A DNA stretch of 54,384 nt from Acidobacteriota bacterium (GCA_019639215.1 JAHBSH010000007.1:1-54384), one strand, 5' to 3'; counted from the first letter of the stretch, positions 1-54,384 are shown. A program made the numbers and translations. Notes: generated from the letters alone by a model not told the origin.

Positions 1-722
1 AGAAAGGCCTTTTCGAGATAGCCGACGGCGGAACGCTGTTTCTGGACGAGATCGGCGAGCTCGACATCGCGTTGCAGGCAAAACTTCTGCGTGCATTGCA
101 GGAACGCGAGATAAGGCGCGTCGGCGGCGTAAAGGAAATATCTGTAGATGTTCGTGTGCTTGCCGCAACCAACCGCGACCTTTTGAAAATGACTGAAGAA
201 CAGCGTTTTCGCGAAGACCTATACTATCGGCTAAATGTTCTATCGATCGAGATACCGCCACTCCGCGAACGTCGTTCCGACACTGCCGTGCTCATAGATT
301 TCTTTATAAAAAAACACACACGCGGCACAGCAAGAGAGATCAAACTGGAGAGTGCAGCAAAAACTCTGCTTAATGATTATCATTATCCGGGAAATGTAAG
401 ACAGCTTGAATCTGCTCTTGAACGAGCCATTCTGCTTTGCGAGAACGACACGATCACATTAGAAGACCTGCCGCCGGAAATGAGTGCCGGAACCCGGCCG
501 GCTTCAATTGACGGTGATTTCCAATTCAAACTGCCGCCGGAAGGAGTCAACTTTGAGGACGTCGAACGCAGCCTTATCGAACAGGCAATGGCACGCACAG
601 ACAACAACATCACCAAATCCGCAAAGCTGCTCGGCCTTACGTTCAGAACCCTGCAATATCGGCTTGAAAAGTTTGGAGTTAAAAAGGAAGGCGACAATTC
701 TGAGGAGGAATTAGATGGATGA
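1..722 (+). CDS. sigma-54 activator (NtrC family), C-terminal part
   Basis: The reading frame is open from base 3, so the 5' end lies outside the window. The visible part begins inside the AAA+ domain at GLFEIADGGTLFLDEIGE, which holds the Walker B region. It continues through the arginine-finger region (FREDLYYRLNV, PPLRER) and the YPGNVRQLE motif typical of sigma-54 interaction ATPases. It ends in a Fis-type helix-turn-helix (NITKSAKLLGLTFRTLQYRL). Such proteins bind enhancer sites and use ATP to open sigma-54 RNA polymerase promoters. The receiver or sensor domain is not visible, so the signal is unknown. The stop codon overlaps the next start (ATGA), which suggests translational coupling. 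Confidence 0.93.
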   Translation, partial: KGLFEIADGGTLFLDEIGELDIALQAKLLRALQEREIRRVGGVKEISVDVRVLAATNRDLLKMTEEQRFREDLYYRLNVLSIEIPPLRERRSDTAVLIDFFIKKHTRGTAREIKLESAAKTLLNDYHYPGNVRQLESALERAILLCENDTITLEDLPPEMSAGTRPASIDGDFQFKLPPEGVNFEDVERSLIEQAMARTDNNITKSAKLLGLTFRTLQYRLEKFGVKKEGDNSEEELDG

Positions 723-1299
723 CTAAATTTTTTCTATTTACGCTCGTCTTTGTCTGCGGACTCCTGTTATCTGCATATGGCCAACAGAACAAGGAGAAGG
801 CGGACTCACCTCTTTTGGCATCAGATCGTCCAGAAGTTTATCTTTCATTCGTAAAACTCAAGAAATTTGGCGATATAAGTGAAAAGAATGAGGCTGAACG
901 CCTTTTTTTACTGTGACTAATAACACCCGATGGGGAATATCGTTATATATGTCCGGTGTTGGTGACAAACGTTTTGGGGATGCCTCTCTTTACTATAAAG
1001 TTCTTGATGCCGACACAAAAGGTTATTTGCAAGGATCGCAAACCTGTCTGGTTTGTTCAAGAAATATTCTCAAGCCGAATGAGAGCCTGACTTTTTCGAT
1101 CGGTATCGGCAATATTGTGAGTACATCTGTATTCATTTCGATTGAGTACAAGTTTGAATGGGCTGAAGATGTTTTGTCTTATAATGGATCAAACTCTTTC
1201 CATAGCGCTAGAATATCTTTATCGGAGTTGCCTCCAGATGCTCTATCACGTCTAAAAACAGCCATTGAGGAACTTGAAAAAAGGCGTTATAAGCTGTGA
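719..1299 (+). CDS. exported protein of unknown function, split by a -1 frame change
   Basis: Two overlapping frames look like one protein. The first (719-916) encodes a signal peptide (hydrophobic core FFLFTLVFVCGLLLSA, likely cleavage after AYG) and stops after 65 residues. The second (913-1299, GTG overlapping the TGA) has no export signal and opens directly into TNNTRWGISLYMSG, which reads as the middle of a domain. Slipping back one base at the T-run 903-909 joins them into about 193 residues. I do not recognise a named family. The cause may be a base-calling error in the homopolymer, a real frameshift mutation, or programmed frameshifting. The start overlaps the upstream activator gene by four bases. 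Confidence 0.6.
904..960 (+). promoter_or_regulatory. possible -1 frameshift signal: T TTT TTA heptamer plus hairpin
   Basis: Bases 904-910 read T TTT TTA in exact register with the upstream frame (codons TTT, TTA). The zero-frame stop TGA follows at 914-916, and the -1 frame stays open to 1299. Downstream, AACACC (922-927) can pair with GGTGTT (955-960), with an inner CGAT/ATCG stem (928-931/939-942). The spacer of 11 bases is longer than usual for programmed sites. A simple homopolymer error would look the same. Confidence 0.35.
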
Positions 1300-1336
1300 G
1301 CTTTATGATAGAATCCCTTCATTGGGAGAATTGGTT

Positions 1337-1567
1337 ATGACACCGAATCTAAATACAATATTGGACGCAGCAAGAAAACTGCCCATCAATCAGCAACGGG
1401 AATTAATATCACGGCTTCAAATAAATTCAGATCGTGAGAAAGTGCCGGGAATTGTCGAGCGCCATTTCGGCACATTTAAAAGTGGGAATCCCGACTCGGG
1501 AAACAACGAAAAAATAGATGCTGATCTGGCAAAAGAATATGGTGATATACATGAATTTGAGAACTAA
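1337..1567 (+). CDS. antitoxin-like partner of the PIN toxin
   Basis: Encodes 76 residues. I chose ATG 1337 over an upstream ATG because a GGGAGA sequence sits about eight bases before it and the family-like sequence begins there (TPNLNTILDAARKLP). The N-terminal half resembles short antitoxins with an LPxxxxxxLxxxL helix. The C-terminal part (KIDADLAKEYGDIHEFE) matches the acidic toxin-binding tail found in antitoxins paired with PIN-domain toxins. The stop overlaps the toxin start in TAATG, as in most VapBC operons. The expected role is to bind and neutralise the downstream ribonuclease and repress its own promoter. The DNA-binding fold was not identified directly. Confidence 0.72.
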   Translation: MTPNLNTILDAARKLPINQQRELISRLQINSDREKVPGIVERHFGTFKSGNPDSGNNEKIDADLAKEYGDIHEFEN

Positions 1568-1962
1568 TGTTAATTGACACTTCCGCCTGGCTGATCATGT
1601 TCGATAAGAATAGTTCTCAGAATCAAAAAGCTGTAGACCTATATCGGGCAAGCAATGTCAAGGTTACACACAGTTATATCATTTCAGAATTGATCTCACT
1701 TGCAATGGCAAGGCGACACTCCCTTTCGAGTATCCTTGACTATGTAGTTGATCTGCTTAACGACTCAAACATTGAGGTACTCTGGATAGATGAAACATAT
1801 ACGTGGAAAGCCTTGGATCTGCTTGCTAAAAGACAAGATAAAATGTGGTCCTTGTGTGATGCTGTCAGCTTTGTCGTCATGAAAGATCTTGAACTCCCTG
1901 AGGCTCTGACGACCGACCATCATTTTGAGCAGGCAGGTTTTATCAAACTGCTTGAATCATAA
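1567..1962 (+). CDS. VapC-like PIN-domain ribonuclease toxin
   Basis: Encodes 131 residues, normal for a single PIN domain. The four acidic metal ligands are in place: D4 in LIDTSAW, E41 in IISELISLA, D98 in SLCDAVSF and D117 in LTTDHHFEQAGF. PIN toxins cut tRNA or rRNA with Mg or Mn when the antitoxin is degraded. It is coupled to the preceding antitoxin gene through a TAATG junction. Since all catalytic residues are intact, the toxin is probably functional. The substrate cannot be told from sequence. Confidence 0.88.
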   Translation: MLIDTSAWLIMFDKNSSQNQKAVDLYRASNVKVTHSYIISELISLAMARRHSLSSILDYVVDLLNDSNIEVLWIDETYTWKALDLLAKRQDKMWSLCDAVSFVVMKDLELPEALTTDHHFEQAGFIKLLES

Positions 1963-1973
1963 AGGAGACTGCC

Positions 1974-2600
1974 ATGGAATGGTTCTCAACATTGACACTT
2001 GCGCTTGGCTCTGCATGGACGAGCGGGATCAATCTTTATGCTACGGTCTCTGTTTTGGGCCTCGTCCAGAGGTTTGGCGGTATGAAACTGCCGGGCGGTC
2101 TGGATGTTCTGGATAATTGGTGGATCATCTGCGTTGCCGGCGGACTTTATCTCGTCGAATTTTTTGCAGATAAGATACCTTACGTTGACAGTGTTTGGGA
2201 CACCGTCCATACCTTTATCCGTGTTCCTGCCGGAGCAGTTGTCGCTTGGGCGGCGGTATCAGATATGGATCCCGCCATTGTCATCCCTGCAACGCTGATC
2301 GGCGGCGGATTTGCCTTTGCTTCTCACGGAACAAAATCAGCGGCCCGTGTCGCAGCCAATCTTTCACCTGAGCCCTTCTCAAACTGGATATTGTCAGTTG
2401 TAGAGGATGTGATCGCTTTTGTTGGGGCTTTTCTAGCAATTTTTGCCCCTATCATCATTGCTATCGTCCTTATTCTCTTCAGCATCTTCTTTATATGGTT
2501 CTTCCCTAAGATATACCGGGCTATTGTTCGCCTGTTCAGCGCCGCTCGAGCCCTGTTCAAAGGAGAAGACCTTGAACAAGTTGCACGCAAGGCGGGCTAG
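1974..2600 (+). CDS. DUF4126 membrane protein
   Basis: Encodes 208 residues preceded by a good ribosome binding site (AAAGGAG). The N-terminal region has the DUF4126 signature (LGSAWTSGINLYATVSVLGL, followed by a GLYLVEFFADKIPYVDSVWD block). There are several hydrophobic segments, including a long pair near residues 140-180, so the protein sits in the cytoplasmic membrane. The function of the family is not known. It follows the toxin gene by 11 bases and precedes a DUF4349 lipoprotein, so these may share a transcript. Confidence 0.82.
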   Translation: MEWFSTLTLALGSAWTSGINLYATVSVLGLVQRFGGMKLPGGLDVLDNWWIICVAGGLYLVEFFADKIPYVDSVWDTVHTFIRVPAGAVVAWAAVSDMDPAIVIPATLIGGGFAFASHGTKSAARVAANLSPEPFSNWILSVVEDVIAFVGAFLAIFAPIIIAIVLILFSIFFIWFFPKIYRAIVRLFSAARALFKGEDLEQVARKAG

Positions 2601-2641
2601 GCCCGTTCGTTCTACATAACGGATCAAAAAAGGAGAACGTT

Positions 2642-3619
2642 ATGAACAAATTGTCTGCAATAGTGTTTTTCGCCGTTTCAGGGCTTTTGTTGTCGGGTTG
2701 TGTGGGTGGCGGCGACCGTGCTGCAGAACCTGCTTTCGGCAAATACGATGTGGCCTCTGCCTCTAACACCTCAGCTCCCTCATCAACTCAATTACAACGA
2801 AGCAGCGACGGAGGCGGAGGCGACGGAAAAGATCAATCCGAAGAACCAAATCTCACTCTTGACGGATCAGGACGTGTCGCACAGCATGCGGTTCCGTCCG
2901 AAAGAAAGATCATCCGCAATGCTGATCTCAGCCTCGAATCTGAAACACCGGAAGAAGTTCAAAACAAAATTGCTGCCATTGCCGAAAGTAAAGGCGGATT
3001 TGTCATTGAATCGCAGCAGCGAACATCTGACAGCCGTTCTGCCAAACGCGACACTGTCACAATGTCCGTCCGCGTTCCGGCGGAAAAATTCGCCGAAGCT
3101 GTAGATGAGATCCGTAAGACGGCCGGGCGTGTTTTGGTGGAAACCGTAAAAGGCCAGGACGTTACCGAAGAGTTTATCGACATCGAAGCTCGGCTTGCCG
3201 CCAAAAAAGCCCTGGAGGCTCAGTTCATTGAGATAATGAAGAGGGCAAATTCGGTCGAAGATGCTCTAAATGTCCAGCGACAGTTGTCTGACGTTCGTGC
3301 GGAAATAGAAAAGATCGAAGGCAGAAAAAGATTTCTTCAGGATCAGGCCAGTCTTTCGACGATAAATATAACCATTCAGACACCAGCTGTGATCTCAGCC
3401 AACAGTGCAGGTTTCTTTACAAAACTGACTGAATCTATAAACGATGGACTCGACGGAGCAACCAGTTTTGTTTTGGGACTTGTAACTATCATCATCGCCA
3501 CACTTCCATTTTTACTGTTCATAGTGTTGCCTATTTTCCTCGTCTTAAGGTATTTGTGGAAACGATTTCAGAGGCAGACGCAAGCCATGGAAACTGAAAA
3601 GGAAATATTCGATGAGTAG
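2642..3619 (+). CDS. DUF4349 lipoprotein with C-terminal membrane anchor
   Basis: Encodes 325 residues. It starts with a lipoprotein signal (LLLSGC lipobox, Cys about residue 20) and a Ser/Gly-rich linker. A DUF4349 domain follows, opening with RKIIRNADLSLE, with VPAEKFAEAVDEI in the middle. It contains a predicted coiled coil around residues 195-240 (VQRQLSDVRAEIEKIEGRK). A hydrophobic helix lies near residues 280-305, followed by a basic tail. The architecture is typical of DUF4349 proteins, which are cell-envelope proteins of unknown role. AAAGGAG precedes the ATG. Confidence 0.85.
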   Translation: MNKLSAIVFFAVSGLLLSGCVGGGDRAAEPAFGKYDVASASNTSAPSSTQLQRSSDGGGGDGKDQSEEPNLTLDGSGRVAQHAVPSERKIIRNADLSLESETPEEVQNKIAAIAESKGGFVIESQQRTSDSRSAKRDTVTMSVRVPAEKFAEAVDEIRKTAGRVLVETVKGQDVTEEFIDIEARLAAKKALEAQFIEIMKRANSVEDALNVQRQLSDVRAEIEKIEGRKRFLQDQASLSTINITIQTPAVISANSAGFFTKLTESINDGLDGATSFVLGLVTIIIATLPFLLFIVLPIFLVLRYLWKRFQRQTQAMETEKEIFDE

Positions 3620-3668
3620 ATTTTGGAAAGATCTGAGCCGGTTAGAAAACGTCTTTGAGCCTTTCGAT

Positions 3669-3705
3669 GGTCACAAATGTTATGACCTATTATTTTCGTA
3701 TAGGT
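3669..3705. other. two overlapping inverted repeats between convergent genes
   Basis: GGTCA (3669-3673) pairs with TGACC (3683-3687), and CCTAT (3686-3690) pairs with ATAGG (3701-3705). They lie between the DUF4349 gene and the end of the MBL-fold gene on the other strand. They could act as a weak bidirectional terminator, but stems are short and the T-tract is poor. Confidence 0.3.
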
Positions 3706-5010
3706 TCATCGCATGACCTTTAACCTGTAAAGGAATTGGTTCATTGCCCCCGGCAAGCGATCACGGAAAAAGGCCAGATTCTTTTTGGAAAACAGATGTC
3801 TGGGTTTCAGATATATCTCAGCATTATTCATTGAAAACAGTATCCGGTGATTTCGCCAATTCGGAAAATTCTTGTTCAAAATATAACGAGCTGAAACTCC
3901 CAGCGTTTGAATGCCGTAAGGAAACGAGAACCCAAAATAAAGCGGCTGTGATTTTATGATCAGATCAGGATCTGCGTTTTCGGTTTCCGACAACGATCTG
4001 TCGCGTATGGAAAAAATTATCGTCTTGTCCAGGTCCGGTATTTCCACAACGACAGGTTTCAGAAATCTCAACAGAGTTTTCGGAAATCTATCATGAAGTT
4101 CTGCCGATAACTTATCAAAAGCGGAAGATATTTTCTCAAGAGGCACTGTATCCGAAACATCAAATGGCAGATACATCTCTTCACTGTATGCGTCGTCAAA
4201 GCGTTTCAAAGCCGGATCAGAATCGTGTTCAGATCCGACTTCGTAAAGATCTCCCGGGTAAAGCACATCCATTTTTTGGCCATTCTTAGCAAAAAACTTA
4301 TAGGCGTCCGCCGGTTTATTCCCATATTCATTTATGTACCGGTTATCCTCAGAAGAAAAATAGATAAAGCTCGCAAACGGAATGGTGACCTCAGCCTCAA
4401 GATCACGGTGGTTTGACAGCATCTTTTCAAGCACATTTCTTGCTTGGGCAGGCAGATACTTATCACGTTCCTTAAATCCGCTGTATCCGGCAATTGAGAA
4501 TTGATTCAGAACTACACGAATATTGCCAAGCGATCTTTTCATTCTCCTGCAATCCTTCTGATTCACTTCGCAATCGTTCAGGTTCAGGATGGTTCCTTCA
4601 GGCGTTATCACTGCTAACGCTGAGTCCATTGAACCTGCCTGATAGCAATATACCTTTGTGTTTTCCGTAAGACCTATGACTTTATCATGCGGCAACGTGA
4701 TCATTTTGCTGAATCCCAATCGTTGCAGAGCCTTAAAGACCTTGTCCGAATTGTTTTCCTGATAAAGGATGGTGACCCTTTCCCTAAATGCCTCAGGAAG
4801 AGCTTTCAACGTAGGGAAATGGAGATGATCAGGATGTTCGTGAGAAATAAAAAGATAATCTATGGTTTCATAGAATGCATCCTGCATTGCCGGTTCAGGA
4901 AAAAGCGACCACGAATCGTTGAATGCCTTTCCTTGTAGCCATGGGTCTGTCCAAATGGAAACATCGGACGTGATTATGACCGATGCGTGCGATATTAGGC
5001 GAATGTCCAT
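3706..5010 (-). CDS. MBL-fold metallohydrolase
   Basis: Encodes 434 residues from ATG 5010. The frame runs further to a GTG at 5061, but family-like sequence starts at MDIRLISHASVII. The metal-binding motif SHEHPDHLHFP (HxHxDH type) marks a metallo-beta-lactamase fold. A later stretch (ILNLNDCEVN) resembles the MBL domain of CMP-sialic-acid hydroxylase-like and UlaG-like proteins. The C-terminal part, about 200 residues, is not recognised. The substrate is unknown and no neighbour points to a pathway. The gene stands alone on the minus strand. Confidence 0.78.
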   Translation of the reverse strand: MDIRLISHASVIITSDVSIWTDPWLQGKAFNDSWSLFPEPAMQDAFYETIDYLFISHEHPDHLHFPTLKALPEAFRERVTILYQENNSDKVFKALQRLGFSKMITLPHDKVIGLTENTKVYCYQAGSMDSALAVITPEGTILNLNDCEVNQKDCRRMKRSLGNIRVVLNQFSIAGYSGFKERDKYLPAQARNVLEKMLSNHRDLEAEVTIPFASFIYFSSEDNRYINEYGNKPADAYKFFAKNGQKMDVLYPGDLYEVGSEHDSDPALKRFDDAYSEEMYLPFDVSDTVPLEKISSAFDKLSAELHDRFPKTLLRFLKPVVVEIPDLDKTIIFSIRDRSLSETENADPDLIIKSQPLYFGFSFPYGIQTLGVSARYILNKNFPNWRNHRILFSMNNAEIYLKPRHLFSKKNLAFFRDRLPGAMNQFLYRLKVMR

Positions 5011-5166
5011 TTGGTGATCAGTTTGAGAAAGGTATTTGAAAAAGAATAGCAATTGAAACACGTCAACTCAAAATGGAGGTCTAACCGGTAGGCAACATAA
5101 TAGTATTAACCTCTTCTGCCTGTTAAGGTTGAATTTGCCACTACTCCCGGATAATCTGAATAGCTA

Positions 5167-5370
5167 ATGGAAAGAGTTTTTCAATTTGCAGCTCTTGCCC
5201 TTGTGGCAGTTGCCATATATTTCTTTTGGCAGGGCAATCACGACATGATGTTCGTCGCGGGCGTCTTGGGGTGTGTGATGTTCTTTATCAACATTCGTAT
5301 CCAGGTCAAAGCCCGAAATGATATCCGTGATAGAGAGATCCTTTCATCTCAGGATGAGAAAGAGGGATAG
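5167..5370 (+). CDS. small membrane protein of unknown function
   Basis: Encodes 67 residues with two hydrophobic segments (FAALALVAVAIYFF and MMFVAGVLGCVMFFI) and a charged C-terminal tail ending in DEKEG. This suggests a two-pass inner-membrane protein with a cytosolic tail. No clear ribosome binding site precedes the ATG, and no family is recognised. It stands alone between an oppositely oriented hydrolase and the carbonic anhydrase gene. Confidence 0.55.
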   Translation: MERVFQFAALALVAVAIYFFWQGNHDMMFVAGVLGCVMFFINIRIQVKARNDIRDREILSSQDEKEG

Positions 5371-5465
5371 CATTCGATCCGCCTCACCTGTATAAGCAAT
5401 CACCCCTCAGCTTTTAAACCTGGCCTAAAAATCGGTAGTATATCTTTATAACCTTATAGAATACC

Positions 5466-6119
5466 GTGAAAGATATAGAGACACTTCTAGAGCAAAACAA
5501 AGTTTGGGCGAATAGGATCGTCAAGGAAGATCCGCAATTTTTCGAAAAGCTCGCCGATCTGCAAAATCCTGATTTTCTATGGATAGGTTGTTCCGACAGC
5601 CGAATAACGCCTACCGAAGGGCTTGGTTTGCTACCGGGTGAGATGTTCGTACACAGAAATATCGCTAATTTGGTGATCTATTCTGATATGAACTGCCTCT
5701 CAGTGATACAGTTCGCGGTCGATGTACTGAAAGTTGAACATATTATCGTTTGCGGACATTACGGATGCGGTGGTGTGAAGGCTGCCTATGAAAATTCGCG
5801 TTTTGGCCTGATCGATAATTGGCTGCGCCATATACAGGATCTGATACAAAAATATCGCCCTTACCTTAACGCAATTCCTGAACCGACCAAACGTTTTGAC
5901 AAACTTTGCGAGATAAACATCATCGAACAGGTGATAAATGCAGGCGAAACTACCATTGTTCAAGAGGCTTGGGGCCGCGGACAAAAACTGATGGTTCACG
6001 GTTGGATCTATACGATCGCCGACGGCATTTATCGTGACCTCGGCGTCACGCTGGACAGTATGCAGTCATTAGATGACCTGCGCATAAAAATGTTCGATGA
6101 AATAAAGAACGCATCCTGA
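5466..6119 (+). CDS. can: beta-class carbonic anhydrase
   Basis: Encodes 217 residues from a GTG start. It interconverts CO2 and bicarbonate with a zinc ion. The zinc ligands sit at C42 (WIGCSDSR), H98 and C101 (CGHYGCGG), and the D44-R46 dyad is present. This numbering matches the E. coli Can enzyme, as does the length. Only two bases separate its stop from the next start, so it is probably co-transcribed with the exported dikinase-like gene that follows. Confidence 0.95.
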   Translation: MKDIETLLEQNKVWANRIVKEDPQFFEKLADLQNPDFLWIGCSDSRITPTEGLGLLPGEMFVHRNIANLVIYSDMNCLSVIQFAVDVLKVEHIIVCGHYGCGGVKAAYENSRFGLIDNWLRHIQDLIQKYRPYLNAIPEPTKRFDKLCEINIIEQVINAGETTIVQEAWGRGQKLMVHGWIYTIADGIYRDLGVTLDSMQSLDDLRIKMFDEIKNAS

Positions 6120-6121
6120 AA

Positions 6122-8062
6122 ATGAAATTAAAACGTTATGCAACTCTGAGACTGATCATGGGTGCGGTGATCTTGACCGCATCCGCTCTGTCGATCATTG
6201 CTCAAGACCAACAGACGGTCAGCGATGATACCGTCCTTAATTCGATCAACGAGGTAAAGGATCGAGAGGATTTTGACAGAATTGCCCGCACTTACCATCA
6301 GGGAACGCCGTATTCTCTTCCTCATGCGATGTTCGTAATTGATCGCCGCGATGGTAACAAGGTCTATTATGTAAATTCTCTCCGTTATCGTTTTCACAAG
6401 GACTTTTTATTGGCAACATATCTCGTTCCGCGGGGAGCCGACGTTTTCAATCCTGTATATATTGATGAAGACCGTAGATTCATTGTCGGGTCGGTCGCAT
6501 GGCAGCAAACGGTCGAAAAATGGACATGGGAAATTTGGGAAGGAGACATGGCAACAGCCGAGCATCTTAAAACAGCCCATGAGGTCCTCAACAAAACATT
6601 TTTCCAGCCGCTCTCATACAAACCAAACTCTACACGTCAAGAAGATCTGAGCAAGAACATCGGCATCGCTCGCGTTCTGCAAAGCGAGATCAACAAAAAT
6701 CAGGAATACCTCGCCCTAAATCCCGGCAAGGCGGTCGGACGTATCCATATAATCGAAACGTTGGACGACACGGTCGAGATCGGCGATAACGAGATCGTTG
6801 TATTAAAAGAGCTGCCAATGTCACTCCCGCCGGTTCGCGGCATCATTGTCGCAAAACCGTCGTCGCCGCTTTCACACGTTAACGTTCTGGCAAAAGGCTG
6901 GGGAATCCCGAATGTTTATATCAAGGACGCGGACAAGCTCTTTAAGGACAAACATTCTTTCGTTTGGGAACTCGAAGCCACGCTTACAGGTTACAAGTTT
7001 AACCCTGTGGATCTGGATGCCTTAAGAGAAAAATTTGAATCTCCGGATCAACAGATACCCCCTGTCGATCTTTCGGTCAAAACGCTTTCCGGCCTGCATG
7101 AAATGAGAAAGACAGACAGTGTTGCATTCGGTTCGAAGGCAGCAAACCTCGGTGAGATCATTCACGCAAAGGTGCCGGATATAACGGTTCCGGGCGGCTA
7201 TTCGGTGCCGTTCTACTGGTACGATAAATTTATAAAGGACAACGGCCTGGATAAGATGATCGATGAGATGCTGGATGAATATGAGTTCATCCACAATCCG
7301 CGCCATCGCAGAAAAAGACTAGAGGAATTGCGCAACGCGATACAAAAAGGAAAGTTCGATCCGGTTCTGAGGCGACAGGTCCTGTCCAAATGGAACACTC
7401 AGCTCAAGTATGCCCCGGTATTTGTTCGAAGTTCATCGAACACAGAAGATCTGCCAAATTTCTCAGGAGCAGGACTTTACTCCAGTGTGTTTAATGTAAG
7501 AACCTCAGCAAATTTGACAGAAGCGATCAAAAAGGTTTGGGGTTCTTTATGGAAATTTGAAGCGTATGAAGCCCGTGTCAGAAATTACGTCAGTCATGAG
7601 GACGTTTATATGTCCGCCATGATCCAGGTTGGTGTGGATATGCGAAAAGGCGGCGTCCTGATAACAAAAGACCCTTACAAGCCGGAATCCGACGACGCTA
7701 TCTATATCAGTGCAGTTTGCGGGCATAATTCGAACGTTGTAAATAACACGGGCCTGCCGGAACAGGTGATACTCATGACCGCAACGGACTCGATCTCGGT
7801 AATGACATTATCGGATCAAACAAGTTCACTCAGATTTGCTTTAGGCGGCGATATGCGGCAAACATCAGATAAATGCGCTGATGCAAAGGGACGTGTTCTT
7901 ACTGACACAGAGATCCGACGAATCTCAAAAGCCGCAATTACAATCCGCGACATTTTCGACAACGGAACACAAGATATAGAATGGGGAATGATAAATACCC
8001 GTCTTTATATTGTTCAGGCTCGACCGTATATTGACACTTTAAAACCTTTTGAGAGCAATTGA
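6122..8062 (+). CDS. exported PEP-synthase/dikinase-like protein
   Basis: Encodes 646 residues. It starts with a hydrophobic signal-like segment (LIMGAVILTASALSIIAQ). An unrecognised domain follows to about residue 230. Next comes a PEP-utiliser swivelling domain with the phosphohistidine motif SSPLSHVNVLAKGWGIPN (candidate His 252). Last is an ATP-grasp PEP/pyruvate-binding domain (KAANLGEI near 340, VFVRSSSNTEDLPNFSGAG near 440, and a terminal LYIVQARPY). The TIM-barrel of PEP synthase is absent. The order resembles glucan water dikinases more than PPDK. An ATP-dependent enzyme behind an export signal is odd, so the substrate and location need testing. Confidence 0.78.
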   Translation: MKLKRYATLRLIMGAVILTASALSIIAQDQQTVSDDTVLNSINEVKDREDFDRIARTYHQGTPYSLPHAMFVIDRRDGNKVYYVNSLRYRFHKDFLLATYLVPRGADVFNPVYIDEDRRFIVGSVAWQQTVEKWTWEIWEGDMATAEHLKTAHEVLNKTFFQPLSYKPNSTRQEDLSKNIGIARVLQSEINKNQEYLALNPGKAVGRIHIIETLDDTVEIGDNEIVVLKELPMSLPPVRGIIVAKPSSPLSHVNVLAKGWGIPNVYIKDADKLFKDKHSFVWELEATLTGYKFNPVDLDALREKFESPDQQIPPVDLSVKTLSGLHEMRKTDSVAFGSKAANLGEIIHAKVPDITVPGGYSVPFYWYDKFIKDNGLDKMIDEMLDEYEFIHNPRHRRKRLEELRNAIQKGKFDPVLRRQVLSKWNTQLKYAPVFVRSSSNTEDLPNFSGAGLYSSVFNVRTSANLTEAIKKVWGSLWKFEAYEARVRNYVSHEDVYMSAMIQVGVDMRKGGVLITKDPYKPESDDAIYISAVCGHNSNVVNNTGLPEQVILMTATDSISVMTLSDQTSSLRFALGGDMRQTSDKCADAKGRVLTDTEIRRISKAAITIRDIFDNGTQDIEWGMINTRLYIVQARPYIDTLKPFESN

Positions 8063-8081
8063 TCTGGAGTTGATTTTTTAT

Positions 8082-8600
8082 ATGAGATTTACAGCACTAT
8101 TTCTTTTTGTGGCGATCGCTGTCGGATGCAATTCTAATTCTCAACCGACCGCTCAAAATTCCGCACCGGCAAATGAACCGATACGTACAGGCCAGATGCA
8201 ATCAACCATTCCGCATACGACCGAAAACCAGCAGCCTAATGCTCCGGTAAAACCGACCGGTGGGAAATGGTCGGCAGATGGAACGCCGATCGATACTGCG
8301 AAATACGATAAGGCCATTGCGGACGCTGAAAATGTCCTAAAAGCAAAACCAAATGATGCGGAAGCAAAAAAAGATGCCGCGAAGGCGTATTTTGAGCGTG
8401 GTTTTGCCTTAACAGAGGCACGCCAGTATGCTTCTGCCCTTGGCGATTACCGCAAGGCTCTAAAGAACGATCCGACCCACGATGAAGCAAAAAAATGGGA
8501 ACAGCAGATCATCGGCATATATGAAATGATGAAAAAGGAATACCCGAAACCGGGTGAAGAGCCAGCACCATTGCCGTTCAAGAAAGAGGAAACCAAATAG
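8082..8600 (+). CDS. TPR-containing lipoprotein
   Basis: Encodes 172 residues from ATG 8082. The frame extends upstream, but the lipoprotein signal (RFTALFLFVAIAVGC) begins here and a GGAG lies before it. After a Gln/Pro/Asn-rich linker comes a tetratricopeptide-like stretch: KYDKAIADAENVLKAKPNDA, then AYFERGFALTEARQYASALG and DYRKALKNDP. That makes about two repeats, which normally mediate protein contacts. The C-terminus is Pro/Glu/Lys-rich. It is the first of two envelope-protein genes that follow the dikinase-like gene closely. Confidence 0.75.
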   Translation: MRFTALFLFVAIAVGCNSNSQPTAQNSAPANEPIRTGQMQSTIPHTTENQQPNAPVKPTGGKWSADGTPIDTAKYDKAIADAENVLKAKPNDAEAKKDAAKAYFERGFALTEARQYASALGDYRKALKNDPTHDEAKKWEQQIIGIYEMMKKEYPKPGEEPAPLPFKKEETK

Positions 8601-8602
8601 CA

Positions 8603-9007
8603 ATGAAAAATGCAGTAGCATTTTCATTCCTGATCCTTTTACTTTGCCTGACCGCAAGCGATGTATCAGCGCAGGCTGAAAAACGGATAAAATTCAAACG
8701 AGGAGCAATTTCGGCAGATGCAACGGGCAAACTGAGCGGTTACGATGACAAAAAAGCCTTTGTCATAAAGGTCAATGAAGGACAAACGCTCTCGACCGAA
8801 CAGATACGTGCTGAAAGCTCGAGCAGATACATCACGATACTGATAACCGACCCAAACGGCGAACTGGTTGGCGATTCCGACGCTTCGTGCAATAACCGTC
8901 GGGAGATCGCGCCGACCGTCGCCGGAGACTACAGGATCGAGGTTGTTGAGTGTCAGAAAGCTGATCCGTGGCGGGGAAAGTTCAAATTTCGCGTAACCGT
9001 CCGCTAG
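8603..9007 (+). CDS. secreted protein resembling PliG-type lysozyme inhibitors
   Basis: Encodes 134 residues with a signal peptide (FSFLILLLCLTASDVSAQ). The mature part reads as a beta-sandwich: IKFKRGAISADATGKLSGYD, then a KVNEGQTL turn, TILITDPNGELVG and a final AGDYRIEVVECQK with the last strand. This pattern (FxxGxxSAxxxGxxxGYD then GQ) resembles periplasmic inhibitors of g-type lysozyme, and also bacterial pre-peptidase C-terminal domains. The inhibitor reading comes from pattern memory only. It follows the TPR lipoprotein by two bases. Confidence 0.6.
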   Translation: MKNAVAFSFLILLLCLTASDVSAQAEKRIKFKRGAISADATGKLSGYDDKKAFVIKVNEGQTLSTEQIRAESSSRYITILITDPNGELVGDSDASCNNRREIAPTVAGDYRIEVVECQKADPWRGKFKFRVTVR

Positions 9008-9081
9008 ACAAAACACCATTGGGAAATTTACACTAACACGTTTTATTACACTCGATATTTTTAACAAAGAACAAGACATTT

Positions 9082-9645
9082 ATGGCAATTTCAGCAAACG
9101 ATATAAGAAAAGGAATGGTAATTTTGCACGAAGGTGCTCCTGTAAAGGTGATGGAATTTCACCATCACACACCAGGCAATCTGCGTGCTATGGTTCAGGC
9201 CAGACTTCGCAATCTGTTGACCGGAAACTCATTTGAATACCGCTTTCGTTCAAACGACACGCTCGAAAAAGTGACGCTCGAACAGCAAAAGATGGAATAT
9301 CTTTATTCCGACGGTTCGCATCACCATTTTATGAATCAGGAAAACTATGAACAGGTTGCCCTGACCGAAGACGAGCTGGGAGACGCCGCACAGTGGCTGA
9401 TGGCCGGACTTGCCATCGAGGTCGAATTCTATAACGGAACGCCAATAGGCGTAACGCTACCCGGTTCGATGGAACTGACCGTTACAACGACCGAACCGCA
9501 GCTGAAAGGTGCGACAGCGTCTAATTCCAACAAACCTGCAACGCTTGAGAACGGAGTTACGCTGATGGTTCCGCCTTTTATTACGGAAGGCGAAAAGATA
9601 CGTGTAAATCCAGCCGAAGCACGGTATATGGAACGCGTGAAATAG
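9082..9645 (+). CDS. efp: translation elongation factor P, asparagine loop tip
   Basis: Encodes 187 residues, the standard EF-P length. It carries the three beta-barrel domains and the N-terminal SANDIRKGMVI stretch, and ends in INxxEARYMERVK-like sequence (VNPAEARYMERVK). EF-P binds ribosomes stalled at polyproline and speeds peptide bond formation. The tip of the first loop reads HHTPGNLRAM, so N33 occupies the place of the Lys or Arg that is modified in E. coli or Pseudomonas EF-P. No EpmA or EarP gene is nearby. A terminator-like inverted repeat follows. Confidence 0.96.
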   Translation: MAISANDIRKGMVILHEGAPVKVMEFHHHTPGNLRAMVQARLRNLLTGNSFEYRFRSNDTLEKVTLEQQKMEYLYSDGSHHHFMNQENYEQVALTEDELGDAAQWLMAGLAIEVEFYNGTPIGVTLPGSMELTVTTTEPQLKGATASNSNKPATLENGVTLMVPPFITEGEKIRVNPAEARYMERVK

Positions 9646-9667
9646 TTTATAGAGTCAGTAGAGTTTG

Positions 9668-9713
9668 CAGAGTTGCGGAGTTTTTTTGATCGACCCTGCA
9701 ACTCTGTTTCTTT
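9668..9713 (+). terminator. inverted repeat after efp, probable terminator
   Basis: CAGAGTTGC (9668-9676) pairs perfectly with GCAACTCTG (9698-9706). The loop is 21 bases, and TTTCTTT follows. It lies between efp and waaA. The long loop is unusual for an intrinsic terminator, and the repeat words (GAGTTTGCAGAGTTGCGGAG) may be a degenerate dispersed repeat. Confidence 0.5.
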
Positions 9714-9720
9714 ATCATCG

Positions 9721-11043
9721 ATGCTCTTTTTTTATTCACTTACCTATACGTTCGGTTTCCTGCTGATGCTTCCGGTCTTTATCTTTAACCGGAGCAAATA
9801 TCTGGCAGGTTTTAATGAACGTCTCGGCAAGTATCCTCAGTTCATTCACGACGGCCGAAAGGTCATCTGGCTACATTGTGTATCTGTTGGCGAAGCAAAT
9901 GCCGCTCGGCCTCTCGTTGACGAAATAAAAGAAACATTTCCGGGACATCGTATTATTGTTTCGACAACGACGAAGACAGGGCAGGAGCTTGCAAAAAATA
10001 TCTTTGCCGGAAAGGCCGATGCTATCTTCTATTTTCCTTTTGACTGGAAATTCACCGTTCGCCGTGCGCTTGAAAATTTCAAACCGTCAGCTGTGTTTTT
10101 GATGGAGACCGAGATATGGCCGCGATTCATCCACGAAGCTACGCGCGCCGGAGCAAAGATCGCCATTGTAAACGGGCGCCTCTCCGAAAGATCCTTTAAC
10201 AGATATTCAAATTTTGCCGCACTGATGAAAGGAGTTTTGGCAAATGTCAGTTTGGCGCTTATGCAGACCGACGCGGACGCAAGACGCATCGCCTCACTAG
10301 GTATGGACGGCGGCCGAACTAACATCACAGGAAACATCAAATTCGATCTAAAACTCAACGAAAGCGATGACGCCGTGACCAAAGAACTTGATGAACGGTT
10401 CGGTTTTTCTGATGGAAAACCGCTTATCATCGCCGCCAGCACGCACGAACCGGAAGAACGCTGGGTTATTGATGCATTCTGTTCGCTCAACGCGGAAAAT
10501 TCTCCGAACAAAGCAAGACTTTTGATCGCTCCGCGTCACCCGGAAAGATTTGATGCGGTGGCAAAACTCATTCGTGATTTCAGGAATGATCCTGCCTGTG
10601 AATGGACACGGTATTCTTTCGTCCGCCGTTCTGCGGAACCTTTACCCGAGGACAAAGACGCGGATATCATTTTGCTCGACAGCATCGGCGAACTCCGTGG
10701 AGCTTATCCGTTGGCGCGGGTGGTGTTTGTCGGCGGCTCGCTGATACCGCATGGCGGACAAAGCGTTTTGGAACCGGCCGCCGCAGGCAAGGCGATCGTG
10801 ACCGGCCCTTACACACACAATTTCACCGATGTTGTAAAAACATTTCTTGAAAAAAAGGCCCTGATACAGTTTGAAAAGACACCCGAAACCGCAATTCCGG
10901 ACGATCTTTTCCTCGCATTCTCTGACCTGCTCGAAGACGACGAGGAGAGCGAAGAACTTGGCCGCAATGCGGCAGATGTAATGGCGGAAAATCGCGGAGC
11001 AACGCAGAGAACTGTCCGGTCTTTACAAACCATTCTGTCCTAA
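9721..11043 (+). CDS. waaA: 3-deoxy-D-manno-octulosonic acid transferase
   Basis: Encodes 440 residues from ATG 9721. An upstream TTG would add a non-family leader that runs through the preceding inverted repeat. The enzyme transfers Kdo from CMP-Kdo to lipid A on the inner face of the cytoplasmic membrane. Visible features are an N-terminal membrane helix, the acceptor-side segment WLHCVSVGEANAARPLV, the FLMETEIWPRF block, and the donor-domain stretch VFVGGSLIPHGGQSVLEPAA. It shows that the organism makes Kdo-containing LPS. It is followed 12 bases later by a glycosyltransferase. Confidence 0.95.
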   Translation: MLFFYSLTYTFGFLLMLPVFIFNRSKYLAGFNERLGKYPQFIHDGRKVIWLHCVSVGEANAARPLVDEIKETFPGHRIIVSTTTKTGQELAKNIFAGKADAIFYFPFDWKFTVRRALENFKPSAVFLMETEIWPRFIHEATRAGAKIAIVNGRLSERSFNRYSNFAALMKGVLANVSLALMQTDADARRIASLGMDGGRTNITGNIKFDLKLNESDDAVTKELDERFGFSDGKPLIIAASTHEPEERWVIDAFCSLNAENSPNKARLLIAPRHPERFDAVAKLIRDFRNDPACEWTRYSFVRRSAEPLPEDKDADIILLDSIGELRGAYPLARVVFVGGSLIPHGGQSVLEPAAAGKAIVTGPYTHNFTDVVKTFLEKKALIQFEKTPETAIPDDLFLAFSDLLEDDEESEELGRNAADVMAENRGATQRTVRSLQTILS

Positions 11044-11055
11044 TTATTTTTTCGA

Positions 11056-12258
11056 ATGATCTATATCTTTTATTTCTTTGCGGTCATTCTGGTTTATTTC
11101 AGCTACAGGTCGTTTCGCAGCGGGCTGGATTATCTGAATTATTTCCGCAACGAACTCAACAAAGATCTGCCTGATGATCTACCTTTCGCCACGATCATAG
11201 CTCCGTGCAAGGGCTTGGACGAAGGCATTCACGAGAACTTCGCCGCGCTGTTTCAACAAAATTATCCTGCCTATGAGGTCATTTTCGTCACTGACGATGA
11301 AAATGATCCGTCCGTTCCGGTGATAAAAGACCTTTTAGGTCGGCATAAAAATGCAAAATTGGTCATTGCCGCAAAGTCATCAAACACGGGACAAAAGGTC
11401 GCGAATCTTCGCGAAGCGGTGCTTCACGCTGACGACGTTTCGGAAGTTTTCGTGTTCGTAGATTCTGACGCCAGGCCGGCTGAAAACTGGCTTCGGCATC
11501 TTGTCGTCCCGCTGGCCGACAACAGTATCGGCGCGGCAACGGGCTATCGCTGGTTCTTTTCTAAAAGCACGTCTCTTGCTTCTGAGTTGCTCTCAGTCTG
11601 GAATGCTTCCATCGCATCGGCACTTGGACCGAACCAAAAAACGAATTTCTGCTGGGGCGGTTCGACCGCTATACGCCGCGATATTTTTGAAAAGATAGAT
11701 ATGCGGAATAAATGGAAAGGAACGCTTTCGGATGATTTCGCCCTCACGAGTGCAGTTCGAAAAGCCGGACTTGGTATCAAATTTATTCCACAGGCGCTGA
11801 CGCCGACGGTTGAGAATGTCACGTGCAGGCAGCTGTTTGAGTTCACAACGCGGCAGATGAAGATAACCCGCGTATATATGCCCGATCTGTGGGTAAAGTC
11901 GCTGATCGGGGCCGCTATTTACTGCGGTGTAATGATTGCGGCTCTCGGGGTCATCATCTTCAGCCGTCAGAATTCGTTCGCCGTCTGGTTCTCCATCGCA
12001 ACACTGATGCTGGTAACTATCCTTTCCTCCGCAAAGGCATATTTGCGTCTGAAAGCTGTCACGATTGCCATGCAAGGCTCTGAGGAATTATTGCAAAAGC
12101 AGATATTTCCCCAGATCACATTGTGGGCTGTGACACCGTTCATTTATCTTGCAAATTGTCTTGCAGCGGCCTTTAACCGCACCATCCGCTGGCGTGGAAC
12201 CCTTTATGAACTTGTGTCACCGACCGAGACAAATATTCTCAGCCAACTCAAAAAATGA
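11056..12258 (+). CDS. family 2 glycosyltransferase, HpnI/ceramide glucosyltransferase-like
   Basis: Encodes 400 residues. It has an N-terminal membrane helix and a GT-A catalytic domain with PFATIIAPCKGLDEG, the metal-binding VFVDSDARP and the SDDFAL motif. A degenerate (Q/R)xxRW-like site is TRQMKITR. Two or three membrane helices follow (IYCGVMIAALGVIIF, VWFSIATLMLVTIL and a late one). This layout fits membrane-bound transferases that glycosylate lipids. Its position next to waaA suggests a role in envelope glycolipid synthesis. The acceptor is unknown. Confidence 0.88.
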   Translation: MIYIFYFFAVILVYFSYRSFRSGLDYLNYFRNELNKDLPDDLPFATIIAPCKGLDEGIHENFAALFQQNYPAYEVIFVTDDENDPSVPVIKDLLGRHKNAKLVIAAKSSNTGQKVANLREAVLHADDVSEVFVFVDSDARPAENWLRHLVVPLADNSIGAATGYRWFFSKSTSLASELLSVWNASIASALGPNQKTNFCWGGSTAIRRDIFEKIDMRNKWKGTLSDDFALTSAVRKAGLGIKFIPQALTPTVENVTCRQLFEFTTRQMKITRVYMPDLWVKSLIGAAIYCGVMIAALGVIIFSRQNSFAVWFSIATLMLVTILSSAKAYLRLKAVTIAMQGSEELLQKQIFPQITLWAVTPFIYLANCLAAAFNRTIRWRGTLYELVSPTETNILSQLKK

Positions 12259-12292
12259 TAGAATTTCCTGTGTTTTATAGCATCCAAGCTAA

Positions 12293-13726
12293 ATGCGTAT
12301 GCATTTCTTTATCCCAATGAGGGTATTTTTAACTCGCAAGATCTGGTTTATTTTCCTCTTTCTTGTTGCGGTCGCTCCCGTCGCGGCACAAGACATTCCT
12401 GCACCTGCAGAGGAAAAAGCAGTGGTCACCGGCAAGGCTCCGATAATTATCATTCCCGGCATCACCGGTTCGGAACTGGTAAATAAGAACACGGGAGAAA
12501 TGGTATGGTTCAATACCAGAAGATCAAAGATCAATGATCTGCGTTTGCCCATTTCGCCGAATATATCTCAGAATCATGACGATCTTGTCTCAAAAGACAT
12601 AATTCGCGGAGTTCGTCTTGCGCGCTTTTTGCCAGAGGTCGAAATATACGCACAGCTTATTGATTCGCTTCAAAAAAAAGGCGGCTATACCGAAGCAACC
12701 TGGGACGAGCCGGGTGAGAACGGATACCAGGACTCATTTTACGTCTTTCCTTATGATTGGCGGCTGGATAATGTCGAGACGGCAAGGCTGTTGATACAAA
12801 AGATCGAAGCTCTGAAAAAGAAACTTGGCAAACCCGACCTCAAGTTCAATGTGATAGCTCATTCGATGGGCGGTCTTATCACACGCTATGCTGCAATGTA
12901 TGGCGACCGCGACCTGTCAGCAGGAGAACCAAAGCCTAGTTGGGCAGGAACTAAACATTTTGAGAAGATATTTCTTCTTGGCACACCTAACGAAGGTTCT
13001 ATTCTTGCCCTGAATGCTTTTATAAACGGATATTCATACGCTCCGATAAATTTGCCTTTTGTCCGCGACATAAATATCTACGATGTCTTCACCATCCCAT
13101 CGCTCTATCAGCTTTTGCCTCACGATGGAAGTCTGCGAGCGTACAATGAAGATCTGGAGCCGGTGGAAATAAACCTTTTCGATCCGGCAACTTGGGAAGA
13201 ATACGAATGGGCGATATGGAAAAGAAAGAATTTCTCTAAAGAATTCAGCGCAGATGAGCAAAGGGTTGCCAGATTGTATTTCAGGAATGTGCTGGATCGA
13301 GCTAAAAAGTTTCAAACTGCCCTGAACGCACGCCCTTTGGACACTGCACCTGTTACATTTCATTTGGTCGGTTCAGATTGTAAGCTGACGAACAATGCCG
13401 TCATACTTCGACAGAATAAAAAACGCGACCGATGGATAACGCAGTTCAAACCGTCTGCATATACGACCTCGGACGGTAAAAAGATCACTTCCGATGAATT
13501 GACCACTCTGCTTATGGGTATGGGTGACGGTGTTGTAACGAGACGCTCGCTTGCCCGCCAGTCACTTGCGAAACCGGGTGAGGCAGCCAGTCTTTTGATC
13601 GATTCGGAGCTTTCAATGTGCGAATCGCACGGCAGTCTGGTCTCAAATGCTGACATCCAGGATAAACTATTCAACATGCTTACACATAAGCAGACCGGCC
13701 AGCAAATACCAGCCGGCACACGGTAA
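12293..13726 (+). CDS. secreted LCAT-like acyltransferase/lipase
   Basis: Encodes 477 residues with a signal peptide (IWFIFLFLVAVAPVAAQ). The alpha/beta-hydrolase fold opens with PIIIIPGITGSELVN, the oxyanion region of the LCAT family. The nucleophile motif is AHSMGG with its Ser, and FPYDWR is also a family hallmark. A candidate catalytic His is in CESHGSLVSN. Members hydrolyse or transfer acyl chains of phospholipids. Three Met codons near the start are possible (12293, 12299, 12317), and none has a clear ribosome binding site. Its stop overlaps the next start (TAATG). Confidence 0.85.
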   Translation: MRMHFFIPMRVFLTRKIWFIFLFLVAVAPVAAQDIPAPAEEKAVVTGKAPIIIIPGITGSELVNKNTGEMVWFNTRRSKINDLRLPISPNISQNHDDLVSKDIIRGVRLARFLPEVEIYAQLIDSLQKKGGYTEATWDEPGENGYQDSFYVFPYDWRLDNVETARLLIQKIEALKKKLGKPDLKFNVIAHSMGGLITRYAAMYGDRDLSAGEPKPSWAGTKHFEKIFLLGTPNEGSILALNAFINGYSYAPINLPFVRDINIYDVFTIPSLYQLLPHDGSLRAYNEDLEPVEINLFDPATWEEYEWAIWKRKNFSKEFSADEQRVARLYFRNVLDRAKKFQTALNARPLDTAPVTFHLVGSDCKLTNNAVILRQNKKRDRWITQFKPSAYTTSDGKKITSDELTTLLMGMGDGVVTRRSLARQSLAKPGEAASLLIDSELSMCESHGSLVSNADIQDKLFNMLTHKQTGQQIPAGTR

Positions 13727-14388
13727 TGATAAAAAGCCTTTTTGAAGACGAATCGTCCAATACTTCCGAAACTCAGCGGCCAACTGAACGCCCGGCGGCT
13801 GAACGTGCAAACGTACTCGGTCTTTTTGGGAATGAGGAGCCGGGAGAATCGCCACAACGTACCGCGTCAGGCCCGTTCGACATTTCGGGTCTCGATCTTC
13901 CTTTTCCGATAAAGAAGACCGCTGCCGATGAAAAGCAAAAAGATGAATCGCCCGACCCTCCGCAATTTCTGACGATATCACCGCCCGAACAACCGGAAGA
14001 GACGCCAAAACAGCAGGAGATCTTTGTCACAAAAGCTGATTATGCACCGCCAACCACTGAAGAATCGGTAAGAATGACAGGTCTTGCCTTTTCCGCAGGT
14101 ATCGTCCTGGCCGCGCCTATAGTTTTCATGATGATATTTGGTTGGTTTGCAGATCTGCTTATCGGCAGTTCGCCGTACGGACTTGTTGGCGGGGTCGTTC
14201 TAGGGTCAATCATCGGATTTGTACAGATATTCCGCCTGAACACGCAGATATTGGGGACACCGAAGCATAGAGCGGCTCCGGTACAGCTCGATCTTGCAAG
14301 CAACGGCGAACACGACTCAACACCTTCCTCAGACACTTCGCAAGAGAGACGCTCGACCGATGATGGAAAATCACTCGGCCTGCATTGA
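13726..14388 (+). CDS. AtpZ/AtpI-like small membrane protein with long acidic N-terminus
   Basis: Encodes 220 residues. The first 110 are hydrophilic and rich in Pro, Glu and Ser, likely disordered. Two membrane helices follow (GLAFSAGIVLAAPIVFMMIF and GLVGGVVLGSIIGFVQIF), the hairpin typical of AtpZ/AtpI-type proteins that sit beside ATP synthase genes and help assembly or Mg/Ca uptake. The tail is Ser/Asp-rich. The neighbouring AtpI-like, a and c genes support the assignment. The long N-terminal extension is unusual for the family. Confidence 0.7.
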   Translation: MIKSLFEDESSNTSETQRPTERPAAERANVLGLFGNEEPGESPQRTASGPFDISGLDLPFPIKKTAADEKQKDESPDPPQFLTISPPEQPEETPKQQEIFVTKADYAPPTTEESVRMTGLAFSAGIVLAAPIVFMMIFGWFADLLIGSSPYGLVGGVVLGSIIGFVQIFRLNTQILGTPKHRAAPVQLDLASNGEHDSTPSSDTSQERRSTDDGKSLGLH

Positions 14389-14424
14389 ATTTTCCCCGTT
14401 TCCTTTGTAAAATTTAGGGTTTGA

Positions 14425-14853
14425 ATGACGGATGACCAGAACACTATCGCCGGGACGGAAAGTTCTGTGTTTCCGAAAGCACATCGTAGAATTCTGGTAA
14501 TTCTAGGTGTTCTGGGCATTATCGGAACCGCAGCCGGTATGATCTTTGTATCCGTTAGGTTCGGCATTGGTGTAGCTATCGGCGCCGGACTTGCTTTCGC
14601 TAACTATTATTGGCTAAAGCATTCACTCAAAAAGGTTTTTGATGAGGCCGCCGAAGGCGAAAAGCCAAAGGTTTCCGCGATACGCTATATCGGCAGATAT
14701 TTGGCACTCGGCGCCGTCATCGCGTTCATTTATATCACTGAGATAGTACCGATAGTTCCGGTCATTTTGGGTACAGCCGGTTTCGGCTTTGCCGTTGTCG
14801 TGGACGGAACGCTGAATATATTTACGAGCTTCTCTAACAGGAAGGAAATTTAA
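14425..14853 (+). CDS. atpI: ATP synthase subunit I-like protein
   Basis: Encodes 142 residues with four hydrophobic helices (ILVILGVLGIIGTAAGMIFV, GVAIGAGLAFANYYWL, YLALGAVIAFIYITEI and VILGTAGFGFAVVVDG). The NYYWLKHSLKK stretch is typical of AtpI family proteins. These are non-structural helpers for assembly of the c-ring of F-type ATP synthase. It lies two bases upstream of atpB, in the usual position. Confidence 0.82.
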   Translation: MTDDQNTIAGTESSVFPKAHRRILVILGVLGIIGTAAGMIFVSVRFGIGVAIGAGLAFANYYWLKHSLKKVFDEAAEGEKPKVSAIRYIGRYLALGAVIAFIYITEIVPIVPVILGTAGFGFAVVVDGTLNIFTSFSNRKEI

Positions 14854-14855
14854 TA

Positions 14856-15755
14856 ATGTTCTTTTTAGCAGCCGAACATCCGACGCCACTTATTGTCCAA
14901 TTTATCAATCATTATTTTGGCAAACCGGTTCATGAATTCCAGATGGCATACACAAAGCCCGTCTGGGACAAGTTCTTTGCCCTTTTTGGCACTGACGCAG
15001 AGGCCATGTTCGGTATGTACACACCTGAGAATGCGATCCCGTGGTACACAATAATGTTTACCATTGCCTGCATCGTTTCTGTGATCGTGATCGGGCTGCT
15101 GAAAGGCAAGCTTTCTGAAGAAGATCCGCATCCAGGCCAGATGACGCTCGAATCAGGCTTTCTCGCTATCAAGGATCTTGTCGTCAGCGTTATCGGTGAG
15201 CACGGATTCAAGTATTTTCCGGTCATTGCGACATTCGCGGTGCTTGTTCTTATCTCAAACCTGATGGGAACATTTCCGCTCTTTATGTCGCCGACCGCTT
15301 CGGTCAGTGTTACGTTCGCTCTCGGTATCGCTTCCTTCGTCTATTACAACTACGTCGGCATCAGCGAAAACGGGTTGATGAAACACCTCGGGCATCTTTC
15401 AGGGCCTAAGCTGCCGCTGTTGATGGCAATATTTATCACTCCGCTGATATTTTCCATAGAGCTGTTCAGTAATATGATCAGGCCTATAACATTAGGTGTT
15501 CGCCTTTTCGCGAACCTTTATGCTGACGAACAGATCTATTTTTCAATATCAAACCTATTTCCGCCATATACACAGATATTGGTTCCGGCGGGACTTTTGG
15601 TTCTGGCAGTTTTTGTGTCGTTTGTTCAAACACTTGTATTCACACTACTGTCATCGATATATATTAGTGAGGTAAGCCATCCGCCGCATGATGACCATCA
15701 TGATGAGGATCATGCCGCCGATCATGGCGACGCAGCTGCGGCCGCACATGCGTAG
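14856..15755 (+). CDS. atpB: F-type ATP synthase subunit a
   Basis: Encodes 299 residues with five or more membrane helices. The proton-channel helix carries the essential arginine at R216 in IRPITLGVRLFANLYADEQI. Subunit a forms the two half-channels that load and unload ions on the c-ring. The N-terminal region is longer than in E. coli. The C-terminus is a His/Asp/Ala-rich tail (HDDHHDEDHAADHGDAAAAA) that could bind metal or be disordered. The gene is followed by 226 bases before subunit c. Confidence 0.96.
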   Translation: MFFLAAEHPTPLIVQFINHYFGKPVHEFQMAYTKPVWDKFFALFGTDAEAMFGMYTPENAIPWYTIMFTIACIVSVIVIGLLKGKLSEEDPHPGQMTLESGFLAIKDLVVSVIGEHGFKYFPVIATFAVLVLISNLMGTFPLFMSPTASVSVTFALGIASFVYYNYVGISENGLMKHLGHLSGPKLPLLMAIFITPLIFSIELFSNMIRPITLGVRLFANLYADEQIYFSISNLFPPYTQILVPAGLLVLAVFVSFVQTLVFTLLSSIYISEVSHPPHDDHHDEDHAADHGDAAAAAHA

Positions 15756-15765
15756 ATCTAAGGAT

Positions 15766-15786
15766 TTTGGGATATATTATCCCGAA
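15766..15786. other. hairpin in the atpB-atpE spacer
   Basis: GGGATA (15769-15774) pairs with TATCCC (15778-15783), extended outward by three pairs including one G-T. No T-tract follows, so it is not a standard terminator. It may tune the higher expression that subunit c needs relative to subunit a. The rest of the 226-base spacer shows no other element. Confidence 0.35.
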
Positions 15787-15981
15787 TAAGAACGGCTTTT
15801 GATAGAAAATAAGAGAAGTATCCGCATTATATAGTAGATGCCCGCACGCAACAGGAGCCTTGACTCCAACGAGAGTAGAAATCAAGGCATACCGGAAGTG
15901 AGGCGAAATAATACCACAGTCGGATATTTCACTGGTTTTCATGTCGAAGGTCTTCAAAATATAAAACAGGAGACTATAAAA

Positions 15982-16296
15982 ATGACAAAGATCAAATATT
16001 TTGCATATTCAGTTCTGGCACTTGCAATTATGGCATTGCCGGCAATGGCTCAAGGCGGAGCCGCAGACAACGAATCAACCGTTGCAGCTTATAAGGCGAT
16101 CGCCGGCGGCATCGGCTTCGGTATCGCAGCCGGACTTGCTGCTCTCGCACAGGGACTTGTCGGTTCGCGTGCTGCTGAAGGTGCTGCTCGCAATCCGGGT
16201 GCTGCCGGTACGGTTCAGACACTCATGATCATCGCTCTGGCGCTTATCGAATCACTCGTGCTTTTTGCACTTGTTATCGTTTTCGCCAAACTTTAG
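15982..16296 (+). CDS. atpE: F-type ATP synthase subunit c with signal-like N-terminus
   Basis: Encodes 104 residues from ATG 15982, which has AGGAG in front. An upstream in-frame start is not supported. The first 24 residues look like a cleavable signal (VLALAIMALPAMAQ). The usual helical hairpin follows: a glycine-rich first helix, the polar loop R70-N71-P72, and the ion-carrying E90 in ALALIESLVLFALV. Q57 and S91 match two sodium ligands of the Ilyobacter c-ring, but the positions of its Thr and Tyr are L92 and F95. The coupling ion is therefore undecided. A strong terminator follows. Confidence 0.95.
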   Translation: MTKIKYFAYSVLALAIMALPAMAQGGAADNESTVAAYKAIAGGIGFGIAAGLAALAQGLVGSRAAEGAARNPGAAGTVQTLMIIALALIESLVLFALVIVFAKL

Positions 16297-16315
16297 TATC
16301 GAGATCAGAATTGAT

Positions 16316-16358
16316 GAACGCGGGCCGGATCGGAAAATGATCCTGTCCGCGTTCTTTT
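16316..16358 (+). terminator. intrinsic terminator after atpE
   Basis: GAACGCGG (16316-16323) pairs with CCGCGTTC (16347-16354), with an inner GGATC/GATCC stem (16327-16331/16339-16343). TTTT follows directly. It ends the atpI-atpB-atpE unit, so subunits b, delta, alpha, gamma, beta and epsilon are not downstream. Confidence 0.85.
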
Positions 16359-16435
16359 GGGCCTAAGGGCAAAAAATCTTGCCCTATTACGTCTTTATTT
16401 GCAACCAGAGCGTGGTTTGATCGTTCTAATTAGTG

Positions 16436-17908
16436 ATGGCAAACGAAGTTATCGGAAAAGTGATCGCTGAAAAATACCGTGTTGATGCCCTGATACGTCA
16501 AGGCGCGGACGGCGATCTGTATCAGGCAACACACCTTTTGATGGAAAAACCTCTTTCCATTCGCATTTTGCCTTCACATCTAGCTCACAGCCAGGCCGCT
16601 GCAGACCGCTTTTTTGAAGAATCAAAGATCGCGGCACGCATCGTTGATGCTAACGCATTCGGAGCAGTTGATTTTGGCACTGATGCCAACGGGATCGTAT
16701 ATTCTGTTCACGACGTTGCAAGCGCACGGACGCTGAAATCTATTATCCTTCGCGACGGGGCATTTCCGGCAGATTCTGCTGTTGAGACCTCCCGGCAGAT
16801 CGCAAGAGCCTTGGCAGCGGCTCATGCAGCCGGCGTTGTTCACGGTAATCTGACCGCGGAAAATGTCCTGCTTGCGGACGGGCCTGAAAAGGATGTCATC
16901 GTCAAGGTGGCAGATTTTTCAACGCCGAACGCCTTGTCCAGAATCGGCCCGGGGACAGATGATCCGGCAGATCTGGCATATCTTTCCCCGGAACAATGCA
17001 GCGGTTCTGACCAGCCTGATGAACGCTCTGACATCTATTCGCTTGGTATTTTGGTTTATGAGATGCTGGCGGGAGTTGTGCCTTTCACAGGTGAGAAAGC
17101 ATCGGACATAATGGCAAAGCACATCGAGGAACCTCCGGCTCCGTTGGTGGCTTTCCGAAGTGATATTCCTAAAGGGATCGAACCGGTCATGCTGAAAGCT
17201 ATGTCCAAGGATCCTGCAACGCGCCAGCAGACCGCTCAGGAATTCATTGACGAGATATCGGCGGCAATGAAACAAGACCATGCAGGACATGCCGCAGCAG
17301 CGACAGCAGGCGGTACTGACCTATGGAAAACCGCTTTGGCCGTTATCGTTGGTATTGGAGCCCTCGCCGCTGTAATGATCTATGCGACTCAGAGCAAACA
17401 GACCGATCCGCAGACCGTTTTGATGCCTGACACAAATGGCCAGCCTGTGCAGCCGATCAATCCGGCGACAGGTGCCGAAGAGCAACAGCTTGCCGCAATG
17501 CCGAATGCTTTTCCTGAAACGCTGACCGAACAGGGCGGCTTACCTATAGATACAATTCCCGGCGGCGACGGCTACAATCCATGGGCAACGGGAGCACCGC
17601 CTCCGGGAGCACCGCAATACCAGCCTCCGGGCGGTTACGTTACCATCGATCCGAATTCCGGCAGCCCGTTCATGCCGAATGACCCCGGCACTGTAGTGCT
17701 TGTCCCGGTTCCGGCCAACACTGCATCTGAGGAGCCAAAGCCTTCTCCGTCGCCGGGCAGGTCACCGGCGTCAAACACAAATACAGCTCCGGCAGAAAGG
17801 CCCGCTCCGGCCACTCCGGCGCCATCACCTAGGCAGACCCCGAGGCAGCAAACACCTCAACCTACACCGGCCAAAACACCGGTAGTAGAAGATCCTGAAG
17901 GCTCGTGA
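16436..17908 (+). CDS. membrane-anchored serine/threonine kinase homologue, likely pseudokinase
   Basis: Encodes 490 residues from ATG 16436 (a GTG three bases earlier is possible). The N-terminal 280 residues follow the Hanks-type kinase fold. The VAIK lysine is R43 (LSIRIL), the HRD motif reads H136-G-N138 so the catalytic Asp is Asn, and DFG reads D160-F-S. N143, D160, the SPE (184-186) and D199 are kept. The glycine loop is degenerate (RQGADGDLY). One membrane helix near 300-320 (TALAVIVGIGALAAVMIYA) leads to an extracytoplasmic Pro-rich tail. It may bind ligands or partners rather than phosphorylate. Confidence 0.85.
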   Translation: MANEVIGKVIAEKYRVDALIRQGADGDLYQATHLLMEKPLSIRILPSHLAHSQAAADRFFEESKIAARIVDANAFGAVDFGTDANGIVYSVHDVASARTLKSIILRDGAFPADSAVETSRQIARALAAAHAAGVVHGNLTAENVLLADGPEKDVIVKVADFSTPNALSRIGPGTDDPADLAYLSPEQCSGSDQPDERSDIYSLGILVYEMLAGVVPFTGEKASDIMAKHIEEPPAPLVAFRSDIPKGIEPVMLKAMSKDPATRQQTAQEFIDEISAAMKQDHAGHAAAATAGGTDLWKTALAVIVGIGALAAVMIYATQSKQTDPQTVLMPDTNGQPVQPINPATGAEEQQLAAMPNAFPETLTEQGGLPIDTIPGGDGYNPWATGAPPPGAPQYQPPGGYVTIDPNSGSPFMPNDPGTVVLVPVPANTASEEPKPSPSPGRSPASNTNTAPAERPAPATPAPSPRQTPRQQTPQPTPAKTPVVEDPEGS

Positions 17909-17919
17909 TCTTGATCGGT

Positions 17920-18873
17920 TTATCTTGGAACTTCGACAGTTTTTATAATATCTGAGATCACGGCGTCAGTTGTTGCCCCTTCCAGTTCGGCTTCTGCCCT
18001 AAGAGCAAGGCGGTGACGCAGAACAGGCAGAGCAATATCTCGAACATCATCAGGCGTCGGAAAATCCCTGCCGCGAATCGCCGCCAAGGCCTTTGAACAA
18101 AGTAGCAAGGCTATCGAAGCTCGAGGACTAGCTCCATACAAGATCGTCGGATGGCTCCGGGTCCGCTGTACAATATCCACAACATATTTCTGAACGCTAG
18201 GCTCCATGCGCATTGCTCTTATTTCTGCTCGGCAATGTGAAATAGACGCTCCATCAGGCAGCGGCTGGATATTAGCCATTTCCAGATGTCGAGAATTGAA
18301 TCCGCCGTCCCAACGAGCCACGATCTCAAGTTCTTCTTGAGCACGCGGATAGTCTATCAGTACCTTTAGCAGGAAACGGTCAAGCTGCGCTTCAGGAAGA
18401 GGATAAGTGCCTTCATATTCTATCGGATTCTCTGTCGCCAGCACCGTAAATATGGGCGAAAGCGGATATCGGTCACCATCAATGGTCGTCTGTCGCTCTT
18501 CCATCGCTTCAAGCAATGCAGCCTGCGTTTTTGGTGGTGTTCGATTGATCTCATCAGCAAGCAGAATGTCTGTGAAGATCGGACCTTGGCGCAAGGTGAA
18601 CTCGGATGTCCGCATATTGAACACATTCGTTCCAGTAATGTCAGATGGCATTAGGTCGGGCGTAAACTGAATACGGGAAAATCTGGCTCCTATTATCTCA
18701 GCCAGCGTTTTGACCATAAGCGTTTTTGCCGTCCCGGGCACGCCCTCAAGCAATGCATGGCCTTCGGCCAATATCGCCACCAAAACCTGTTCCAAAACCT
18801 CGTCTTGTCCAACTATCGTCTTTCGGAGTTCGTTTAGGATGTGAGCAACCGTCGCGGGTGTATGATTGAGCAT
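17920..18873 (-). CDS. MoxR-family AAA+ ATPase
   Basis: Encodes 317 residues, the family length. Walker A is GVPGTAKT, Walker B is LLADEINR, and sensor 1 is in [20 protein letters not shown]. The C-terminal lid carries SPRASIALL. MoxR ATPases act as chaperones that mature or activate secreted or membrane protein complexes, usually with DUF58 and VWA proteins. It is the last gene of a minus-strand cluster of DUF4129 and DUF4350 proteins. A DUF58 gene, often next, is not present; a convergent kinase gene lies 11 bases away. Confidence 0.93.
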
Positions 18874-18927
18874 AAGTTATTCTATAACAAAGTACCTTCT
18901 CCAGAGCAGCGAGGCCGTCTAGATCTG

Positions 18928-19692
18928 CTATCGTGCCAAAAGATCGTAAAGCGTTTTCCCTGCCAAAAGAAACACGGTCGAAACGAAAATCACACGTAGA
19001 ACGCGGTCATTCATCTTGGTCACAAAATGTGCTCCGGCATAAGCACCGGCAAACATCGTCACCGCCAGCAAAATTCCTAGCTGATAATCCACGAGGCCGT
19101 TCCACATAAAAATGGCCGTCGCTATTGCCGAGGAAAAAACATTTATGACCTTTGTAGCAGCTATCGAGCCACCGTATGTCATGCCGAAAAAAGCGACATA
19201 GACCGCCGTCAGGACAGTAACATAGCCTCCGCTGTAAAGTCCTCCGTAAATTGCAAGCAAGAACGTCAGCAGGAACGTGAACATAGTCTTTCCCGACGAG
19301 ATCTCACTTTTATCCGGTTCGGCACTCTTTTTTGTCCGGTCAAAGAGTGTGAAGACCACCACAGCAACCATGGCAATCGACACCATCAGCTTTATGCCCT
19401 GATTAGTGATAACGCCAACCAACGCTGCCCCGATAGCTGAACCAATAACAGTAAGGATTATCAAGGGCGACAATCTTTCAAACTCGACCTTGCCCGCCCT
19501 GATAAATGGTATCGAGGCTCCGATGGACATGAAGGTCAGACCGAACATATTCGTTCCGAGCGCGACCTTTTCATCAATGCCGAACTGGAACATTACCGGG
19601 ACGGTTATAAGCGAATTACTGCCCGTGACAACGCCGATGACGCTAGTTACAAAAAAGAGCAGCAATAGTATGAATAGTGCGGTAGAGGACAT
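18928..19692 (-). CDS. TauE/SafE (TSUP) family membrane transporter
   Basis: Encodes 254 residues with about eight hydrophobic segments. The N-terminal GVVTGSNSLITVPVMFQFGI and mid-protein GGLYSGGYVTVLTAVYVAFF halves are the two repeat signatures of the TSUP family. The halves contain the usual GGG/GS turn positions. Such proteins export sulfite, sulfoacetate or other organosulfur anions, but the substrate cannot be told. It sits between the DUF4350 and MoxR genes, four bases from the former, an unusual guest in this cluster. Confidence 0.88.
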   Translation of the reverse strand: MSSTALFILLLLFFVTSVIGVVTGSNSLITVPVMFQFGIDEKVALGTNMFGLTFMSIGASIPFIRAGKVEFERLSPLIILTVIGSAIGAALVGVITNQGIKLMVSIAMVAVVVFTLFDRTKKSAEPDKSEISSGKTMFTFLLTFLLAIYGGLYSGGYVTVLTAVYVAFFGMTYGGSIAATKVINVFSSAIATAIFMWNGLVDYQLGILLAVTMFAGAYAGAHFVTKMNDRVLRVIFVSTVFLLAGKTLYDLLAR

Positions 19693-19696
19693 CTGC

Positions 19697-21211
19697 TTAG
19701 ATCCTGGTTTTTCTGTGACGCTTCAACCGGAGCTTCTCCTCCACATCCCGAAGCCATGCGGTCAACCGCAGCATTTCATTCTTATTGGTCGGTTCCCCGT
19801 GTATTATTTCCTGACATTTGTTTATCTTGGCAAGCACTTCTGCCTTAGTAAGCCCGCTCCGTTCTGATATAAGCGCGGCCAATTCTTCAGGCTTTACCGT
19901 TGTTCCGTCAACGCCCAGCATCCTCGCCGCCCTCCGGCGCAGATCATAATAGATATTCTCCATAGCCAGGTCGTAGGCTTTGGTCTTCTGCTGCAATTCG
20001 GCCATCGCCGCTATGTATTCCAGTTTTGATAACCTGTCAGGATCGGGATCAGGAACAGCCCTTGCAAACCGACGGCTTCGCGAATACATCACAAGAGCTA
20101 TCACAAGAACTAACTGGAACAATATAGCAATGACCGGTGTTCCGGCAAAATATTCGAACAAGCGATTGTTCCCCGATCCGTATCCGTGATGATACTCGTC
20201 AAACACAGTCGGTCCTGCACCTGCAAGATTGATGGCAAGACGGGAATTATCAGTCATTGAAATGCCCCCGTTCGCCACGATGAACGGATCGGTCAGAAAA
20301 ACGATCCTGCCCATTCCATACGGTGCTTCTGCCAGAAAAACACGATCGCCATCTGAAATATGTACGACCGGTGCACTAAATGAAGGTTCGTATTCTTCCT
20401 CAACAGTTTCTTCAGCAACCGTTTCTTGCGGAGTTTGCTCAACAGCTACAGTTGGACTTGCTGAAGGCGGAGGAGGATCTTGCGGATCCGGATCTCCAAA
20501 AAAATCATGGGGCGTAGCCGTTGGCTGAACATTCTCCTGACCATTGTAATACTCGTCCAATTCCTCATCCTGATATATATCGTCGCCGCTATCATCAATA
20601 TAATGTCCGTCGTCGTGACTTTCACCCGCATTTGGTTGGAGATGGGCCAGCAACAATGACGATGCATATCGCGAGGGCTGAATTGCATTTACACCCGTTG
20701 TGAGAATTGTTGGCTGATCAGGCGCAGCCGCTGTCACACCGGTTGTCATCTGTTTCTGATCTGCCGGATCTACAGACAACAGATCTATGTTCGCTGATGA
20801 CATAGAAGAAATGCTCCAGTCCGACGTTGTTTTTATCAGCTCTGCAGCGGGTTCTCTGTCGATGATAACGAGACGTCCGCCTCTGCCTACCCATTCGAGC
20901 AGCTCACGTTTTTCGTCCTCGGTAAGTTCCTTTCTAAAAGGCCCGGCCATTATGAATGTCGCCGGCTTTTCACCGCTGTTTGAAAGCAGTTCTGACATCG
21001 GCTGCTGCCATCTGCTTACAGGGCGGCCCGTTTCAGCAAGCAATGTGTAATAGGCAAGCAGGCCTGTTGCTCCCGGATGGAACGTTGATCTGTTCGGAAA
21101 GATCTCAGAGTCAGGCTCCTTGATCTTTTGAACATAGGACGCAGCGTTGAGGCCTGCCATGACGACAAGCACAACGACCAATCCTCCTAATATCAACAGT
21201 CTTTCTTTCAT
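19697..21211 (-). CDS. DUF4350 membrane protein
   Basis: Encodes 504 residues. There is one N-terminal helix (LILGGLVVVLVVMAGLNAA). A DUF4350 domain follows, containing FHPGATGLLAYYTLLAE and a ligand-fold-like stretch GGRLVIIDREP. A long acidic and Pro-rich insertion spans about residues 200-265. A second helix lies near residue 370 (VIAILFQLVLVIALVMY), followed by a cytosolic tail. DUF4350 proteins usually travel with MoxR and DUF4129 proteins and may form a membrane complex. The start overlaps the end of the DUF4129 gene by four bases. Confidence 0.85.
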   Translation of the reverse strand: MKERLLILGGLVVVLVVMAGLNAASYVQKIKEPDSEIFPNRSTFHPGATGLLAYYTLLAETGRPVSRWQQPMSELLSNSGEKPATFIMAGPFRKELTEDEKRELLEWVGRGGRLVIIDREPAAELIKTTSDWSISSMSSANIDLLSVDPADQKQMTTGVTAAAPDQPTILTTGVNAIQPSRYASSLLLAHLQPNAGESHDDGHYIDDSGDDIYQDEELDEYYNGQENVQPTATPHDFFGDPDPQDPPPPSASPTVAVEQTPQETVAEETVEEEYEPSFSAPVVHISDGDRVFLAEAPYGMGRIVFLTDPFIVANGGISMTDNSRLAINLAGAGPTVFDEYHHGYGSGNNRLFEYFAGTPVIAILFQLVLVIALVMYSRSRRFARAVPDPDPDRLSKLEYIAAMAELQQKTKAYDLAMENIYYDLRRRAARMLGVDGTTVKPEELAALISERSGLTKAEVLAKINKCQEIIHGEPTNKNEMLRLTAWLRDVEEKLRLKRHRKTRI

Positions 21212-22275
21212 CTGTCCATTCGTCTATGATCTTTCAGCATGGCCAGATACCCTTCTTTGAAGTAATGCCATGCCTCAGGCCCGACCGCCTGCGAACCGTA
21301 CCATGCTTTCTCGAAAACTCCTGTCAACCCGCTCATTGGAGTAAACAATGCTTCCTGTTTGCGAACATCGCGGAGATAATCTCTGTTTGTCTTGTGTCGA
21401 GCCAAACCAACTGCTCCGCGTTCGCTTAGTTCAAAAAGCAATGCGATGTAGCCCTTGCGTATTGCCCCACGGTTATCTCCCTGCTGAAAAAGGAGTTCCG
21501 CTTCTCTAAGCAGATCATTAGGTGTTCGGTCTTTCTCTATTGTTTCACCAAGTATGACCCGCTCGCCGTCAACATCCTTTTTAGAACGACGCAAGGACGG
21601 AAATATATGCGGAGCAAGTTTATAAACCGTAAAAAGTACTAGTGCCGTTACAAGGAGAATGACGGCGATCTGCATAAGGCGTGCCAGTCCGGGCGACGCG
21701 CTGATTTGCGGACCGCCGGAAGGTCTGGGGAATAAGCCTGTCAACCATTCAAGTATGCGGTCGATCCATCTTTCAATAAGGCTTTTTTGTTCGCCCGATG
21801 GCTTTTGAAACTGCTCTCTTTGCAGGATCTCAGCCAATTTTTGCTTGTCTTCGTCTTTTGATCTTTCTGATGCCTGTGCGTTTTCATACTCTGCAAGTTG
21901 CCATGCAAGAGCGGTCAGCCTTTCATCTATGCCGCCAAGAATTGTCAGACGCCTATCCGGATCGCTTTCGGTGAGAAACGCATCAAGATCGGTATGCAGC
22001 CAGCGGTTCGAGACAGTAACCTCATCACTCGATGTGCTTACAGTCATCTGTGCAGGCAACATCTCTCGTATTCTCTGAATTTTTCCCGGATCAAACCCTT
22101 CGGGAGGACCGCCGTTGCCCATCTCGTAAATGTCTCGGCGCATTTCATCGACGACCTCACTAACCTTTTCGATGTTGGATCGATACTCTGAGGACGATAT
22201 GCCAAACACGGAAAGTCCGCACGCCAAAATGACAGCGACAGTAGCGGTAATGATATATGTGCGGTCTCGCAGCAT
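21208..22275 (-). CDS. DUF4129 membrane protein
   Basis: Encodes 355 residues. An N-terminal helix is followed by an extracytoplasmic region, then a second helix near residue 215 (LMQIAVILLVTALVLFTVY). The C-terminal DUF4129 domain includes DLLREAELLFQQGDNRGAIR and the family end around AWYGSQAVGPEAWHYF. DUF4129 often occurs at the end of bacterial transglutaminase-like proteins or as a partner of MoxR. It overlaps the DUF4350 gene by four bases and directly abuts the upstream membrane protein gene, so it is surely co-transcribed. Confidence 0.83.
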   Translation of the reverse strand: MLRDRTYIITATVAVILACGLSVFGISSSEYRSNIEKVSEVVDEMRRDIYEMGNGGPPEGFDPGKIQRIREMLPAQMTVSTSSDEVTVSNRWLHTDLDAFLTESDPDRRLTILGGIDERLTALAWQLAEYENAQASERSKDEDKQKLAEILQREQFQKPSGEQKSLIERWIDRILEWLTGLFPRPSGGPQISASPGLARLMQIAVILLVTALVLFTVYKLAPHIFPSLRRSKKDVDGERVILGETIEKDRTPNDLLREAELLFQQGDNRGAIRKGYIALLFELSERGAVGLARHKTNRDYLRDVRKQEALFTPMSGLTGVFEKAWYGSQAVGPEAWHYFKEGYLAMLKDHRRMDR

Positions 22276-23415
22276 CTATTTCAGCCCAAGCATTGAGCCT
22301 GTGTTCTCAACAGCAGCCACAGCTTCTACGGGTTTGATCGATCCCAAAGCAGGCTGCAAAGGATTCACATACGAACTGGGCACGTCAGGTATGTCGCCCA
22401 TGTTTGCAGCAGCTAAAAGTTCGATATCATAACCCTCGTGTCGAACCCTTTCATCGACATACAAAAGACATAAGCCGATCATCCAGACCGGTGACATTAT
22501 TACAAAACTAGCCTGCCATATAAGCTGTTGGGAAATTTCCAGCCATGCGGGAACAGCTGCATTGTCGAATGAAAAAAACTCCACCCCCTGATACCAGGCA
22601 TACCACCCGAGCGGTATGTAAAGAATGGCAAGAGCAGAGTATGCCGCCAAGGTTGTAAAGGCAAGAAGTGCAGCAAACCGCTTTACATTGCCGCTAGCCA
22701 GCGACATACTGCGACCGATGGAAGCAAACACTCCCTGCTCCTCGACCAGCATCACCTGTGGGACATATGCGAAACGAGATGCCAGCAAACAGAATAGCCA
22801 GTATGCTGCTGCTAGCGTCGCTACGCCGAACACGACCGACAGTATGAACGCTATTGGAGGCAGCATCGAAAGAAACAACATCGTAAGCGATATAAGGATC
22901 GTCGCGATGAGAAGGCATATATAGAACGCGATTATGCCCAAAACACCGAGAATGGCGACTATAAGAGCCGAGGAAAGCAGCAGCCCAGCAAGTCTTTCCC
23001 TAACATTACGGTAGGTCGCCGCAAAGCTTATCGGCTCATCAAACAAAAGATGTCGGACAAAATTTCGGGAGGCACCGCCCATAACGGTAAACGTAGTTAC
23101 GGTCTGGGCAAACCATATTATTATCGTTCCAAGGAAAGTAAAAAAAACGTAAAGCGTTGTTTCAACCTGGCTATAACCGCTTGTAAAAAATATCTGACGG
23201 GCGATCTGCAACCAAACAACAGAAAGCACGGTTCCAATGATCACAGGCGGCGCCGCAATAAGCACCAGCGTCGCAAAGTGCTTGCGATAAAACCGCACCG
23301 CCCGATCAATAATGTCCCCAGCCCCAAGCGGAACCAATGATGACCCTGCGGTGTTGAATTTGGATCCGTTCATCAGTAAGTAAGGAGGGCAGGAATCTTT
23401 CCCATCGAACCTCAT
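22276..23415 (-). CDS. multi-pass membrane protein, GDPD membrane-domain-like
   Basis: Encodes 379 residues. After a short leader comes LGAGDIIDRAVRFYRKHFAT, the start of a domain like the membrane portion of some glycerophosphodiester phosphodiesterases. About six helices follow. No catalytic phosphodiesterase motif is present. ATG 23415 has AGAGG at a good distance; an internal ATG at 23373 is an alternative. It is the first gene of the DUF4129-DUF4350-TSUP-MoxR cluster. A TATAAT sequence overlaps the start codon region, and this is probably coincidence. Confidence 0.75.
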   Translation of the reverse strand: MRFDGKDSCPPYLLMNGSKFNTAGSSLVPLGAGDIIDRAVRFYRKHFATLVLIAAPPVIIGTVLSVVWLQIARQIFFTSGYSQVETTLYVFFTFLGTIIIWFAQTVTTFTVMGGASRNFVRHLLFDEPISFAATYRNVRERLAGLLLSSALIVAILGVLGIIAFYICLLIATILISLTMLFLSMLPPIAFILSVVFGVATLAAAYWLFCLLASRFAYVPQVMLVEEQGVFASIGRSMSLASGNVKRFAALLAFTTLAAYSALAILYIPLGWYAWYQGVEFFSFDNAAVPAWLEISQQLIWQASFVIMSPVWMIGLCLLYVDERVRHEGYDIELLAAANMGDIPDVPSSYVNPLQPALGSIKPVEAVAAVENTGSMLGLK

Positions 23416-23438
23416 TATAGCCTCTTTTTAACAACTCC

Positions 23439-23477
23439 AAAAATATAAAAAGGCGTTGCCAGTATACTGACAACGCC
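23439..23477 (-). terminator. intrinsic terminator of the Oar-like receptor gene
   Basis: GGCGTTG (23452-23458) pairs with CAACGCC (23471-23477), with an inner palindrome CAGTATACTG. Read on the minus strand it is followed by TTTTTATATTTTT, a good T-tract. It ends the receptor transcript before the start of the membrane-protein cluster. Confidence 0.9.
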
Positions 23478-23517
23478 AAAATGGAATGCATTCCTATTTG
23501 CTATTTGTAAGCAAAGA

Positions 23518-26500
23518 TCAGAAGTTTATCCTGAAGTTGAATTCAACTATACGGCCGCCCGGATCGTTCGTTGTCGAAACATCCTGGAATGCCGCACCGG
23601 TTCCAAGCTGTCCGAACGTCGCTCCGCCGCCGCCGAGTACAACGGTATCAGCTCCCCAGCTTCCGACACGGAAGTTAGGTGCGTTCAACGCGTCATAGAA
23701 TGCGGCCCGAAGCTCGATATTGAACGTTTCGGTAAAGTGAACCTTCTTCATCAGACTGACGTCAAGTTTGAAGTAGGTCGGACCATAAAGAACCAAGTTG
23801 GCAAAACCACATTCGCCAGCATAACGGGCTTGGCAATTACCAAAACCAGCAGGAGCAATGTAACGTCCCTCAGGAGCGCCGCCATACGTGCTGCTGTAAC
23901 CGGTCGCGCTATTGATATCAAGACTGAATGCCCTCTGAGTATTCAGAATGATGTCGTCAGGCAGGAAGGTAACAACGTTCGTACCTTTACGAACCTTGAT
24001 CTCCTTCTGCAATTCATCGCGTGTCATGCCGACAAGCTGGACGTTCTGCATGACAATTGGCGAACCGCTCTGCCATCTGATGACCGGTGCTATTCCCCAA
24101 CCGCCAATGATCCCATTAACGAAACCATTTGCGTTTGAGAAGAATTTGCCGCCGCGGCCGAATGGCAGATCATAGGTTGCATCAACCTTGAATGCATGAC
24201 GCAGGTCGTGCTGAGCAGAAGCTCTCTGCAAACCAGTGTCTCTAAGGGTCATACCAGTAAAGTTTACTTGGTCGTTACCAGCTGAAGTTGAATAGGCATT
24301 TGTAAACGCCTTAGCAAAAGTGTAGCTGGCATTGAGTCTAAGGCCTGCCGACATTCGTCTTCTGACCTCTATAACAGCCGCATCATACCAACTCTTTTCA
24401 TTGTTGGTTAGAATGTATGCTCCGCCGCTTCCCGACATCGGGTTTGCATAGAAGAAGTTCCTCGGCACACCGTTAGCGGTAGCTCTAGCCCTGTTTCCGG
24501 CGGTGTTGTCGAGCGTTGCCGCAAGACCTTGAACAGCCGGATTATGAATACTCAAAGATCCAGCATTTGCACGGAAAAAGATGTTAGAGTAGTTCGCCAA
24601 GTTCAGAGGATCTGCCGGCGTTGTGGGGTTGATCGGGTTGACCAAATGCCAAACAAATGTCGGCAACGGACTCGTCCCTGTTCCAGCCCCAAAGTATGCA
24701 AAGTTCACCTGACAATTCGGAGTGTATCCAGCACCACCAGGAGTTGTGTTTTGCAAACCAGCTTGACAGCGGTTTGCAGCAATGTTTGCAAGCAGATTCT
24801 GCTGTGCTATACGGAATTCATCAGCAAAACCGTTTTCGATAGTGTTCAGTTCATTGTAATTATGCTGAACCCACAGATCACGACCGCGTGTTCCAACATA
24901 TCGAAGTTCCAGCACGGTGTTACGGTCAAGTTCACGCTGATAGCCGGCACTCCATGAATCAACGAAACCGGTTTTCAGATTCGGATCAAAGGCATTGATA
25001 CCGATGTTCTGAGTAACTGCATATGGAAACTGCGGTGTGTCGGGGTAATCGGTACCAACTTCAGGCATTAACAGGTTTGGGTTATTTGGATCGCGAAGAT
25101 TTGTCGCACTGACTATATTGCCAAATGACGAGTGTCTGCGCAGGTCGATCCTTGAACCGCCGGGGTTGGATCCCAAAAGGTTCAAAAGAAGCAGTGTTCC
25201 CTCACGAACAAAGGCTCGCGAAAATCCACCACGAATAACGCTCTTACCGGGGCCGCCAAAGAATGTTCCAAGCACGCCGCCGTCAAAATCAGGACTATAG
25301 GTAAAACCGACGCTCGGTGCAAAGTTATTGAAGTCGGTCTCGTTTGCCGCCTCACCTTCTTCCACCCGAACAATTATCGGATCACGACCTGTCATCGTTC
25401 CAGGCTTGAAGTGATTGTTAAGGCCGGAGATACCCCAGATATCACCGAAATCTCCAACTCTGCCATAATTTTTGGAAAGAGCGATATAGGAGGTCTGCGG
25501 CTGCCATCTGACGCCGAAATTGAAGCTCAAGTTGTTCTTGATCCTCCAGGTGTCCTGAACGTAAAGGCCGTAGCTGTCCTGTCTGACCTTGTTTCCCGTT
25601 TCCTCTCCAACAGCATACTTTCCGGCCAAAGTCTGTTCTGCCCAAAAGTCAACTTGGGATATACGGCCTGTAAGTCCGGCGTAAAAAGCTCTGGCTGCTG
25701 TCAGATCTCCTGCCGAAGCTCCGGGCATCACTGCTGTATTAAACGCATTGAATGCTACCGGATCGGTTGCACTCGCAATGCCGAAGTAAACCGTCGGGGC
25801 ATTATAGTTTGTCGCGTAGTCGCTAAAACCGACCCGCTTGAACTGTCCGCCGATACCGATGGTGTGCTTGCCGTTGATCCATGTCAGGTTATTCGTAAAA
25901 TCTTTGGTCGGAGATGAACGTCCGCTCTTGCTGTTGCGAATTGTCGCACCGGTGATGCCGAGTGCTCCGCCAAAGTTAACGTTGAATCCGCCTTGGTCCG
26001 CGAAGTAAGAGGGAGACAATTCAGGAGCAAATGCTGACTCGCCCCAACCATAGGCAAAGCGCATCTCATTGATAAGGTTCGATGTGAAAGAAGACCTAAG
26101 AGCTGTAGAATTGGAATTACGTGTCGAGCCTTGTGAGAATCCAGTGTAGCCTGGGAAAAGCGGATCCATGCTGTTCAAAAAGTCTGGCATGGAATCGAAT
26201 TTCTGATGGTTAGTAATATTCTCAATGCTGTGGTTCTTCGTTATGTTAACGTCAAAACGCAATGCCAAAAATGTACGCTTCTGACTGCCGGGGTTGTTGA
26301 ACCGGAAAAGCATGCGGTTCGGATCGGTTACAACGCCTTGTGAATTCTGGATAGGAACAAGGGTTCCTCCGCTTGTCGCTGATTGAATTCTATTCAATAG
26401 GCTTCCAATCGTCGGGTCTATCGTTGACGGAAGCGGAGTTGAATTATTTGCGGCAATGTCGAAAACATTGACGGTGCGGACTTGACCTCCGACAATGTAG

Positions 26501-27516
26501 CTGAAATTTCCGGCCATTGCCTGCGGCGTCAGAACCGTTCTTGATCGAGCCTGAGCCTCAGGATACCTGAACTCCTCATAGCTGACGAAAAAGAATGCAC
26601 GATCCTTGCCTGAATTAAAGAATGGTCCGCCGCTGTCGCCAAAGTTCGGGAACGGGATCGGCCCTCCAAGCCTTCCGCCAAACTGGTTCAATCGCATTTT
26701 TTGGCGTAGCAATCCATCGCGGTTGCTGTACCAATAGTTTGCGTTGAGGGCATCGTTTCTGTGCTGCCAAAAACCGCCGCCCGTATATTTATTGGTGCCG
26801 CGGCGTGTAACAAATCGAATTCCAACGGCTCCGTCGCCTGCCACCTCAGCTCCTGGAACCGCGGTGGTTACAGTAACTTCGTCAATGGCGTCAACGCGTG
26901 GACGTACGTAAGTAAAGAAACCGTCCGACGATCTCAAATAGTTGTCCTGAACATCAACGCCGTCAATGGTGATCGAGATCGATCCTTTCGGCAGACCGTT
27001 GATCGTCGAACGACGCGGAGCGCCGGTTGTTGATACACCCGGCAAAAGAGTAACAAGATCCAATGCGTCACGCGACGTTATCGGTGTCTCCGTTATCTGC
27101 CTTCCGGTTATCGTGCTGCCGATGGTCGGTGTCTGTGATTGCAGCACCTCTTGTCCTCCGGTTACAATTACCTCTTCTGTAACCGCTCCGGGTTCGAGCG
27201 TTGCATTTACCGTTGAGGGTGTTGCAACGTCAACCTTTACATTTTGGACGATAATGGTTTTAAAATTTGGGGCCGTAACATGAACAGTGTAAAATCCCGC
27301 ACCAATGTTTGGAATTTGGTAAGCGCCGCGACTATTGGTTGTCACATTGTAGCGCTGGCCGGCTTGGCCTGTAACCTCAACGGATGCACCGGGAACGACT
27401 GCTCCGTTAGCATCCACCACCGTACCTGCTATGGACCCTGTGTTCTGAGCTTGCACTAAGACGGTTCCAAAAAGGGCGACCGCAAATAATGCCATGCAAG
27501 AAATGAGTGTCCTCAT
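23518..27516 (-). CDS. Oar-like TonB-dependent outer-membrane receptor
   Basis: Encodes 1332 residues with a strong AGGAGG site. A signal peptide (LISCMALFAVALFGTVLVQAQ) precedes a carboxypeptidase-regulatory-like beta-sandwich (about residues 27-110: GSIAGTVVDANGAVVPGASV). Then comes a plug-like region (about 130-260, with SRDALDLVTLLPGVST). The rest is an OmpA/Oar-type beta-barrel ending in a C-terminal aromatic (NFRINF), the BAM signal. Expanded sets of such receptors are typical of Acidobacteriota, where they probably import polysaccharide or peptide fragments. No SusD-like partner is nearby. A sigma-54 promoter and an NtrC-type regulator lie upstream. Confidence 0.93.
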   Translation of the reverse strand: MRTLISCMALFAVALFGTVLVQAQNTGSIAGTVVDANGAVVPGASVEVTGQAGQRYNVTTNSRGAYQIPNIGAGFYTVHVTAPNFKTIIVQNVKVDVATPSTVNATLEPGAVTEEVIVTGGQEVLQSQTPTIGSTITGRQITETPITSRDALDLVTLLPGVSTTGAPRRSTINGLPKGSISITIDGVDVQDNYLRSSDGFFTYVRPRVDAIDEVTVTTAVPGAEVAGDGAVGIRFVTRRGTNKYTGGGFWQHRNDALNANYWYSNRDGLLRQKMRLNQFGGRLGGPIPFPNFGDSGGPFFNSGKDRAFFFVSYEEFRYPEAQARSRTVLTPQAMAGNFSYIVGGQVRTVNVFDIAANNSTPLPSTIDPTIGSLLNRIQSATSGGTLVPIQNSQGVVTDPNRMLFRFNNPGSQKRTFLALRFDVNITKNHSIENITNHQKFDSMPDFLNSMDPLFPGYTGFSQGSTRNSNSTALRSSFTSNLINEMRFAYGWGESAFAPELSPSYFADQGGFNVNFGGALGITGATIRNSKSGRSSPTKDFTNNLTWINGKHTIGIGGQFKRVGFSDYATNYNAPTVYFGIASATDPVAFNAFNTAVMPGASAGDLTAARAFYAGLTGRISQVDFWAEQTLAGKYAVGEETGNKVRQDSYGLYVQDTWRIKNNLSFNFGVRWQPQTSYIALSKNYGRVGDFGDIWGISGLNNHFKPGTMTGRDPIIVRVEEGEAANETDFNNFAPSVGFTYSPDFDGGVLGTFFGGPGKSVIRGGFSRAFVREGTLLLLNLLGSNPGGSRIDLRRHSSFGNIVSATNLRDPNNPNLLMPEVGTDYPDTPQFPYAVTQNIGINAFDPNLKTGFVDSWSAGYQRELDRNTVLELRYVGTRGRDLWVQHNYNELNTIENGFADEFRIAQQNLLANIAANRCQAGLQNTTPGGAGYTPNCQVNFAYFGAGTGTSPLPTFVWHLVNPINPTTPADPLNLANYSNIFFRANAGSLSIHNPAVQGLAATLDNTAGNRARATANGVPRNFFYANPMSGSGGAYILTNNEKSWYDAAVIEVRRRMSAGLRLNASYTFAKAFTNAYSTSAGNDQVNFTGMTLRDTGLQRASAQHDLRHAFKVDATYDLPFGRGGKFFSNANGFVNGIIGGWGIAPVIRWQSGSPIVMQNVQLVGMTRDELQKEIKVRKGTNVVTFLPDDIILNTQRAFSLDINSATGYSSTYGGAPEGRYIAPAGFGNCQARYAGECGFANLVLYGPTYFKLDVSLMKKVHFTETFNIELRAAFYDALNAPNFRVGSWGADTVVLGGGGATFGQLGTGAAFQDVSTTNDPGGRIVEFNFRINF

Positions 27517-27896
27517 TTATTTCCTCCTGAATGATTTTTTTGTCTAACCAAAAAACACGTCAAAAAATGGATAACCTCTCGACATGGGCCTCAAACCAGA
27601 GAATTCGAAGTCCAAATCCTGTCTAAATAACATGCTTTTTAGCTGGATTGATTCAATTTTGCGCAGGATAATGCCAACTCCGCTCCTGCCTGAGATGAAA
27701 AGTAGGCAACCATTATGCCAAGAATGAATTTTCAATTGCAACTATACGAACTGATGAAAACACAGCGATTACTGGATTTTTGCGGTCGTCTATTTTCTAT
27801 TGGCTCATCTTTTTTTTTGGAAACTTTGAATTTTATTGCATTATTTTGTATTTCAAGCCAATCGACTGATAACTGAGACTTCAACAATCGGCGAGA
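27517..27896. other. long regulatory spacer between receptor and regulator genes
   Basis: The 380-base spacer is AT-rich and holds no credible gene; a 65-codon frame on the minus strand (27544-27741) lacks a ribosome binding site and protein-like sequence. It contains a sigma-54-type promoter (27705-27720), a near-miss copy with one base too few between the GG and GC elements (27661-27678), and about 180 bases of leader before the receptor start. The part from 27721 to 27896 is where enhancer sites for an NtrC-type activator would be expected; no clear dyad was found there. Confidence 0.6.
27705..27720 (-). promoter_or_regulatory. sigma-54 (-24/-12) promoter for the Oar-like receptor
   Basis: On the minus strand these bases read TGGCATAATGGTTGCC. 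The consensus TGGCAY-N5-TTGC is matched at every conserved place, with the GG and GC elements at the required distance. Transcription would start near 27694, giving about 178 bases of 5' leader. The only regulator gene adjacent is an NtrC-type response regulator on the same strand. Confidence 0.82.
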
Positions 27897-29300
27897 CTAT
27901 CGAGCGATGTTATAAGACTTGATCTTCGAGTTAAGAGTGGTGGCGTTTAGCCCCAGCAGGCGGGCGGCGCGTGACTGGTGACCGCCGGTCTGTTCTAGAG
28001 CACGGCGGATCAGGTCTATTTCAAACCTTTTCACCTCGTCATAAAAATTCACCCCCTTTGCCAGATCGATCTCGCCAGAAGCACCTTCGGAGCTACGAAT
28101 GCTTTCATAAGCGGCGTCAGGGTCCTGCACTTCAGGACGGAGGCACTCAACGGTTATCTCATCGGTTGAGGCGATGACGACCGCCCTTTCAATTATATTC
28201 TCCAGTTCACGTACGTTTCCCGGATAGTGGTAATTCTCAAGCAGAGAAAGAACCTCTGCAGAGACATTTTCTGAGATGTGCCGTCCGTTCTCTACATTGT
28301 ACTTATGTATAAAATGCTTGGTCAGCGGCAGAATGTCTTCGCGCCGGTTCCTGAGTGCAGGCAATTCCATCGGGACGACAGACAGTCGATAATATAGATC
28401 CTCACGAAACATTCCTGTACGAACTGCTTCTTTCAGATCAATGTTCGTCGCCGCGATTATCCTTACGTCCACTTTGGTTGCGGTTGTGTCGCCGAGCGGG
28501 ATGAACTCTCTTTCCTGTATGACTCTCAGAAGCCTGACCTGTGTTTCGGGCCTGAGATCACCTATCTCATCTAAAAAGATCGAACCTGTGTCTGCCACCT
28601 CGAATAAACCGCGCTTTACTGAGACCGCTCCTGTAAACGCTCCTTTAGTGTGGCCAAAAAGCTCAGATTCCAACAGCTCCGAAGGAATATTTGAGCAATT
28701 TACCGGAACAAATGGACGATCAGCTCGCGGACTGGCTTCATGTATGGCCTTGGCGACCAGCTCCTTTCCGGTTCCGCTTTCACCTGTTATAAGCACCGTC
28801 GAGCGCGCCGGAGCTACCCTTTCAACAAGACGGAATATCTCTTCCATCTTGTCAGAACGCCCGACTATTGCATCGCGCTGAACCGACCGCGTCATTACCT
28901 GACGAAGGGTCTGGCGTTCCTCCTCTTTGCGGCGTTTCTTCACACCGCGTGCAACAAAGGCGAGTATCTGCTCGTTTTGAAACGGCTTCCTAATAACTCC
29001 TGATGCCCCTTTTTCCCAAGCCGATATAGCGGTATCAAAAGTTGCGAAGGCTGTGATCATTATCACTACAGCCTCAGGATCTGCTTTTACAAGTTCCTCA
29101 AGGGCGGTCAGGCCTCCCATTCCCGGCATTGAAACGTCCATTAACACAACATCGTAAGAACGCTCGCTGTAAAGCTCCAGAGCCTCTTCGCCAGTACGGG
29201 CAAGATCGATCTTGTATCCTGCTGACGACAATATCGTCCCCAGAACATCGCGCATTATTTCCTCGTCATCGCATATGAGAATGGTTCCTTTTTTAGCCAT
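27897..29300 (-). CDS. NtrC-type sigma-54 response regulator
   Basis: Encodes 467 residues from ATG 29300. A TTG further upstream adds sequence unlike the family. The receiver domain has D11, D12 and phospho-acceptor D55 (VVLMDVSMPG). The AAA+ domain has Walker A GESGTGKE, the sigma-54 contact GAFTGA, and ESELFGH. The tail is a Fis-type helix-turn-helix (HQSRAARLLGLNATTLNSKI). No sensor kinase gene adjoins it. Its position upstream of a sigma-54 promoter suggests it controls the Oar-like receptor gene. The intact GAFTGA motif means it can act as a true activator. Confidence 0.93.
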   Translation of the reverse strand: MAKKGTILICDDEEIMRDVLGTILSSAGYKIDLARTGEEALELYSERSYDVVLMDVSMPGMGGLTALEELVKADPEAVVIMITAFATFDTAISAWEKGASGVIRKPFQNEQILAFVARGVKKRRKEEERQTLRQVMTRSVQRDAIVGRSDKMEEIFRLVERVAPARSTVLITGESGTGKELVAKAIHEASPRADRPFVPVNCSNIPSELLESELFGHTKGAFTGAVSVKRGLFEVADTGSIFLDEIGDLRPETQVRLLRVIQEREFIPLGDTTATKVDVRIIAATNIDLKEAVRTGMFREDLYYRLSVVPMELPALRNRREDILPLTKHFIHKYNVENGRHISENVSAEVLSLLENYHYPGNVRELENIIERAVVIASTDEITVECLRPEVQDPDAAYESIRSSEGASGEIDLAKGVNFYDEVKRFEIDLIRRALEQTGGHQSRAARLLGLNATTLNSKIKSYNIAR

Positions 29301-29439
29301 ATTTAGGTTATATCGTAAAGCATATCGCAAACCGGCAAAGGCTCAAAGACGCGGTCAGGCAAACTTTTGTACCTTTCAAGCTGCCTTGTCATCGCGTAAC
29401 GGCTTTTATCCTTTCGATCCTTGCGTTAAGTTTCCAATA

Positions 29440-30024
29440 ATGGCTGTTTACGATAAATTCGCTCGCTTTTATGACGGGCTGTTCGATCCGTTCGAGAGAT
29501 GGTTCATCCGAGAATGGAGAAAAGAGGCTCTGGCGGAACTGCCGACCGGAGCCGATATTCTGGAGATCGGCTGCGGAACCGGAGTCAATTTTGAACTGTA
29601 TCCGCCTTTTAACCGAGCGATCTCCACTGAAGTTTCACGGAAAATGATCGAAATTGCCGTCGGTAAAGCTCGCGGCTCAATATTGCTCCAAGCCGATGCT
29701 CAGCATTTGCCTTTTCCAGAAAACTCTTTTGATGCAGCATTTGCGACACTGGTTTTCTGCTCGATACCCGATCCCGACATTGCGTTTTCAGAACTTCGCC
29801 GTGTTATTCGTCCGGGCGGAACTGCTATACTGTTGGAACACGTTCGGCCGCCCGGAATTGCGGGCAAAGCATTTGATCTTCTAAACATAGCCACAACGGC
29901 TCTTATCGATGATCATTTCAACCGTAGAACCGCCGACCTGGCAAAAAATGCCGGTTTTGAGATAAAAGATTTACGAGTCAAAGCGGCGGGTATTGTAAAT
30001 GTTCTTTTCTGCCGCAACTTATAA
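29440..30024 (+). CDS. SAM-dependent methyltransferase
   Basis: Encodes 194 residues from ATG 29440; the long upstream extension of the frame runs antisense through the regulator's start and is not credible. It shows the class I methyltransferase motifs: ILEIGCGTGVNFELYP (motif I), QADAQHLPFPENSFDAAFAT (motifs II to III), and ELRRVIRPGGTAILLEH. The set resembles phospholipid and UbiE-like enzymes. The substrate is not known. It is transcribed divergently from the regulator gene. Confidence 0.85.
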   Translation: MAVYDKFARFYDGLFDPFERWFIREWRKEALAELPTGADILEIGCGTGVNFELYPPFNRAISTEVSRKMIEIAVGKARGSILLQADAQHLPFPENSFDAAFATLVFCSIPDPDIAFSELRRVIRPGGTAILLEHVRPPGIAGKAFDLLNIATTALIDDHFNRRTADLAKNAGFEIKDLRVKAAGIVNVLFCRNL

Positions 30025-30157
30025 TACCTGTTTCGACAACGCTGCACTCCAAGTTAGATATGACTATTCTAATTTTTAGGAAAGTAGCTCCTAATAAACT
30101 TTTTTCAACCAAAATACGTATGTTCAATCAGACTGGGTTCTTTCCTAATACGGGAAC

Positions 30158-31972
30158 ATGCCCGATCAATTTTTAGACATGGCATCTTCAAAATCAACAA
30201 AATGGATACTCATTGGCGGCGGTCTTATATTGGTCGTGGTCATCGTCGCCATCATCGGCTTTATCCTGCTCGCAAACTCATTAGGTCAGCCGAGCGTTCC
30301 TAACAACAGCGTTCTCGTCCTGAACGTGTCTGGCCCGCTTCCTGACTATGTCCCGGAAGACCCTTTGATGGAAGCCGTTGGTGTTGGCCCTTCGCAGAGC
30401 TTTACCGGTCTGTTGACCCAATTACGAAAGGCAAAGGCAGACAGCCGGATCGGTGGCGTGCTGCTTAACATCAATTTTCCCGGCATCGGTTGGGGCAAGG
30501 CCGAAGAACTAAGAAATGCGATAAAGGATCTGCGGACATCCGGCAAACCCGTCTATGCATATATGCAGATGGGAATGAATAAGGAATATTACATAGCAAC
30601 CGCGGCCGACAAGATCTTTCTTCCGCCTCCGGGCGATCTGTGGGTAAATGGTTTTGCTGCCGAGGCAATGTTCTACAAAGGTTCCTTAGACAAACTCGGC
30701 GTTGAGGCAGACGTTATCCAGATCGGGCCAAAATATAAGAACGCACCGGACCAATACACGAGAACCTCTATGGGCGAAGGCCACAAAGAGGTAGTGAACG
30801 CGATCCTGGATGAATACATTGAACGCTTCACTGAAGCCGTGTCTGAATCACGCGGAAAATCTAAGGAAGATTTTCTTGCCATAATGGACAACGCTCCTTA
30901 TGGTGCACTTCAAGCGAAAGAAATCGGCCTAATAGATGATGCTCTTTATCCAGATCAGGTTCATGATGCATTAAAGACCAAGCTTGGCTACAAAGAAGAA
31001 GAGCGGTTAAGGATCGTTCCTGCGTCGCGCTACAGGCAGGTTACTTCTGATTCGCTAGGGCTGAACAACGGCGAACAGGTTGCGGTCATTTTCGCCAGCG
31101 GAGCCATAAACACCGGCTCATCGAATGATGGCATGTTTGGCGGAAGCGTTGTTGGCTCTGACACAATAGTAAAAGCTGTTAAGGATGCGGCGGACAACAA
31201 CGCCGTTAAGGCAATTGTGTTGAGAGTTGATTCTCCCGGCGGTTCGGCCCTTGCATCCGATCTGATGTGGTATGCGATCGAAAAGGCAAAGGAGAAGAAA
31301 CCCGTTGTCGTATCAATGGGTGACGTTGCAGCGTCAGGCGGCTATTACATATCTGCAAATGCCAACAAGATAGTTGCGGAACGCTCTTCGATAACAGGTT
31401 CTATCGGTGTGTTCATGGGCAAGCCGGTCATCAGAGGAATGTATGACTGGCTCGGCATTTCAAATGAGTACACAATGCGCGGCAAGAACTCAGGTATCTT
31501 CCGAGAAACCGAAAAATGGACGCCTGAAGAAAGAGCAAAAATGGAAGAGCAGACGAACCGCATCTATTTCGACCAGTTCATTCCAAAGGTTGCTACCGGT
31601 AGGAATATCACGGTCGAACATGCCAACACTCTCGGACAAGGCCGCGTATGGACAGGAACGCAAGCAAAGGAAAACGGCCTGATAGATGAGTTTGGCGGAC
31701 TGGAAAAGGCGATCGAGATTGCCAAGGAACTGGCCAAACTTCCCGCAGACAAAGATGTCCGGCGTGTCGTATATCCGGCTCCGAAACCATTCCTTGAAAG
31801 CCTCTTTGGACAAAATGAGGCAACACTCACAGCAGAACAAAAGGCACAGAAAGCGTTGGTCGATTCCTTACCGGAAGATGCCCGAAAGGCATTTCGGTTC
31901 GCATCTCTCCTTGATGGAATGAAGAGGGGCGAAGCAATGCTTTTTCTTCCTTACGAGATCAACGTCAGGTAA
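30158..31972 (+). CDS. sppA: signal peptide peptidase SppA (long form)
   Basis: Encodes 604 residues, the length of the double-domain S49 peptidases. An N-terminal membrane helix spans about residues 17-38. The lysine general base is K194 (PKYKNAPDQY) and the nucleophile is S393 (GDVAASGGYYIS), the same arrangement as E. coli SppA. It digests signal peptides left in the cytoplasmic membrane. The first 22 bases could be dropped in favour of an internal ATG at 30179. A strong terminator follows the gene. Confidence 0.94.
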   Translation: MPDQFLDMASSKSTKWILIGGGLILVVVIVAIIGFILLANSLGQPSVPNNSVLVLNVSGPLPDYVPEDPLMEAVGVGPSQSFTGLLTQLRKAKADSRIGGVLLNINFPGIGWGKAEELRNAIKDLRTSGKPVYAYMQMGMNKEYYIATAADKIFLPPPGDLWVNGFAAEAMFYKGSLDKLGVEADVIQIGPKYKNAPDQYTRTSMGEGHKEVVNAILDEYIERFTEAVSESRGKSKEDFLAIMDNAPYGALQAKEIGLIDDALYPDQVHDALKTKLGYKEEERLRIVPASRYRQVTSDSLGLNNGEQVAVIFASGAINTGSSNDGMFGGSVVGSDTIVKAVKDAADNNAVKAIVLRVDSPGGSALASDLMWYAIEKAKEKKPVVVSMGDVAASGGYYISANANKIVAERSSITGSIGVFMGKPVIRGMYDWLGISNEYTMRGKNSGIFRETEKWTPEERAKMEEQTNRIYFDQFIPKVATGRNITVEHANTLGQGRVWTGTQAKENGLIDEFGGLEKAIEIAKELAKLPADKDVRRVVYPAPKPFLESLFGQNEATLTAEQKAQKALVDSLPEDARKAFRFASLLDGMKRGEAMLFLPYEINVR

Positions 31973-31996
31973 ATTGACTGAAGACCAAAAATTCAT

Positions 31997-32031
31997 GCGG
32001 ACGAAGCCTGGTGTTTCGTCCGCTTTTTATT
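31997..32031 (+). terminator. intrinsic terminator of sppA
   Basis: GCGGACGAA (31997-32005) pairs perfectly with TTCGTCCGC (32015-32023). The loop is nine bases and TTTTTATTT follows. It is a textbook rho-independent terminator. Confidence 0.92.
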
Positions 32032-32172
32032 TACCGCCAAAATATGATGATCGTCAGTTAGCAGATATCTTCCGCTTGGCATAATTAGCAAACAGGACTA
32101 TAATCGCCGACACGCCGTTGCTTTATATATGGCCTCCTCACTCGAATAATTAAAAATAGTTAAGGAGACTCT

Positions 32173-32580
32173 ATGGCTCGAATCATCTTGGCGGTCATAC
32201 TCGGTTTTTTCGCATGGTCAATACTTTGGGTAGGTAGTGATCAGGTCATCAGATCGATCTCACCGGAATGGTACGGATCACATCAGGCAGCGATTGAGGT
32301 TGCGTCTTTCAACAACGAACCTTTCGAAAGCGATGATACCATTAACCTGATCTCGCTGTTGCGTTCGATCATATTCTCGATGATGGCAGGCTTTCTGACA
32401 GCGATCATAGCCGGTGAGAACAAATCATCAACTCTTATTCTCGGCGTCGCTCTCTTAGTGGTCGGCATCATTTTTCAGATATTCGGCTGGAACTATTTTC
32501 CTGTCTGGTATCACGTTCTTTTCCTTGTCCTGCTTGTGCCTATGACCATACTTGGAGGAAAACTGCGAACATCTTCGTGA
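32173..32580 (+). CDS. small four-helix membrane protein
   Basis: Encodes 135 residues preceded by AAGGAG. Four hydrophobic segments are visible: an N-terminal one (IILAVILGFFAWSILWV), two in the middle (SIIFSMMAGFLTAIIAG and STLILGVALLVVGIIFQIF) and one near the end. No conserved motif or family is recognised. The two stretches from sppA to this gene hold only the sppA terminator. It converges on the YkgJ-like gene. Confidence 0.65.
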   Translation: MARIILAVILGFFAWSILWVGSDQVIRSISPEWYGSHQAAIEVASFNNEPFESDDTINLISLLRSIIFSMMAGFLTAIIAGENKSSTLILGVALLVVGIIFQIFGWNYFPVWYHVLFLVLLVPMTILGGKLRTSS

Positions 32581-32591
32581 GAGTTTGCGGC

Positions 32592-33113
32592 CTATCTTAT
32601 TTTGAGGGAAAGGGCCAAAGGTATTGGCAGCGGCAGCATATCGCTGCCGTAAACTTTTTTGTTCAGTTGCCCGACGCTGACCTCATGCTCTGCCAACATC
32701 TCTTCGGGCGGCAGGTCGTTCTCATTCTCGTAACAGGCATGCATAACACACGGCATAGGCTTTGCTTTTCCGTGTACAAGACACCGCGCATTATCATCGA
32801 GAAGCGGACACGCGTAGCCCAGTGCATCATCATTGCCTTCAAGTTCGTAACGAACAACAGCTTGTTCGATCCGTTGCTGTAGCGCTTGAGATTTCCACGG
32901 CGGAAGCTCATCTATGACCTTTCTTATTGCTGCCGCCTCAAGCCTTGTTATTCTAACATTTACAAAATGTTCGTCGCGGCAGCATCTGCCGCGGTCATCG
33001 CATACGGCACAGTCAAGCGCATTATGTTCAAAGCCATCAATTATCTCGCGCGAGAGTTTTTGTACCGCAGACCCGAGTTTTTCAATAGCCTTTGTTTCAG
33101 AAAGTGTTCTCAT
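32592..33113 (-). CDS. YkgJ-like cysteine-cluster protein
   Basis: Encodes 173 residues from ATG 33113; an upstream TTG is unlikely. Cysteines occur as DCAVCDDRGRCCRDEHF in the N-terminal half and as ACPLLDDNARCLVHGKAK, then MPCVMHACYE, in the C-terminal half. This CxxxC..CC / CPLL..C..H pattern is the mark of YkgJ-type proteins, which bind zinc or an iron-sulfur cluster. Their function is not well known. The protein has no membrane segment. Confidence 0.8.
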   Translation of the reverse strand: MRTLSETKAIEKLGSAVQKLSREIIDGFEHNALDCAVCDDRGRCCRDEHFVNVRITRLEAAAIRKVIDELPPWKSQALQQRIEQAVVRYELEGNDDALGYACPLLDDNARCLVHGKAKPMPCVMHACYENENDLPPEEMLAEHEVSVGQLNKKVYGSDMLPLPIPLALSLKIR

Positions 33114-33273
33114 AGTCGAACAATACACTCGCGGTATAAAAAGATCCGCCCCATGACACCACAAGAATGCTATATAACTCTTGTTGATTCACATCTGTAA
33201 TACATAATGATAATGTTATAGCATATTCGGTCAACCACTCACCCTACTGACGACCGTTAAAAATGAAGGTTCC

Positions 33274-34362
33274 ATGATGAAAAGATCGAAAAATCTTGTG
33301 TCTCTGTTTTTGCTGCTTTTCGCTCCTTTGGTGACGGCAGCCAACGGTATTGATGAGATCAAAATGAAGAACGGTGACCGCCTAAGCGGCAAGATCATTT
33401 TAAAGGACGAGGAATCGGTCGTGATCGAAACACTCTACGCTGGCGCCGTCAAAATAGATCCGAAACATATAGATTCTATCGCATCCATTTCTAAGAATAG
33501 TTCTGTTGAAGATAAGGCCGTCGAAAGCACGTCATTGCCCGAAAAAAAAGAAGAGGACGTAAAGCCAACAACGGCTGCAAATGCTAAAACAGAAGCACCG
33601 AAACCGGCTGCAATACCTGAAAAGCCAAAAGCACCGCCCGCCGCGACGGTAAAGCCGCGCATCTGGGGACAAGGTCCATTCTTTGGGCTTGCTACGGGCT
33701 GGGAAGGAAATGCGAACATGGGCTTCAGTTACACAACCGGAAACTCGCGTACAACCACGATGACAACTGGCCTGCGTGCTGTGAAAAATGGAGGCGATGA
33801 TAAGCTGACCGTCTATGCACGAAGCCTTTGGTACAACAACCGCAATCTGACCAACAATACAACCACGCAAAATGCAGTTTGGGGCGGAGCCCGTTATGAC
33901 CGGAATATCCGTGAAATGACCTTTATGTTCGGTTCGTATGATTTTGAAAGAGACCGGCCAAGAAATCTCTATTTCCGATCTGTTTTGGGCGGCGGATTGG
34001 GACACAGGTTTCTGAAAACAGAGAACACTGAGATAGATATACTTGTCGGCGGTGGCTGGAACAGGACTTGGCAGGCGGGCGATAATACTGACACTCCCGA
34101 AGCCCTTTTCGGCAATACCCTGAAACACAAACTGACAGAGCGTCTCCGGTTCCAACACTCGATGACCTTCTATCAGAATATTACTGACAGGAATGAATTT
34201 AGATTTATTTTCGATTCTTCATTGACCGCTGACATCACGAAACGTATCGGTATCCATTTTACTATCGGCGACCGTTTCAATAACGACCCCGTAGGAACGG
34301 CGCGTCGCAACGATTTTCTGTTCACAACCGGCATAAGATGGAATTTTGGAACAAAGAAGTAG
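33274..34362 (+). CDS. DUF481 outer-membrane protein with long linker
   Basis: Encodes 362 residues. A signal peptide (LVSLFLLLFAPLVTAA) is followed by a small domain (IKMKNGDRLSGKIILKDEES), then a Lys/Pro/Ala-rich linker to about residue 125. The C-terminal 235 residues are amphipathic strands with alternating polar and aromatic residues (GNANMGFSYTTGNSRTTTMT, LGHRFLKTEN) and end in GIRWNFGTKK. This fits the DUF481 family of salt-stress-related outer-membrane beta-barrels. The first domain resembles a small DNA- or RNA-independent beta barrel often paired with DUF481. Confidence 0.82.
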   Translation: MMKRSKNLVSLFLLLFAPLVTAANGIDEIKMKNGDRLSGKIILKDEESVVIETLYAGAVKIDPKHIDSIASISKNSSVEDKAVESTSLPEKKEEDVKPTTAANAKTEAPKPAAIPEKPKAPPAATVKPRIWGQGPFFGLATGWEGNANMGFSYTTGNSRTTTMTTGLRAVKNGGDDKLTVYARSLWYNNRNLTNNTTTQNAVWGGARYDRNIREMTFMFGSYDFERDRPRNLYFRSVLGGGLGHRFLKTENTEIDILVGGGWNRTWQAGDNTDTPEALFGNTLKHKLTERLRFQHSMTFYQNITDRNEFRFIFDSSLTADITKRIGIHFTIGDRFNNDPVGTARRNDFLFTTGIRWNFGTKK

Positions 34363-34434
34363 CAGACTGACTTCGCTGAAAGCACATGATACAATTCTTT
34401 TCTTATTAGATAACTGATTTTCGGACGGTAAAAA

Positions 34435-34896
34435 ATGCTGAAAGAAGGTGACAAAGCTCCGGCTTTTACAGGAATTGATCAGAACGGGAACAAGGTCAAA
34501 TTAAGCGACCTGAAAGGGTCGCGTGTAGTTCTTTATTTCTACCCTAAAGACGACACGCCGGGCTGCACAAAGCAAGCTTGTTCCATTCGTGATTCATACG
34601 ATATTTTTAGTAAAAAAGGCATTAAGGTTTTGGGCATTTCCATAGATGATGAGAAATCGCACCAGAAATTTATTGCCAAATATGACCTTCCTTTTGACCT
34701 GATAGCTGACACAGACAAATCGATTGTCGAGAAATACGGTGTTTGGGGAGAAAAGAGCATGTACGGCCGAAAATATATGGGAACTCTTCGCATGACCTTC
34801 CTGATAGACGAAAAAGGAAAGATCGTAAAGATCTTTGACAAGGTCAAAGTTTCGGAACATGCTGACGAAGTTCTAGCTGCCTTTGGAGAAAAATAG
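34435..34896 (+). CDS. bcp: Bcp-type peroxiredoxin
   Basis: Encodes 153 residues. The peroxidatic cysteine is C44 and a second is C49 in [18 protein letters not shown], the atypical two-Cys arrangement of the bacterioferritin comigratory protein group. It reduces hydrogen peroxide and lipid hydroperoxides with thioredoxin as electron donor. The conserved [10 protein letters not shown] near the end supports the family. It is flanked by an outer-membrane protein gene and a rhodanese lipoprotein gene. Confidence 0.94.
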
Positions 34897-34965
34897 GATC
34901 GGTCGTTGAGCCAAAATGACAGGCCTATAAACCTTGAAACAAACTAATTTCTGCAATTATTATTT

Positions 34966-35505
34966 ATGAAAATAAAGACCCTTGCCGCACTCATTTTTGC
35001 TGCCTTTGCGATCGGTTGCGATCAGCCGCCGTCCGGTACTAACAACTCTTCCGGTAATGCTGCTAATGCTGACATAACATCTTCGTCATCAGCGAACAAT
35101 GCGAAGCCTACTACTACGCCTGCTGCCGCCAATTCCGTAGCGACCGCTCAGAACAAAGGCCCATATCCTGATGTTCCCAGAATAAACGTTGCTGAGGCAA
35201 AGAAGGATTTTGATGCCGGTACAGCCGTCTTTATCGACACTCATTCAAAAGTGATGTTCGATAATGAACATATAAAAGGAGCGATAAACATCCCTTTCAA
35301 TGAGATGGAATCGCACATGGATCTGGTGCCGAAAGGGAAGAAGATCATAACTTATTGCTCGTGTCCCGCAGAGAATACAAGCGCAGCTGTCGGTCATGAA
35401 TTGATCAAGAAAGGTTATACAAATGTTTTTGCTTTGGTCGGTGGGAACAATGCCTGGAAAACAGCAGGCTATCCAATTGAAAAAGCAGACAAAGGCGCTA
35501 AATGA
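34966..35505 (+). CDS. rhodanese-domain lipoprotein
   Basis: Encodes 179 residues with a lipobox (FAAFAIGC). A Ser/Asn/Ala-rich linker spans about residues 20-65. The rhodanese domain has INVAEAKKDFDAGTAVFIDT, HIKGAINIPFNEM, the active-site loop TYCSCPAENTSAAVGHELI and a final GGNNAWKTAGYP. The loop carries two cysteines (CSC) instead of a single Cys, so it might transfer sulfur or act as a redox pair. A terminator lies just after it. Confidence 0.88.
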   Translation: MKIKTLAALIFAAFAIGCDQPPSGTNNSSGNAANADITSSSSANNAKPTTTPAAANSVATAQNKGPYPDVPRINVAEAKKDFDAGTAVFIDTHSKVMFDNEHIKGAINIPFNEMESHMDLVPKGKKIITYCSCPAENTSAAVGHELIKKGYTNVFALVGGNNAWKTAGYPIEKADKGAK

Positions 35506-35526
35506 TCTGCTCTTACAATTAAAGAG

Positions 35527-35566
35527 AATGCCCGGTCTCCAATATAGATCCGGGCATTTCCTTTTT
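35527..35566. terminator. intrinsic terminator after the rhodanese gene
   Basis: AATGCCCGG (35527-35535) pairs perfectly with CCGGGCATT (35550-35558); the loop is 14 bases. TCCTTTTT follows on the plus strand. It separates the rhodanese gene from the convergent dehydrogenase gene and could serve both, though the T-tract on the minus side is weaker. Confidence 0.85.
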
Positions 35567-35584
35567 GTCAGGTATTTCTAAACC

Positions 35585-36922
35585 TTAGAGTCTGACGATC
35601 TTTCCATTGTTGCCGCTTCTTACTTCCTCTGAAAGAGCATTTCGTGTATCCACGATCAAACCTGAAAGCTCAACGACACGCTTGTAGTCAATGTCCGAGT
35701 GTTCGGTGCATATGATGACACAATCAGAATCGGCGATAAGCTCGTCCGTCAGGTCTTTGTTATACAACGGCTCACCTGCTCCTATTGTGTAGGCATGATC
35801 GAACGTTACTTCGGGAACAAATGGATCATGATAAACGACCTCTGCTCCGCGCGAACGCAACAGGTCTATGATAGAAAGAGCAGGCGATTCGCGCATATCG
35901 TCAATGTCCTTTTTATAAGCTACGCCAAGTATCAGCACTTTGGAGCCATTCACCGCTTTTTTCTTGTCATTCAGCGCAGTCGAAACCAGTTTCACCACAT
36001 AAGCAGGCATTCCAGAATTTATCTGTTCTGCCAATGATATGAATTGCGAATCAAACCCGTGCTGACGTGCTTTCCATGACAGATAATGCGGATCAAGAGG
36101 AATGCAGTGCCCGCCAATTCCCGGTCCGGGATAAAATGGCATGAAGCCAAACGGCTTTGTTGCCGCAGCACGAACGACCTCCCAGGTATCAATGCCGAGC
36201 GTGTTGCAAAGACGTGCCATTTCATTGGCCATGCCAATATTTATCGCACGAAAAGTATTTTCCCAGAGCTTGCATGCCTCGGCAACGCGGGCAGATGATA
36301 CGGGATGAACATGATCGACTATCTGGCTATATAGCAGAGCTGCTACGTCGGTCGAATCTTTTGAAACGCCGCCGACGACCTTTGGTATATTGTGTGTCTG
36401 AAACTGGGGATTGCCCGGATCGACGCGTTCGGGTGAAAATGCGAGAAGGAAATCCGTGTCGATTGCAAATCCCTTTTCTTCGAGCATCGGCTGCAACACT
36501 TCGTCCGTGGTACCTGGATATGTTGTCGATTCGAGTATGACCATTTGCCCCGAACGCATATATTGTTTTATCTCGTTTCCGGCCGAGATAATGTAAGACA
36601 TATCAGGGTCTTTAGTCTTTCTAAGAGGTGTCGGGACACAGATGATTATCACATCGCAATCGCCAAGCAGGCTAAAATCCGTTGTCGCGGAAAGCTTGCC
36701 GGTGGATATACACTTCTGAACATTTTCAGATGAAACATCAACGATGTATGACCGACCTGCATCCAGATCTTCGACCTTGGCCTTATCGACCTCAAACCCG
36801 ACACAATCGTAGCCCTTAAGGGCAAATTCAACGATCAGCGGCAAGCCGACGTATCCCAATCCAATTACGCCGATACGTGCGGATCTTTCGTTGATCTTAT
36901 TTTCAAGTAATTCCTTAGTCAT
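35585..36922 (-). CDS. nucleotide-sugar dehydrogenase (UDP-GlcNAc/ManNAc type)
   Basis: Encodes 445 residues. The NAD-binding motif is IGVIGLGYVGLPLIVEFA. The SPERVDPGNPQF stretch is the mark of UDP-N-acetyl-glucosamine/mannosamine dehydrogenases rather than UDP-glucose ones. The catalytic cysteine lies in GPGIGGHCIPLDPHYL, and the last domain begins VLILGVAYKKDIDDMRESP. The enzyme oxidises C6 of the sugar twice to give a uronic acid for surface polysaccharide. It stands alone; no glycan cluster is seen around it. Confidence 0.93.
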   Translation of the reverse strand: MTKELLENKINERSARIGVIGLGYVGLPLIVEFALKGYDCVGFEVDKAKVEDLDAGRSYIVDVSSENVQKCISTGKLSATTDFSLLGDCDVIIICVPTPLRKTKDPDMSYIISAGNEIKQYMRSGQMVILESTTYPGTTDEVLQPMLEEKGFAIDTDFLLAFSPERVDPGNPQFQTHNIPKVVGGVSKDSTDVAALLYSQIVDHVHPVSSARVAEACKLWENTFRAINIGMANEMARLCNTLGIDTWEVVRAAATKPFGFMPFYPGPGIGGHCIPLDPHYLSWKARQHGFDSQFISLAEQINSGMPAYVVKLVSTALNDKKKAVNGSKVLILGVAYKKDIDDMRESPALSIIDLLRSRGAEVVYHDPFVPEVTFDHAYTIGAGEPLYNKDLTDELIADSDCVIICTEHSDIDYKRVVELSGLIVDTRNALSEEVRSGNNGKIVRL

Positions 36923-37041
36923 CTATTTATATATATAAAATCCGATTCAACAGAAAGGAAGTCGCCTTCCAACCTGTTCGCTTTATTAAACTTATGTCAC
37001 CAAAAAGCGTTAGTCAAGACACTCTCTTTCTGTGTTAAACT

Positions 37042-37069
37042 GTTGGCATCAGCCCGTTCGGGTGACAAC
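37042..37069 (+). other. stem-loop upstream of the repeat-like protein gene
   Basis: GTTG (37042-37045) pairs with CAAC (37066-37069), TCA (37049-37051) with TGA (37063-37065), and CCC with GGG around a GTTC loop. It sits about 40 bases before the ATG at 37111 and has no T-tract. It may be part of the untranslated leader. The rest of the 188-base spacer looks like back-to-back promoters. Confidence 0.35.
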
Positions 37070-37110
37070 TTGATATTAAATGTCCAAAAGCCTGCTGGTT
37101 CCTTCAAAAT

Positions 37111-38316
37111 ATGACGTTAGCGATCGAATCCACAAATCCCGTTGTTAGGTCCCTGATAGAAGGAGCCGCTCCCGAACCTGCCAGAGTGGCTGCGTCCAGA
37201 GGCATATTGCCTTTGCCGCAAAATGATCTTTTTGAGGTGCTGGTCGCTTTTGCAGCTTCAACGAATGCAGAATTAGCTGAAAATGCCCGAGAAGCACTTG
37301 CCAGTCAGGATGAGGAAACTCTGCTTTCTGCCGCCCGGGCAAAAGATGTCCCGATCTCTTTTCTGAACTATTTTGCCGGAAGGCCAAAAGCTTCTGCCAA
37401 GATTCATGAAGCGATCATTCTGAACAATAGAACACCGGCCGCAACCATCGTTGCATTTGCAAGGAATACGGAAAATGGCAGTTTGCTGGAACTGATATCA
37501 ACCAATCAGCAGATGATGATCCAAAATCCGGCGATCATCGAAGCAATTATCGCAAACCCGCATCGGACAACTGTGGCTGAACGCCGTGCGGCAGAAACGA
37601 AACAGGAATTCTTTGAAAAGGAACGGGGTTCAGAGCAGATCGTCGGCGAGTTGCGCGCACAAGGAAAAGAGGCGGCGGCACAGTTCATAGAACAGCTTGA
37701 CACTTCTTCAACAGACCTTAGCGATGACGATGCATTGTTCATCGCCTCGATGATAGAGGTGCCGGACAGCGAAACCGACGATGCATGGCTTGGGCTTGAA
37801 TATCTCGAAGAACTTTACGAGGAAACCGATGAGCAGCGTCAGCACGTCATCAACAAGATAATCGGTGACCTAAAGGTTGACGATGACGAGCTAACGAACG
37901 AACGGATCTCTGTAATCAACAGGGTCATGAAGATGGGAATGAAGGACCGTGTTCGCCTGGCGATGAAAGGCGACCGCGAGGCACGCAACATTCTTATACG
38001 TGACCCGAACCGTGTTGTCGCACAAGCCGTTGTCAACAATCCGCGGATAACCGATCAAGAGGTTGAAAAGATAGCGGCAATGCGGTCTATACCCGAAGAC
38101 GTTCTTCGGATAGTCGCCAACAACCGTCAATGGGCCAGAAGCTATGCCATCATCCATAGTCTGGCACGCAACCCGCGAACACCTATCGGCAGCGTCATGA
38201 CCATTCTGAACCGTCTGCAGCTCCGTGACCTGAAAACGATGTCCGAAAACAAGAATGTCTCCGATGCCGTCCGTCGCCAGGCACTCAGACTCTTTCAGGC
38301 CAGAAAAGGAAAATAG
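37111..38316 (+). CDS. conserved repeat-like protein of unknown function
   Basis: Encodes 401 residues, soluble and mostly alpha-helical. It starts with TLAIESTNPVVRSLIEGAAP. The second half has short helical units: IRDPNRVVAQAVVNNPRITD, then EVEKIAAMRSIPEDVLRIVA and NNRQWARSYAIIHSLARNPR. These resemble HEAT- or ARM-like repeats found in a widespread bacterial protein family of unknown role. A Glu-rich segment near residues 215-245 suggests a linker. No catalytic motif is seen. It may be a protein scaffold; no neighbour gives a clue. Confidence 0.7.
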   Translation: MTLAIESTNPVVRSLIEGAAPEPARVAASRGILPLPQNDLFEVLVAFAASTNAELAENAREALASQDEETLLSAARAKDVPISFLNYFAGRPKASAKIHEAIILNNRTPAATIVAFARNTENGSLLELISTNQQMMIQNPAIIEAIIANPHRTTVAERRAAETKQEFFEKERGSEQIVGELRAQGKEAAAQFIEQLDTSSTDLSDDDALFIASMIEVPDSETDDAWLGLEYLEELYEETDEQRQHVINKIIGDLKVDDDELTNERISVINRVMKMGMKDRVRLAMKGDREARNILIRDPNRVVAQAVVNNPRITDQEVEKIAAMRSIPEDVLRIVANNRQWARSYAIIHSLARNPRTPIGSVMTILNRLQLRDLKTMSENKNVSDAVRRQALRLFQARKGK

Positions 38317-38420
38317 CTCCTCACAGATTTTAAAAATCTCTATTATTGACGACACAGTAGACTGAAAGCGGTTATCAAACCGCTTTCGGTCTGTTAAAAT
38401 ATAGCTTTATACACTCATCA

Positions 38421-39302
38421 ATGACCTCAATTGCCGTAAAATTGCGCACGACGCTAGAGATGATCAAATTTGAGCATACTCTCTTTGCGTTGCCGTTTGC
38501 GTTTCTTGGAGCAGTTCTGGCGGCGAACGGTCTGCCGACGTGGTGGCAGATATTATGGATCACCGTGGCGATGTTCGGCGCACGGTCGGCGGCGATGACC
38601 TTTAACCGTATCGTTGACAGAGACATCGACGCTCAGAATCCGCGCACGGCGAACCGCGAACTACCAAGCGGAAAACTCACCGTCGGTTTTGCATGGATGT
38701 TCCTGTTCGCCTCAATTGCTTTGTTCCTTATTGCCGCATGGTCGCTGAACTGGCTGACGTTTGCCCTGTCGCCGGTCGCTTTGGTCAGCGTACTCGGATA
38801 TTCATACGCAAAACGGTTCACGCCTTTCGCACATCTAATTTTGGGCTGGGCTTTGGCGATCTCGCCGACGGCGGCGTGGATAGCTGTTCGGGGGGCGATA
38901 GATTCTGAAGTTCCGCTGCTGATCTCGCTTTTCGTTCTGATGTGGACATCCGGCTTTGACATTCTTTATGCCTGCCAGGACATTGAATTTGACAGAAAGG
39001 CCGGGCTTCAATCAATACCCGCCCGCATGGGAATTTCACGCTCGCTCTGGATGGCACGCATCTTCCATTTTCAGGCATTCATCGTACTGCTTTTCCTTTA
39101 TATCGTAACGGATCTCGGTTGGCCTGCATTCATCGGGATCATGGCGGTCGCAGCATTGCTTGTGTACCAGCATACACTCGTCAAACCAAACGACCTGAGC
39201 CGTATGAACGCCGCGTTCTTTACGACCAATGCTTTTGTCAGTGTTATATTATTTGTCTCTTTTGGGGCTGCTGTTCTTATTCAGACACGCAATGGCGGCT
39301 GA
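38421..39302 (+). CDS. UbiA-family prenyltransferase, MqnP-like
   Basis: Encodes 293 residues with about eight helices. The two Asp-rich motifs that bind the Mg-prenyl diphosphate are [14 protein letters not shown] and [17 protein letters not shown]. The spacing suits the UbiA superfamily, and the C-terminal motif fits the MqnP-type members of the futalosine route to menaquinone, a quinone expected to feed the quinol-dependent NO reductase nearby. The exact substrate (4-hydroxybenzoate or a later futalosine intermediate) needs testing. It is followed six bases later by a Crp/Fnr gene. Confidence 0.85.
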
Positions 39303-39308
39303 TAATAG

Positions 39309-39956
39309 ATGAAACCGATTCTTCACTCATTGACGTCCGAGCTTCGCTCAAAACTTGAGAAACGCGGGCGAACTGTCGCATTCGCAACCGATGAGGAAGT
39401 ATTCGCCGAAGGCGACAAAGCCTCGGTATTGCCCATAGTTGTCAGCGGGTCGGTCAGAATGATGCGGTATCTTGAACCCGGAAAGGAACTGACCATAGGC
39501 ATTTTTCGGAATGGTGAAATGTTCGCTCTGCCTCCTGTCTTTGATGGCAAAAACTATCCCGCAACCGCCGTTGCAATGGAAAAAACAGTATTGCTGATGG
39601 TTCCAAGAGAGGATTTTCTTCAACTCTTACGCGAAAACAGCGATCTTTCCTTTGCCGTCATCGGATGGATGTGCAACATGCTTCGCGAAAAGACGGCGAT
39701 CATTCAAAACCTGGCAACATCCTCGCCCGAGCACCGCATCGGCACCATTCTTTTTAGATTGGCCGAAGAGAAGATCGACGCCGGACCGGTTCGTATAACG
39801 CTCCGCCGCGAAGACATTGCCAAAATGGCAGGCCTGACAACCGAAACTACTATCAGAGCCGTTAAAAAACTTGCCGACAAAGATTTTTTCTCTATCGTAC
39901 ACGGCAAGGTCGTCATCAATTCGCTAGAACCTTTGGACAGGTTTCTCAATGCCTGA
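39309..39956 (+). CDS. Crp/Fnr-family transcription regulator
   Basis: Encodes 215 residues. The cyclic-nucleotide-like sensor domain covers about residues 25-115 (ITIGIFRNGEMFALPPVFD is its core region). A long helix follows, then a winged helix-turn-helix (LRREDIAKMAGLTTETTIRA). There is no N-terminal cysteine cluster for an iron-sulfur centre; the one Cys lies in the dimer helix. DNR- and NnrR-type NO sensors share this shape and bind haem. It converges by 11 bases on the haemoglobin gene of the NO operon, the likely target. Confidence 0.9.
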   Translation: MKPILHSLTSELRSKLEKRGRTVAFATDEEVFAEGDKASVLPIVVSGSVRMMRYLEPGKELTIGIFRNGEMFALPPVFDGKNYPATAVAMEKTVLLMVPREDFLQLLRENSDLSFAVIGWMCNMLREKTAIIQNLATSSPEHRIGTILFRLAEEKIDAGPVRITLRREDIAKMAGLTTETTIRAVKKLADKDFFSIVHGKVVINSLEPLDRFLNA

Positions 39957-40347
39957 TCTCAAGGGCCGGAACGCCTCTGCAAAAATTCAGCATCCTATTC
40001 GCCATAAATACCGATCGTTCCCTGAGCGTTTCCGCACACGGCCCGGCAAAATTTTCGTTGATTACGGCGTGAAATATCTCCAGCCAACGGTCAAAATGTT
40101 CCCTTTTCAGCGGTTCCAGCATGTGCAGAGCCATGTGTACCTGTAGCGGATTACGCCCATGACGGCCATAATCGCCAGTACGGAAAAGCATCGATTCCCA
40201 AAAATCACCTATTACCGGAAGGTGTACATCCAGATCCAGATGTGCAACCTCCGTAAATAAATACCCGATCTTTTCATCAACCATCGCCCGCGAATAGAAT
40301 TCACGCATCAAAAGGTCGATATCATCTCTGTTCTCGACATCCCTCAT
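39946..40347 (-). CDS. group III truncated haemoglobin
   Basis: Encodes 133 residues, typical for the family. The proximal histidine is in the LKREHFDRWLEIF motif, and an early FYSRAM and later FWESMLFR fit the group III fold. These proteins bind NO and oxygen and are often made under nitrosative stress. It is the last gene of the NO operon, nine bases after the four-helix membrane protein. Its end overlaps the Crp/Fnr gene on the other strand by 11 bases. Confidence 0.9.
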   Translation of the reverse strand: MRDVENRDDIDLLMREFYSRAMVDEKIGYLFTEVAHLDLDVHLPVIGDFWESMLFRTGDYGRHGRNPLQVHMALHMLEPLKREHFDRWLEIFHAVINENFAGPCAETLRERSVFMANRMLNFCRGVPALEIRH

Positions 40348-40356
40348 AAAAACTAC

Positions 40357-40794
40357 CTACCGGGCATTCAAACTTCTTTTCGAGATCAAAATGCCCATGA
40401 CAAGAAGCGTCAGAATCTTTACCAGCTCGAACACGATATACAGGATATGAGTGTTCGATCCTGGAGGCGATTCGCCGCGTATCACCAGTTCGGCACGTAC
40501 GTCCAGCTCCGGCAAAAGCCAAAATGTCTGAAGCGCCAGCAGCAACGATACTCCGACAAAAAGATAGAACGGCAGGCCGCGATCACGTCGGGCGATGAGA
40601 AACGTCGCTGCCAGAATAACAGCAAACACTATCTCAACCATGTTCAGAGCCTGAAAGACCAGTCTGCCGATACCAAGTCCTAATCCGAGAGTGATGCCCG
40701 GCGCCCGAAACTTTAGCGGAGCTTCAAGAAACGAGATGCCGCCGAGCATTCCTACCCAAATAAAACTAATCGCAGTTTGTACTACCCTTACCAT
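40357..40794 (-). CDS. four-helix membrane protein in the NO operon
   Basis: Encodes 145 residues with four hydrophobic segments, among them AISFIWVGMLGGISFL, MVEIVFAVILAATFLI and FELVKILTLLVMGILI. An early SFLEAPLKFRAP stretch resembles small proteins of DUF4149 type, but I am not sure of the family. It lies between the NO reductase and haemoglobin genes, which suggests a helper of the reductase. The stop and start of its neighbours are 40 and nine bases away. Confidence 0.65.
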   Translation of the reverse strand: MVRVVQTAISFIWVGMLGGISFLEAPLKFRAPGITLGLGLGIGRLVFQALNMVEIVFAVILAATFLIARRDRGLPFYLFVGVSLLLALQTFWLLPELDVRAELVIRGESPPGSNTHILYIVFELVKILTLLVMGILISKRSLNAR

Positions 40795-40834
40795 TTTTTT
40801 ATCTTACCTTTTTTCAGGCTCGATATGTGTTATG

Positions 40835-43072
40835 TCATGGCAGCTTTTTACCCTCTTTTTCTTCGACACGACCCGTCAACATCAGCTTCACCGCGAACCA
40901 TACAAATATAATGGCTCCGGCGGCAAATATGGTGTCGCCAAATAGACGCATCCAGCGCAAGAACTCCATCAGGTCTGTCTGCATAAATTCAGGACTTCGC
41001 GCCGACCAATAACCGACCGAAACAGATTGATATGTCTGTAAGAGGCCGATAGGCAAAAGACTCAGAAGTATCTCCAGTAGCATCCCGATATTGATCGTCC
41101 AGAAAGCGATGGCAAGAACTTTTTCATTCCATTTTCTTTCAGGCTGCATTGCCCGCAAACAGAACAACATCAGAGCCAGGCCGAGAGTTCCGTAAACGCC
41201 ATATAACGCACCATGAGCGTGAACGGCTGTCGTATTCAACCCCTGCATGTAATACAGAGCTATCGGCGGATTTATCATAAACCCGAAAACACCTGCGCCG
41301 ACCAGATTCCAGAATGCGACTGCAACGAAGAAATAGACGATCCATTTATATTGCTGTAACCATGGCCTTGCTTGCGAATGACGTATATTCTCAAACGCCT
41401 CATAACCAACGAACACAAGCGGCACTATTTCAAGAGCGCTGAAAACGGCTCCGAACGCCAATGCTATCGTCGGCGTACCGGCAAAATAAAGATGATGCAA
41501 TGTACCGATGATGCCGCCGCTCAAATATATGGCACCGGACAATAATGCCGCATAAGCAGCATGAACCGGATCGATCACCTTTAGCTTGGCAAACAGAAAT
41601 GCGATGACGACCGTAGCAAAAACTTCAAAAAAGCCTTCGACCCAAAGATGGACGACCCACCAGCGCCAATATTCCACAACGGTCAGGTGCGAACGCATTC
41701 CCCAAAACAGGCCTGGAGAATAAAAGAAAGCTATGCCCGCCGTTGTTATCAGATACAGGATTATCAGCGATTTGCTGGAGCCTTCCTGTTTCAATGCAGG
41801 AATCGCAGAACGTGCTATCAGAAACAGCCATAATATAAGCCCGATGAACAATGCTATCTGCCAGAGCCGTCCGAGGTCGACATATTCGTAACCCTGATGT
41901 CCGATCCAGAACCAAAGATCGCCCGGCAGCAGATGCATCACGCTAGCCCATTGGCCGATCATCGAACCCAAAACAACCACAAGCAATGCGCCGAACAGCA
42001 CGTTGACCCCAAGCCGTTGAAATTTTGGTTCATAGCCGCATATGTAAGGGGCAATGTATAGTCCCGCCGCAAGCCACGCGGTCGCTATCCAGAAAATGCC
42101 GAGTTGCGTGTGCCAGGTGCGTGTTACGACATACGGCAAATAATCCGATAGAGGAAATCCGTAGAAACCACCGCCCTCTACACCGTAATGTGCGGTGATA
42201 ATGCCCATCACGATCTGCAGCAGGAAAAGCAGAGAAACGACAATAAAATATTTTACCGTTGCCTTTTGCGAAGGCGTTACTGCCTGCCCGATCAGCGGAT
42301 CAGTGTCAGGGGCATTTTGTGAACCGTGATAGCCAGGCCATCCGGCATAGAACCAAACCATCATACCTATGCCCGCGATCAGTAAAATAACACTAACGCC
42401 GGTCCAGATAATGGAGCTTTCCGTTGGGACATTACCGACAAGCGGTTCTGACGGAAAATTTGAGGTGTATGAGATCGTATTGTCAGGACGATTGGCCGCA
42501 GATGCCCAAGAGGTCCAGAATATGAATGCCGTAAGATGCCGGAGCTTTACCGGGTCTGATTGAGCATTACGCTGAATAGCATAATCCTCATTTCCATTTG
42601 TAAAAACATCGGAGTAATGGATGAGATTAGCTTCAAAAGCTCTTGCCCTCACCGGTTCGATGGTCAATCTTCCGCTTGCCGCATCATAATTGTTCTTACG
42701 AACCATGTCCTGAAGCCGTTGTCGGAGCTTTGCCTGTTCCTCACTAGGCAAAGCCTCATAGCTCTGAGCAAAATCATTATTCGCAAATTCATCTAATATG
42801 AATAGTGCTTCGCGATGGAGATAATCAGCCGTCCAATCGGGAGCCACATAGCTTCCGTGTCCCCATATTGAACCTACCTGCATTCCGCCCATGGCCTGCC
42901 AGACATTTTGGCCGTCCATTATGCTTTCTTTTGGGATGATAACTGTCCCGTCTGTGGATACTACTTCATTAGGGATCGGGGGGATCTGCCTAAATATCTC
43001 TGAGCCGATAAGCCCGAGAATGGCAAATGACACTAACAGTACTGCTGCAAATATTATCCAAAGTTTTCTCAT
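40835..43072 (-). CDS. norZ: quinol-dependent nitric oxide reductase
   Basis: Encodes 745 residues, the length of one-polypeptide qNOR. The N-terminal extension (IPPIPNEVVSTDG, GQNVWQAMGGMQVGSIWGHG) replaces the cytochrome c partner and has no haem c motif. About 14 helices follow in the haem-copper oxidase fold. The active-site segment is VVHLWVEGFFEVF, with the Glu typical of NO reductases. It reduces 2 NO to N2O with electrons from menaquinol in the cytoplasmic membrane. An SD (AGAGGAAAAAG) precedes the ATG. It is the core of a minus-strand NO operon. Confidence 0.95.
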   Translation of the reverse strand: MRKLWIIFAAVLLVSFAILGLIGSEIFRQIPPIPNEVVSTDGTVIIPKESIMDGQNVWQAMGGMQVGSIWGHGSYVAPDWTADYLHREALFILDEFANNDFAQSYEALPSEEQAKLRQRLQDMVRKNNYDAASGRLTIEPVRARAFEANLIHYSDVFTNGNEDYAIQRNAQSDPVKLRHLTAFIFWTSWASAANRPDNTISYTSNFPSEPLVGNVPTESSIIWTGVSVILLIAGIGMMVWFYAGWPGYHGSQNAPDTDPLIGQAVTPSQKATVKYFIVVSLLFLLQIVMGIITAHYGVEGGGFYGFPLSDYLPYVVTRTWHTQLGIFWIATAWLAAGLYIAPYICGYEPKFQRLGVNVLFGALLVVVLGSMIGQWASVMHLLPGDLWFWIGHQGYEYVDLGRLWQIALFIGLILWLFLIARSAIPALKQEGSSKSLIILYLITTAGIAFFYSPGLFWGMRSHLTVVEYWRWWVVHLWVEGFFEVFATVVIAFLFAKLKVIDPVHAAYAALLSGAIYLSGGIIGTLHHLYFAGTPTIALAFGAVFSALEIVPLVFVGYEAFENIRHSQARPWLQQYKWIVYFFVAVAFWNLVGAGVFGFMINPPIALYYMQGLNTTAVHAHGALYGVYGTLGLALMLFCLRAMQPERKWNEKVLAIAFWTINIGMLLEILLSLLPIGLLQTYQSVSVGYWSARSPEFMQTDLMEFLRWMRLFGDTIFAAGAIIFVWFAVKLMLTGRVEEKEGKKLP

Positions 43073-43146
43073 CTTTTTCCTCTTATAGGTTGGTTTTTTA
43101 TGACACGGGTACTTCTAAAACATGCCAAATATTAGATAACACTGCT

Positions 43147-43485
43147 TTAATTATTAGATTTCTTGAATTTTGTCAACATAAGATGCAGTTCCGGCTCTGA
43201 TCTGACCTCGTGCACTACGCCTGCGTCCAGGGTCAAAAGAACACCAGGATCGAGTGCAATAGCTTCTTCAAGCGTATCGCCGGCCAAAAATGTACCCTTG
43301 CCTCCAAGGCAAAGGATCATTATCGGTTCGGGTGATGAATGGCGCGAAAGCATCTCGCCCTCTCTGAGCACGATCGAAATAACCTTGCTGAGGCCGTCTT
43401 CTAAAACAACACTCACGGTCTTCGGTTTGTCGGTTAAAGGAACGCTTCCAGGTTCTTTGAACTCAAATGTTTTTATCAGGGACAT
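43147..43485 (-). CDS. small cupin-domain protein
   Basis: Encodes 112 residues. A single cupin barrel is visible: VSVVLEDGLSKVISIVLREG, then EGEMLSRHSSPEPIMI with a metal-type His, and a second motif VLLTLDAGVVHEV. The pattern lacks several usual His/Glu ligands but keeps two histidines. The role in the NO operon is not known; cupins beside DUF2249 proteins recur in denitrification clusters. It is 26 bases from the DUF1858/DUF2249 gene. Confidence 0.8.
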   Translation of the reverse strand: MSLIKTFEFKEPGSVPLTDKPKTVSVVLEDGLSKVISIVLREGEMLSRHSSPEPIMILCLGGKGTFLAGDTLEEAIALDPGVLLTLDAGVVHEVRSEPELHLMLTKFKKSNN

Positions 43486-43511
43486 ATGTATTCTCGTTTG
43501 TTTCTAAATAT

Positions 43512-44105
43512 TTACCAGTGGCCGACCGCAGCCGCGTGAACAACTGTCGGCCGATAAAAATAGATGTACCAATCGCCGGGAAACCGCTCTTCCGCCCAGC
43601 TTGCCAAACCTTTTCGGCGAGCGAACATATCCCTAAGCGGGATCGGGTCAAAAGGATGCCTTATCAATAGAACTTCCATGTTCTCTTTCAACTTGACCAG
43701 TCCGCGTGCTATGTCAGGCATAGGGTCACGCCGAAGATCTGCGTGCGGCGTCACATCGACAAAGATCACTCTCGGATCGTCGTCTTCCAATCCAATAAGC
43801 TCTCGCGGTTTCAGGACCGGATTGGTTTCGCGATATTCCATGTCCTCTTTTGGAAGACAGCACAGTTCTTCATTCAGCTCGTCAGGATCGCATCCAGCGG
43901 CAAGATTGAGTACGAACAAGGCCTCCGCCAAAGGAACACGGCCTATTCGCGCAGCCTGTGCTACGGTCACACGACCACTCATTGCTCGTCTGAGCTTCGG
44001 ATATCTAAGCCGCTCAAAAGCAGGTGCCAGCCAGAAGAAAGCATCCAGCATGTGTTCGCCTAGTTCGAGAACTTCTTTGACCTTCATTTTTTCCGTTATT
44101 TTCAT
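43512..44105 (-). CDS. DUF1858/DUF2249 protein, first gene of the NO operon
   Basis: Encodes 197 residues from ATG 44105, chosen because AGGAGG stands six bases before it; the longer frame to 44189 includes the regulatory region. The N-terminal DUF1858 part runs to about residue 75 (KITEKMKVKEVLELG to EALFVLNLAAG). The DUF2249 part is near residues 115-195 (VIFVDVTPHADLRRDPM, PIPLRDMFARRKG and GDWYIYFYRP). These domains are common beside nitrite, NO and NosZ genes and probably handle metal or redox stress. The exact job is unknown. Confidence 0.85.
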   Translation of the reverse strand: MKITEKMKVKEVLELGEHMLDAFFWLAPAFERLRYPKLRRAMSGRVTVAQAARIGRVPLAEALFVLNLAAGCDPDELNEELCCLPKEDMEYRETNPVLKPRELIGLEDDDPRVIFVDVTPHADLRRDPMPDIARGLVKLKENMEVLLIRHPFDPIPLRDMFARRKGLASWAEERFPGDWYIYFYRPTVVHAAAVGHW

Positions 44106-44144
44106 CTCAAACCTCCTGTGTCGATGAAAGACATCTGCTCTGTA

Positions 44145-44193
44145 TAGCGGCAGTATATTGTTGTAGTTAGGCTTAAAAAATGATTTCAATCAT
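44145..44193 (-). promoter_or_regulatory. class II FNR/DNR-like promoter of the NO operon
   Basis: On either strand 44180-44193 holds ATGAT-N4-ATCAT, close to the FNR/DNR consensus TTGAT-N4-ATCAA. On the minus strand TATACT (44157-44152) is a -10 element, which puts the start near 44145. The box centre at 44186.5 then lies about 41.5 bases upstream, the classic position for activation by Crp/Fnr proteins. The Crp/Fnr gene is about 4 kb away at the other end of the operon. Confidence 0.75.
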
Positions 44194-44251
44194 AAACAAG
44201 CATCCTTTGAAGAAAAGTGCTGCTTATTTTTTTGATCATTCTCCGAAAATG

Positions 44252-44278
44252 AAAAAAACCGGCCAGTAAATGGCCGGT
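44252..44278 (-). terminator. intrinsic terminator of the DUF72 gene
   Basis: ACCGGCCA (44258-44265) pairs with TGGCCGGT (44271-44278) around a GTAAA loop. Read on the minus strand it is followed by seven T. It ends the DUF72 gene before the NO operon promoter, so the two units are separate. Confidence 0.92.
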
Positions 44279-44319
44279 CTGAGGTTCTGCTAAATTTAGG
44301 CAAAGAACTGAGAATCAGT

Positions 44320-45198
44320 TCAGAAAAGACTATCTCCTGCACCCGGTATCTTGAGGTCACTGCCGATCCTTGCGTTAAGAAGTTTTATGAAATGTGCAGA
44401 AAGCAGCGGCGATGCTTCTTCTACATTTTGATGAACAAAAAAGTGAAGTTCCTTTAGGCCTTTCTCTTTCCATTCGGCGATGCGTTCGACCCATTTATCC
44501 AACCGCGAATAATCTGACTCGTGATTTGCTCCTACGTACCGTACAAAAGCTTTCGGCGTCGTAAGCCGCATGTGCATCAGATCGCGACGGCCTGCGGTAT
44601 CGACCAGCACATTCGTTATGCCGTTCTCTTCTAAAAGTGAGTATGTCTTTGCAGAAACTTCCGGGTTATTGAACCAATCCGTATGACGAAATTCTATTGC
44701 GACAGGCGTGTCATATTTCCAGTCCGTTATAAATCTCTTTACCTGATCAAAATCCTTTGGGGCGAAATTATTATGCAGCTGTAAAAAAGGCATTCCCAGT
44801 TTCTCTTTTAACAGAGAGAATCTGGATATGTTGTTTTCGACCGCTTCTTCAACATCACGCAGCCTCTTGTAATGCGAAATGGTCTGTTCAAACTTAGGGA
44901 AGAACCGGAAGCCTTCGGGCACGGTTTCGTACCATTTTTCAAAGGTAGAAGCAGGAAACAGTCTATAGAAAGTTGCATTCAGTTCGATGCTGTTGAACTG
45001 AGTAGAATAATATGCAAGCTCGTCCTTTGTGCCGCGCGGATAAAAGTTCTTGAGGTCAGCCTTGTTCCATTTTGCACAGCCTACATGAACGCTCAGCCCT
45101 TTACCTTTCGCTTCTCCCAAAACTCGAGTTGTATCTGGATGATCTGGTGGAATGCTGAAGTCGATTTTTGATGGATCTTCTACTTGTCCAAATTTCAT
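44320..45198 (-). CDS. DUF72 family protein
   Basis: Encodes 292 residues, the family length. The N-terminal VHVGCAKWNKADLKNFYPRG and the FNSIELNATFYRL stretch are the hallmarks of DUF72 (YecE-like), a TIM-barrel family of unknown function. Later IEFRHTDWF and FFVHQNVEEASP agree. A possible nucleic-acid or nuclease role has been suggested for the superfamily; nothing here decides it. It ends in a strong terminator. Confidence 0.9.
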   Translation of the reverse strand: MKFGQVEDPSKIDFSIPPDHPDTTRVLGEAKGKGLSVHVGCAKWNKADLKNFYPRGTKDELAYYSTQFNSIELNATFYRLFPASTFEKWYETVPEGFRFFPKFEQTISHYKRLRDVEEAVENNISRFSLLKEKLGMPFLQLHNNFAPKDFDQVKRFITDWKYDTPVAIEFRHTDWFNNPEVSAKTYSLLEENGITNVLVDTAGRRDLMHMRLTTPKAFVRYVGANHESDYSRLDKWVERIAEWKEKGLKELHFFVHQNVEEASPLLSAHFIKLLNARIGSDLKIPGAGDSLF

Positions 45199-45331
45199 AT
45201 ATGCTCTTTTTGCTCTTGCTCAACCGTCGGTTTTGCCCATCTCCGGGGCTACTCGCATTGAACGATCTTTAAGAAAGTATCTTAACGCAGAAAGAGAAAA
45301 TATCTAACAAACGGACATATTCTTTTTGTGT

Positions 45332-45646
45332 TCAATGTCGCGATCCGATCAGATACATCACCGGCTCTTCGCCGATCACACGCGCAGAATGGTAGGTATT
45401 TGCCGGCATAAAATCACGATCACCGGCCTTTAGCAGAAATGTGCCGACACTCTGCACGGTGATCTCTAACTGGCCTGAGATTATCCAATGAGATTGAGCC
45501 TCATTGTGAAAGTGCATCCCATATTCCGTTTCTGGTTGATCGCACCACTGATAAACAGAGTAGCCTTCGCGGTCCAACACTAGCCTCATCAACGCAACTC
45601 CAGGCGTTTGGAGCTCGGCACACTGTTCCACTCTGTACTTATCCAT
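45332..45646 (-). CDS. small cupin-domain protein
   Basis: Encodes 104 residues. It has a cupin barrel: MHFHNEAQSHWIISGQLEIT with metal-type histidines, then GDRDFMPANTYHSARVIGEEP with the second motif. Both halves keep His and Glu positions, so a metal-bound cupin is likely. The substrate is unknown. It lies on the far side of a strong minus-strand terminator, so it has its own promoter or an upstream one within about 50 bases. Confidence 0.85.
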   Translation of the reverse strand: MDKYRVEQCAELQTPGVALMRLVLDREGYSVYQWCDQPETEYGMHFHNEAQSHWIISGQLEITVQSVGTFLLKAGDRDFMPANTYHSARVIGEEPVMYLIGSRH

Positions 45647-45696
45647 AATGTTTTATCCTACACTCACCACCTTAAATCATTTGAGAAAATTCCATC

Positions 45697-45727
45697 AAAA
45701 AAGAGTGCTTTCAATAAATGAAAGCAC
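45697..45727 (-). terminator. strong minus-strand terminator without adjacent gene end
   Basis: GTGCTTTCA (45705-45713) pairs perfectly with TGAAAGCAC (45719-45727) around ATAAA. Read on the minus strand it is followed by TCTTTTTT. The nearest upstream minus-strand gene (DinB) ends 350 bases away, which suggests that another transcript ends here. Confidence 0.9.
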
Positions 45728-45830
45728 CCTCGAGTGTGGGGGCAAGAGATCATCTCCCAGCTTTTCCAATTGGAAAGCACGAGAAACCTTCCGTCGAATC
45801 TCGTGACGAAGCCAGAATTGGAGGCCTCAT
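45697..45830 (-). ncRNA. candidate small structured RNA
   Basis: Read on the minus strand, this stretch has several paired elements in a row: palindrome GAGGCCTC (45821-45828), CACGAGA/TCTCGTG (45778-45784/45799-45805), palindrome TTTCCAATTGGAAA (45763-45776), GAGAT/ATCTC (45746-45750/45752-45756), and a final terminator hairpin. It fits none of the common riboswitches, SRP RNA or 6S motifs I can recall. No clear promoter was found and the 5' end is a guess. It might also be an unusual 3' end of the DinB transcript. Confidence 0.4.
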
Positions 45831-46079
45831 TACCATGACCATATAGCAGACGTAACCGAGAAAAAGTTTTTGCGTAAGAAAAAGAAAAAAAGTATTTGCC
45901 GCAGAGCAGTCATTTGGCTATCTGAACATTTCTTTTATGTGATGTTTGTTATCAGGTAAATACTTTGTTGTTTCCGAAATGCATGGAAATTTTAGAAAGC
46001 CGTGGGCATTCGTTTTCAGATGTACAAAAGCGTTTCACTTCGACCGCAATACAAAGTGATCAGTAGAAATGCAATATTA

Positions 46080-46598
46080 TTACTTCTCTTCGCGAATAAT
46101 GCGTTTGATCATCGCTATTTGGCCCCGATGATTGGATTCATGATCATTCAAGCGTTGGAGGATCTCGCGAAGACTGTGTTCGTCACTGGATCCGGGATCA
46201 CGTCGCGGAAAATATGTATCGAGGTCTTTATCTGTAAAAGATGAGAGAGTGTTGCGGGACATTGCATAGATATCATCAAGTCTTGATATCAGATAATTTG
46301 CATCAAAACCTCTGTCAACATCGTTCTCCATTGCATCGAACATGTGAGCGAATCGCATCTCTTCTTCGGTCAGGTCGCGGCGTCGTAGAACACACTGCGT
46401 CCAGTAATATTCGGCTTCGCCGATATGAAGGGCAATTGCACCGATCGAAAATATATCGGGTAATATTCGCTGAGCGATCTCAGCAGGCGTCAGATCTGAG
46501 AGAGCAGAGCTCAGTTGGCTGCGAACATAATCGCGGCCAGAGATATAGATCGAGATCTCACGAGTAAATTCAGACGACAGTTCAATTCCACGTTTCAT
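46080..46598 (-). CDS. DinB-family protein
   Basis: Encodes 172 residues from ATG 46598, which has GGAGG six bases before it; two upstream ATG codons are less well placed. The four-helix-bundle DinB fold is shown by three candidate metal-binding histidines, one in IGAIALHIGEAEYYW and two in LNDHESNHRGQIAMIKRIIR. DinB proteins are metal-dependent thiol transferases or hydrolases, often induced by damage or stress. The substrate is not known. Confidence 0.83.
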   Translation of the reverse strand: MKRGIELSSEFTREISIYISGRDYVRSQLSSALSDLTPAEIAQRILPDIFSIGAIALHIGEAEYYWTQCVLRRRDLTEEEMRFAHMFDAMENDVDRGFDANYLISRLDDIYAMSRNTLSSFTDKDLDTYFPRRDPGSSDEHSLREILQRLNDHESNHRGQIAMIKRIIREEK

Positions 46599-46657
46599 GA
46601 TCATCCTCCAAGTCGGCGTCAGCACGTTCCATACTTATACACTTTCGCGGCATGTAA

Positions 46658-46693
46658 ACAAAAGAGCCCGCATCGAGCAAATGTCGTGCGGGC
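46658..46693 (-). terminator. intrinsic terminator of the acyl-CoA dehydrogenase gene
   Basis: GCCCGCA (46666-46672) pairs with TGCGGGC (46687-46693), with an inner CGA/TCG pair. On the minus strand TCTTTTGTTT follows. It ends the dehydrogenase transcript before DinB. Confidence 0.85.
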
Positions 46694-46720
46694 ATTTTCG
46701 TCAGGAAATGTGTTTGTGCC

Positions 46721-48496
46721 TCAGAACGTGAACGTATTCGCTTCGATCATCACATCCGCTATTCTCTGTCGTGCCGAAATAGTGTTGACCGGTGAATTGT
46801 TTTTGGTAAAGCGCTTCAGCGCGACCAGGAGCGTTCGGCCTTCGTCGCCTTCGGCAATGGCAGCGATAGTGTTTTTAGCCTTTGCCTCTACTCGCTGAAT
46901 AGCGTCGTTGCAATAAACGGCCGCCATATCAACAAAACGTCCGGCGGCTTCCTCACCGTTCTTGGCTGCGATCTTTTTAGCCCGCAGAACAGCGGATTCC
47001 ATCTGGTATGCTTCCATGATCACATCAGCGCAATTGAGCAGAACTTCCTGCTGTTCGCTCAAACCCTGCATATATTTTTGTGCCGCAGTTCCCAATACCA
47101 TCAACGCAACTTTCTTTGCATTCTGGGCCAGTTTGGCTTCGGTTGCCAAGAGGCTTGTGTCCTCATCAAATGAAAGCTGCGGGTTCAATATCTCGTCCTG
47201 AAGAGCTTTTGCAGCCTGAAGAAGAGGCAGCTTGCCTTTCATCGCACGCTTCATCAACTGGCCCGGAATGAGCATTCTGTTGATCTCGTTCGTACCTTCA
47301 AAAATGCGGTTGATGCGGCTGTCACGATACGCTTTTTCCGCAGGATAATCCGCCGAATAACCGTAACCGCCAAAGACCTGCACCATCTCATCGACAACAA
47401 GATCAAGAGCTTCGCTGCAAGCGACCTTGTTTATTGAAGACTCGATGGCATATTCCTCTATCGACTGCATCTTGCGGGCATTGTCAGCACCGTCGCCGAT
47501 CAGTGCGTCTATCATTCCGACCGTTCGGTACGTGATCGATTCGGCGACCCATGTCCTTATCGCCATCTCGGCAAGCTTGTGTTTGATCGCACCAAATGAA
47601 GAGATCTTTTTGCCAAACTGTTCGCGTTCATTGGCATAGCGAACTGCTTCATGGATCGCGAGTTTTGCTCCGCCCGTGACCGAAGCCCCGAGTTTGAACC
47701 TGCCGACATTAAGGATATTGAAAGCAATCTTGGCTCCGTCACCAACGTTTCCCAGCATGTTGCTTACCGGCACTTTTGCATCAGAAAGAATGATCGGTGT
47801 TGTCGATGAAGATTTGATCCCCATTTTGTGCTCTTCGGCACCGGGACGGCAATTATCGCTGCGTTCGACCACAAATGCCGAAAACCTTTCTTTTTCGCCA
47901 TCGACCTTTGCAAACACAATAAAAACATCAGCAAAGCTGCCGTTGGTGATGAACATCTTTTCGCCGTTCAAAACATAATGCTGTCCGTCATCGGTCAGCC
48001 GAGCAACTGTTTTTGCTCCGAGAGCGTCACTGCCCGAGCCGCCTTCGGTCAGGCAATAGGCCGTCGTGATCTCACCTGAAACGATTCCCGGGATCCATCT
48101 TTTCTTTAATTCCTCAGAACCAAAATAAAGTATCGGAAGCAGCCCGATGGATGTCTGCGCTCCGAATGTCGTCCCAAAACCACCAGCGCGGCCCATCATT
48201 TCGGCAATGATCGCACCCGTCGTTTGGTCAAGGCCAAGGCCGTCGTATTCTTCGGGAATGGTCGCACCAAGCAGGCCGAGTTCGCCGCCCTTTTTCAAAA
48301 GATCTCTCGAAACATCCCAATTGTGCTTCTCCATCGCTTCGATGTTCGGGCGAACTTCGTTATCGATAAATTCGCGGCTGGTCTCGCCGATCATTTTCTG
48401 CTCGTCGCTGAAATCTTCGGGTGTAAAAATATCACCGGCCTCTTTGATCAGAAACTCGCCGCCTTTCATATATTCCTTTTCCATCTGTGCTTCCAT
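46721..48496 (-). CDS. acyl-CoA dehydrogenase, long C-terminal extension
   Basis: Encodes 591 residues, longer than the 380-residue short-chain enzymes and similar to VLCAD-like forms. It has the FAD-contact segments TAYCLTEGGSGSDALGAKT and YVLNGEKMFITNG, and the catalytic region SADYPAEKAYRDSRINRIFEGT with its Glu. The last 180 residues form a C-terminal helical domain. The enzyme opens beta-oxidation of fatty acyl-CoA. The promoter holds a FadR-type palindrome. A thiolase gene lies 1.7 kb away on the same strand. Confidence 0.95.
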   Translation of the reverse strand: MEAQMEKEYMKGGEFLIKEAGDIFTPEDFSDEQKMIGETSREFIDNEVRPNIEAMEKHNWDVSRDLLKKGGELGLLGATIPEEYDGLGLDQTTGAIIAEMMGRAGGFGTTFGAQTSIGLLPILYFGSEELKKRWIPGIVSGEITTAYCLTEGGSGSDALGAKTVARLTDDGQHYVLNGEKMFITNGSFADVFIVFAKVDGEKERFSAFVVERSDNCRPGAEEHKMGIKSSSTTPIILSDAKVPVSNMLGNVGDGAKIAFNILNVGRFKLGASVTGGAKLAIHEAVRYANEREQFGKKISSFGAIKHKLAEMAIRTWVAESITYRTVGMIDALIGDGADNARKMQSIEEYAIESSINKVACSEALDLVVDEMVQVFGGYGYSADYPAEKAYRDSRINRIFEGTNEINRMLIPGQLMKRAMKGKLPLLQAAKALQDEILNPQLSFDEDTSLLATEAKLAQNAKKVALMVLGTAAQKYMQGLSEQQEVLLNCADVIMEAYQMESAVLRAKKIAAKNGEEAAGRFVDMAAVYCNDAIQRVEAKAKNTIAAIAEGDEGRTLLVALKRFTKNNSPVNTISARQRIADVMIEANTFTF

Positions 48497-48520
48497 GTCC
48501 TCAATGTCCTCCAGGTAAGT

Positions 48521-48569
48521 TGAAGCTACTATATCACAAAATTGGAAATGAATGAATACTCATTCATTT
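48521..48569 (-). promoter_or_regulatory. acyl-CoA dehydrogenase promoter with FadR-type operator
   Basis: AAATGAATGA (48546-48555) and TCATTCATTT (48560-48569) form a perfect 10-base inverted repeat with a four-base spacer ATAC. It fits the FadR (TetR family) consensus of Bacillus, TGAATGA-N4-TCATTCA, at every base. On the minus strand TATAGT (48533-48528) is a -10 element and the operator covers the -35 region, so binding would block transcription. The regulator gene is not in the window. Confidence 0.82.
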
Positions 48570-48618
48570 TAAAAAAGCGAAAACCCCACTTTATTTTTGT
48601 CTGTTCTCTATACTGATC

Positions 48619-49122
48619 TTACTGTGTCACGTGGTCGAGTAAGTTTATCAGAACACCGGCAGTAAGCGTTTCGCTTATATTCTCGACGAACTCTCTGTTC
48701 TCGTCTTTTCGGCTGGCGATACCGTTCTTTAAAAGCACCGGGAAATAATCTAGGTCCCGAGCGCCGCGGTATGTTGAAAGGACACAGAATTCGGCGCAAA
48801 AACCTGCCATGACTATGGTGTCGACACCATATTCCTTAAGAACGGCATCAGCCTCGGTCTTGTTAAAACTGTTGCTGTAGGTCTTGTGGATCTTTATATG
48901 ACCTTCGGCCGGTTTTAACGAGTCAATGAACTCGAATGCTTCCTTGCCCGGCACCGCACCGTCTTCCTCATCCACATTGTAGACCCAAATTATCGGCAGA
49001 CCCTTTGCTTCAAAAGTTGGGATCACATAGTTAATGTACTCGGCGGCCGCGTCCATATGCGGTACAGTCAGGCCTCCGTAATATGCCTTCTGCATATCGA
49101 TGATCATAAGTGCCGGTTTCAT
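48619..49122 (-). CDS. isochorismatase-like cysteine hydrolase
   Basis: Encodes 167 residues from ATG 49122, with GAGGA at a good distance; a TTG 12 bases earlier is less likely. The catalytic triad is Asp in LMIIDMQKAYYGG, Lys in HIKIHKTYSNSF and Cys in MAGFCAEFCVLST. Members hydrolyse isochorismate, nicotinamide or other amides. A second Cys near the nucleophile is noted. The substrate is not known. Confidence 0.87.
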   Translation of the reverse strand: MKPALMIIDMQKAYYGGLTVPHMDAAAEYINYVIPTFEAKGLPIIWVYNVDEEDGAVPGKEAFEFIDSLKPAEGHIKIHKTYSNSFNKTEADAVLKEYGVDTIVMAGFCAEFCVLSTYRGARDLDYFPVLLKNGIASRKDENREFVENISETLTAGVLINLLDHVTQ

Positions 49123-49265
49123 AGATTTCCTCAACTGCTCACCAAATATATCATGAGGTCAAAACCACAGTTTTCGCTATTCTCTGCGAAGCTAACAAGG
49201 ACGAAATAAAGCGGTTCAGGAAAAAAGACCACTCAGCTTAGATCGTTCGCGGAACTTTACGGGCC

Positions 49266-49805
49266 CTATTTCGAATTTCCCTTTATTTTGGCCAGATCAT
49301 CCGCAAATGCTTTCGGCAACGTTATATCACCATCTTCCCTAAACTCTTTTGATTTACCGTCTTTTATATGCACGACATGAATAATGTCTTTGCCCGTGTC
49401 CGCAAAAAGCACATACTGATTAGAGCCGCAGTTATGTTGCTCACAGCCGGTTGCCATAACAATGTCTCCGTCTACCTTTACCGGCGACTGTGTATTCCAA
49501 TATTTTTTCATATTGTCATAGTCAGCTCCCATTAGCTTTTTCAGTCGTGTCTCTGTGGCCCTATTCTCCCAGAATTTCAGATCGCCCAGGTATTTTCCGT
49601 CAGAGGCATTAAGTTCTTCCATTCCTTCAGATTTGGGGGCCGCTTCCGCAGTTTCAGATGAGGCTGTCGGATTGACAGGCCCCGGCCCATTGTCCACGGT
49701 TGCTGGAGCGGTATTCGAACCATTGGCATTTTCCGGAGCCTCGACCGAAGAGCCGCAACCAAAGGCAACTAACGAAACAGCAAAGACAAAGAAGAGTTTT
49801 TTCAT
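49266..49805 (-). CDS. lipoprotein with Ivy-like motif
   Basis: Encodes 179 residues. The lipobox is VSLVAFGC (Cys 17), then a Pro/Ala/Asn-rich linker to about residue 60. The globular part contains TGCEQHNCGSNQYVLFADTG, which resembles the CKPHDC-G-N loop of the Ivy family of vertebrate-type lysozyme inhibitors, including the CxxHxC spacing. The preceding KYWNTQSPVKVDGDIVMATG is also family-like. Ivy proteins are periplasmic or outer-membrane and protect against lysozyme. The link rests on this motif alone. Confidence 0.65.
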   Translation of the reverse strand: MKKLFFVFAVSLVAFGCGSSVEAPENANGSNTAPATVDNGPGPVNPTASSETAEAAPKSEGMEELNASDGKYLGDLKFWENRATETRLKKLMGADYDNMKKYWNTQSPVKVDGDIVMATGCEQHNCGSNQYVLFADTGKDIIHVVHIKDGKSKEFREDGDITLPKAFADDLAKIKGNSK

Positions 49806-49954
49806 AGGTTATTCACAATAAAATATCGATTGGATCAATATTAAGAAAGGGTTAATCTCAATATGTATCGAGAAATAAATACCGAAATTCCGAATTATAC
49901 TTCTGTTCAGGTACAAAGATCTACGCCACTCTACAAGCTTTTTACAGGAGAGTT

Positions 49955-49968
49955 GCGCAGACGCAGAG
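49955..49968. repeat. CGCAGA-type dispersed repeat, left copy
   Basis: GCGCAGACGCAGAG lies one base beyond the stop of the small gene at 49970. A related copy in the opposite orientation lies at its other end (50199-50214). Confidence 0.45.
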
Positions 49969-49969
49969 T

Positions 49970-50197
49970 TTATTCTGTATCCCTGACCCGTTTGCGAGAC
50001 TTTTTCAATACTGTTGGATATGTGTCCAGAAAAGGCTCGCCTAACGCTTTTTCTAAATCACAACATAAATTCCATAGAACACGCTCTTCGGCCTGATCAA
50101 CTATTTGCAAAGTTCCTTTATCTGAAAAACTCGAGAGAAATTCAAACAAAACAATCGCTTCGTCTTTACTCAAATCTATGCGAATTTTCCCTTCCAT
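49970..50197 (-). CDS. small conserved soluble protein
   Basis: Encodes 75 residues: IRIDLSKDEAIVLFEFLSSF, then TLQIVDQAEERVLWNLCCDL and EKALGEPFLDTYPTVLKKSR. It resembles a short family of all-helical proteins with an LW..C/LE core that is scattered across bacteria; no function is known. It is 17 bases after the thiolase gene and probably shares its transcript. It has repeats at both ends. It could be a regulator or toxin-antitoxin part, but there is no direct support. Confidence 0.7.
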   Translation of the reverse strand: MEGKIRIDLSKDEAIVLFEFLSSFSDKGTLQIVDQAEERVLWNLCCDLEKALGEPFLDTYPTVLKKSRKRVRDTE

Positions 50198-50198
50198 T

Positions 50199-50214
50199 CT
50201 TTGCGTCTCTGCGG
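50199..50214. repeat. CGCAGA-type dispersed repeat, right copy
   Basis: CTTTGCGTCTCTGCGG; the other strand reads CCGCAGAGACGCAAAG. It fills almost the whole 17-base gap between the thiolase stop and the start of the next gene, and is inverted relative to the left copy (49955-49968). Confidence 0.5.
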
Positions 50215-51390
50215 TTAAATTCTCTCAAAGATCCCTGCTGCACCCATTCCGCCGCCGACGCACATTGTAACCATGCCGTATTTTCCATTGCGGCGTTTCA
50301 GTTCCTGAAGAACCGTTGCGGTCAGCTTAGCACCCGTGCAGCCAAGAGGATGACCAAGAGCAACGGCGCCGCCATTCACATTTACCTTTGAAGGATCCAT
50401 TTCCAGCACCTTCATTACCGAAAGCCCTTGTGCGGCAAAAGCTTCATTCAGTTCGATAACGTCGATCTGGTCAAGTGTAAGGCCGGCAAGTTTCAGCGCT
50501 TTTGGAATGGCATACACAGGACCGATTCCCATTTCTTCCGGCAGGCAGCCGGCGGTCGCAAACGACACGAACCGAGCCATCGGCGTCAAGCCAAGTTCTT
50601 GTGCCTTTTCAGCGGACATCACCACAGCCGCAGCCGCACCGTCTGACATCTGCGAAGAGTTTCCGGCAGTGACCGTACCTTTGGCATGGAAAGCAGGCCT
50701 TAGTTTCGCAAGACCTTCGACAGAGGTGTCGGCGCGAACCCCTTCGTCAGTATCGAAGACAGCCTCTTTGCTGCGGACACGGCCCTTTTCGTCGATCTCG
50801 TCTATACGGACGGTCATCGAAACGATCTCATCCTTGAACTTGCCTTCGGCAATAGCAGCAGCCGCCTTTTGATGAGAACGCATCGAGAATTCATCAGCCT
50901 GTTCGCGCGTGATCTCATATTTGCGGGCGAGATTTTCGGCAGTAAGGCCCATGTTCAGATAGTAATCAGGATATGTATCTGCCAGGTTCGGATTAGGACG
51001 AAATGTATTGCCGCCCATCGGGATCGCGGTCATCGACTCCAACCCGCCGGCAACTATCGCATCAGCACCACCCGTCATTATCCTTTCAGCAGCAATAGCC
51101 ATGGTCTGCAAACCGGAAGAACAATAGCGGTTTACCGTCATCGCGCTTGTTTCGACCGGCAATCCTGCCAGAACCGACGCCGTCCGAGCGACATTCATCC
51201 CCTGCGATGCCTCAGGAAAAGCACAACCCATGATCACGTCGTCGATCAGCGAGGCGTCAACCCCTGCTCTCGCCACCGCTTCCTTGATCGCAACCGCTCC
51301 CATCTCATCCGAACGGGTATTCTTCAACGTCCCTTTCGGTGCCTTTCCCACAGCCGTCCGCACGGCCGATACTATAACTGCTTCTTTCAT
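50215..51390 (-). CDS. acetyl-CoA C-acyltransferase (thiolase)
   Basis: Encodes 391 residues from ATG 51390. The nucleophile is C90 ([11 protein letters not shown]); the His is in [15 protein letters not shown], and the second Cys in [12 protein letters not shown]. The length and the motif GGLESMT fit FadA/thiolase II. It catalyses the last step of beta-oxidation or the reverse condensation. Only two bases separate it from the upstream exported-protein gene, so they are likely coupled. It is on the same strand as the acyl-CoA dehydrogenase but in a different transcript. Confidence 0.95.
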
Positions 51391-51392
51391 AT

Positions 51393-51947
51393 CTATTCTT
51401 GAACTCCCTGATAACATTTAGCCAAGTCTTGCGGCCTTCCCTTTGTCAATCGTAAACAATTCTTTAGCCTGGCTTCTTTCTCAAACCATTCGCCCATTAA
51501 CAATGTTAGAACCATCTTCTTATCAGCTTCTTCTACTACTTCTATTACCGAACACCCAGATTGAATGGTAAATTCCTCACGACTGTTCTTTCCAAATACG
51601 AGTTCTTTATATCTGGTTAATTCGGCTTCATAACATTCGCAGCCGAGCATTTTCAATCCGAACAGGCCGTATAAACCACCTTCTAATGTTCCGTCAGTTA
51701 TCAACTGACTAAATGCCCGGATCGCATTCTTTTCTTCAATAAGGATTTCCAGAGATGCTTCCCCGGAAGATCTTTCCGCACTGTATCCGACACCACCGAT
51801 CGCGAAACGTCTGACTTTGCTCAAGGATGAGTAAGCCTGCTTCCCTTTTTCGCTTAAGGTTGACGGATCAAAGGCATCTGCTTGAGCGAATGTCGCTGCA
51901 TGGCACAACATGATAGCCATAAGCAGAAATAGGAGGTCGTTTATCAT
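51393..51947 (-). CDS. exported protein of unknown function
   Basis: Encodes 184 residues from ATG 51947, the start that gives a signal peptide ([22 protein letters not shown]). The mature part contains [20 protein letters not shown], and several cysteines, among them [12 protein letters not shown]. No family is recognised. The cysteines may form disulfide bonds in the periplasm. It is directly upstream of the thiolase gene, two bases away. This may be accidental or may show that the two are co-transcribed. Confidence 0.7.
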
Positions 51948-52010
51948 TTTATTTGTTCTCACTCCTACTATCATCGAAACCATAATGCAATGGAGCCCCC
52001 CTCTAAGATG

Positions 52011-52307
52011 TTATGCTCTTTCGACTTCATTTATCTTCTCCAAAACCCTATTCACATTCAGCATCCTCGCGGTGCCTTCGCCGCCGCTGGTGGAGCATGA
52101 AGCGAACCATCTCCATTCGGCAAGAGACAGGTTGTATTTTTCGATAGCGGCATTCTCAGGGCTTAATGCATCGCCCCAGGCTTCGTAAAATTCTGCTTTT
52201 GCGATCAGCAGATCGCCTAATGGATCGGGCTGTGACGTCGCTTCGATCATCAGCGGTTCTGCTTCTGCAAAACGGCCTGCATTGATCATTTCCTGCCAAT
52301 CGCTCAT
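52011..52307 (-). CDS. small helical protein of unknown function
   Basis: Encodes 98 residues. The first half reads like one TPR-type unit (DWQEMINAGRFAEAEPLMIE), and the second half has AAIEKYNLSLAEWRWFASCS. It may be a TPR-like binding protein. No family is recognised. Its ATG overlaps the stop of ybaK (ATGA), so the two are coupled. Confidence 0.65.
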   Translation of the reverse strand: MSDWQEMINAGRFAEAEPLMIEATSQPDPLGDLLIAKAEFYEAWGDALSPENAAIEKYNLSLAEWRWFASCSTSGGEGTARMLNVNRVLEKINEVERA

Positions 52308-52774
52308 ATTCCAACCTCTATCTCTGCAACGCCAAGCACATTCAAAACAGATGGTTCTACCTCGAGCAAAAAACCGCGTTTACCGCCGTTTATATAGATG
52401 CGGTCGAGGTCAAATATAGTTCGTTCGGCATAGACCGGCATATGTGTCTTGGTACCGAAGGGCGATGTTCCGCCGACCTGATAACCGGTGAGTTTCGTTA
52501 CCTTTTCAGGCGAAACAGGCTCGACCGACTTTACGCCCAGATGCCGTGCCAGATTTTTTGCCGAAACCTCGCGGTCGCCGTGCATCAACACGATAAGCGG
52601 CTTCTTTTCATTCGTTTCAAAGACCAGTGTTTTCACGACAGCATGTTCATCTACACCTAACTGCCTTGCCGATTCCCGCGTCCCGCCGCGCTCGACGTAA
52701 TTATAAAGACGCGGTGTAAACTCAATACCCTTTTCTCTCAAGAACCTGCCCGCCTGTGTGATCGGATAATCCAT
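52304..52774 (-). CDS. ybaK: YbaK/EbsC-family aminoacyl-tRNA deacylase
   Basis: Encodes 156 residues from ATG 52774; the frame extends a little further but the family starts with MDYPITQAGRFLREKG. The YbaK fold shows KTLVFETNEKKPLIVLMHGD and SAKNLARHLG, with the conserved Lys, and GGTSPFGTKTHMPVY. Members hydrolyse mischarged Cys-tRNA-Pro or related tRNAs. It starts four bases after the HigA-like gene ends. A partial second copy of its first 40 bases lies on the other side of that module. Confidence 0.9.
   Translation of the reverse strand: MDYPITQAGRFLREKGIEFTPRLYNYVERGGTRESARQLGVDEHAVVKTLVFETNEKKPLIVLMHGDREVSAKNLARHLGVKSVEPVSPEKVTKLTGYQVGGTSPFGTKTHMPVYAERTIFDLDRIYINGGKRGFLLEVEPSVLNVLGVAEIEVGI
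52735..52774 (-). repeat. 5' end of ybaK, original copy of the direct repeat
   Basis: The first 40 coding bases of ybaK. Matching bases 53506-53545 in the same orientation differ at six of 40 positions. The two copies flank the HigBA-like module (52779-53432). Confidence 0.7.
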
Positions 52775-52778
52775 CGTC

Positions 52779-53090
52779 TTAAGCCGCAATAATTTTGGAA
52801 AGCTTTCTTCGGTCAATTCCCGCCCGGAACAAACTGCGGATCAAAAGGTCGAATGTTACGCTCGGGTCGCCAGCCTCCATTTTTGCAACCCTCGATTGGC
52901 TGGAATTCAACATCCTGGCAAAACCTTCTTGTGTCAATTTGGCGTTCAGGCGTTGTTTTTTTAGAGCGTCGCTCAAAGCGATCCGCAATTCGACCATGCG
53001 TTCCTCGTCTTCGGAAAGCCCAAGAAATTCGCTTACCGATCTGACCTTCCATCCTTTTTCATCAAGCCTTTTTCTTTTTTTCTTTTCCAT
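52779..53090 (-). CDS. HigA-like XRE antitoxin
   Basis: Encodes 103 residues. A helix-turn-helix of the XRE type (LTQEGFARMLNSSQSRVAKM) lies near residues 53-72, after a basic N-terminus. Antitoxins of this type bind and silence HigB-like mRNA interferases. The gene follows the toxin gene by six bases. The order toxin first, antitoxin second is typical of the HigBA group. Confidence 0.85.
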   Translation of the reverse strand: MEKKKRKRLDEKGWKVRSVSEFLGLSEDEERMVELRIALSDALKKQRLNAKLTQEGFARMLNSSQSRVAKMEAGDPSVTFDLLIRSLFRAGIDRRKLSKIIAA

Positions 53091-53096
53091 TTTTTT

Positions 53097-53432
53097 CTAT
53101 TCGGCATCGTAATTTTTAATGCGCCGCTTACATGTCTTTATAACTGAATTTGGCGTTGTCCTGGTCTTTTTACTGAAAACCTCCAAAATTACGACAGCGT
53201 CGTCATCCGTCCTGTAAATTATCCGCCAGGTTTGAGTTTTATCGACGATCCTTAGCTCATGACATCTGCTCCCTATGATCGGCATAGGCCGTGACGCCGG
53301 CATTGAAAGCGACTCGCCTCTTTGCAAACGCCGCAAGAGGAAACCGGCTTCGATCCTTGCCTCGCTAGACATCGGCGGGGTTTTGATCTCCCCTTCCAAA
53401 ATGACCAGAACTTTATCGTCGTCGCCAAGCAT
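53097..53432 (-). CDS. HigB-like RelE-superfamily toxin
   Basis: Encodes 111 residues. A core of RelE/HigB toxins is visible: GSRCHELRIVDKTQTWRIIY, then VVILEVFSKKTRTTPNSVIK. Such toxins cut mRNA at the ribosome. The ATG at 53432 is separated by only two bases from the end of the truncated YbaK-like frame. An inverted repeat at 53440-53459 lies just upstream and may be its operator. Confidence 0.87.
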   Translation of the reverse strand: MLGDDDKVLVILEGEIKTPPMSSEARIEAGFLLRRLQRGESLSMPASRPMPIIGSRCHELRIVDKTQTWRIIYRTDDDAVVILEVFSKKTRTTPNSVIKTCKRRIKNYDAE

Positions 53433-53439
53433 AATTATT

Positions 53440-53459
53440 TTATGTCAGATTTGACATAA
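53440..53459. promoter_or_regulatory. inverted repeat upstream of higB, candidate operator
   Basis: TTATGTCA (53440-53447) and TGACATAA (53452-53459) form a perfect eight-base dyad with a four-base spacer GATT. It lies eight bases before the higB ATG, the expected place for binding by the XRE antitoxin-toxin complex. It also overlaps the end of the truncated YbaK-like frame. Confidence 0.75.
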
Positions 53460-53505
53460 TAAGCAATTTTTTCACCTAATATTTCTACTAGATCGTCCTT
53501 TTTAC

Positions 53506-53545
53506 CTCTTAAAAACCTGACCGCCGGTGTTATCGGATGATCCAT
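53506..53545 (-). repeat. second copy of the ybaK 5' end
   Basis: Shares 34 of 40 bases with 52735-52774, same orientation, 771 bases apart. Three of the six changes are synonymous, which points to an old duplication of a coding sequence rather than a recent target-site duplication. Confidence 0.7.
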
Positions 53546-53566
53546 TAAAAACAAAGCCTCGGGCAT

Positions 53567-53860
53567 TCAAAAATAGTTACCTTCCGAGTTCTTGTGTGGA
53601 TGATATTCGATCAGCTGGAAACGGAGATCCCAAAGCGAAACGTCACATGACTCGCAGAAAAAATCCTTCAAAGTCTCACCACATCCGGGGCAATACCAAG
53701 ATAATTTATCCATATCTACAGCGGCCTCAGAGTTATTCGCGTTAAGAAACCTACTCAATAGCGACTCTTCCATCGAAGTCGACAAGGCCATATCACCCGC
53801 CATGCAAGTTAAATGACCATTCTTCTCGACAAGTTTGTTGCGACACCTGAAACAGAACAC
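53567..53860 (-). CDS. zinc-ribbon-like protein
   Basis: Encodes 97 residues from GTG 53860, which has GGAGG eight bases before it. An ATG is not available, and a TTG at 53881 would overlap the tag gene. Cysteines occur as VFCFRCRNKLVEKNGHLTC, then SWYCPGCGETLKDFFCESCD, making at least two zinc-binding pairs. No known family was recognised. It may bind zinc as a small structural protein. It follows tag by four bases. Confidence 0.75.
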   Translation of the reverse strand: MFCFRCRNKLVEKNGHLTCMAGDMALSTSMEESLLSRFLNANNSEAAVDMDKLSWYCPGCGETLKDFFCESCDVSLWDLRFQLIEYHPHKNSEGNYF

Positions 53861-53864
53861 TTTC

Positions 53865-54384
53865 TCAACCTCCGATGGCAATCTCTTTGTAACGGAAACA
53901 TGACGTTAAATGATCGTTCACCATTCCGGTCGCCTGCATAAAGGCGTACATTATGGTCGAGCCGACAAAGTTGAAGCCACGTTTTTTCAGGTCTTTGCTG
54001 ATGGCGTCAGAGATGTCGGTCTTTGCCGGTACTTCGCCCAATGCTTTTCGTTTTCCGTCTATCGGTTTCCCACCGACAAAAGACCATATATACGCATCGA
54101 ACGACCCAAACTCTTTCTGCACTTTCAAAAAGGCGTTTGCATTTCTTACAGCTGAACCGATCTTTAGGCGATTACGGATAATGCCTTCGTTCGTCAGCAA
54201 TTTAGCGCATTTTGCTTCGCTATAACGGGCGACCTTTGCCGCATCAAAATTGTCAAAAGCCTTGCGGTAATTGTCCCGCTTTTTCAGGATAGTATCCCAG
54301 CTCAAACCAGCTTGTGCTCCTTCAAGAATAAGAAACTCGAACAACGCCCGGTCATCGTGCAGGGGAACACCCCATTCTGTGTCA
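53865..54384 (-). CDS. tag: DNA-3-methyladenine glycosylase I, 5' part missing
   Basis: The frame is open to the window's right edge and its N-terminal residues lie outside. The visible part starts DTEWGVPLHDDRALFEFLIL and continues EGAQAGLSWDTILKKRDNYR, the Tag signature with the Glu that binds 3-methyladenine. The last residues HLTSCFRYKE carry the zinc-ligand His and Cys near the C-terminus. It removes 3-methyladenine from DNA. It is followed by the zinc-ribbon gene in the same transcript. Confidence 0.95.
   Translation of the reverse strand, partial: DTEWGVPLHDDRALFEFLILEGAQAGLSWDTILKKRDNYRKAFDNFDAAKVARYSEAKCAKLLTNEGIIRNRLKIGSAVRNANAFLKVQKEFGSFDAYIWSFVGGKPIDGKRKALGEVPAKTDISDAISKDLKKRGFNFVGSTIMYAFMQATGMVNDHLTSCFRYKEIAIGG

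Follow-up and report, generated by a model that had tools for sequence, protein, structure and literature searches.

A probable nitric oxide-detoxification operon in an Acidobacteriota genome, with a class II promoter box that co-occurs with a convergent Crp/Fnr gene

NO-responsive Crp/Fnr regulons are a known kind of system, and the locus described here is a variant that includes an uncharacterised membrane protein, termed TM4. In Campylobacter jejuni, the Crp/Fnr-family regulator NssR controls group III truncated haemoglobin under NO stress (NssR-Ctb/Cgb). The NssR box differs from the one found here, and to our knowledge its regulon contains neither a quinol-dependent nitric oxide reductase (qNOR) nor TM4. 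COG4309 is presumably the DUF2249 family. It adjoins norB and is co-regulated with it (PMC1274295). Thermus thermophilus DrpB (DUF1858-DUF2249-DUF2249) is encoded in a nitrate respiration cluster (PMC6282519); DrpA/DrpB resemble the present locus in combining DUF1858 and DUF2249 domains with a nitrogen-oxide respiration cluster, but DrpB has two DUF2249 domains and is linked to nitrate reductase, not to qNOR. The DNR regulon of Pseudomonas and beta-proteobacteria (CTTGATnnnnATCAAG; PMC1274295) shares with this locus a Crp/Fnr activator without FeS cysteines, a box of equal length with a TGA-N6-TCA core and an NO reductase target. The outer base of the box here, however, is A rather than T, the regulator carries Thr at the position of CRP R180, and it has no conserved His. 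The targets of Bradyrhizobium NnrR (PMC6710368) resemble those apparent here in that they include an NO reductase, a DUF1858 protein and a group III truncated haemoglobin, whereas the NnrR regulon has a TTGcgN4cgCAA site, a cNOR instead of a qNOR, and an alpha-proteobacterial regulator clade.

The window, i.e. the whole stretch of 54,384 nt analysed, contains five minus-strand genes in a row that form one unit, DUF1858/DUF2249-cupin-qNOR-TM4-trHb. The first gene (43512-44105, 197 aa) starts with ATG at 44105 behind the ribosome-binding sequence AGGAGG (44112-44117); its product matched DUF1858 (E 1e-6) and DUF2249 (E 4e-6), both slightly below the Pfam cut-offs. The small cupin (43147-43485, 112 aa) retains just His49 and His92 from the usual metal set, and both are invariant. 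The qNOR (40835-43072, 745 aa) matched PF22085 (NorB cytochrome c-like, 1e-64), PF00115 (COX1, 3e-61) and the solved qNORs in the PDB (E 3e-249); it carries the VHLWVEG, LHHLY and VHAH motifs and has the fused N-terminal cytochrome c-like domain and haem-copper-type NorB domain of a qNOR. TM4 (40357-40794, 145 aa) is a four-helix membrane protein, perhaps distantly related to DUF4149. The last gene (39946-40347, 133 aa) encodes a protein with the features of a group III truncated haemoglobin (trHb). In the PDB it matched the group III protein 2ig3 at E 2.6e-9 and other globins at E ~0.2, and the FY, HLP and VH positions, the predicted distal Tyr/His and proximal His, were kept. Neither TM4 nor trHb had an accepted match in Pfam or NCBIfam.

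The gaps between the five genes are, in order, 26, 74, 40 and 9 bases, and a separate transcription start could lie within the 74-base gap before qNOR. The operon is set apart from the upstream DUF72 gene by an intrinsic terminator of that gene (44256-44280, minus strand; 10 bp stem with 6 GC pairs, followed by a T run). The initial annotation had described a tightly spaced five-gene row forming a single NO-detoxification operon. Every element of the row was found in place, and the operon reading was supported. At the other end, a plus-strand gene for a Crp/Fnr-family regulator (39309-39956, 215 aa) converges on the operon, its 3′ end overlapping that of trHb by 11 bases. Six bases upstream of it lies a UbiA/MqnP-like prenyltransferase gene (38421-39302, plus strand), a genus-conserved neighbour that immediately precedes the Crp gene in the majority of relatives (L032-L047). 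It remains in L047 though the Crp gene is gone, and in L033 the match to its homologue is split by ~700 bases near the C-terminal end, as if by an insertion. A link between quinone synthesis, of the menaquinone type, and the quinol-using NO reductase is possible.

The palindromic box ATGATTGAAATCAT (ATGATTTCAATCAT on the plus strand) lies at 44180-44193 on the minus strand, and the -10 element TATACT (44152-44157, minus strand) begins 29 bases past the box centre. Taking the first base of the hexamer as -12 places the centre (44186.5) at -41.5. A box centred at -41.5, overlapping the -35 region, occupies the class II activator position. The palindrome by itself is weak evidence. The window has three ATGATN4ATCAT sites where 0.23 would be expected, the other two being elsewhere, and the genome contains 24 ATGAYN4RTCAT sites; the core 14-mer was accordingly not specific as a genome-wide target finder, and a mismatch-tolerant scan gave merely about twice its control. 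Two overlapping ATGATN4ATCAT palindromes at 15688-15713 are within a coding region and probably codon-driven. The T-flanked form, on the other hand, occurs once in the genome, at this operon.

Phylogenetic footprinting lifted the box far above chance. Same-genus loci (L032-L051 and L126) were compared, and TTTATGAYYN4RTCATWTT, with few deviations, was found upstream of the operon in all 17 loci with a convergent Crp/Fnr gene, one of which (genome G028) is split across two contigs, L050 and L051; these loci share kinship and are not 17 independent events. Shuffled sequences carried the box at about 3% per locus. The deviations were a degenerate left half (L046), an initial G (L044), a final G (L042, L043) and C in place of A/G ahead of TCAT (L034, L039). 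The first gene of the operon varies among the loci (DUF1858, cupin or qNOR), and the box stays upstream of it. Moreover, in 16 of the 17 loci a TANNNT hexamer begins exactly 29 bases past the box centre; in L046 it is shifted. The mean score was reached by none of 2000 shuffles. The window contains the full pattern of box and hexamer a single time, and 100 shuffles yielded none. The presence in every locus and the fixed -10 offset, both beyond what shuffles gave, put the box far above chance, and the fixed spacing is that of a class II promoter with a predicted transcription start. The earlier placement of the box about 41.5 bases before the start deduced from TATACT was therefore upheld, by the sequence and by the same offset in the relatives.

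The presence of the box was compared with that of the convergent Crp/Fnr gene. Four same-genus qNOR loci (L035, L047, L048, L049) are without a local Crp gene, and the box was missing in all four (17/17 versus 0/4, Fisher p = 1.7e-4 among related loci). In L047, for example, there is neither a Crp gene between the UbiA and haemoglobin genes nor a box. The genomes without the local Crp still carry another, more distantly related one with 46-48% identity to the window's protein; it is thus the local gene that the box accompanies. This bears on the reading that the convergent gene is a mere neighbour and that another regulator uses the box. A convergent position alone is no proof of control, and several same-genus genomes do contain a second, related Crp; however, the box is missing along with the local Crp even where that second Crp is kept, and the regulator described here is the sole PF00027 (cNMP-binding-domain) protein found in the window's genome (completeness 92%). 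We regard this reading as very improbable. The proposal that the convergent gene encodes the operon's regulator thus gained support from both the co-occurrence and the single PF00027 protein.

Activation rather than repression is what we infer from the promoter geometry. A repressor whose block is relieved by NO could also sit at this box: it reaches the -35 region, from which repressors act as well, and a flavobacterial module of the same genes (see below) sits behind an Rrf2 (NsrR-like) gene, whose family consists of repressors. Against this, -41.5 with exact spacing is the position of a class II activator, the promoter listing shows none with a discernible -35 at this place, and loci without the regulator are also without the box. 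Repression is thus considered quite unlikely, and NO-responsive class II activation of the operon is well supported.

The family of the regulator was examined from its sequence and from its box. The label FNR/DNR-type given in the initial annotation found no support as a family assignment. The half-site is ATGA and not the TTGA of DNR sites (TTGAT-N4-ATCAA), and DNR was only a distant match (E 1e-10), ranked behind many CRPs. In place of the FNR cysteine cluster there is a single Cys122, and 7 of 23 relatives have Ser at its position. The RSA triplet with which CRP binds cAMP is replaced by YPA, in which Pro84 never varies and Tyr83 hardly does, and the box is also unlike the TTGcgN4cgCAA-type site of NnrR. 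The fold search returned generic CRP-fold proteins only. The protein is therefore no FNR, and DNR membership is not demonstrable from the sequence. The positions of CRP R180/E181/R185 are Thr/Glu/Arg in all qNOR-linked regulators; in two paralogues (L124 and L128) Leu replaces the Thr. Of the 17 sites, 16 have A as the outer base of the box and one has G; none has T. Rodionov et al. (PMC1274295) described the pairing of R180 with G, and of Ser or Pro with T, at the corresponding base. Thr with A would extend this series.

The absence of iron-sulfur cysteines had been taken to indicate a haem-type NO sensor. The absence itself was confirmed, but the step to haem is not supported by the residues, and missing FeS cysteines do not imply haem. 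No conserved His or Cys was found in the regulator across 23 orthologues and paralogues; H6, H142 and H198 all vary. Haem binding through Met or another residue is possible. In Porphyromonas gingivalis HcpR the haem ligand is Met68, and the candidate His is not conserved (PMC12750200). In a by-eye alignment the invariant Met51 of the present regulator lies near, not at, the HcpR Met68 position, two residues before it on the same strand. Since the regulator has no conserved His or Cys, we infer NO as its signal from its targets only.

These targets were sought in the genus. The pattern TTATGAYN4RTCATNTT had 32 sites in 41 same-genus genomes, against none for the reversed control; some, e.g. in L123, L131 and L132, are within genes and look like chance. 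Besides those at the qNOR operon, many of the boxes stand ahead of RIC/YtfE (ScdA_N and hemerythrin domains), paired RIC and YwiC genes, TM4 or a molybdopterin oxidoreductase operon, and the box also precedes a KorA-type gene that diverges from RIC. Where TM4 stands alone behind the box, TANNNT keeps the 29-base offset in L115, L116 and L130; L117, read by eye, shows it too. Ahead of RIC or the molybdopterin operon the hexamer shows less regularity. The gene content of the box-bearing set is, as far as its predicted products tell, that of an NO-stress regulon. A cluster of RIC, KorA, a SLAC1-type transporter, ferredoxin and molybdopterin oxidoreductase is conserved in L115, L116, L117, L119 and L122, where it carries two or three boxes and lies beside another Crp belonging to the same clade.

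These targets also bear on whether the regulator, acting on the same operon through the same box, senses low oxygen or redox state, with NO being made by the denitrification of neighbours under anoxia. FNR- and FixK-type relatives often report oxygen, and FixK was the best NCBIfam match of the regulator, far below threshold; boxes before the molybdopterin oxidoreductase operon and KorA fit anoxia or nitrate equally well. However, the regulator is without the FNR cysteines and without any conserved cysteine, a FixK-like protein would depend on a two-component system acting above it, and the recurring targets (RIC, qNOR, trHb, TM4) are NO-stress genes. Oxygen or redox sensing is therefore rated unlikely, though not negligible.

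RIC was not detected in the window's genome, and for NirK there was only a sub-threshold multicopper match. With no RIC detected and no NirK above the cut-off, the qNOR most likely detoxifies NO from outside. Other Acidobacteria with NOR but without nitrite reductase have been described (PMC5900883). Among the genomes with the qNOR operon, TM4 carriers are mostly without RIC/YtfE, and those lacking TM4 have RIC (p 0.0016), which hints at overlapping roles of TM4 and RIC/YtfE. This complementarity, uncorrected for kinship, weakens to p 0.05 over all 41 genomes.

The roles of the cupin and four-helix genes, left open in the initial annotation, could be answered in part from their neighbourhoods. 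A contig scan with the TM4 alignment gave at least 547 relatives, and the best 80, most similar to the window's copy, were kept. In 42 of these 80 loci TM4 has a group III haemoglobin gene adjacent or close by on its own strand; the other neighbours were Rrf2 (20), hemerythrin-like proteins (11), RIC (9) and a small cupin (9). Because TM4 adjoins the haemoglobin in 42 of 80 loci, we consider it an uncharacterised NO-defence family. No such neighbours were found around actinobacterial members, so the link to NO concerns part of the family. In four flavobacterial loci (L142, L158, L196, L212) the order is Rrf2, TM4, cupin, qNOR and trHb, with an extra small gene in L196; Rrf2 was assigned there from reading the sequence, not from a database match. 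TM4, cupin, qNOR and trHb thus recur together on one strand, as in the window, but in another order and with an Rrf2 (NsrR-like) regulator instead of Crp/Fnr. No description of these flavobacterial operons was found in the literature searched. TM4 and a group III haemoglobin were also seen after apparent cytochrome oxidase-type genes in eight loci (L145, L155, L160, L162, L165, L167, L177, L190; clusters c10, c13 and c14) from Bacteroidota and one Verrucomicrobia genome.

The predicted structure of TM4, a high-confidence model, has four long helices (pLDDT 96). W13, S21, E24, K28, N51, E54, R100, H116 and K126 are conserved in at least 95% of the sequences, which suggests a chemical or cofactor role and not that of a mere anchor. 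The window's TM4 did not match DUF4149 (PF13664); 14 of 67 relatives did at E <= 0.1, the best at 2e-6. Its profile had no match in the PDB, and Foldseek gave nothing below E 1. In the VIA-align list, designed helical bundles came on top, and cytochrome b561 (Z 10) scored as expected for any helical bundle. The TM4 gene in L115 (14398-14859) stops showing similarity beyond residue 110 or so, as a frameshift or an error in the assembly would cause. A full-text literature search for TM4/DUF4149 with nitric oxide returned nothing, and a Crp/Fnr meta-regulon paper on anammox sludge contains nothing on these genes.

We know of no established physiological reductant of group III truncated haemoglobins. 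TM4 might work directly with the group III trHb, e.g. as a quinol-linked electron donor or as a membrane dock, an idea we put forward tentatively and hold to be rather doubtful. If it is true, the polar residues E24, K28, N51, E54, R100, H116 and K126, which vary little or not at all, would form a redox or quinone site, and the partnership of TM4 and trHb would explain the turnover of reductase-less globins.

Taken as a whole, the locus is very probably a self-contained NO-detoxification operon, class II-activated by the convergent Crp/Fnr protein under nitrosative stress. The host is probably a non-denitrifying member of the Blastocatellia/Pyrinomonadaceae (Acidobacteriota); named relatives from these two groups point to that phylum. 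Nitrosative stress would activate the Crp/Fnr protein, and the protein would bind the single palindrome centred at -41.5 and bring about sigma70-type transcription of the five genes. The qNOR would then draw electrons from (mena)quinol to reduce NO to N2O, and the group III haemoglobin would bind or turn over NO in the cytoplasm. TM4, the cupin and the DUF2249 protein would be accessory.

A probable NO-responsive Crp/Fnr regulon is thereby defined, from sequence alone, in the Acidobacteriota, an abundant soil phylum. Its distinct ATGA half-site is accompanied by an altered main specificity residue in the regulator. The regulon also ties TM4, a widespread four-helix membrane family that seems unstudied, to group III truncated haemoglobins across phyla.
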